Below are positions 1 through 36,257 of a stretch of 36,257 bases of DNA, in pieces. This DNA comes from an uncultured Pelagibacteraceae bacterium. Lineage in GTDB: Bacteria > Pseudomonadota > Alphaproteobacteria > Pelagibacterales > Pelagibacteraceae. The stretch spans positions 1 to 36,257 of the forward strand of contig CACKXH010000006.1 of the NCBI GenBank assembly GCA_902604005.1. Direction: 5' to 3'. The position numbers and the translations under genes were made by a program. Within the stretch, counting starts at the first letter, position 1. Each line of letters starts with the position of its first letter. The notes below the pieces were generated by a model. That model saw only the letters and a program-made list of their open reading frames with translations, was not told the DNA's origin and did not search any database.

Positions 1-1
1 T

Positions 2-790
2 GAGATACAAATAAGAACAAAAGAAATGCATGAGTTTGCAGAAAGAGGAATAGCTTCTCATTGGCAATACAAGTCTTCAGAAAAGTTTAATTCACTAACT
101 TGGAAAGAATATGATTGGCTTAAAGATTTGGTAGAAATTATAGAAAAAAATGAAAATCCGGAACATTCATATGAATACACAAAACTTCAAATGTTTCAGG
201 AAAATGTTTTTTGTTTTACCCCAAAAGGTTCAGTAATTAAATTGCCAAAAGACGCAACACCAATTGATTTTGCTTATGCTGTTCATACTAAGGTTGGTGA
301 CAATGCGATTGGTTGTGAAATCAACGGTAACAAAAGTGAACTTCAAACTATTCTTAGAAATGGAGATAGAGTAAATATTATTACATCAAAAAACCAATCA
401 CCATCCTTACACTGGATACCAATTACAAAAACAGGAAAGGCTAGAGCCGCAATAAGAAGATATTGGCATGATCGAGGTGAAAAAAAACAAGAAAGAATTA
501 AAAAATATAACACAACTTTATGGATCTCTTTACCTGATAAACCTGGTCAATTAGGAAATGTAAGCTCATTAATAGGTCAACACAAATTAAATATCTCAAA
601 TCTAGAAATGGCAGGCAAAAACCCTAATTATATTAATTTTAAATTTCAGTTAATCATAAGAGATCTAAAAAATTTCACTAATTTTATTGCAGAGCTCAAA
701 CAAAAAGGTATAAAATTTAAGATAATTAGACACGAAGATAAAAGAAATGCTTTCACACAAAAAATCCTTAAATATTTTAAGAAAAACTAA
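2..790 (+). CDS. spoT: Rel/SpoT-family (p)ppGpp synthetase/hydrolase, C-terminal part (5' end outside window)
   Basis: This is the C-terminal end of a RelA/SpoT homologue that makes and/or degrades the stringent-response alarmone (p)ppGpp. The frame is open from base 2, so the gene starts upstream of the window. The first residues, EIQIRTKEMHEFAERGIASHW-like, match the end of the synthetase domain; the ATG at 26 is internal. A TGS domain follows (motif VFCFTPKGSVIKLPKDATP, about residues 60-120 of the visible part). Then comes a short basic helix (TGKARAAIRRYW) and an ACT-like domain starting near TLWISLPDKPGQLGNV. The usual ~150 residues between TGS and ACT (helical linker plus the Cys/His zinc-finger or RIS domain) are absent: only about 25 residues join them. 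The 3' end overlaps pyrE by 44 bp. Whether the enzyme is bifunctional cannot be judged without the HD domain. Confidence 0.93.
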   Translation, partial: EIQIRTKEMHEFAERGIASHWQYKSSEKFNSLTWKEYDWLKDLVEIIEKNENPEHSYEYTKLQMFQENVFCFTPKGSVIKLPKDATPIDFAYAVHTKVGDNAIGCEINGNKSELQTILRNGDRVNIITSKNQSPSLHWIPITKTGKARAAIRRYWHDRGEKKQERIKKYNTTLWISLPDKPGQLGNVSSLIGQHKLNISNLEMAGKNPNYINFKFQLIIRDLKNFTNFIAELKQKGIKFKIIRHEDKRNAFTQKILKYFKKN

Positions 791-1334
791 TGCATTATTA
801 GAAGGACATTTCGTTTTATCTTCAGGGCTTCATTCATCCAAATATATACAATGTGCTAAACTATTGAGTTTCCCTTTTGAAGCTGAAAAAATTTGTAAAT
901 CTTTATCTTATAAAATAAAAAGAAGATTCAAAAAAATTGATCTTATTTTAGCTCCAGCTATGGGTGGAATAATAATTGGTTATGAAATAGGAAGACTTTT
1001 AAAAAAAGAAACTATTTTTTGTGAAAGAGTTAAAGGAAAATTTTCTCTTCGAAGAGGTTTCAAAATTAAAAAAGGGTCAAAAGTTTTAATTGTGGAAGAT
1101 GTTATAACTACTGGTAAATCTAGTATGGAATGTTTAAGATTAGTTAATAAAGCAAAAGCTTCTGTTATTGGCTTTGCTTCTATTATAGACAGATCAACAA
1201 AAAAAACTTTAAAAATCAAAAAAAAAATAATATCTCATTTAAAAATAGATGTACCATCATTTAAAAAAAATCAACTACCCAAAGATTTGAAATTAATCCC
1301 AATAACTACTCCTGGAAGCAGATTCATTAAGTGA
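747..1334 (+). CDS. pyrE: Orotate phosphoribosyltransferase
   Basis: This enzyme converts orotate and PRPP to orotidine 5'-monophosphate, the fifth step of de novo pyrimidine synthesis in the cytosol. The family signature is clear: near the N-terminus [20 protein letters not shown], the phosphate-loop region [18 protein letters not shown], and the PRPP-binding motif [14 protein letters not shown]. At 195 residues it is of normal length. The ATG at 747 is the only usable start before the conserved LLEGHF motif, so it really overlaps the spoT 3' end by 44 bp in another frame. Its own 3' end overlaps the next ORF by 4 bp (GTGA). spoT-pyrE-pdxJ order is plausible for alphaproteobacteria and suggests cotranscription. 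Confidence 0.95.
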
Positions 1335-2536
1335 TACGTTTAGGAGTAAATATTGATCATGTTGCAACACTAAGAAATGCTAGAGGAGAACTACATCCAA
1401 ATCCTGTAAAAGCTGCAAAATATGTCAAAAAAGCTGGAGCGCATTCAGTTACAATACACTTAAGAGAAGATAGGAGACATATAAATGATTTTGATGCTAA
1501 AAAAATATGTTCAATTAAAAAACTTTTAGTAAATTTAGAAATTTCTACAAATCCTAAAATAGTAAACATAGCCTTAAAAATTTGGGAAGGTTTGTCTCAA
1601 GAATTAAATTACAATGTAATGTTTAGTCAAAGAGGAGTTATGAATCTTGCTCATAATCTTCAAGATGTAAGAGATTTAAAAAGAAGGACCCATGCTAATA
1701 GATTGAACGGGATTGATGCTGTTTATTTAAATACTGAACAGGTTAAAAAATTTTGCCCAATAATTAATACTTCTCAAGATATTCGTTATCCAGTCTTAGG
1801 AGGTACTTTACAGAGAAGAGCGGGAACTGCAAGACATGATGCTGTTGCGTGGGGATATGCTAGGGGTGCTGATGAAATGGGAGTTGACATTATTCAAAAT
1901 TGTGAAGTTAAAGGTATTAAAAGAAATGGAGACACTGTTGAAGGTATTGAAACTACTAAAGGATTTATAAAAACTAACAAAATAGGAGTTGTTGCTGCAG
2001 GACATTCTAGTGTTATAGCTAATATGGCCGGTTTAAGATTGCCCTTAGAAAGTAAACCATTACAAGCTTTGGTGTCTGAACCAGTTAAACCAGTTATTGA
2101 TACGGTTGTAATGTCAAATGCTGTTCATGCTTACGTAAGCCAATCGGATAAAGGTGAGCTAGTTATAGGTGCAGGTACAGATGATTATATTTCTTATTCT
2201 CAAAAAGGTAGTCATGATATTGTTGAAGGGACATTAAATGCAATTTTAGAACTATATCCAATATTTAGTCGAATGAGAATGCTTCGACAATGGGGAGGAA
2301 TTGTTGATATTTGTCCTGATGCTAGCCCAATAATAAGTAAAACATCTATTAAGGGTTTATATTTTAATTGTGGCTGGGGAACTGGAGGATTTAAAGCGAC
2401 TCCTGGATCTGGTGATTTGTTTGCACATACGATAGCAAATGATGAACCACATAAACTTAATGCTGCATTTAATATTAATAGATTTGTAAGTGGTGACCTT
2501 GTTGATGAACATGGTGCAGCTGCTGTAGCACACTAA
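1331..2536 (+). CDS. soxB: Chimeric ORF: pdxJ N-terminal fragment fused in frame to sarcosine oxidase beta subunit lacking its N-terminus
   Basis: This 401-codon frame (GTG start, 4-bp overlap with pyrE) contains two unrelated proteins. Residues 1 to about 83 are the start of pyridoxine 5'-phosphate synthase PdxJ ([15 protein letters not shown], then the phosphate/substrate motif HLREDRRHI, then LEISTN). From about residue 82 onward it is sarcosine oxidase beta subunit: [20 protein letters not shown], the flavin-attachment region [18 protein letters not shown] (His169 corresponds to the covalent-FMN His), and the C-terminal [10 protein letters not shown] motif, ending [10 protein letters not shown] as family members do. 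The first ~90-100 SoxB residues, with the GxGxxG FAD-binding fold, are missing, and most of the PdxJ barrel is missing too. Neither activity is expected from the product. The soxD start codon overlaps the stop (TAATG). It may be a genuine deletion or a chimeric sequence join. Confidence 0.9.
1574..1582 (+). other. pdxJ/soxB fusion junction, possible microhomology
   Basis: The protein switches from PdxJ-like to SoxB-like sequence within residues 81-85 (A-L-K-I-W). The codons for L-K-I (tta aaa att) suit both families: PdxJ commonly has an ALKI-type helix end here and SoxB commonly has SLKLWE or SLKIWE. A short shared sequence of about 9 nt is therefore a plausible crossover point. The exact breakpoint is inferred from family knowledge, not from an alignment. 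Downstream of intact alphaproteobacterial pdxJ one would often expect acpS, lepB and rnc; none are present here. Confidence 0.7.
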
Positions 2537-2811
2537 TGTTTGTTATTAATTGTCCTTTCTGTGGAGAACGTGAACAAAGTGAATTTAAAGCTGGTGGTGA
2601 AGCTCATATAGTAAGACCAAAACAACCTACTGAATTAAGTGATGATGAATGGGCAGAATATCTCTTCATGAGAAAAAATATTAAAGGTGTCCAATTTGAA
2701 AGATGGAATCATGCTCATGGTTGCAGAAAATGGTTTAATATGGTTCGAGATACTTCGAATGATGAAATTAAAGCAGTTTATAAAATGGGTGAAAAGCCAC
2801 CAATAGAATAA
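2536..2811 (+). CDS. soxD: Sarcosine oxidase delta subunit
   Basis: Small zinc-binding subunit of the heterotetrameric sarcosine oxidase (alpha-beta-gamma-delta), which oxidatively demethylates sarcosine to glycine. At 91 residues it has the family length. The predicted zinc ligands are visible: Cys6 and Cys9 in NCPFCGERE, and His59 and Cys63 in RWNHAHGCRKWFN. Translation is coupled to the upstream soxB-containing frame through a TAATG overlap, and soxA follows after 1 bp. The gene is intact even though its partner subunit beta is broken in this sequence. Confidence 0.95.
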   Translation: MFVINCPFCGEREQSEFKAGGEAHIVRPKQPTELSDDEWAEYLFMRKNIKGVQFERWNHAHGCRKWFNMVRDTSNDEIKAVYKMGEKPPIE

Positions 2812-2812
2812 A

Positions 2813-5800
2813 ATGACAAAAAATCTTAGAGTTAAAACTGGAAAAGCTATTGATGAAACTTACAGAATTTCATTTAAATTTAATGGAAAAACTTATTATG
2901 GTTTTAAAGGAGATACACTTTCCTCTGCACTATTAGCAAACAATGTTCATTTGGTAGGTAGAAGTTTTAAATACCATAGACCAAGAGGCATCATGACCGC
3001 TGGTTCAGAAGAACCAAATGCTATTGTTCAACTTCATGACAATTCTTCTAGAACAGAACCAAATGTAAGAGCAACAGAAGTCGAGATCTATGAAGGTTTA
3101 GAAGCATCCAGTCAAAATTGTTGGCCTAGTGTAAAGTTTGACGTTGGTGGAATAAATAATTTTTTATCACCTCTACTTCCTGCAGGTTTTTACTACAAAA
3201 CTTTTATGTGGCCTGCTAGTTTTTGGGAAAAATATGAATATTTTATCAGAAAATCAGCCGGATTAGGAAAATCACCTACTGAGCCAGATCCAGACATATA
3301 TGAGCATAGATACATTCATTGTGATGTCTTGGTAATAGGATCAGGTATTTCAGGTGTCATGGCTGCAAAAACTGCAGCCAAAAATGGATTTAAAACACTT
3401 TTAGTTGATGAAAAACCAAATCTTGGAGGATCAACAATTTATCAAAACTCTGATTATTTCAAAATAAACAATCAAAATTCAAACTCATGGCTAGAAAAAG
3501 AAATTAATGAAATTAAAAAATTAAAGAATTTAGAAATTAAAACTAGAACAAGTGTTGCGGCTTATCATGGTTATAACTTTTTATTAGCACGTGAAAATTT
3601 TACTGATCATTTACCTATTGAACAAAGGAAAGATAAAACAAGACACAAACTACTTAAAATAAGAGCAAAAAAAGTAATCTCAGCTACAGGTTCAATAGAA
3701 AGACCAATGGTATTTGACAATAACGATAGACCTGGAATTTTACTTTCATCAGCAATTAAAAGATATGCTGACTTTTTTGGGGTTGCATGTGGTGAAAAAA
3801 ATGTTCTTTTTACTAATAACGATAGCGCATATGAAACTGCGATTAGTTTAATTCAAAAAGGAATAAATATTGAGGCTATAATTGACAATAGAGAAGAAGT
3901 GGACTCTAAATTAGTTTATGAAGTAGAAAAAAATAATATAAAGATTTTCAAAGGCTACACAGTAACAAATACATTTGGCTATAAAAAAATTAGTGGGATT
4001 TCTATAAAACAACTATCTAAAGATGGGCAAAAGGTTGTTGGCTCAAGAATAAATTTATCTTGTGATTGCCTTGGTGTTTCTGGTGGATGGACACCAGCTG
4101 TTCATCTATTTACTCAATCTGGTGGAAAATTAAAGTTCAGAGATGAAGACCAAGTATTTATCCCTAGCATTTACCCTTCTGATCAACTAAGCATTGGTTC
4201 ATGTAATGGTGATTTTACTTTAGATGAAATTTTAATAAATACACCTAAATCTTTAAAAGAATTTTTAAATATCAAAAATACTGAATACGAGAGTTTAGAA
4301 GTTATATCCTCAACTAATAAATCAAAAAGAAATATTTGGCTATTACCGTCAGATAAAGTTCTGGGTAAAACAAAATCTTTTGTTGACTATCAAAATGATG
4401 CTACTGCAAAAGATATTAAACTAGCATTAAGAGAAGGTTTTAGATCAATTGAACATGTAAAAAGATACACAACCACTGGAATGGGAACAGACCAAGGTAA
4501 ATTAGGTAATATGCATGCGCTTGGAATTATTTCTGAAACAGCAGGTGCAAAAATGGGTGAATTAGGCACCACTACTTTTAGACCACCCTACACTCCTTTA
4601 ACTTTTGGAACGATAGTTGGAAGAAATGTTGGAGAATATTTTGACATATTTAGAAAAACTCCAATTCATAGTTGGCATGAAAAAAATAAAGCAGAATTTG
4701 AAAATGTAGGTCAATGGAAAAGAGCTTGGTATTATCCAAAAGAAAATGAAAATATGCACCAGGCAGTTCAAAGAGAAAGTAAAGCAGCAAGAGAAAGTGC
4801 TGGAATTTTAGATGCATCTACTCTTGGTAAAATTGATATTCAAGGAACTGATGCTTCTGAATTTTTAAATCGAGTTTATACTAATGCTTGGTCAAAACTA
4901 GCTATCGGTAAATGTCGATATGGTTTAATGCTTAACGAAGATGGCATGGTATATGATGATGGTGTTACTACTCGATTAGGTGAAAATCATTATATAATGA
5001 CGACAACAACAGGCGGTGCCGCTAATGTAATGGGTAAACTTGAAGATTACCTGCAAACAGAATGGCCAGAATTAGATGTTTATTTAACATCAGTAACAGA
5101 TCATTTTGCAACAATAAGTGTTTGTGGTCCAAATAGTAAAAAAATTGTAAGTGAAGTTATTTCAGATTTAGATTTTTCAGACGAAAGTTTTCCACATATG
5201 TCATTTAAGAATGCAAAAATTGGTAAAATTAATTGCAGAGTAATGAGAATTAGTTTCACAGGGGAACATAGTTATGAAATTAATATTCAGGCTAACTATG
5301 GTAAATCAGTTTGGGAAAAATGTATGGAAGCTGGAAAAGATTACAATATTACACCATATGGCACTGAAACAATGCATTTACTTAGAGCTGAAAAAGGTTT
5401 CATAATTGTAGGTCAAGATACTGACGCTACAATGACCCCTATCGATTTACAGATGGATTGGATTGTAAGTAAAAAGAAATATGATTTTATTGGAAAAAGA
5501 TCTTTATATAGATCTGACACTATTAGAGAAGATAGAAAACAGCTTGTTGGATTATTAACTGAAGATCCTAATGAAGTTTTAGAAGAGGGAGCACAAATAG
5601 TAGCTGATGTAAAAAAATCACCTATCGAAATGTTAGGACATATTACTTCAAGTTATTTTAGTCCTAACCTTAAAAAATCTATAGCTCTTGGAGTTGTTAG
5701 AGGCGGAAAAAATATGATTGGACAAAAATTGATAATTCCGATGGAAAAAAAGAATATCAATGTAACAGTTGCTGATCCAGTTTTTTTAGATAAGGAGAAT

Positions 5801-5818
5801 AAGAGATTAAATGCTTAA
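2813..5818 (+). CDS. soxA: Sarcosine oxidase alpha subunit
   Basis: Large subunit of heterotetrameric sarcosine oxidase. The complex turns sarcosine, THF and O2 into glycine, 5,10-methylene-THF and peroxide. The 1001-residue length matches the family. Residues about 15-95 form the N-terminal ferredoxin-fold-like domain (YGFKGDTLSSALLANN, SFKYHRPRGIMTAG). A Rossmann dinucleotide-binding motif VIGSGISGVMAA lies at 174-185. A middle oxidoreductase section contains ATGSIERPMVF and the TTTGMGTDQGK region. From about residue 610 to the end is a GcvT-like folate-binding domain (AARESAGILDASTLGKIDIQ; GLMLNEDGMVYDDGV). The gene follows soxD by 1 bp and overlaps soxG by 8 bp, so the operon is tight. 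In glycine-dependent SAR11-type cells it would supply glycine and C1 units; that role is inferred. Confidence 0.96.
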   Translation: MTKNLRVKTGKAIDETYRISFKFNGKTYYGFKGDTLSSALLANNVHLVGRSFKYHRPRGIMTAGSEEPNAIVQLHDNSSRTEPNVRATEVEIYEGLEASSQNCWPSVKFDVGGINNFLSPLLPAGFYYKTFMWPASFWEKYEYFIRKSAGLGKSPTEPDPDIYEHRYIHCDVLVIGSGISGVMAAKTAAKNGFKTLLVDEKPNLGGSTIYQNSDYFKINNQNSNSWLEKEINEIKKLKNLEIKTRTSVAAYHGYNFLLARENFTDHLPIEQRKDKTRHKLLKIRAKKVISATGSIERPMVFDNNDRPGILLSSAIKRYADFFGVACGEKNVLFTNNDSAYETAISLIQKGINIEAIIDNREEVDSKLVYEVEKNNIKIFKGYTVTNTFGYKKISGISIKQLSKDGQKVVGSRINLSCDCLGVSGGWTPAVHLFTQSGGKLKFRDEDQVFIPSIYPSDQLSIGSCNGDFTLDEILINTPKSLKEFLNIKNTEYESLEVISSTNKSKRNIWLLPSDKVLGKTKSFVDYQNDATAKDIKLALREGFRSIEHVKRYTTTGMGTDQGKLGNMHALGIISETAGAKMGELGTTTFRPPYTPLTFGTIVGRNVGEYFDIFRKTPIHSWHEKNKAEFENVGQWKRAWYYPKENENMHQAVQRESKAARESAGILDASTLGKIDIQGTDASEFLNRVYTNAWSKLAIGKCRYGLMLNEDGMVYDDGVTTRLGENHYIMTTTTGGAANVMGKLEDYLQTEWPELDVYLTSVTDHFATISVCGPNSKKIVSEVISDLDFSDESFPHMSFKNAKIGKINCRVMRISFTGEHSYEINIQANYGKSVWEKCMEAGKDYNITPYGTETMHLLRAEKGFIIVGQDTDATMTPIDLQMDWIVSKKKYDFIGKRSLYRSDTIREDRKQLVGLLTEDPNEVLEEGAQIVADVKKSPIEMLGHITSSYFSPNLKKSIALGVVRGGKNMIGQKLIIPMEKKNINVTVADPVFLDKENKRLNA

Positions 5819-6374
5819 TTATAACCAAGCACTACCTAAAAATACATTAATACAAGATCTTCAAATGAAGGAGATCAAACCAATAATGAAATTGATAATA
5901 AGGGGTAAAAAAAGAGAATTTATTTCTGCTGTTGGAAAATCTTTAAATATTTTATTACCAACTGAAGCTAATACCTCTGCTCAAAGTGATAAATTAACAG
6001 CAGTTTGGTTAAGTCCTGATGAATGGATGATTTATTCTAATGAGCCAGTTGATGAAAATACAAATAACTATAAAACTGAAGAACTATTAAACAATTACAT
6101 TTCAAAATTAAATCTTGGTGCAGTAACAGATGTTACAGATCAATTTGTAATGATTAATCTCAAAGGAAACAAAATTTATGAATTATTTCAAACTGGATCT
6201 CCTTTTAATTTTGATGATTTTCAAAATAAAAAAGGAGCTGTAACACAAACAATTTTAAATAAAATAGATATAATTGTTCATAATCAGGATAAAAATGCAG
6301 TTAATCTGTTTGTTAGACGTTCTTTTTCACAACATTTGTTTTCTTGGATGAACGACGCTGCGTCAAGATTATAG
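5811..6374 (+). CDS. soxG: Sarcosine oxidase gamma subunit
   Basis: Fourth subunit of heterotetrameric sarcosine oxidase, distantly related to the GcvT fold and needed for complex assembly. It has 187 residues. The recognisable parts are the LSPDEWMIYS motif in the middle and, near the C-terminus, VRRSFSQHLFSWMNDAASRL-like sequence with the family's R-S-F/Y-A/S pattern. Its ATG lies inside the last codons of soxA (8-bp overlap), and the soxB-D-A-G order is the standard one. Sequence conservation in this subunit is low family-wide, so the call rests on both motifs and position. Confidence 0.92.
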   Translation: MLNYNQALPKNTLIQDLQMKEIKPIMKLIIRGKKREFISAVGKSLNILLPTEANTSAQSDKLTAVWLSPDEWMIYSNEPVDENTNNYKTEELLNNYISKLNLGAVTDVTDQFVMINLKGNKIYELFQTGSPFNFDDFQNKKGAVTQTILNKIDIIVHNQDKNAVNLFVRRSFSQHLFSWMNDAASRL

Positions 6375-6402
6375 TCTCTATTAATTTTCAAATAGGTTAT
6401 TT

Positions 6403-6407
6403 AAGGA
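6403..6407 (+). promoter_or_regulatory. Shine-Dalgarno for the solute-binding protein gene
   Basis: AAGGA lies just upstream of the ATG at 6409. Most genes here are translationally coupled and lack clear ribosome-binding sites, so this one supports independent, strong initiation of a binding protein, which is normally made in excess over its permease. The spacing is shorter than ideal. I could not define a promoter in the 34-bp gap after soxG. Confidence 0.5.
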
Positions 6408-6408
6408 T

Positions 6409-7176
6409 ATGAAAAAATTACTTTTAATAGCAATATTTGCTCTTTTACCCTTTTCTTTAAACGCAGAATCTAATTTGGACAAAATACTTTCAGCTGGAGT
6501 TTTAAAAGTTGGAACAACTGGAGATTGGGATCCAATGACAATGAAAGATCCAGCAACTAATAAATATAAGGGATTTGACATTGATGTTATGAACGAATTA
6601 GCTAAAGACATGGGGGTTAAAGTTGAATTTGTTCCTGCAGAATGGAAAACTATAGTTTCTGGTATCACATCCGAAAGATATGATATTTCTACAAGTGTAA
6701 CTAAAACACCAAAAAGAGCAGAAGTAGCAGGATTTACAGACACTTATTATAAATATGGAACTGTGCCATTGGTTCTTAAAAAGAATTTAAAAAAATTTTC
6801 AACGTGGGACTCACTTAATAATTCAAAAGTAACAATCGCTACAACACTTGGTACATCTCAAGAAGAAAAAGCGAAAGAATTTTTTCCTAAATCAAAATTG
6901 AACTCAGTTGAAGCACCAGCAAGAGACTTTCAAGAGGTTTTAGCTGGAAGAGCAGATGGGAATATTACAAGTTCGACAGAAGCAAACAAATTAGTAATCA
7001 AATATCCACAATTAGCTATAGTTCCTGATGGAGAAAAAAATCCAGCCTTTTTAGCAATGATGGTTCCTAAAGGTGACTCTAAATGGAACAACTACGTTAA
7101 TGAATGGATTAAAAAGAAAAAATCGTCAGGCTTTTTTACTAAGTTATTAGCTAAATATAATCTAAAAAGCTTATAA
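6409..7176 (+). CDS. Periplasmic amino-acid-type solute-binding protein (family 3, PheC-like)
   Basis: Extracytoplasmic solute-binding protein of ABC importer family 3. Residues 1-19 are a Sec signal peptide ([19 protein letters not shown], cleavage before ES). The mature part starts with [20 protein letters not shown] and [16 protein letters not shown], the family-3 lobe I pattern, and continues with [21 protein letters not shown]. The overall pattern resembles the binding proteins related to periplasmic cyclohexadienyl dehydratase (PheC), including the C-terminal [14 protein letters not shown] stretch. The ligand cannot be read from sequence. The permease lies 40 bp downstream and sarcosine oxidase immediately upstream, so a small amino acid or N-methyl amine is possible, but that is a guess. 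Alternative: a PheC-type periplasmic enzyme, less likely beside a permease. Confidence 0.88.
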
Positions 7177-7216
7177 TCAATTAGTAATTAATTTTTAATT
7201 CTTTATAAATCAAAGA

Positions 7217-7957
7217 GTGAGAAATTTATTTTTTTTACTTTTAATACTTCCTTTAACCTCATGTGGTAAAAGTGAACTTAATTGGTTGATTTTATCTCCA
7301 AACAATATTGAAGGATTAACTAATCTTAAATTTTTATTAAGTGGGATAACTACAACTATCTATATTTCAATAGTATCAATTGTTATTTCAATGATGATTG
7401 GTTTTATTGTTGCAGTCCCTTCTTTAGCAAAAAGTAAATTTTTAACTTATTTGAATATTGGATATGTCGAAATAGTAAGAGCTATTCCTCTTCTAGTTTT
7501 AATCTTATGGATTTATTATGGTTTACCCATTATGACCGGGGTAAGCTTTAGTCCTTTTGTTTCAGGAATCATTGCCTTGTCTATAAGTGAAAGTGCATTT
7601 CAAGCTGAAATTTTTAGAGCAGGTATAAACTCAATCAAAAAAGCTCAATGGGAAGCAGGAAGTTCACTAGGTTTAGATTTTTTAAAAAAATTAAGATTAG
7701 TAATTTTACCACAGGCAATAAAAAATATTTTACCTGCTATCGGAAATCAATTTGTTTATGTTTTAAAAATGTCTTCATTGGTTTCAATAATAGGAATCGG
7801 AGATTTAACTAGAAAGGCTAATGAGTTAGTTGTAACAACTTATAGACCTTTAGAAATTTATACATTTTTAATTCTTGAATATTTAGCATTAATATTAATT
7901 GTTTCTTATGTTGTTAGAAAATTAGAAAAAAAATTAAAAAAAGACTCTAACAATTGA
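7217..7957 (+). CDS. Amino-acid ABC transporter permease (HisM/GlnP type) with lipobox-like N-terminus
   Basis: Inner-membrane permease of a polar amino acid ABC importer. It carries the family pattern: a membrane helix beginning near LLSGITTTIYISIVSIVISM, the motif YVEIVRAIPLLVLILWIYYGLP, and the ATPase-contact EAA loop QWEAGSSLGLDFLKKLRLVILPQA, followed by GNQFVYVLKMSSLVSIIG. The start is GTG; no earlier or nearby in-frame ATG is available. The first ~20 residues (LLLILPLTSCGKS) look like a lipoprotein signal with a Cys, a feature I also recall from alphaproteobacterial relatives of this permease. No ATP-binding subunit is encoded beside it. The 3' end overlaps the convergent Fe-ADH gene by 11 bp. 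Confidence 0.9.
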   Translation: MRNLFFLLLILPLTSCGKSELNWLILSPNNIEGLTNLKFLLSGITTTIYISIVSIVISMMIGFIVAVPSLAKSKFLTYLNIGYVEIVRAIPLLVLILWIYYGLPIMTGVSFSPFVSGIIALSISESAFQAEIFRAGINSIKKAQWEAGSSLGLDFLKKLRLVILPQAIKNILPAIGNQFVYVLKMSSLVSIIGIGDLTRKANELVVTTYRPLEIYTFLILEYLALILIVSYVVRKLEKKLKKDSNN

Positions 7958-9116
7958 AAAGGACCCCATTCATACTATTCTCATACATAATTTTCATATC
8001 ATTGAGAGTTAACTTTTTTGGATTAGTTATTGTTGATGGATCTGATAAAGCCATTTTGGACAATCTTTCGATATCAAAATCTTTTTCTGAAATTATTTCA
8101 GATAAGCTGTGAGGTATATTCAATTTTTTTCTTAGATCTAAAACCCAATTAATAAATTCATCAAATGACTCATTTTTAAATTCTAAGTGATTACATATTT
8201 TTAAAATTTTTTTTTCAATGACATCCTTATTAAAAGTTAAAACATAAGGCATAAAAATAGCATTGGATAGACCATGGTGTACGTTGTTTAAAGCATTAAT
8301 TGGATGACTTAGAGAATGAATTGCACCAAGACCTTTTTGAAATGCAGTAGATCCCATACAGGCTGCTGCCAACATATTCATTCTGGCTTCTAAATTTGAT
8401 CCATTATTAACAGCTTCAATTAAATATTTATCAATTAGTCGAATTCCTTCCAACGCAATTCCATCAGCCATCGGATGGAAGCTTGGAGAGCAATATGCTT
8501 CTAAGTTATGAGCTAAAGCATCCATTCCAGTAGCCGCCGTCAGATTTTTTGGTAAATCAATTGTTAAAGTAGGATCTAAAATTACAATTGATGGTAAAAA
8601 TTTAGGATGGAATATAATCTTTTTCAAACCAGCTTCCTCATCTAATATTACAGATGCTCTACCAGTTTCAGATCCAGTTCCAGCAGTTGTTGGTATTGCA
8701 ATAATTGGAGAAATTTTTTCAGAATTAGCTTTAGTCCAATTGTCACCTATATCTTCAAAATCCCATAAAGGTAAAGTTTGAGGTACCATGAAAGCTATAG
8801 CTTTGCCAACGTCTAAAGAACTTCCACCTCCTACGGCAATTACACCATCACAACTATTTTTTTTATAAAAATCTACACCATCCATAACGTTCGTACCAGT
8901 TGGGTTTCCTCTTATATTAGAAAATATTTTACAGTTTAAATTTTTGGTTTTAAGATCTGATAAAATATTTTTAATTATTTCAGAAGTTGAAAAAGCTTCA
9001 TCGGTAACTAACAAAGGTCTGTTAATAGATAGATTTTTACATGCAGAAGCAAGCTCTCTAATCCTATTTTTGCCAATCCAAATAGAAGTTGGATAATTCC
9101 AGTTTATATTGTTCAT
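7947..9116 (-). CDS. Iron-containing alcohol dehydrogenase
   Basis: Group III, Fe-dependent, NAD(P)-linked alcohol dehydrogenase of 389 residues. The nucleotide-binding motif GVIAVGGGSSLDVGKA lies at residues 91-106 and IPTTAGTGSETG at about 141-152. The four metal ligands are present with FucO-like spacing: Asp199 and His203 in GMDALAHNLEAY, His267 in GAIHSLSHP, and His281 in NVHHG. Substrate is not predictable. In SAR11, an enzyme of this family has been linked to oxidation of methanol and other short alcohols in one-carbon metabolism (published work recalled, not checked). It is the last gene of the - strand cluster, 19 bp after the nuclease gene, and overlaps the permease tail to tail by 11 bp. 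Confidence 0.94.
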   Translation of the reverse strand: MNNINWNYPTSIWIGKNRIRELASACKNLSINRPLLVTDEAFSTSEIIKNILSDLKTKNLNCKIFSNIRGNPTGTNVMDGVDFYKKNSCDGVIAVGGGSSLDVGKAIAFMVPQTLPLWDFEDIGDNWTKANSEKISPIIAIPTTAGTGSETGRASVILDEEAGLKKIIFHPKFLPSIVILDPTLTIDLPKNLTAATGMDALAHNLEAYCSPSFHPMADGIALEGIRLIDKYLIEAVNNGSNLEARMNMLAAACMGSTAFQKGLGAIHSLSHPINALNNVHHGLSNAIFMPYVLTFNKDVIEKKILKICNHLEFKNESFDEFINWVLDLRKKLNIPHSLSEIISEKDFDIERLSKMALSDPSTITNPKKLTLNDMKIMYENSMNGVLFNC

Positions 9117-9135
9117 TTAAAATTACACAATTATA

Positions 9136-9663
9136 TTATTTTTTTTTTCGCCAATTCCAAGGTTTATCGAATGTTCCCTTCCATAGACCTAATTTATTTT
9201 TTTTTGCAATATTTTCTTCAGCAATATATCTTTTTGAGTATTTTTTATAAGCTATTGCATAACCATTCAGAACCATCCATGAATTAATATTAGTTTTATC
9301 TTTAAAACATTCTGCAATAAACCTTTTATATCTATCCTTTCCATTGATTTTACATGTAACTAATTTGTTATTAATCATATTTTTAAGTTTATTACTTGCA
9401 ACTTTTCCGCAAGGGTAGTCTTTATTTAATATAATAAAAGATAAAGACAAATAAGGTTTTTGACAATATTGTTTAACTTCAGGCGCATCTATACCATAAA
9501 ATCGAATTTTATTAGAATCTATCCAAATAGTATCTCCATCAATAACTTTTGCTATCCCAGATATAATCTTAATTTCTTTAGATTTAACATCATTATAGGT
9601 TAAAAAGAAAAATATTAGACAGATACTAATAACTAAAAAGAGTTTTATTTTGTTTAAAAACAT
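9136..9663 (-). CDS. Secreted or membrane-anchored thermonuclease-family protein (SNase-like)
   Basis: Staphylococcal-nuclease-fold protein of 175 residues. An N-terminal hydrophobic segment (residues about 7-23, LFLVISICLIFFFL) is a signal peptide or membrane anchor, so the nuclease acts outside the cytoplasm. The catalytic pattern is present: VIDGDTIWI, then IRFYGIDAPEVKQYC (the R, D and E of the SNase site) and DRYKRFIAECF (second Arg). Four Cys (QYC, YPCG, TCKI, ECF) could form disulfides. The start ATG lies within the last codons of the MATE gene (38-bp overlap). A role in using external DNA or RNA as a phosphate or nucleoside source is inferred. Confidence 0.88.
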   Translation of the reverse strand: MFLNKIKLFLVISICLIFFFLTYNDVKSKEIKIISGIAKVIDGDTIWIDSNKIRFYGIDAPEVKQYCQKPYLSLSFIILNKDYPCGKVASNKLKNMINNKLVTCKINGKDRYKRFIAECFKDKTNINSWMVLNGYAIAYKKYSKRYIAEENIAKKNKLGLWKGTFDKPWNWRKKK

Positions 9664-10996
9664 TATTTAAAAAATAACCAATAAATATTAATACAGCAAT
9701 ACCCATTGCCCAATTTGTAGCCATGATTGTGTAGAATATATCTTCATATTCCCCCCCTCTAATATTAATCACGTACCATAAACTTAAAAAAGGAAACGCA
9801 GTCAATCTTAGAATGCTTAAATAAAGACTATAAAGAGGTTTTTTTACAGCTTGAAATACTGCTGTAGTAATAAAGAACACGGGATAAATTGGTCCAATTA
9901 ATGCTGCAATTTTTAAATAAATAGCTCCACTCATAACTGCTTCTTGGTTGTCGGTAAATATAGAAACAAAAAATTCAGCACCAAAAAATATTATTAATCC
10001 AGCAATTGCCATGAATGAAGAACCAAATAATAGCGCCTTGGTGTAAAGTTCTCTAATTCTATCATAAGCTTTAGCACCAAAATTTTGTCCACCAATAGAA
10101 AGGACTGCTGTATTTAATCCAATAACTGGCAGTAAAAAAACTTGTTCGACTCTTAATGCTGCTCCATAACCAGCGGTAGCTAGATCACCAAATTGACCAA
10201 TAAAATATAGAATATTGAAAATACCTACACCAATAAATAACATACTGAACATAACGGGGACTGCTTGTGTTGTTAAAGGTTTTAAATATTCAAATTTAGG
10301 AATAAAACATTTTAATTTCAAATACTCTCTAATTTTACAATCATTAACTTTATAAGCTAAATAAATTGTTCCAATTAATTGTGAAATCACCGTTGCTATA
10401 GCAAGTCCTGCTATACCAAACCCAGGTATAAATCCATATCCCCATATAAAAAGAGGATTTAAAAAAATGTTTAGAAAAAAACTAAAGATTAAAACATTTC
10501 TATAACTTTTTGTGTCGCCTTGGGCATTTAAAGTTCCATTTAATGAAATTTGTATCAATACAATAAAAGTTCCATAAAAAATGATATCTAAATATTCTCT
10601 TGTTAAAGCTATACTTTCTGCATCAGATCCCATAACTCCCAGCAAATAATTTGAAGCATTCAAACCAAATAAAGTTACAAATATTGATACAATAAAAGCA
10701 AAAATTAGAGATTGAGCAATATACATGGAAGCAACTCTTACTTTTTTTTCACCTATTGAATTACCAATTAAAGCATTTGTTGCAGCACCTAAACCAACAC
10801 CAACAGCAATGATAGTAAAATAAATTGGAAATGATTTTGCTATAGCTCCTATAGCTTCTGCAGAAATTCTACCAGCAAACCAAGTATCAACTAGATTATA
10901 AAAAGTCTGAAATAATGAGCCAACACTTGCTGGTACAGTAACTTTTCTAAGTAGTGCCCAAATTGGATCTTTAGTTAGTTTTATTGATTTCGACAA
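9626..10996 (-). CDS. MATE-family efflux transporter
   Basis: Inner-membrane multidrug and toxic compound extrusion protein with about 12 predicted helices over 456 residues. The N-terminus WALLRKVTVPASVGSLFQTF and NLVDTWFAGRISAEAIGAIA is the MatE domain pattern, and a second copy begins near GVGIFNILYFIGQFG. Substrate and coupling ion (Na+ or H+) cannot be told from sequence. The start is TTG at 10996, supported by an AAGGA site; no in-frame ATG occurs until far inside the first domain. It begins 8 bp after trhO and overlaps the nuclease gene at its 3' end. Confidence 0.92.
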   Translation of the reverse strand: MSKSIKLTKDPIWALLRKVTVPASVGSLFQTFYNLVDTWFAGRISAEAIGAIAKSFPIYFTIIAVGVGLGAATNALIGNSIGEKKVRVASMYIAQSLIFAFIVSIFVTLFGLNASNYLLGVMGSDAESIALTREYLDIIFYGTFIVLIQISLNGTLNAQGDTKSYRNVLIFSFFLNIFLNPLFIWGYGFIPGFGIAGLAIATVISQLIGTIYLAYKVNDCKIREYLKLKCFIPKFEYLKPLTTQAVPVMFSMLFIGVGIFNILYFIGQFGDLATAGYGAALRVEQVFLLPVIGLNTAVLSIGGQNFGAKAYDRIRELYTKALLFGSSFMAIAGLIIFFGAEFFVSIFTDNQEAVMSGAIYLKIAALIGPIYPVFFITTAVFQAVKKPLYSLYLSILRLTAFPFLSLWYVINIRGGEYEDIFYTIMATNWAMGIAVLIFIGYFLNNVFKQNKTLFSY

Positions 10997-11001
10997 AGTT
11001 A

Positions 11002-11006
11002 TCCTT
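11002..11006 (-). promoter_or_regulatory. Shine-Dalgarno deciding the TTG start of the MATE gene
   Basis: On the - strand AAGGA is followed by five bases and then TTG (10996-10994). The site overlaps the stop codon of trhO, so translation is likely reinitiated or coupled. It supports TTG as the true start in the absence of a nearby ATG. Confidence 0.6.
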
Positions 11007-11913
11007 ATTTAAATTCTTTTTGAAAAATATGTTTTTTTCCAGATTGCTTGGCTTTGTATATCTGACTTTGTCTCATTCTAAAACGTGATTTTTGAGTTTC
11101 TGTTAATTTATCATGGCAATTTGAACAAGAAACACCCTCTTCGTACTTATTTGATTTTTTATCTTTAGGAGATAAAGGCATTCTACAACCACTACACATA
11201 GAATATGAGCCTATCTTTAATCCATGTTTCAAACTAATTCTATTATCAAAAACAAAACACTCACCTTTCCACAAACTTTCTTTTTTTTTAATCTTTTTAA
11301 GATAGTTTAGAATACCACCATTTAATTGGTAAATATTTTTAAATCCTTTATTTTTTAAATAAACAGAAGTTTTTTCACAACGTATTCCACCAGTACAAAA
11401 CATTGCTACTGGTTTATTTTTTTTAAGCTTATTTAAATACTTAGGAAAATCTCTGAAATTATTTACATTTGGATTTACTGATCTTTTAAAAGTTCCAACC
11501 TTATATTCAAAAGGTTTTCTAGTATCAATTATGTGAGTATCTTTATTCTTAATTAGCTTGTTCCATTCTTTTGGCTCTAAATGTGTTTCCATGTTTCTCT
11601 CATTAAAATTGATAGTTAAATTCATTGGAACAATTTCTTTTTTAATCTTAACTTTAGGCTTATGAAAGGGCTGAAATTTTGACTTAGACTCATTGCTACT
11701 ATCAAATTGTTTAAATGAGAATAAAAATTTCAGTTTTTTGATAGTTTTATTAATATCTTTAATACTACCAGAAATAGTGCCATTTAATCCCTCTTTAGCA
11801 ATGATTATGGTTCCTCTAATATGATTTGAAATAATGAATTTCTGTAAAAAATCTTTGTTTTTTTTTAAAGATTTAACCTTTACGAATTTATAAAAGCCAA
11901 AAACTTTAAACAT
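11005..11913 (-). CDS. trhO: tRNA uridine(34) hydroxylase, rhodanese-like (TrhO/YceA)
   Basis: O2-dependent enzyme that hydroxylates U34 of certain tRNAs at C5, the first step to 5-methoxyuridine-type wobble bases. The 302-residue protein has an N-terminal acylphosphatase-like domain (IIAKEGLNGTISGS) and a rhodanese domain from about residue 110 (THIIDTRKPFEYKVGTF). The active-site loop MFCTGGIRCEKT has Cys173 and Cys179. A C-terminal zinc-binding region has SMCSGCRMPL and GVSCSNCHD, typical of the family. The start codon overlaps the O-methyltransferase stop (TAATG), so the two are translationally coupled. Confidence 0.94.
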   Translation of the reverse strand: MFKVFGFYKFVKVKSLKKNKDFLQKFIISNHIRGTIIIAKEGLNGTISGSIKDINKTIKKLKFLFSFKQFDSSNESKSKFQPFHKPKVKIKKEIVPMNLTINFNERNMETHLEPKEWNKLIKNKDTHIIDTRKPFEYKVGTFKRSVNPNVNNFRDFPKYLNKLKKNKPVAMFCTGGIRCEKTSVYLKNKGFKNIYQLNGGILNYLKKIKKKESLWKGECFVFDNRISLKHGLKIGSYSMCSGCRMPLSPKDKKSNKYEEGVSCSNCHDKLTETQKSRFRMRQSQIYKAKQSGKKHIFQKEFK

Positions 11914-12563
11914 TATAAAACCCTACAAACAGTCATTCCATCTCCTAATGGAATAATGATTTGCTCTACTCTTTTATCTTCAAATACAAATTTATTAAAT
12001 TCTCTAATACTTGTGGTAAATTTATCATTATTTTTTTCATCAGCCACTTCACCATGCCATAAAACGTTATCAATAATAATTAGCCCACCTTTGTTGAGCA
12101 GTTGTAAGGATTTTTCATAATATGACTTATAATTCATTTTATCCGCATCAATAAAAATCATATCAAATTTATTATTTTTTAATTCTTTCAAACTTTCAAG
12201 GGCAGGTTTAATTATTGTTTGAATTTTATGTTCTTGATTAGCCTTTTTAAAAAAATCTTGTGCTATTTTGTTTGTCTCTTGATTTTTATCAAGAGCAATT
12301 AACTTCCCATCATCAGGTAAGGCAAGTGAAATTGTAATAGCACTAAGTCCCGTAAAAGTTCCAATTTCAAGAACACTTTTTATATTTGAAACTTTTATAA
12401 TTAGGTGAAGAAAATGACATTGAGTAGGATCGATCTGCATTCTTTTGATATCGCCTAAAGTTTTATTATAATCAATTATCTCTTGTTGAATTGGATGTAA
12501 ATTTAATCCAAAATCATTTATATAATTTTGTAACTTTTCTGTAATATCAAGGTTTGCACCCAT
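11913..12563 (-). CDS. SAM-dependent O-methyltransferase (caffeoyl-CoA OMT / TrmR-like family)
   Basis: Class I methyltransferase of 216 residues with the OMT family-3 pattern. Motif I VLEIGTFTGLSAITISLAL lies at about 64-82, the acidic residue after strand 2 is in LIALDKNQE, and the metal/substrate motif MIFIDADKMNYKSYYE is followed by IIIDNVLWHGEVAD. In some bacteria relatives (TrmR) methylate 5-hydroxyuridine-34 of tRNA to 5-methoxyuridine. The adjacent, coupled trhO makes exactly that hydroxylated precursor, so this gene may complete the same wobble modification. That assignment is inferred from family and neighbourhood. It follows gatB by 1 bp. Confidence 0.88.
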   Translation of the reverse strand: MGANLDITEKLQNYINDFGLNLHPIQQEIIDYNKTLGDIKRMQIDPTQCHFLHLIIKVSNIKSVLEIGTFTGLSAITISLALPDDGKLIALDKNQETNKIAQDFFKKANQEHKIQTIIKPALESLKELKNNKFDMIFIDADKMNYKSYYEKSLQLLNKGGLIIIDNVLWHGEVADEKNNDKFTTSIREFNKFVFEDKRVEQIIIPLGDGMTVCRVL

Positions 12564-12564
12564 T

Positions 12565-14043
12565 CTACTGAAGTTTTTTCTTTAAAATCTCATTTATAAG
12601 TTGAGGATTTGCTTTACCACCAGAAGCTTTCATAGCTTGACCAACAAAGAAACCGAATAATTTTTCCTTACCTGACTTATACTCAATAGCCTTTTCTCTA
12701 TTATCATTAATTATTTTATCAATTAAAACTTCAATCGCTTTTGGATCACTTTGTTGTTTTAATCCTTTTTCCTCAACAATTTTTTGAGGATCTTTATCTC
12801 CATCTAACATTAGTTCAAACACAGTCTTTGCTATTTTTCCTGAAATTGTTCCGTTCTTTATTAAATTAACTAATATAGCTAAATTCTTTGCACTTACTGG
12901 ACTTTGAGAAATTTCTAAGTTTTTATTATTTAAAACTGCAAATAATTCACCTGTGATCCAATTAACTGCTAATTTCATATCTTTGTTTTTACCCATTTTA
13001 GCTACAACTTCTTCAAAGTATTTTGCTGTTTCAATATCTGAGACTAAGATTGTTGCCTCATATGGTGACAACTTAAATTCATCAATAAATCTTTTCTTTT
13101 TATCGTCTGGTAATTCTGGGATATCGCTTTTAAGCTGATTAATAAATTCATCAGAAACCTTTAGGGGTAATAAATCGGGATCTGGAAAATATCTATAATC
13201 ATGTGCATCTTCTTTTGATCTCATCGATCTTGTTTCATTTTTTTTAGTGTCAAATAATCTTGTCTCTTGATCAATTGATTTACCTTCTTCGATTAAATCA
13301 ACCTGTCTATTTGCTTCATATTGAATAGCCATTTGCATAAATTTAATAGAATTTACATTTTTAATTTCACACCTTGTTCCAAATTCTTTTGAGCCTTTTG
13401 CTCTTACAGAAACATTTACATCTGCTCTTAAAGATCCTTCTTGCATATTGCCATCACATGTACCTAAATATCTCATTATTGATCTTAGTTTTTTAATATA
13501 TGCACTTACTTCATCAGGAGATCTAAGGTCTGGTTTGCTTACAATTTCCATTAAAGCCACCCCTGATCTATTAAGATCTACAAAAGTATTTTGAGGATCA
13601 AGATCATGAATACTTTTTCCTGCATCTTGTTCTAAATGTAACCTCTCAATACCAACTTCTTTTTGTCCATCAGGCATGTCTAAGATGACTTTACCTTCAC
13701 CTACTATAGGATCTTTAAATTGAGAAATCTGATATCCTTGAGGTAAATCTGCATAAAAATAATTTTTTCTATCAAATACTGAACGTTTATTAATTTTTGC
13801 ATTAAGACCAATTCCAGTTTTAATCGCTTGCTTAACACAAAATTCATTGATTACAGGTAACATTCCTGGAAATGCAGCATCAACTAAACTTACTTGTGTA
13901 TTTGGTTCAGCTCCGAACTTAGTAGCTGAAGCAGAAAAAAGTTTTGACTCAGATAACACTTGGGCATGAACTTCTAAACCAATTACAACTTCATATTGAT
14001 TATCTTTTCGATTTATCAAATACTCTGAATTATTTTTGCTCAT
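12565..14043 (-). CDS. gatB: Asp-tRNA(Asn)/Glu-tRNA(Gln) amidotransferase subunit B
   Basis: Subunit B of GatCAB, which activates and amidates mischarged Glu-tRNA(Gln) and/or Asp-tRNA(Asn). The N-terminal cradle domain ([15 protein letters not shown], then [20 protein letters not shown]) holds the kinase site. The middle includes [15 protein letters not shown] and [19 protein letters not shown], and a C-terminal YqeY/tail domain ends [24 protein letters not shown] chose the ATG at 14043 because it makes a 4-bp ATGA overlap with the gatA stop. A TTG four codons upstream (14055) would lie within gatA. About 492 residues, normal length. Confidence 0.96.
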
Positions 14044-15497
14044 TTGATCCACCAATCTGTAATATTATTTTTAAAATCTATCTTTTCTTCCATAGCATAT
14101 GCTATATTTAATATATTTTGTTCATCAAAAGCCTTACCAATAATTTGTAAACCTAAAGGATATCCTTTTGAGTCATGACCTGCTGGAATTGATATACCTG
14201 GCAGTCCTGCCAAATTAACTGGAACTGTAAATATATCATTAAGATACATTGAAACTGGATCATTTGTTTTTTCACCTATTTTAAATGCTGAACTAGGAGT
14301 AGACGGTGTTAAAATTGCGTCAACTTTTTTATATGCTTCATCAAAATCATTTTTAATAAGTTTTCTTACTCTTTGAGCTTTTAGATAATATGCATCATAA
14401 TAACCAGATGATAAAACATAAGTACCAATCATAATTCTTCTTTGAACTTCAGCACCGAAACCTTCTGATCTTGTCTTTTCATACATATCAATTAGATTTT
14501 CACCTTTAGCTCTAAATCCATACTTAACACCATCATATCTTGCTAGGTTTGAAGATGCTTCAGCAGGAGCAACAATATAATAAGCTGGTAAAGCATAATT
14601 GGTATGAGGGAGTGAAATATCTATAGTTTCAGCTCCACAATCTTTGACATATTGAATTCCTTTTTGCCAAAGATCTTCAATTTCTTTTGGCATTCCATCA
14701 ACTCTATATTCTTTTGGTATCCCAATTTTTTTTCCTTTTATATTATTAGTAAGTTCTTTACTGTATTGATTTCTTTTAAAATCTATTGAAGTGGAATCTT
14801 TTGGATCATAACTACTAATTATCTCTTGTAGTAAAGCACAATCTTTAACAGTTTGTGCCATTGGTCCTGCTTGATCTAATGATGATGCAAAAGCAACAAT
14901 TCCATAGCGTGAGCAGCTTCCATAAGTAGGTTTTAATCCAACTGTTCCTGTAAAAGAAGCAGGTTGCCTTATTGAACCACCAGTATCAGTTCCAATTGTA
15001 ATTGGTGTTAATTGTCCAGCCACTGCTGAAGCAGACCCACCTGATGAACCACCTGGAACTAAGTTTTTATCAATTGGATTTTGCACGTTACCAAAAAAAC
15101 TAGTTTCATTAGATGAACCCATTGCAAATTCATCACAATTTAGTTTACCTAAAAGTATTGCACCTTCTTTCCAAATATTGTCCGTTACTGTTGATTCATA
15201 TGTTGGTACAAAATTATTTAAAATTTTACTACCAGCAGTTGTTTTAATATCTTTTGTACAAAATAAATCTTTTACTGCCATTGGAACACCTGGCAATTTT
15301 AAATCTAAATTAGGTTTTTGATCAAATTTTTTTGCTTTTTCCAAAGCTGATGTAAAGTCATCAGTAATATATGCATTTAGTTCTTTAGATTTTTCAGATC
15401 TTTCAATAAATGCTTTAGTAACATCAGTTGAAGACAGTTTTTTATCTTTAATATTTTCAACTAATTCTGTAAGAGATTGTTTTGTTATATCTGACAT
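14040..15497 (-). CDS. gatA: Asp/Glu-tRNA amidotransferase subunit A
   Basis: Glutaminase subunit of GatCAB, an amidase-signature enzyme that releases ammonia from glutamine and channels it to GatB. The Ser-cisSer-Lys triad is visible: Lys76 in [10 protein letters not shown], Ser151 in [13 protein letters not shown], and nucleophile Ser175 in [13 protein letters not shown]. At 485 residues it is full length. Start ATG overlaps the gatC stop by 1 bp (TAATG) and its stop overlaps the gatB start by 4 bp, so the three subunits are translationally coupled in the order C-A-B. Confidence 0.97.
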
Positions 15498-15784
15498 TAC
15501 TCTATCACCTTTGGTACAACAAAATAATCTTCATTATCTTGAGGAGAATTTTTAACTATTTGTTCTCTAATATTTTTACTTTTAACCTCGTCAGGCCTTA
15601 GTTTTAATGTTGTTTCAGCTACAGAAGTTAAAGGTTCAACATTGTCTGTTTTTAATTCATTAAGTTTTTCAATAAAATCAAAAATTGAATTTAAATCACC
15701 AGCTAATTTTTCAGCTTTTTTTTCATCAACTGAAATTCTTGATAATTTAGAGATATGTTTTATTGTTTTAAGATCTATACTCAT
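15497..15784 (-). CDS. gatC: Asp/Glu-tRNA amidotransferase subunit C
   Basis: Small stabilising subunit that wraps around GatA in the GatCAB complex. At 95 residues it has the family pattern: IKHISKLSRISVDEKKAEKL near the start, the amphipathic FDFIEKLNELKTDNVEPLTSV, then LRPDEV, and a C-terminal DYFVVPKVIE. It opens the - strand operon gatC-gatA-gatB-OMT-trhO-MATE-nuclease-FeADH, which is divergent from ruvX across a 50-bp gap. Confidence 0.95.
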   Translation of the reverse strand: MSIDLKTIKHISKLSRISVDEKKAEKLAGDLNSIFDFIEKLNELKTDNVEPLTSVAETTLKLRPDEVKSKNIREQIVKNSPQDNEDYFVVPKVIE

Positions 15785-15834
15785 ATGCTATTTAAATATG
15801 ACGCAAACTACCATTTAAGTTTAAAATATACAAT
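15785..15834. promoter_or_regulatory. Divergent intergenic region gatC / ruvX (candidate promoters, not resolved)
   Basis: Both flanking operons read outward from this 50-bp AT-rich gap, so it must hold, or lie next to, the promoters for gatCAB and ruvX-pyrBC. I see TATA-rich hexamers on both strands (for example TATACA at 15827 on +), but none is paired with a convincing -35 at 16-18 bp, and the ruvX one sits too close to the ATG. The functional assignment rests on geometry only. Confidence 0.35.
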
Positions 15835-16290
15835 ATGATCACTTTGGAAGAATTTAAAAAAAAACACTCAGATAAGTGTAGATTAATCGGTTTAGACCTA
15901 GGTTCTAAAAGAATCGGTATATCTATATGTGATGAAAAACAATTAATTGCTACCCCTTTAAAAACAATAAACAGAAACACTCTAAATGAATTAATTAATG
16001 AACTTAGAGTGATCATTGATGAAAATAATATTAGAGGAATCGTAATTGGAAATCCGTTAAATATGGATGGTTCATCAGGTAGATCAGCACAATCAGTAAA
16101 GGACACGTCTCAAAAAATTGAGGAAAACATAAATATACCTATTTGTCTATGGGATGAAAGGTTATCAACAGTTGGTGCTTTTAACCTATCTAGTCAATTA
16201 GATATTAATGTGAGTAAAAGAGAAAAGAAAATTGATGAAAATGCAGCTGCTTTTATATTGCAAGGAGCAATAGATTTTTTAAATAATTAA
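15835..16290 (+). CDS. ruvX: Holliday-junction resolvase-like / pre-16S rRNA nuclease YqgF (RuvX)
   Basis: RNase H-fold nuclease of the YqgF family. In E. coli this family processes the 5' end of pre-16S rRNA; it was earlier proposed as a Holliday junction resolvase. The three family blocks are present: LIGLDLGSKRIGISICDE with the first catalytic Asp, IVIGNPLNMDGSSGRSA, and the WDERLST motif followed by DENAAAFILQGAIDFL with the last Asp. Length is 151 residues. It heads the + strand run leading to pyrB. Confidence 0.93.
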   Translation: MITLEEFKKKHSDKCRLIGLDLGSKRIGISICDEKQLIATPLKTINRNTLNELINELRVIIDENNIRGIVIGNPLNMDGSSGRSAQSVKDTSQKIEENINIPICLWDERLSTVGAFNLSSQLDINVSKREKKIDENAAAFILQGAIDFLNN

Positions 16291-16293
16291 TAC

Positions 16294-16322
16294 TTGCTAT
16301 TGTAGACATTTATAGTTATAGA
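16294..16322 (+). promoter_or_regulatory. Possible weak promoter for pyrB
   Basis: TTGCTA (16294-16299) and TATAGA (16317-16322) are separated by 17 bp. Each matches the sigma-70 consensus at four of six positions. A transcript would start only a few bases before the pyrB ATG at 16333. In DNA this AT-rich such matches arise by chance, so I give it low weight. Confidence 0.25.
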
Positions 16323-16332
16323 GTTGGTTTTA

Positions 16333-17274
16333 ATGGCAATAAAAACAGATAAAGCTATTAAAATTTCCCAAAAACACTTGTTAGGTATCCAAGATTTATC
16401 AATTAATGATGTTAATTTGATACTTGATGAAGCACACGCGTTTATAAAAGTTAATCAAAGTAAAAATAAAAAAATAGATGTTTTGAGGGGAAAGACTCAA
16501 ATCAATTTATTCTTTGAGCCTTCTACTAGAACACAAAGTTCATTTGAATTAGCTGGAAAAAGACTTGGAGCAGACGTTATGTCTATGAACATAAGTAACT
16601 CTGCAATTAAAAAAGGTGAAACATTAATCGATACAGCTATGACTTTAAATGCGATGCATCCAGATATTATTGTTATTAGACATCAAGACTCTGGAGCTTG
16701 TAACTTACTTTCACAAAAAGTAAATTGTGCGGTGCTAAATGCTGGTGATGGAAGAAGAGAGCACCCTACTCAAGCCCTTTTAGATGCTTTAACAATTATA
16801 ACTCGAAAAAATAAAATTGAAGGATTGAAAATTGCAATATGTGGAGACATTCTACATTCAAGAGTAGCAAGATCAAATATTTATCTTCTCAATATGCTTG
16901 GAGCTGAAGTAAATATAATTGCTCCAACAAATCTTATGCCGAAAGAAATTGAAAAATTTGGTATTAATACTTTTACTGATATGAAAAAAGGATTGAAAGA
17001 TTGTGATATCGTCATGATGCTAAGATTGCAAAATGAAAGAATGACAAGTTCATATCTTTCATCAAATAGAGAGTATTATGAATATTACGGTTTAACTCCT
17101 GATAAACTTGAGCATGCTAAATCTGATGCATTAATTATGCACCCTGGACCAATGAATAGAGGTATAGAAATAGATACAATATTAGCAGATGACATAAATA
17201 AAAGCGTAATTAAAGAACAAGTTGAACTAGGTGTAGCTGTAAGAATGGCTTGTTTAAAGATATTTTGTACATGA
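16333..17274 (+). CDS. pyrB: Aspartate carbamoyltransferase catalytic subunit
   Basis: Transfers the carbamoyl group to aspartate, the committed step of pyrimidine synthesis. The carbamoyl-phosphate loop [20 protein letters not shown], the [13 protein letters not shown] lysine loop, the [14 protein letters not shown] active-site helix, and MMLRLQNER plus [11 protein letters not shown] are all present. I start at ATG 16333 (MAIKTDKA); a TTG at 16324 is in frame but less likely. No regulatory chain (pyrI) is nearby. The stop overlaps the next gene by 4 bp (ATGA). In Pseudomonas-like enzymes PyrB is assembled with a dihydroorotase-like partner encoded next to it, which is the case here. Confidence 0.96.
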
Positions 17275-18560
17275 TGAAAAAGCAATATTTCATAAACGCT
17301 AACATAATTGACCCTCATAATTCAATCAATGAAGTTGGAGGTTTGATTATAAGTGAAGAAGGTAAAATCGAAGCCATAGGAAAAAAAGTAAATACTAATA
17401 ATTTACCTACCAGAGAAAAACCAATTGACTTAAAAGGAAAGTATATTTTTCCAGGCTTGGTAGATATGAAAGTTTTTGTTGGTGAACCTGGATATGAATA
17501 CAAAGAAAACTTTCGAACCTTAAGTAATGCAGCATTATCTGGTGGAGTTACATCAGTAGTTACGATGCCAAATACTGATCCAATTATTGACAATGTGTCT
17601 ATAGTCGACTTTTTAAAAAGAAGAGGAAGAGATAAATCAAAAATAAATATTTTTCCATCTGCTTCTCTTACGAAAAATATTGAAGGCACTAACATGACAG
17701 AGTTTGGTCTTTTACAAGCTAAAGGCATAATTGCTTTCACCGATGGAATAAAAACAATTCAAAATCCAAGATTAATGTCAAGAATAATGAACTCAGCTAA
17801 AGATTTGGGTTGTCTGATAATGCAACACGCTGAGGACTACGAACTTGCAAAGAATGGTATGATAAATTCTGGAATAATTGCTTCTAAATTGGGATTATCA
17901 GGCATACCAGAAATTGCAGAAAGAATTTTAATAGAGAGAGATTTAACATTGCTAGAGAAAGTCAAATGTAGATATCACATATCTCAATTATCTTCACAAA
18001 AATCGGTCGAAGTTATCAAATATAGAAAGGAAATTGTTAAATTTACCTCAGGGGTTTCAATTAATAACTTGTCCTTAAATGAAAATGACATTGGAGATTT
18101 TAGAACTTTTTTAAAGTTATCTCCCCCATTAAGAAGAGAAGAAGATAGATTGGCTCTAGTGCAAGGATTAAAAGATGGCTTGATTGATGTAATTGTTTCA
18201 GATCATAAACCTGAAGATGAAGAATCAAAAAGATTAACTTTTGCTCAAGCTGCTACTGGTGCTTCTGGTATTGAAACACTCTTATCTTTAAGTTTAGAGT
18301 TATACCACAACGAATCTCTCAAACTTGAGACTATTATTAAAGCTCTAACATCTAATCCAGCAAAAATACTCAAAATAAACAAAGGTAACCTTTCTATAGG
18401 AAATGACGCAGACCTATGTATAGTTGATATTGACAAACCATGGATTGTAAAAAAAGATAAATTAATCTCAAAATCAAAAAATACGTCGATAGAAGATAAA
18501 AAACTTCAAGGTAAAGTTACAAATACGTTTGTAAAAGGAAAAGAATTATTTAAGCTATAG
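17271..18560 (+). CDS. pyrC: Dihydroorotase-like protein lacking the HxH metal motif (PyrC'/PyrX type)
   Basis: Amidohydrolase-fold protein of the dihydroorotase family, translationally coupled to pyrB by ATGA. An ATG at 17274 is also possible. The N-terminal catalytic signature should read D-x-H-x-H-x-R-E-P-G, but here it is [10 protein letters not shown] (residues 65-74): both His and the Arg are gone. Later family motifs remain: [34 protein letters not shown]. This is the pattern of the non-catalytic PyrC' or PyrX partner that stabilises aspartate carbamoyltransferase, so a true dihydroorotase should be encoded elsewhere. Residual enzyme activity cannot be excluded. About 429 residues. Confidence 0.9.
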
Positions 18561-18561
18561 A

Positions 18562-19140
18562 ATGGATATTTTTTTAATAGGTATGATTTCTTACCTTATG
18601 GGGTCCGTACCATTTGGTTTCATACTTACAAAAATCTTTTTAAAAAAAGATATTAGAGAAATTGGCTCAGGTAACATTGGAGCCACTAATGCTCTCAGAA
18701 CTGGTAATAAAACAATAGGTTACTCAACATTGGTGCTTGATATTTTGAAAGCTGTAGCTCCTGTCATTTATGTAAAAATTTTTTATCAAGATTTTTTATA
18801 TATTGCCTCTCTGTGCGCTTTTTTAGGTCATGTTTTTCCAATTTGGTTAAAGTTTAAAGGTGGAAAAGGTGTTGCAACTTATGTTGGAATTTTATTTGCC
18901 ATAAATATCCATTTTGGAATTATCTTTACTATTTCTTGGTTTATAACTTTTTTCATTTCTAAGTATTCCTCATTATCATCTTTAGTAGGTGCAGCCTCTA
19001 TACCGATATATTTATTGATTTTAACTCAATTTGATCAGGGAATTTTTTTTACGATTATGTTTGTCTTGATATTTTTTACTCATAGAGAAAATATCAAAAG
19101 ATTGAAAAATAAAGAAGAAACAAAGACAAAAATTTATTAA
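18562..19140 (+). CDS. plsY: Acyl-phosphate:glycerol-3-phosphate acyltransferase
   Basis: Integral membrane enzyme that acylates glycerol-3-phosphate from acyl-phosphate, the first step of phospholipid synthesis. The 192-residue protein has several membrane helices and the three PlsY cytoplasmic motifs: MGSVPFGFILTK, GSGNIGATNALRTGNK, and FKGGKGVATYVGI. It follows pyrC by 1 bp, so it belongs to the same transcript. Confidence 0.96.
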   Translation: MDIFLIGMISYLMGSVPFGFILTKIFLKKDIREIGSGNIGATNALRTGNKTIGYSTLVLDILKAVAPVIYVKIFYQDFLYIASLCAFLGHVFPIWLKFKGGKGVATYVGILFAINIHFGIIFTISWFITFFISKYSSLSSLVGAASIPIYLLILTQFDQGIFFTIMFVLIFFTHRENIKRLKNKEETKTKIY

Positions 19141-19176
19141 ATTGACTATCTAAGTGATTTAAGTAGTTTGTAGTCT

Positions 19177-21759
19177 ATGAATTTGGTCATTGTAGAAAGT
19201 CCCGCTAAAGCTAAAACAATAAATAAATATTTGGGCGATGATTATAAAGTTCTAGCAAGCTATGGTCATATAAGAGACTTACCCTCTAAAAATGGTTCAG
19301 TTGATCCAGACCAAGATTTTAAAATGGAATGGGAAGTTGACAGTTTTTCAAAAAAATATCTTAAAGAAATTACTGATGCAGCAAAAAACTCATCTAAAAT
19401 TATATTAGCTACTGACCCTGACCGTGAAGGTGAAGCTATTGCCTGGCATGTAAAAGAATATTTGAATGAAAAAAAACTTTTAAAAGATAAAGAAATTGAA
19501 AGAGTTGTATTTAATGAGATAACCAAAAAAGCTGTCATACAAGGGATTGAAAATCCAAGACAAATTGAACCTCATCTAGTTGATGCTTATATGGCTAGAA
19601 GAGCTTTAGATTACTTGGTTGGTTTTAATATTTCACCAATACTTTGGACAAAACTACCCGGCTCAAAATCTGCAGGAAGAGTTCAGTCTGTTGCTTTAAA
19701 ATTAATTACTGAGCGAGAACATGAGATTGAGTCATTTAAACCGGAGGAGTTTTGGACTTTAAGTATAAACTTTATAGATCAAAATAATCAAAAAATTACT
19801 GCAAGTATTAGTCAATTAGATAATAATAAAATTGAAAAATTTTCATTCAAAAATAAAGAAGAAGTAAACAAAGCTATAAAGAGTGTAAATAAAAAAAAAT
19901 TTAGTATTACAGATATTTCAAGTAAAATTGTTAATCGAAATCCATCTGGACCATTTACTACATCTACTCTTCAACAAACCGCATCAAGCAGATTGGGTTT
20001 TGGTGCATCTAGAACAATGCAAATAGCACAAAAACTTTATCAAGGAATAGAGATTGAGGGTGAAACAATTGGCTTAATTACTTATATGAGAACAGATGGA
20101 ACTAATTTATCCAAAGATGCAGTGTCAGCTTTTAGAGATTATATCCAAAAAGAAATTGGTAAAGAATACTTACCTAAAGATGCTTTGAATTATTCTGGTA
20201 AAAAAGCCAAGAATGCTCAGGAAGCTCATGAAGCAATTAGACCTACAGATATAATTAGAACACCCCAAAGTGTTAAGAAATATTTAAGTACAGATCAAAA
20301 TAAATTATATGATCTTATTTGGAGTAGAGCTTTATCTTCTCAAATGGAGTCTGCTAAGTTTGATAGAAACACCATTACAATAATTTCGGATAATAATGAT
20401 ACTATTTGTAAGGCTAGCGGATCAGTTCTCAAATTTGATGGATTTTTAAAAATTTATAATAATCAAAATAAAGATGATGAAAATATTTTACCAACTGTTT
20501 CCAAAGGGCCAATTAATATTGAAGCTTTATTAGACGAACAACACTATACTCAGCCACCACCTAGATATTCTGAGGCTAGTCTAGTAAAAAAACTTGAGGA
20601 GCTGGGTATTGGAAGACCATCTACTTATGCAAGTATCATTTCTACTATTGCTAATAGAGGTTATGCAGAGATATTAAATAAAAGATTTTTTCCTACTGAC
20701 AGAGGAAAATTAATTTCTGCCTTTTTAGAAAAATTATTTTCAAAATATGTAGATTATAATTTTACAGCAGGATTAGAAGACCAGCTTGACGAAATAACTA
20801 CGGGAAAGGAAAGTTGGATTAAAGTTTTAGAGCTTTTTTGGAAAGACTTTAATAATAATGTTTCAGAGGTAAAAGAAAAAAGAACTAGAGAGGTTTTAGA
20901 TCTTCTCAATGATAGCTTAGGTGAATTAATTTTTGATAAAGATAATGAAGGAAATGTAGTTAGAAAGTGCCAATTATGCAATTCAGGAACATTAAGTTTA
21001 AAAAATAGCTTTAGAGGTGGTGCTTTTATAGGTTGCTCAAATTATCCTGAATGTAAATTTACAAGGCCATTATCTAAAGCAAAAGCTGCAGCACAGGCGC
21101 AATTAGCTGAACCAAAATTTATTGGAAAACATGAAAATGGTAATGATATATATTTAAAAAATGGAAGATTTGGACCATATCTTCAATACGAAAAAATTCA
21201 AACAGAAGAAGAAATTGAAAAAAATACAAAAAAAAAGAAAAAGACTAAGAAATCTCAATCAAATATTAATGAACTTTTGAAGAATGTTTCAATTCCCAAG
21301 GGTTTAGAATTAGAAAGCATTGATTTAGAAAAAGCAAAATTTTTATGTTCCTTACCTAAATCTTTAGGAATAAATCCTGATAATCAAAAAGAAATTATAT
21401 TAAATACAGGAAGGTTTGGTCCGTATTTAAAATGTGAAAATAAATCTGCAAGAATAGAAAACATTGAAGAGATATTTTCGATAGGTTTGAATAGAGCTAT
21501 AACTTTAATAGCAGAAGCTAAACCTGGTCGAATGTCTTCATCAATAATTAAAGATTTGGGAGAACATCCCGAAGATAAAAAACCCGTAAGAGTTATGAAA
21601 GGTCAATACGGACCTTATATTAAATACAAGTCACTAAATGCAACAATACCAGAAGAAAAAGATCCTACAGAATTGACAATGGAAGAGGCTTTAATATTGA
21701 TTGAGAAAAGAAAAGAATACGATAAAACTAAAAAATCAAAAAAAAGGAAAGCAAAATGA
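19177..21759 (+). CDS. topA: DNA topoisomerase I
   Basis: Type IA topoisomerase that relaxes negative supercoils. The N-terminal Toprim domain has VESPAKAKTINKYLG and ILATDPDREGEAIAWHV. The active-site Tyr is Tyr303 in LITYMRTDGTNLS. Residues about 595-640 carry one Cys4 zinc finger (CQLCNSGTL, GCSNYPECKF). The C-terminus has three short repeats of the NGRFGPYLQYE type (GRFGPYL, GRFGPYLK, GQYGPYIKY) and a Lys-rich tail. At 860 residues it is normal for alphaproteobacteria. The 36-bp gap after plsY has no clear promoter; the stop overlaps the next start (ATGA). Confidence 0.97.
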   Translation: MNLVIVESPAKAKTINKYLGDDYKVLASYGHIRDLPSKNGSVDPDQDFKMEWEVDSFSKKYLKEITDAAKNSSKIILATDPDREGEAIAWHVKEYLNEKKLLKDKEIERVVFNEITKKAVIQGIENPRQIEPHLVDAYMARRALDYLVGFNISPILWTKLPGSKSAGRVQSVALKLITEREHEIESFKPEEFWTLSINFIDQNNQKITASISQLDNNKIEKFSFKNKEEVNKAIKSVNKKKFSITDISSKIVNRNPSGPFTTSTLQQTASSRLGFGASRTMQIAQKLYQGIEIEGETIGLITYMRTDGTNLSKDAVSAFRDYIQKEIGKEYLPKDALNYSGKKAKNAQEAHEAIRPTDIIRTPQSVKKYLSTDQNKLYDLIWSRALSSQMESAKFDRNTITIISDNNDTICKASGSVLKFDGFLKIYNNQNKDDENILPTVSKGPINIEALLDEQHYTQPPPRYSEASLVKKLEELGIGRPSTYASIISTIANRGYAEILNKRFFPTDRGKLISAFLEKLFSKYVDYNFTAGLEDQLDEITTGKESWIKVLELFWKDFNNNVSEVKEKRTREVLDLLNDSLGELIFDKDNEGNVVRKCQLCNSGTLSLKNSFRGGAFIGCSNYPECKFTRPLSKAKAAAQAQLAEPKFIGKHENGNDIYLKNGRFGPYLQYEKIQTEEEIEKNTKKKKKTKKSQSNINELLKNVSIPKGLELESIDLEKAKFLCSLPKSLGINPDNQKEIILNTGRFGPYLKCENKSARIENIEEIFSIGLNRAITLIAEAKPGRMSSSIIKDLGEHPEDKKPVRVMKGQYGPYIKYKSLNATIPEEKDPTELTMEEALILIEKRKEYDKTKKSKKRKAK

Positions 21760-22217
21760 GTTATAATAACAAGATTAAAGAACTTAAGATAGTACTTCCG
21801 GAGGCAAAACCACCAGTTGGAAACTATGTTGCAACAAAAATTTCAGGTAAAATATTATTTGTTTCAGGACAAATTTCTATTGATGAAAATGGACAACTAA
21901 TCAAAGGAAAAATTGGAAAAGATCTGGATGCAGAAGCTGGTTATAATGCAGCTAAAAGATGTGCATTAAGTATTATTGCACAAGTTAAAAAAGCTTGTGA
22001 TAATGATTTATCAAAAATTAAATCCTGTATAAAATTAACAGGATTTGTCAACTCGACTGACGACTTCACAGATCAACCAAAAGTAATAAATGGTGCTTCA
22101 GATCTAATTGCTTCAGTATTTGGAGATGCTGGCATGCATGCTAGAGCAGCTGTGAGTACTAACAGCTTACCTTTAGGCGTTTCTGTAGAAGTTGATGCTA
22201 TATTTGAATTAAATTAA
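21756..22217 (+). CDS. RidA/YjgF-family protein
   Basis: Small trimeric-type protein of the RidA superfamily (153 residues). Canonical members hydrolyse reactive enamine/imine intermediates released by PLP enzymes. The pattern ILFVSGQISIDENGQLIKGKIG, the central DAEAGYNAAKRCALSIIAQV helix, and the late LPLGVSVEVDAIFEL stretch are typical. The catalytic Arg expected near the ARAAVSTNSLPLG segment appears to be present (ARAAV), as in YjgH/YoaB-like relatives, but subfamily activity is uncertain. The ATG overlaps the topA stop, an unusual partner for coupling. The 3' end meets ugd with only 4 bp between. Confidence 0.88.
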   Translation: MSYNNKIKELKIVLPEAKPPVGNYVATKISGKILFVSGQISIDENGQLIKGKIGKDLDAEAGYNAAKRCALSIIAQVKKACDNDLSKIKSCIKLTGFVNSTDDFTDQPKVINGASDLIASVFGDAGMHARAAVSTNSLPLGVSVEVDAIFELN

Positions 22218-22221
22218 AATT

Positions 22222-23520
22222 TTATCTTCCAATACTAAAATATTTTAAACGCTGTTCTTTTATTTTTTCAGGTGAGTATATATTTCTCATATCGTATACA
22301 ATAAACCTTTTTTTCTTTGCTAATTTTTTAAAATTTATTGATTTAAAGTCATTCCATTCGGTATGAATTATAACAAGATCTGAACCCTCAACGGCCTTTT
22401 TGATTGAATTTTCATAAGTAACATTTTTATTTTTTACAAATTCTTTTTTAAATCCAGTTGGATCATAATATTTGATTATGGCACCTTTTTTAGATAAAAA
22501 TGGTATCATAATTAAACTTGAAGAGTCTCTCATATCATCTGTATTAGCTTTAAACGTAACTCCTAAAAAAGATATTTTCTTATTTTTTATTTTGTTATTT
22601 AATATTTTCTGCACTCGTTTTAATAAAATATTCGATCTATTTTCATTTGACTTAATAACTGATTTTATTACTGAAAGGTTTGACTTAAACCTATCAGCTG
22701 TTGCAATAATTGCTTTGGTGTCTTTTGGAAAACAAGATCCACCATATGCAGGTCCAGCTCTTAAAAAACGACTACCAATCCTCTTATCTAAACCCATACC
22801 GATTGATATATCCTCTACATTTATTCCAGTTTTTTCACATAAATTTGCAATTTCATTTATGAAAGTAATCTTTGTAGCTAAAAAAGCATTAGAGGCATAT
22901 TTAATCAATTCCGCAGATCTCCTTGAGGTATTTAGGTATTTTGCTCCTTTGGAAATTAAGGGATTATACAAATTTTTCAAAATTCGATTTGATTTTTTAT
23001 CATTAGATCCAACAACTATCCTATCGGGATATGAAAAATCTCTTATTGCTTCACCCTCTCTCAAAAACTCTGGATTTGAAACTACTGAAAACTTTTTTTG
23101 AGTATTTTTTTTTGCTATAATTTTTTCTATCTCATCACCAGTTGTAACAGGAACAGTTGATTTAGTTATAATTATCTTAAATTTATTTATTGAAGAGCTT
23201 ATTTCTTTAGCAACATTATAGATTTGACTTAAATCGGCAGAACTTCCACCTTTCTTTGTTGGTGTACCAACACAAATAAAAATTATATCAGACTCTCTTA
23301 CTGATTTTTTTAAATTTGTTGAAAATGATAATCTTTTGTTTCTAAAATTTTTGACTACCAATTCAGATAGACCAGGTTCATAGATAGGAACTTTCCCTTT
23401 TTGAAGTGAATCAATTTTATTTTTGTCTTTGTCTACACAGATTACGTCATTACCTAAATCAGAAAAACAAACTCCACTTACTAAACCAACATATCCTGTT
23501 CCTATCATGCATAATTTCAT
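22222..23520 (-). CDS. ugd: UDP-glucose 6-dehydrogenase
   Basis: Oxidises UDP-glucose twice to UDP-glucuronate with 2 NAD+. The N-terminal Rossmann motif IGTGYVGLVSGVCFSDLG, the VGTPTKKGGSSADLS loop, TKSTVPVTTGDE, and the catalytic-Cys motif GGSCFPKDTKA (Cys263) are all there. The C-terminal UDP-binding domain contains FLGVTFKANTDDMRDSSSL. 432 residues, normal size. It follows galU with an ATGA overlap, so UDP-glucose synthesis and oxidation are coupled. The product would feed surface polysaccharide or glucuronosyl lipid synthesis; which one is not shown here. Confidence 0.96.
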   Translation of the reverse strand: MKLCMIGTGYVGLVSGVCFSDLGNDVICVDKDKNKIDSLQKGKVPIYEPGLSELVVKNFRNKRLSFSTNLKKSVRESDIIFICVGTPTKKGGSSADLSQIYNVAKEISSSINKFKIIITKSTVPVTTGDEIEKIIAKKNTQKKFSVVSNPEFLREGEAIRDFSYPDRIVVGSNDKKSNRILKNLYNPLISKGAKYLNTSRRSAELIKYASNAFLATKITFINEIANLCEKTGINVEDISIGMGLDKRIGSRFLRAGPAYGGSCFPKDTKAIIATADRFKSNLSVIKSVIKSNENRSNILLKRVQKILNNKIKNKKISFLGVTFKANTDDMRDSSSLIMIPFLSKKGAIIKYYDPTGFKKEFVKNKNVTYENSIKKAVEGSDLVIIHTEWNDFKSINFKKLAKKKRFIVYDMRNIYSPEKIKEQRLKYFSIGR

Positions 23521-24332
23521 ATTTTAGCAATCTCCAATGTAGACTTTATATAACCTGACATACTGCCACAGTCTAAATATTTACCAGAAAAATTATGTGC
23601 TATAAATTTTTTATTATCTTTTATTAATGATTGAATAGAGTCAGTAATATGAATTTCTCCACCTTTGCCAGGTTTTTGTTTTGATAATTTTGAAAAGATT
23701 TTTTTAGGTAATATATATCGACCTATTACAGCTTTGTTGGATGGAGCAGTTTTTATCGAAGGTTTTTCAATTACATCTTTAATAAAATAATTATTCTTAT
23801 CTATTTTTTTATCTAATTTATATATTCCCCATCTGGATACTGATTTTTTATCAACTTTCATACTTGCCATAACAGAAGATTTATATAGATTATGAATTCT
23901 GATCATAGATTTGGAACAATTTTTTTTAATAATAAGATCGTCTGGAAGAAGCATTAAAAAAAAATTATCTTTAATATATTTTTTTGTTTTTAAAACTGCA
24001 TCACCAGTCCCAAGTGGTTTATTTTGATATACAAATTTAATTAATTTCTTATATTTTAAAATTTTTTTATATTCCTTTGAAATTCTTGAATCTTTTTTTT
24101 TCTTTAAAATTTTTTTATAAAAACTATCATTATAAAAATACTTTTTAATCATTTTTTTCTTTTCAGATATTATAAAAATAACTTCTTTTATACCTGCTTC
24201 AATACATTCATCTAAGATATATTCTATGCCTGGTTTGCCATTAATGGGTAAAAGTTCTTTGGCAAATACGCTTGTAAGTGGAAGCAAACGAGTTCCCAAG
24301 CCAGCTAGTGGAATAATTGCTTGTTTAATCAT
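23517..24332 (-). CDS. galU: UTP-glucose-1-phosphate uridylyltransferase
   Basis: Makes UDP-glucose from UTP and glucose-1-phosphate. The nucleotide-binding signature IIPLAGLGTRLLPLTSVFAK is followed by the GalU pattern KELLPINGKPGIEYILDECI, and by QNKPLGTGDAVLKTKKYI and DDLIIKKNCS. Later motifs include VIEKPSIKTAPSNKAVIGRYIL and GGEIHITDSIQSL. At 271 residues it is slightly short for the family (about 290-300). It is transcribed with ugd and diverges from panC across 34 bp. Confidence 0.95.
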   Translation of the reverse strand: MIKQAIIPLAGLGTRLLPLTSVFAKELLPINGKPGIEYILDECIEAGIKEVIFIISEKKKMIKKYFYNDSFYKKILKKKKDSRISKEYKKILKYKKLIKFVYQNKPLGTGDAVLKTKKYIKDNFFLMLLPDDLIIKKNCSKSMIRIHNLYKSSVMASMKVDKKSVSRWGIYKLDKKIDKNNYFIKDVIEKPSIKTAPSNKAVIGRYILPKKIFSKLSKQKPGKGGEIHITDSIQSLIKDNKKFIAHNFSGKYLDCGSMSGYIKSTLEIAKI

Positions 24333-24366
24333 TCAAATGTTTTACTTATTAAAATATTTTATACAA

Positions 24367-25176
24367 ATGAAAACTTTATTAAATAATAATGAATTAAATG
24401 AGGCATTATATGGCGTCTCAAACTTGGGCTTTGTGCCAACTATGGGTAGTCTTCATAAAGGTCATATTTCTCTAATTAAAAGATCTTTAAAAGAGTGTAG
24501 TAAGACCATTGTAAGTATATTTGTAAATCCTAAGCAGTTTAATAATAAAAAAGATTTTATAAATTATCCTAAAAACACTAAAAAAGACTTATCAATTCTT
24601 AAAGATTTGGAAGTAAATTTTGTTTATCTACCAAATAAAAACGATATTTATAATTCAAAAAGAAAAACCAAGATTAAGCTTTATAAACATGACAAAGTTT
24701 TATGTGCAAAATATAGAAAAGGACATTTTGAAGGTGTTATTGATGTAATGGGTCGTTTAATAAAAATAATCAAACCTAAAAAGGTTTTCATGGGTGAAAA
24801 AGACTTTCAACAGCTTTATTTAGTTAAAAAATATATTAAGAAAAATAAGTCTATAATTGTTCCTTGCAAAACTATTAGGGATATCAATAAACTTGCTTTA
24901 TCATCTAGAAATTTACTTTTAAAAAAAAAGGAATTGAATATAGCGGGAAAATTAATAAAAAATTTAATTTCATTTAAAAAAAAACTAAATAAAGATAGAA
25001 ATATAAAAAAAGCTCTTTCTAAGAAAAGAAAAGAAATAGATAAATTATATAAAGTTAAAATTGAATACTTAGAATTAAGGTCTATAAAAAACCTTAAAGT
25101 GTCAGATAAAATTAAGAACTCTAAAATATTTATTTCATATTATATAAATAAAGTAAGATTGATTGACAATATTTAA
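24367..25176 (+). CDS. panC: Pantothenate synthetase
   Basis: Condenses pantoate with beta-alanine using ATP to give pantothenate, the CoA precursor. The adenylation motifs are GFVPTMGSLHKGHISLI (HxGH) and LALSSRNLLL (KMSKS equivalent). PKKVFMGEKDFQQLYLVKK covers the pantoate/ATP site. An open frame extends upstream to 24226, but this overlaps galU antisense. The ATG at 24367 (MKTLLNNNELNEAL) gives a normal 269-residue protein starting where the family does. No panB lies next to it in this window. Confidence 0.94.
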   Translation: MKTLLNNNELNEALYGVSNLGFVPTMGSLHKGHISLIKRSLKECSKTIVSIFVNPKQFNNKKDFINYPKNTKKDLSILKDLEVNFVYLPNKNDIYNSKRKTKIKLYKHDKVLCAKYRKGHFEGVIDVMGRLIKIIKPKKVFMGEKDFQQLYLVKKYIKKNKSIIVPCKTIRDINKLALSSRNLLLKKKELNIAGKLIKNLISFKKKLNKDRNIKKALSKKRKEIDKLYKVKIEYLELRSIKNLKVSDKIKNSKIFISYYINKVRLIDNI

Positions 25177-25180
25177 CTTT

Positions 25181-26554
25181 TTATAAAAAATAAGCCCCTA
25201 CACCTAAAAAAGATACAAAACCTATTACATCTGTAATTGTTGTTACAAAAACACTTGATGCTATAGCTGGATCAATATTCATTTTTTTTAAAGTGACTGG
25301 TACTAAAATTCCAAATAATCCTGCGACAACCATAGTTAATACCATGGATATTGAAATAATTATTGAAAGCTGAATATCTTGAAACCATAATTGAACTATT
25401 AATGAACTTATAATAGCAAAGATAATTCCATTCAAAATACCAATATTAAATTCTTTTAAAATATTTTTATTGAAATTATTTTTTGTTAAATCATTTGTTG
25501 CAAGTGTTCTTACAGTTACTGCAAGTGTTTGCATACCAGCGTTACCTCCCATAGATGCAACAATAGGCATTAAAAAAGCTAAGACTACCATTTGTTCAAT
25601 AGTTGCTCCAAATAAACTAATACAATAAGTTGCAAGAAAAGCCGTAAAAAGATTTAGTAATAACCAATTAAATCTTCTTTTTGTTTTAGTTATAACTCCA
25701 TCTGTAATCTCCTCATCACCTACTCCTGCCAATCTTAATGCATCCTCTTCTGCTTCTTCTTTCAATACTGTCAAAACATCATCTGATGTAATCATGCCAA
25801 CTAATTTATTTGATTTATCAACAACACATGCTGAATTTAAATTGTAATTTTCAAACAAATTTCCAACCTCTTCTCTATCCATATCTACAGGTACTAAAAA
25901 AGTTGAATCTTCCATAATTGATGACATTTTAGATTCTCTTGCTGTCCTTAAAACTTTAGATGATGGAACAGTGCCAATAGGTTTGAAATTTTCATCAACG
26001 ATATAAATTTCTAAAAATTCTTCTGGTAAATCTTTATTTTCTCTAAGATAATCTATTGTTTGACCTACAGACCAGTTACTGGGTATTGCTGTAAATTCTC
26101 TTTGCATTATCCTTGCAGCACTATCTTCTGGATAACTAAGACCTTCAAGTAAAGCAAAGCGATCTTTTGGGGGTAATGAGGCTAGTATAGAATTTTTATC
26201 TTTTTCTTCTACATTTTCTAGAATTGCTATTGCATCATCTGACTCTAAATTTTTTAATATTCTTACTATTGCTTCAGATGACAAATATTTAATTATCTCT
26301 GATTGAACAGATTCATTTAATTCGATAAATACTTCTGGATCAATTTTAAAATTATTAAGTTTAATTAAATTTTCTCTATCATTTTGACCTAAATGCTCAA
26401 TGATATCAGCGGCATCTGCTGGATGCATTTCTTTAAAAGAATTCGTAATAAATTGTGCGTCATTAGACGAAATTTTATCTGTAACAACTTTGATATATTC
26501 TTTATTAAATTCAAAATTGACTTTTTTATCTTTGATTTTTTTAATTAAAGTCAT
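25181..26554 (-). CDS. mgtE: Magnesium transporter MgtE
   Basis: Gated Mg2+ channel of the inner membrane. Residues about 25-130 form the MgtE_N superhelical domain (MHPADAADIIEHLGQNDREN; ESDDAIAILENVEEKDKN). The paired CBS domains follow (about 135-260, REFTAIPSNWSVGQTIDYL; VGMITSDDVLTVL), then the plug helix EEDALRLAGVGDEE. The five-helix membrane domain begins at RFNWLLLNLFTAFL and includes ASMGGNAGMQTLAVTVRTLA with the conserved pore region. 457 residues. The ATG at 26554 is preceded by AGGAA at a five-base spacing. The family senses Mg2+ through its cytosolic domains, so control is likely post-translational. Confidence 0.96.
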   Translation of the reverse strand: MTLIKKIKDKKVNFEFNKEYIKVVTDKISSNDAQFITNSFKEMHPADAADIIEHLGQNDRENLIKLNNFKIDPEVFIELNESVQSEIIKYLSSEAIVRILKNLESDDAIAILENVEEKDKNSILASLPPKDRFALLEGLSYPEDSAARIMQREFTAIPSNWSVGQTIDYLRENKDLPEEFLEIYIVDENFKPIGTVPSSKVLRTARESKMSSIMEDSTFLVPVDMDREEVGNLFENYNLNSACVVDKSNKLVGMITSDDVLTVLKEEAEEDALRLAGVGDEEITDGVITKTKRRFNWLLLNLFTAFLATYCISLFGATIEQMVVLAFLMPIVASMGGNAGMQTLAVTVRTLATNDLTKNNFNKNILKEFNIGILNGIIFAIISSLIVQLWFQDIQLSIIISISMVLTMVVAGLFGILVPVTLKKMNIDPAIASSVFVTTITDVIGFVSFLGVGAYFL

Positions 26555-26614
26555 AAATATTCCTATTATTTAGTCGGAACTTTTAATACATAATATAAAG
26601 AATACAATTTTTAA
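26555..26614. promoter_or_regulatory. Divergent intergenic region mgtE / lipB with mgtE Shine-Dalgarno
   Basis: This 60-bp AT-rich gap separates two genes that read outward, so promoters for both are expected here. On the - strand AGGAA (26564-26560) sits five bases before the mgtE ATG. On the + strand TATAAA (26594-26599) and TACAAT (26603-26608) could be -10 elements, but no good -35 is seen for either. The exact promoters are not resolved. Confidence 0.4.
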
Positions 26615-27244
26615 ATGAATATAGAGATTAAAAAGTCAAAAAAACCAGTAAAATACAAGGACGCTTTAAATCTTATGGAAACAAGATTACTGGATGTAAA
26701 TGAAAATAACTCAAAAGATTTAATTTGGATTTTAGAGCATGAAGAAATTTACACAGCTGGTACCAGTCATAAAAAAAATGAAATACTAGATAAATCAATT
26801 AAGATTATAGAAACAAATAGAGGTGGTAAAATTACTTATCATGGACCAGGACAACTAATCTGCTATTTTGTAATTGATTTAAAAAAAAGAAAAAAAGATA
26901 TTAGAAAATTTATTTCTTTAATTGAAAAAAGTATTATTGAAACAATAGGTTATTACAAAATACAAACTTTTGCAGATAAAAAAAATATTGGTATCTGGTA
27001 CAAAGATAAATTAGATACAAAAAAAGTAGCCGCTATAGGTGTAAGAGTAAAAAAATGGATTGCTTATCATGGATTCTCTATAAATATTGATACCGATCTT
27101 AATAAATATGATAGTATCATCCCATGCGGTGTCAAAGATAGAGGAGTTACCAATTTAAATCAAATCTATAATCAAGATTATAGTAATTTAGAGAATTTAT
27201 TAATCGATAACTTTATATCTAATCTGAAAAGTGAAGTCTTTTAA
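26615..27244 (+). CDS. lipB: Octanoyl-[acyl-carrier-protein]:protein N-octanoyltransferase
   Basis: Transfers octanoate from ACP to the lipoyl domains of 2-oxoacid dehydrogenases and GcvH, the first step of endogenous lipoylation. The substrate-pocket motif [20 protein letters not shown] is present. The catalytic pair is Lys in [19 protein letters not shown] and Cys in [14 protein letters not shown]. 209 residues, normal length. Its last 26 bp overlap the convergent rluC-like gene, so no separate terminator fits between them. Confidence 0.95.
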
Positions 27245-28130
27245 TTTTAAGTAGTTTTTTAAAATGACTAGGTAGTAAAGCTTTATAAGTATATTTATTT
27301 TCTTTAATCATAAATCTAATTTGGTATGAATGAAGCATTAAATCTTTATTAATACCTTTAGTAAAGTTTGAAGATTTATATTTTTGATCTCCATATATTG
27401 AATGTCCTATATTAAATAACTGTTTTCTAAGCTGATGTTTTCTACCAGTAATAGGTTTTAATTCAATTAAGCTAGAATTTGAATTCTTATCTATAACTTT
27501 ATAAATAGTTTTTGCCTTTTCTATTATTTTTTTACCATTATCATAACGTAATAAATCATCATTCCATTCACCAGAATTTTTTTCAATTTCACCATGACAT
27601 AATGCTAAATAGGTTTTATGAACTTTTCGCAATCTAAAAAGAGTGGTTAATAATTGAGCTGTTTCTCTATTTTTAGCTATAATAAAAACACCAGATGTAT
27701 CTTTGTCCAATCTGTGAACCGAATATGGTTTAATTCCATCAAAGATTTTACTTTTAGCAAATATATCAATTAAATTTTTTTTTGATTTAGTTCCACCTTG
27801 AACTGAAATACCAGCACTTTTATTAATAACAATAAAGTTTTCATTATTATCAATTATCAAATCTTCATTCGCTTTAATTATTTGATTATTTGGTTGAAAT
27901 TGAATCTTTTTTTGTTTTATTTTTTCTTTGAAAATAAAATTAAAAAAATCAACTTTATCGTTTGTGTTAACTTTAAATGAACTTTTTACTTTTTTCTTAT
28001 TAAGCTTAATTTTACCAGCCCTTAAACTTTTCTCAATTAAACTTTGAGGAATATTTCCAAACTTATTTCTTAACAGACGATCAAGACGCATGTTTTTAAA
28101 CGTTGAATCAACGATAAAACTTTTAATCAT
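27219..28130 (-). CDS. rluC: RluC/RluD-family 23S rRNA pseudouridine synthase
   Basis: Isomerises specific uridines in 23S rRNA. Residues about 14-60 form an S4 RNA-binding domain ([26 protein letters not shown]-type; [17 protein letters not shown]). The catalytic block [19 protein letters not shown] carries the essential Asp, with [15 protein letters not shown] before it and [16 protein letters not shown] after it. The RluC-type spacing fits best, but RluD-type specificity cannot be excluded. 303 residues. It lies 25 bp downstream of rplQ on the same strand and may be read through from the ribosomal operon. Confidence 0.92.
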
Positions 28131-28155
28131 TATATTATATTAGTTGATATAGATA

Positions 28156-28599
28156 TTAAGCTGAAGCTAATTTTTTTTCTTCTTTTTTAGAAGCATCAGA
28201 TGCTGCTTCTTTTTTTTTAACATCAATTTTTTTTGCTTGAATATCTCTGTCTACAAATTCAATTATAGCCATTGGTGCATTATCCCCATATCTAAAACCT
28301 GCTTTAATAATTCTAGTATATCCACCCATTCTTTTTTGATATCTTTTTGATAATGTTTTTTTAACTTTATTAGCTGACTTTATATCTTGTAATTGAGACA
28401 CTAATTTTTTTGTTGTTTGCAAAGTGTCTTTTTTTCCTAGAGTAATTATTTTATCAGCTTGTGGTTTTAAAAATTTAGCTTTTGGAAGAGTTGTTTTTAT
28501 CTGTTCATATTTAATCAACGAATTAAGCATATTTTTAAGTAATGCTTTCCTGTGCTCAGAGGTTCTATTTAACTTCTTATTAGCCAATCCATGTCTCAT
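28156..28599 (-). CDS. rplQ: 50S ribosomal protein L17
   Basis: Large-subunit protein at the exit-tunnel side. The diagnostic start [23 protein letters not shown] and GGYTRIIKAGFRYGDNAPMA are present. At 147 residues it carries a Lys/Ala/Glu-rich tail (from about residue 123, AKKIDVKKKEAASDASKKEE) beyond the ~120-residue core, common in alphaproteobacteria. The start overlaps the rpoA stop by 1 bp. It is the last gene of the alpha-type operon. Confidence 0.97.
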   Translation of the reverse strand: MRHGLANKKLNRTSEHRKALLKNMLNSLIKYEQIKTTLPKAKFLKPQADKIITLGKKDTLQTTKKLVSQLQDIKSANKVKKTLSKRYQKRMGGYTRIIKAGFRYGDNAPMAIIEFVDRDIQAKKIDVKKKEAASDASKKEEKKLASA

Positions 28600-29627
28600 T
28601 AGATAGCTTCCTCTAATTTTTTAGACATTTCAGCAATATTGTCTGGTGGCCAATTTGGTATTTCCATACCTAAATACAAAGACATTCCAGTCAAAACTTC
28701 TTTTATTTCATTTAATGATTTTCTACCAAAATTTGGGGTTCTTAACATTTCACCCTCAGATTTTTGAACTAAATCACCAATATAAATTATATTGTCATTT
28801 TTAAGACAATTCATAGATCTAACCGAAAGTTCTAATTCGTCAACTTTTCTTAAAAGATTCTTATTAAATTCGGGTTCAGTTGAAACTTCTTTAATTGGTG
28901 CTTCTACAGGCTCATCAAAATTTATAAACATTTTAAGCTGGTCTTGAAAAATTCTTGCTGAATACGCAACAGCATCCTCTGCTGAAATTGAACCATTTGT
29001 TTCTACATGCATTGTAAGTTTATCATAATCTAGAGCTTTTCCTTCTCTGGCAGTGCTTACAGAATAAGACACTTTCTTAACAGGGCTGTATAATGAATCG
29101 ATTGCAATTAATCCTAAAGGTGGTTCCTCAGGCTTATTCAAATCAGCAGGAACATAACCTTTTCCTGTATTTAAATTCATTTCCATATGAAAGTGAGTAT
29201 TTTCATCAAGATTACAAATTACTAAATCAGGATTTAATATTTCTACATCTGTAACTGAAGTAATATCTGAAGCTTTAATTTCGCCTGGTCCTTTAGCATC
29301 TAAAACAAGTTTTTTTGTTCCTTCTGAAGCACATTTCAGTGCAAGTGATTTAACATTGAGAACTATATCTGTAACATCCTCACGAACTCCTTTTATTGAT
29401 GTAAATTCATGTAAAACCCCATCAATTTGTATTGACGTAACAGCTGCACCTCTTATGGAAGATAATAATATTCTTCTTAAAGAATTTCCTAAAGTAAGAC
29501 CATAACCTTTTTCTAAAGGTTCAGCGACTATTGTTGCTTGAGTAAGATCATCGCTTATTTTTACATCAAGTTTAGTAGGTTTAATTAAAGATTTCCAATT
29601 CTTTATATTAACATTTTCTATTTCCAT
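28599..29627 (-). CDS. rpoA: RNA polymerase alpha subunit
   Basis: Assembly platform of RNA polymerase. The N-terminal dimerisation domain ([45 protein letters not shown]) spans residues about 20-235. The C-terminal domain ([41 protein letters not shown]) is complete, so UP-element and activator contacts are possible. 342 residues. A GGAGAG site within the last codons of rpsK precedes the ATG by several bases. Confidence 0.98.
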
Positions 29628-29629
29628 AT

Positions 29630-30079
29630 TTAAACTCTCCTTTTTTTTGGTGGCCTTGTACCATTATGTGGCATAGGGGTTGTATCTTTTATAGATAAAA
29701 TTTTGAAGCCTCTAGCTTGTAAAGCTCTTAATGCTGTTTCACGTCCAGAACCTGGCCCTTTTACTTCTACTGTTAAAGTCTTCATTCCATACTCCAACGC
29801 TTTTGAAGCAGCAGAGTCAGCAGCTATTTGTGCAGCATATGGAGTTGATTTTCTAGAACCTTTAAAACCTTTTTGACCAGCTGATGACCAAGAAATTACA
29901 TTTCCATTTGTATCAGCAATAGAAATAATTGTGTTATTGAATGTTGATTGAACATACGCAATTCCGTTAAGAATATTTTTTTTAGTTTTTTTCTTTTTTG
30001 AGTAAGAACTTTTGCTTATTTTTTTTGAAGTTTTTTCAATTTTTTGTTCTTTATTATCTATCTTTTCAGTCTTAGCCAT
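29630..30079 (-). CDS. rpsK: 30S ribosomal protein S11
   Basis: Platform protein of the small subunit. The conserved core begins at [19 protein letters not shown], with [20 protein letters not shown] and [18 protein letters not shown], and ends [11 protein letters not shown]. At 149 residues it is longer than the typical 129 because of a Lys/Ser-rich N-terminal extension of about 20 residues ([20 protein letters not shown]). Gaps to rpsM and rpoA are 1-2 bp. Confidence 0.97.
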
Positions 30080-30080
30080 A

Positions 30081-30464
30081 TTATTTTTTAAGTGGAGTTA
30101 GTTTTTTTCCAGCAATTGCAATCGCTTTACCTTTACGTGTTCTTGCATTACATCTTGTTCTTTGACCTCTTACAGGCAATTTTTTTCTATGTCGTGTTCC
30201 TCGATAACACGCCAAATCTATTAATCTTTTAATACTTAATGAATAATCTCTTCTTAGATCACCTTCGACTTTAAAATTTTGATCTATATATTCTCTTATC
30301 TTCAAAATTTCATCATCTGTTAATTCATTTATTCTTTTTTTAGATGGAATAGCTAATGAACTACAAATTTGTTTAGAAAATTTATCTCCAATTCCATAAA
30401 TGTAAGTTAAACCAATATGAACGAGTTTATTTTGTGGAATGTTAATACCTGCAATACGAGCCAT
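30081..30464 (-). CDS. rpsM: 30S ribosomal protein S13
   Basis: Head protein of the small subunit that contacts the P-site tRNA and L5. Start [20 protein letters not shown], the helix-hairpin-helix region [20 protein letters not shown], and the C-terminal [20 protein letters not shown] are diagnostic. 127 residues. It is the first gene after the internal promoter that follows adk, so the rpsM-rpsK-rpoA-rplQ group can be expressed apart from the upstream ribosomal genes. Confidence 0.98.
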
Positions 30465-30487
30465 AAATAAGTGATAATTTTCTGCCT

Positions 30488-30515
30488 TTTATATAAGAAG
30501 ATCTTTTAAAGTCAA
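30488..30515 (-). promoter_or_regulatory. Sigma-70-type promoter upstream of rpsM
   Basis: On the - strand TTGACT (30515-30510) and TATAAA (30493-30488) are separated by 16 bp; each matches the consensus at five of six positions. The -35 lies five bases after the adk stop codon, in one of the few sizeable gaps (55 bp) of this gene-dense block, and transcription would begin about 15-20 bases before the rpsM ATG. Position and quality together make this the best promoter in the window. It would drive rpsM-rpsK-rpoA-rplQ. Confidence 0.65.
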
Positions 30516-30519
30516 CGCC

Positions 30520-31083
30520 TTAAACATTGATAAAAGCATCAATTTTAGCTGTTATTTCCTCAATTTTTAAAGTTCCGTCTATTTGGTAAAAATTTGGATT
30601 TTGAGCATAGAAATCTAATACAGGTTTAGTAGTTACCATATAAGTTTCATATCTTTTCAATATAGTATTTAAATCGTCATCTGACCTTTTTTCCAAAATT
30701 TTTCTTTTTTCTATTCTTTTTATTATCGTATCTTTATTTACATTAAGAAAAAAAACAAAATCTATCTTTTGTTTTGAACTGTCCATAAGTGACTCTAAAT
30801 TTTGAGCCTGGCTTAATGATCTTGGATATCCATCGAAAATTAATTTATCTCTTTTTTGAGGATCAAATACAACATTTTTGATAAGTTTATTAACTATTTC
30901 ATCATTTACAAATTTTCCATCGTTCATATCTTTAATTATTTTTTGACCAATTTCTGAGTCTTTTTTTATTTCATCTCTTAACATGTCACCTGTTGATACT
31001 TGAAAACCATTCAATTTATTCACTAAATGTTTAGCCTGAGTACCTTTTCCAGCACCTGGAGGTCCAAATAAAATTAAATTCAC
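30520..31083 (-). CDS. adk: Adenylate kinase (short LID type)
   Basis: Interconverts 2 ADP with ATP and AMP. The P-loop LILFGPPGAGKGTQAKHL, the AMP-site VSTGDMLRDEIKKDSEIG, and the DGYPRSLSQAQNLE motif are clear. At 187 residues it is the short form: the ~27-residue zinc/lid insertion is replaced by a short turn (KRKILEKRSDDDL). The start codon is GTG at 31083; no ATG lies before the P-loop. The secY-adk order is standard in this operon. Confidence 0.96.
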   Translation of the reverse strand: MNLILFGPPGAGKGTQAKHLVNKLNGFQVSTGDMLRDEIKKDSEIGQKIIKDMNDGKFVNDEIVNKLIKNVVFDPQKRDKLIFDGYPRSLSQAQNLESLMDSSKQKIDFVFFLNVNKDTIIKRIEKRKILEKRSDDDLNTILKRYETYMVTTKPVLDFYAQNPNFYQIDGTLKIEEITAKIDAFINV

Positions 31084-31089
31084 TTTTTC

Positions 31090-32370
31090 TTATCTACCAA
31101 ATTTAGTTTTTTTAATTAGTTGCTCGTATTGAGAACTCATTAATCTTGTTTGTATTTGTGTAACTGTATCAATTGCTACAACTACAACAATTAAAATCGA
31201 AGTTCCGCCTAAATAAAATGGTATTGGATAATTTGCAATTAAAAACTCAGGCATTAGACATACCAAAGTCAAATATAATGCTCCTATAGTAGTAAGTTTG
31301 GTCAAAATATTTTCTATATAAAGAGCGGTACTTTCGCCTGGGCGTATACCAGGAATAAATCCACCATACTTTCTCAAATTGTCAGCTGTTTCTGTTGGAT
31401 TAAAAGTTATAGATGTATAAAAAAAAGTAAAAAATATTATACCAGATGCATACAGCAACATATATAAAGGCTGACCTTGAGTAAAGAATGAACTAATATT
31501 CAAAAATGTATCATTGTCTGAAAAATTAAAATTCGAAAATGTTACAGGAAGTAACAAAAGAGCTGAGGCAAAAATAGCAGGTATTACTCCAGCTTGATTT
31601 ATTTTTAATGGTAGATGAGAGGACTCACCACCATACATTTTATTTCCCATTTGTCTTTTTGGATAGTTAATTAAAATTTTCCTAAGAGCTCTTTCCATAA
31701 AAACAATGAAAAGAATTGTGAAAATTAATAAAACAAAAATTGCTATAATCATTAATGTTGAAACTGCCCCTGTTCTTCCTAATTCAAATGTTGTAACGAG
31801 AGCACGAGGAATTTCTGCCACAATACCAGCAAAAATAATTAAAGAAATACCATTGCCAATACCTCTTTGGGTTATTTGTTCTCCCAGCCACATCAAAAAA
31901 ATTGTCCCAGCAACAATAGTAGTAACTGTTGAAATTTTGAAAAATAATCCAGGATTAATTACTAAATTAGCAGAAGACTCAAGTCCTACAGATAATCCAT
32001 AACCTTGAACAGTTGCGAGTAATACAGTTCCATATCTTGTTATTTGAGTAATCTTAGCTCTTCCAGTTTCTCCTTGTGACTTTAAATTTTTAAAATAATC
32101 AGAAACTCCTGTTAATAATTGAACTATAATAGATGATGAAATGTAAGGCATAATTCCTAATGCAAAAATTGCCATTCTACTAACTGCACCTCCAGCAAAT
32201 ACATTAAACATTCCTAGTAACCCTTTTTGATTACCATCCATTAATAGTTTCAGTTGTTCTGGGTCAATTCCAGGTAAAGGAACAAAAGTACCAAATCTAT
32301 AAACTGATAAGATAAAAATAGTAAAAATGATCCTATTTCTTAAATCATTCGAGGGTGAAGATGAGCTCAT
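31090..32370 (-). CDS. secY: Protein translocase subunit SecY
   Basis: Central channel of the Sec translocon in the inner membrane, with ten predicted helices in 426 residues. Diagnostic segments are SVYRFGTFVPLPGIDPEQL near the N-terminus, the plug region FNVFAGGAVSRMAIFALGIMP, ISSSIIVQLLTGV, and QITQRGIGNGISLIIFAGIV. The cytosolic loop ERALRKILINYPKRQ and the late KYGGFIPGIRPGESTALYI are also typical. It follows rplO by 9 bp and precedes adk by 6 bp. Confidence 0.98.
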   Translation of the reverse strand: MSSSSPSNDLRNRIIFTIFILSVYRFGTFVPLPGIDPEQLKLLMDGNQKGLLGMFNVFAGGAVSRMAIFALGIMPYISSSIIVQLLTGVSDYFKNLKSQGETGRAKITQITRYGTVLLATVQGYGLSVGLESSANLVINPGLFFKISTVTTIVAGTIFLMWLGEQITQRGIGNGISLIIFAGIVAEIPRALVTTFELGRTGAVSTLMIIAIFVLLIFTILFIVFMERALRKILINYPKRQMGNKMYGGESSHLPLKINQAGVIPAIFASALLLLPVTFSNFNFSDNDTFLNISSFFTQGQPLYMLLYASGIIFFTFFYTSITFNPTETADNLRKYGGFIPGIRPGESTALYIENILTKLTTIGALYLTLVCLMPEFLIANYPIPFYLGGTSILIVVVVAIDTVTQIQTRLMSSQYEQLIKKTKFGR

Positions 32371-32379
32371 TTTTAATTG

Positions 32380-32832
32380 TTACTTCTTTAATTGAATTGA
32401 ACCACCAATTTTTTGTAGTTTTTCTTGTGCAGATTTTGAAGCAAGGTCAGCTTCAATATTTATCTTGTCTTTTATTTCTCCAGATCCTAAAATTTTTAAT
32501 TTTTTTGAATTTTTGTTTATTAGTTTTAATTTTTTTAATAATTCACTGTTCAAAACTTCTGTTGTTTTTATACTTTTTTTATCAATAAATGACTGTATCT
32601 TTTCTAAGTTGAGTATTGCTATACTTTCTTTTGAAATTACATTAAAACCTCTTTTAGGTAATCTTCTATACAAAGGCATTTGTCCACCTTCAAAACTTTT
32701 AATTGCTACTCCAGATCTTGACTTTTGACCTTTAACACCTCTTCCACTAGTTTTACCTTTTCCAGAGCCAATACCTCTTCCTACACGTATTTTACGTTTT
32801 ATAATTTTTATGTTTGTATTTAAAGTTGTCAT
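32380..32832 (-). CDS. rplO: 50S ribosomal protein L15
   Basis: Large-subunit assembly protein. The Gly/Lys-rich N-terminal part (VGRGIGSGKGKTSGRGVKGQ, then KSRSGVAIKSFEGGQMPLYR) and RLPKRGFNVISKES are diagnostic. 150 residues. Its ATG overlaps the rpsE stop (TAATG), which leaves no room for rpmD (L30), usually located between these two genes. Confidence 0.97.
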   Translation of the reverse strand: MTTLNTNIKIIKRKIRVGRGIGSGKGKTSGRGVKGQKSRSGVAIKSFEGGQMPLYRRLPKRGFNVISKESIAILNLEKIQSFIDKKSIKTTEVLNSELLKKLKLINKNSKKLKILGSGEIKDKINIEADLASKSAQEKLQKIGGSIQLKK

Positions 32833-33347
32833 TATCCTCTTTTTTCAATTATTTCAGATATCTTTTTGTTTCTAATTGAAGAAATTTGTTTAGGTGAATT
32901 TTGTTTTAATAATGCCTTCATTGTTGCTCTAATCACATTATGTGCATTAGAAGTACCCATTGACTTAGCAACAATATCTTTTACTCCTAAAACTTCACAA
33001 ACAGCTCTTACTGGACCACCCGCAATAATACCAGTTCCTTTAGAAGCGGCTCTCAGAACAATTTTACCAGAACCATCTTTGGCTTTTACGTCATGATGAA
33101 TAGTTCTACCTTCTCTTAATGGAATATGGATTAATTTTCTTCTAGCCATTTCATTAGCTTTTTTTATCGCATCAGGGACTTGTTTAGCTTTAGCATGAGC
33201 TATACCAATTCTTCCCGCTTGATTACCTACTACTACTAATGCTGAAAAACCAAATCTTCTACCACCTTTAACAACTTTAGTAATTCTATTTATATGCACT
33301 AACTTTTCTAAAATATCGTCAGTTTTTTTTTCTTTATTATTTTCCAT
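32832..33347 (-). CDS. rpsE: 30S ribosomal protein S5
   Basis: Small-subunit protein involved in decoding fidelity. The S5 N-terminal double-stranded-RNA-binding domain (VHINRITKVVKGGRRFGFSA, LVVVGNQAGRIGIAHAKAKQ) and the C-terminal domain (AASKGTGIIAGGPVRAVCEV, LGVKDIVAKSMGTSNAHNVI) are complete. 171 residues with a short acidic/basic N-terminal lead (ENNKEKKTDDILEK). Confidence 0.98.
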   Translation of the reverse strand: MENNKEKKTDDILEKLVHINRITKVVKGGRRFGFSALVVVGNQAGRIGIAHAKAKQVPDAIKKANEMARRKLIHIPLREGRTIHHDVKAKDGSGKIVLRAASKGTGIIAGGPVRAVCEVLGVKDIVAKSMGTSNAHNVIRATMKALLKQNSPKQISSIRNKKISEIIEKRG

Positions 33348-33349
33348 AA

Positions 33350-33706
33350 TTAAAATTCCATTCCATGTTTACGTAATGTTTCGGCAAAAATTTTTACTCT
33401 TCCATGATATCTATAAACTCCCCTATCAAAGAAAATTTTTGTAATTTTTTTTTCTTGAGCTTTTTTAGCAAGTTTTTCAGCTACTATCTCTGATAATTTT
33501 GTCTTGTTTACTTTTCCTGCTGATTTAATTTCTTTTTCTATTGATGATGAAGATAATAAAGTAATATTTTTATTATCATCTATTATTTGGGCAGAAATAT
33601 TTTTAGAAGACCTAAAAATACATAGTCTTAATCTATCTTTAGAAGCAACTTTTTTAACTTTATTGCTTACTCTAAATTTTTTTCGGGTACTTGTATTAAG
33701 TTTCAT
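33350..33706 (-). CDS. rplR: 50S ribosomal protein L18
   Basis: 5S rRNA-binding protein of the central protuberance. The pattern [40 protein letters not shown], and [20 protein letters not shown] with the C-terminal GMEF is diagnostic. 118 residues, standard length. Start overlaps the rplF stop by 1 bp. Confidence 0.97.
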
Positions 33707-34245
33707 TATTTCTTTTTTCCTTCTTTTTTTAGAATATATTGTCCTTTTTCTCTTATTCCCTTGCCTTTATAAGGTTCAATTTTTCTAAATGTTTTAATCT
33801 TTGATACAACTAAACCAACTTGTTGCTTATCAAAGCCAGTTATTTTTAGTGTGGTTTGCTTTTCAACAGCAATTTTAATTCCTTGAGGAATATCAAAATT
33901 AATGTCATGACTATAACCTAATTGTAAATTTAATTGATTTCCTTTTATAGCAGCTCTATAACCAACTCCTACCAATTCTAAAGTTTTTTCATATCCAGAA
34001 CTCGACCCTAACACAGCATTATTTATAAGACTTCTTTTCATGCCCCATAATCTTTTTGTATCAGAATTAACTTTTTTAGGTTTAATTGAAATTTCTTTTC
34101 CCTCTTTAATGTCCAAATTAAAAGTATCTAAATCTATATCGATTGATTTTTTTCCAAGTGGTCCTTCTATATTTAATATATTGCCAGCCAAAGCAACTTT
34201 AACTTTTTCTGGAATCATAATATTTATTTTACCTATTTTAGACAT
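33706..34245 (-). CDS. rplF: 50S ribosomal protein L6
   Basis: Large-subunit protein near the sarcin-ricin loop, with two copies of the L6 fold. [20 protein letters not shown] begins it, [19 protein letters not shown] starts the second half, and [20 protein letters not shown] is the C-terminal signature. 179 residues. It overlaps both neighbours by 1 bp. Confidence 0.98.
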
Positions 34246-34640
34246 TAAAATACCTTACAGATTATCTCTCCACCAACTCTTTGTTTTCTAGCATCTAAAT
34301 CAGTCATTACACCTTTGGGAGTTGATATAATTGCTATTCCTAAACCATTATTTATTCTTGGTAATCCATCTGCACTTGAAAATATTCTTCTTCCAGGTTT
34401 TGATACTCTTTCAAAAGTGCTTATAACTGGGTTTCCTGAGTGATATTTTAATTCTAATGCTAATATAGATTTATTATTTTCTGAATTCACCTTAAAATCT
34501 TTAATAAATCCTTCGTTCTTCAAAATATCTGCAATTTTATTTTTAAAATTTGAAGATGGTAATTCTACTTTTTTATGATTTCTAGCTTGAGCATTTTTAA
34601 CTCTAGCTATCATATCTCCTATAGGATCACTTAAACTCAT
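34245..34640 (-). CDS. rpsH: 30S ribosomal protein S8
   Basis: Primary 16S rRNA-binding protein and, in E. coli, the translational repressor of this operon. MSLSDPIGDMIARVKNAQAR, LPSSNFKNKIADILKNEGFI, and the C-terminal ISTPKGVMTDLDARKQRVGG EIICKVF are diagnostic. 131 residues. An AGGAA site (34650-34646) precedes the ATG by five bases in the 12-bp gap after rpsN. Confidence 0.98.
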   Translation of the reverse strand: MSLSDPIGDMIARVKNAQARNHKKVELPSSNFKNKIADILKNEGFIKDFKVNSENNKSILALELKYHSGNPVISTFERVSKPGRRIFSSADGLPRINNGLGIAIISTPKGVMTDLDARKQRVGGEIICKVF

Positions 34641-34652
34641 ACATATTCCTTT

Positions 34653-34958
34653 CTACCAACTTGATTTTACTAAACCTGGTATTTTTCCTTGTAAACCAAG
34701 TTGTCTTAACGCTATTCTTGAAATTTTTAGTTTTCTATATACTCCATGAGGCCTACCTGTAATTTGACATCTATTCATTACACGTACTTTCGCTGAATTT
34801 CTTGGCAGTTTCGATAGTTTTTGTTGCGCTTTAAATCTTTCTTCTAATGGTAATTTTTTATTCATTACTATTTTTTTAAGTTTTTCTCTTTTTTTAAAAA
34901 ATCTATCTGAAAGTTTTATTCTTCTATTATTTTTATTTATAGAACTCAATTTAGCCAT
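34653..34958 (-). CDS. rpsN: 30S ribosomal protein S14 (zinc-free type)
   Basis: Head protein of the small subunit. At 101 residues and without the CxxC zinc motifs, it is the long, zinc-independent form. [40 protein letters not shown], and the final [11 protein letters not shown] are diagnostic. It lies 1 bp after rplE. Confidence 0.97.
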
Positions 34959-34959
34959 C

Positions 34960-35514
34960 CTAATTATCTCCTTTTTTTATAAATGGAAAATTCATTTTAT
35001 CCAATAATGCATAACTATGTTTTTTATCTTTAGAATTAATAACTATAGTTATATCTAATCCTCTTACTTTATCTGCTCTATCAAAGCTAACTTCTGGAAA
35101 AATAATATGTTCTTTAACTCCAAAAGTATAATTACCGAATTCATCAAATCCTTTTGGAGACAGGCCTCTAAAATCCTTAATTCTTGGTAATGCAATATTT
35201 ACCAATCTATCAATAAATTCATACATTTTATTTTTTCTTAAGGTTACTTTTAGTCCAGCATTAGAACCTTTTCTTGTTTTGAAATTGGCTACAGATTTTT
35301 TAAACTTTGTTAATACAGGTTTTTGTCCTGTAATTTTAGCAAGATCTTCCTCACAAGATTTTAAAATTTTATTATCATTTCCATCTAATCCAAGACCCAT
35401 GTTTAGAACTACTTTCTTAATTTTAGGACCCATATATAAATTTTTAAAACCAAATTGAGTTTTTAGCTCTGGTTGAATTTCTTTATAATAAATTTCTTTT
35501 AATCTAGGCATCAT
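34960..35514 (-). CDS. rplE: 50S ribosomal protein L5
   Basis: 5S rRNA-binding protein of the central protuberance. [68 protein letters not shown], and [20 protein letters not shown] are diagnostic. 184 residues if the first of two consecutive ATGs (35514) is used; 35511 is equally possible. It lies 2 bp after rplX. Confidence 0.97.
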
Positions 35515-35516
35515 GA

Positions 35517-35762
35517 TTATTTTTTAGCCTCTTTTTTAGATGCTTTTTTTTCATTAATTAATTTTAAATTTGAGATATGAATAAAATTTTCTTTAGAAAC
35601 TATTCCACCCTTTTTTTCCTTAGTAGTTTTTACGTGTTTTTTTACCATATTTATATCTTTAATTTTTGCTCTATTATTTTTTCTATCTATTTCTATAACT
35701 TCACCCTCTTTTTTTTTATCTTTTCCAGTGAGTACAAAAACCTTTAATCCTTTTTTAATCAT
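35517..35762 (-). CDS. rplX: 50S ribosomal protein L24, C-terminally shortened
   Basis: Assembly-initiating protein of the large subunit. The KOW motif is clear ([20 protein letters not shown]), followed by [20 protein letters not shown] and [13 protein letters not shown] start at ATG 35762 because it matches the family N-terminus; seven codons further upstream would overlap rplN. The protein then has 81 residues, against about 100-105 normally. After the ISNLKL strand it ends in a Lys/Ala/Glu tail ([12 protein letters not shown]), without the usual TGKxxRVGF segment and final strands. Since rplE starts at once after the stop, this is not a frameshift artefact hidden in a gap. Confidence 0.93.
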
Positions 35763-35763
35763 T

Positions 35764-36132
35764 CTATAAAACCTCCGGTGCAAGTGAAATTATTTTCATT
35801 TGACCTCTAGTTCTTAATTCTCTTGTAACTGGACCAAATATCCTAGTCCCAACAGGTTCTCCTTTATCATCAACTAAAACAGCAGCATTATTATCAAATT
35901 TAACTTTTGAACCATCGTCTCTGTGAATTCCTTTTTTAACTCTTACTACTACAGCTTTATGTACGGACCCCTTTTTAACTTTACCTTTTGGAATAGCCTC
36001 TTTTACTGCAATTACTATTGTATCTCCAATACTTGCATACCTTCTTTTCGAGCCACCTAATACTTTAATGCACTCTATTTTTTTTGCACCAGTATTATCT
36101 GCAACTAATAATTCTGTTTGAACTTGTATCAT
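35764..36132 (-). CDS. rplN: 50S ribosomal protein L14
   Basis: Large-subunit protein at the interface with 16S rRNA (bridge B5/B8). [40 protein letters not shown], and [20 protein letters not shown] followed by ISLAPEVL are diagnostic. 122 residues, exactly the family norm. The start overlaps the rpsQ stop (TAATG). Confidence 0.98.
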
Positions 36133-36257
36133 TACTTAGAACTCTCCATAACTTTAAATTTCTTATTTTTTGAATACGGTTTACTTTCAATTATTGAAAC
36201 TTTATCACCATTTTTAAATTTATTAGTTTCATCATGAACATTATATTTTTTTTTCAC
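36132..36257 (-). CDS. rpsQ: 30S ribosomal protein S17, C-terminal part (5' end outside window)
   Basis: The last 41 codons of S17 run off the window end. Reading from 36257, [20 protein letters not shown] then [18 protein letters not shown] matches the family pattern YxVHDExNxxxxGDxVxIxExRPxSKxKxxxV. The stop at 36134-36132 overlaps the rplN ATG. The position before rplN is standard (rpmC would lie outside the window). Confidence 0.93.

Follow-up and report, generated by a model that had tools for sequence, protein, structure and literature searches.

An in-frame pdxJ::soxB fusion near the tip of a SAR11 contig is probably an amplification chimera

Near its start, a SAR11 contig carries a single open reading frame that begins as pdxJ and ends as soxB, which raises the question of whether this is a gene of the organism or a product of the way in which its DNA was amplified or assembled. 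The stretch of DNA analysed here (the window) has 36,257 nucleotides, corresponds to bases 1-36257 of contig C6 and begins at the contig's first base; the source genome assembly comprises 700,742 bases in 30 contigs and is 67% complete. From the sequence comparisons described below, the fusion appears to be an amplification artefact (a chimera of multiple displacement amplification, MDA) and not a real gene, a reading to which we assign a probability of about 0.87. The features that bear on the question are the following:

1-1570, strand not assigned: inverted contig tail, containing the SpoT/RelA 3' part, pyrE and the first 80 pdxJ codons, turned round relative to the rest of the contig when compared with relatives
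2-790, open at the window start: SpoT/RelA 3' part, with TGS and ACT domains
747-1334, plus strand: pyrE, orotate phosphoribosyltransferase, profile nearly whole (TIGR01367, 204.9 bits, cut-off 150.25, profile 3-187 of 187)
1331-1582, plus strand: 5' third of pdxJ, extending no further than residue 84 (PF03740, profile 1-82 of 234)
1571-1582, strand not assigned: junction zone GCCTTAAAAATT, encoding ALKI, which fits both genes, with the crossover somewhere within it, as judged from column identities to the relatives' pdxJ and soxB
1571-2536, plus strand: soxB without its first 96 codons (TIGR01373, profile 84-407)
2536-2811, plus strand: soxD (TIGR01374)
2813-5818, plus strand: soxA (TIGR01372)
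5811-6374, plus strand: soxG (TIGR01375, score 69.4, below the cut-off of 143.95)

The fused frame runs uninterrupted from a GTG at 1331 to a stop codon ending at 2536 (401 aa), and is made of PdxJ residues 1-80, a common A-L-K-I (residues 81-84) and SoxB without its first 96 residues. The PdxJ profile PF03740 matches residues 3-84 (E 2.5e-28; 99.2 bits, above the cut-off of 24.5), PF01266 (DAO) matches residues 76-366 over profile positions 62-352 of 353, and the soxB model TIGR01373 matches residues 71-393 up to the last of its 407 positions (534.2 bits, just above the cut-off of 529.45). These three matches confirm the in-frame pdxJ::soxB chimera that a preliminary description of the window had reported at 1331-2536. 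That description was also right in placing the switch after about 83 residues, at an L-K-I, as the ALKI begins at residue 81. Its further expectation that an annotation pipeline would call the frame plain soxB is borne out for NCBIfam, since the soxB model is passed and the cut-offs of all six listed NCBIfam PdxJ models are failed. However, the Pfam PdxJ cut-off is passed, and both halves would be visible to a pipeline that relies on Pfam.

It had been proposed that neither protein could work as encoded, and this is reasonable, since the frame keeps 80-84 of the about 239 residues of a full-length PdxJ and lacks 96 of the 417 residues of SoxB, so that the N-terminal FAD-binding part of this protein of the sarcosine oxidase beta family is incomplete. 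In the related locus L026, whose SoxB has 417 aa, the part matching the window begins at residue 97, and PF01266 covers profile positions 1-352, compared with 62-352 in the window frame. The missing portion includes GGGGHG at residue 40, which we take to be a dinucleotide-binding motif and which, together with the truncations, underlies the view that both parts would be inactive.

To place the switch, the window was aligned to its relatives, with 53 rows on the pdxJ side and 99 on the soxB side (L097 included). Identity to the relatives' pdxJ drops from 1583 onward and is near zero at many columns, while identity to their soxB before 1571 is at or near zero in many columns; the other columns there match by chance, and such scattered matches are explained by the AT-rich DNA. 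The twelve bases between these limits, 1571-1582, are acceptable to both genes. We compared the relatives' own pdxJ and soxB over these 12 bases in 52 of the 53 rows (L097 was left out as out of register), and found 5-11 identical bases, with a median of 8. By comparison, random registers over the same bases gave a mean of 3.5 identical, and 0.8% of them reached 8. Between the two genes of a relative, the longest exact match at the junction register had a median of 4 bases (range 2-9), a length of 4 being reached by 8.5% of random registers. Judging from the relatives, it is likely that the two genes share a short stretch at the join.

The preliminary description had noted that the two sides of the fusion are not normally joined. 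This stands for the fusion itself, but pdxJ and soxB are in fact near neighbours in relatives, on opposite strands: in the normal SAR11 locus, pdxJ-pyrE-spoT/relA lies about 7 kb from soxB and on the other strand. Of 80 related loci that were fetched, 53 contain both genes; pdxJ and soxB lie on opposite strands in every one of these, with the match starts 6855-9004 bases apart (median 6873). A search of 60 other genomes of the genus found, among the matches listed, 44 with a pdxJ-side match in addition to a strong one to soxB; these were on one contig in 35 genomes and on different contigs in nine, the latter being uninformative on orientation. The strands were opposite in 35/35 of the same-contig genomes, among the matches listed, with the match starts 7.0-11.6 kb apart, although these genomes and the fetched loci probably overlap and are not independent samples.

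The individual genes are also regular in these loci. SoxB has 417-428 aa in 79/80 loci, the remaining one being cut by a contig end, and PdxJ has 237-240 aa in 49/53. The four non-standard PdxJ are those of L032 and L077, both cut by a contig end, that of L054 (203 aa), and that of L046, a second chimera described below. In L054, the pdxJ starting at 3147 (minus strand) ends at 203 aa, compared with 237-240 in most others, probably through a frameshift or another artefact. No pdxJ match was present in 27/80 loci, 25 of which have less than 7 kb of left flank before the contig end; the other two, L094 and L102, have a 10 kb flank. In L094 a relA match lies at the very start of the locus, about 9.2 kb before soxB, so the spacing is probably larger there, and in L102 none of relA, pyrE and pdxJ is present in the 10 kb before soxB.

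Set against this layout, the window is composed of two pieces of the same region in inverted orientation. Window 26-1572 aligns to positions 645169-643623 of the complete relative G012 on the minus strand, and window 1571-36252 to positions 650762-684352 on the plus strand, the latter collinear save for small gaps and one extra gene; the join thus spans 7139 bases in G012, inverted. The same inverted arrangement of two pieces from one genome is seen with L026, where window 2-1552 aligns to 4482-2932. To the right of the join, the soxD-soxA-soxG block (2536-6374, plus strand) is collinear with the relatives, including G012. Further along, window 7947-9116 (minus strand) carries a gene for a 389-aa iron-containing alcohol dehydrogenase (PF00465, PF25137) without a counterpart in G012. 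At this site the flanking matches are separated by about 10 bases in G012 and about 380 bases in L026, and it is a spot of variable gene content.

An inverted join can arise from a template switch, or from an inversion that has one breakpoint in pdxJ and the other in soxB, but a deletion cannot produce it. The preliminary description had offered a microhomology-mediated deletion fusing two genes of the same direction, an idea with which a join at a short sequence acceptable to both genes would agree. With pdxJ and soxB on opposite strands in all 53 loci and, among the matches listed, in all 35 genomes where both are placed, no deletion would put them head to tail, and we consider this origin to have almost no chance of being correct. 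A simple deletion was accordingly rejected on these orientations.

The other genuine rearrangement to be weighed is a true chromosomal inversion of about 7 kb, with its ends at short matching sequence within the two genes and its right end in the window. The geometry of the junction is exactly that of one end of an inversion, and the right end of a true 7 kb inversion would give the same junction, which we count against an artefact; the short shared stretch suits both origins alike. However, the comparison with related SAR11 genomes that had been suggested as a check returned none with the same junction among the matches listed. The pdxJ::soxB junction is absent from all 53 loci holding both genes and, among the matches listed, from the 35 same-contig genomes of the genus. 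In a junction-spanning search of 399 genomes (the window's own included), of which 375 matched, only the window's own row crosses the join among the matches listed, all other rows starting at base 87 or later of the 200-base query (window 1563). A conserved fusion gene was rejected on this ground, as no relative carries the fusion among the matches listed. An inversion private to one cell would look alike. It would, however, break pdxJ as well as soxB, and with them the one PdxJ match in the assembly, and the join lies 1.57 kb from the contig start, near the tip, as expected of an artefact.

An inversion should also leave a reciprocal junction, and here the remainder of the assembly is relevant. 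The pdxJ 3' half and the soxB 5' part were not found in the window's own assembly, an absence that is weak evidence against an inversion at 67% completeness. The search of this assembly for intact copies, also proposed earlier, found neither pdxJ nor soxB elsewhere in it (again at 67% completeness), and neither part of the fusion has a further match there; the fused frame holds its sole PdxJ match. Weighing these points, we regard a true inversion as unlikely. Slightly less likely still is the biological consequence that it would carry, namely that a SAR11 cell or local population bears the 7 kb inversion and has lost its own PdxJ-dependent B6 synthesis together with sarcosine oxidase; if the inversion were true, such a cell would live on vitamin B6 from outside.

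The sequence on both sides of the inverted tail is missing as well. When L026 bases 1-10300, which include the 3' side of pdxJ, the 5' part of soxB and the intervening 5.5 kb, were used as a query against the window's own genome, the window itself was recovered together with five short matches of 34-66 bases. One of these, of 43 bases, is the sole match in the assembly to the 5.5 kb that separates the contig tip from soxB, and the 19.5 kb of G012 beyond pdxJ has three short matches, of 33-86 bases. The inverted tail stands alone in an uncovered region. A join near a contig tip with the surrounding sequence missing would also suit a false join made by the assembler, with no real chimeric molecule behind it. 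Assemblers usually use overlaps longer than the stretch acceptable to both genes, which has no more than 12 bases, 5-11 of them matching within relatives. Moreover, the two pieces lie within the same 7 kb of chromosome, a closeness for which random misjoins would show no preference. An assembler misjoin is therefore, in our view, very improbable.

A second chimera was present among the relatives. L046 comes from Pelagibacterales SAG-MED10, which is titled a single-cell genome, and forms the end of its contig JACWDH010000002.1; at the contig tip (954-2396, minus strand) it carries an open in-frame pdxJ::hemB of 480 aa. Its PdxJ match covers residues 3-170 (profile 1-168 of 234) and its HemB match residues 161-475 (PF00490, profile 3-314 of 317, nearly whole), with the breakpoint near residue 157 of the frame. 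Against G012, L046 aligns from 641576 to 639702 on the minus strand and then from 643385 onward on the plus strand, that is, to inverted pieces separated by about 3.7 kb. The alignments share 21 positions, and G012's own pdxJ and hemB share CAAAT at the join (by eye). With L026 as the single reference, none of the 79 loci but L046 showed an inverted segment of more than 150 bases. Like the window, it has an in-frame fusion beginning in pdxJ, an inverted join and a position at a contig tip; unlike the window, its partner is HemB, its breakpoint is another and its pieces are 3.7 kb rather than 7.1 kb apart. Two different in-frame inverted pdxJ chimeras near contig tips, one from a genome titled as single-cell and the other from a genome that is probably so, are what an artefact predicts, and not what a selected fusion predicts.

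Chimera formation during amplification or assembly was among the origins put forward earlier, and the inverted join across 7.1 kb near the contig tip supports it. We infer a single-cell origin for the window's genome, and with it phi29 amplification, from the names of the relatives, as AG- isolate names, presumably those of single-cell isolates, are present in the titles of 63/80 of them (hand count), although many of these titles also begin "MAG:"; the size and completeness of the assembly fit such an origin. The inverted geometry, the distance, the junction zone, the position at the contig tip and the missing neighbours are read directly from the comparisons, and from these we infer the steps that follow. 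During multiple displacement amplification of one SAR11 cell by phi29 polymerase, a strand growing through one gene would be displaced. Its 3' end may then anneal, via 12 or fewer matching bases, to a strand displaced from the neighbouring gene, which lies 7.1 kb off, and copying would continue in the opposite direction, giving inverted pieces and omitting the 5.5 kb that lies between soxB and the contig tip. The assembler would have taken a normal stretch of 34.7 kb or more into the chimera and followed it for 1.57 kb until coverage ended, and the lack of much other coverage in the region is probably why the chimera was retained. Both genes would presumably be intact in the cell.

This explanation agrees with published work on amplified single cells. 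After amplification of one E. coli cell, inverted joins made up 406 of 475 chimeras, and 337 of those linked pieces less than 10 kb apart; most chimera joins carried 2-21 matching bases, matching bases being present in 93.5% of the inverted ones of less than 10 kb, and the rate was about one junction per 22 kb (PMC1855051). Inverted orientation, a distance of less than 10 kb, short homology and an intervening deletion are described there as the signature of MDA chimeras. In the window, the pieces are less than 10 kb apart by the G012 distance, the stretch between them is left out save for the 43-base match, and the switch falls inside the 12-base zone, within the published 2-21 bases. In marine single cells, the rate was one chimera per 13-27 kb, and sufficient coverage let chimeric reads be detected and removed (PMC2668756). 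A later method paper names chimera formation as a limit, and in its benchmark single cells with small genomes had the fewest misassemblies (PMC5519541), so that SAR11 assemblies should not contain many such artefacts, which is mildly against our reading. Three further points were counted against it. An inverted artefact of this kind is present in 1/79 other loci; the reading frame is kept across the join, for which the chance expectation is one in three; and the exact shared run at the join, as estimated from relatives, seems modest.

As an artefact, the fusion would be ordinary, and its interest is as a warning for annotation: MDA chimeras can remain in frame and pass family cut-offs, as the window's passes that of NCBIfam soxB. 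In surveys of gene fusion, gene loss and auxotrophy on single-cell genomes, fusions at contig ends should be tested for inverted joins of less than 10 kb against relatives. Compared with the normal SAR11 locus, the window has the same genes, in the same order from soxB rightwards, but pdxJ and soxB, separate and on opposite strands in the former, are fused head to tail in the latter. The inverted MDA chimeras of Lasken and Stockwell (2007; PMC1855051) resemble the window in being inverted, with pieces less than 10 kb apart, a deletion between them and short matching sequence; they were seen in single reads, whereas that of the window lies in an assembled contig, in frame and with the look of a gene fusion, from a genome whose amplification is probable.
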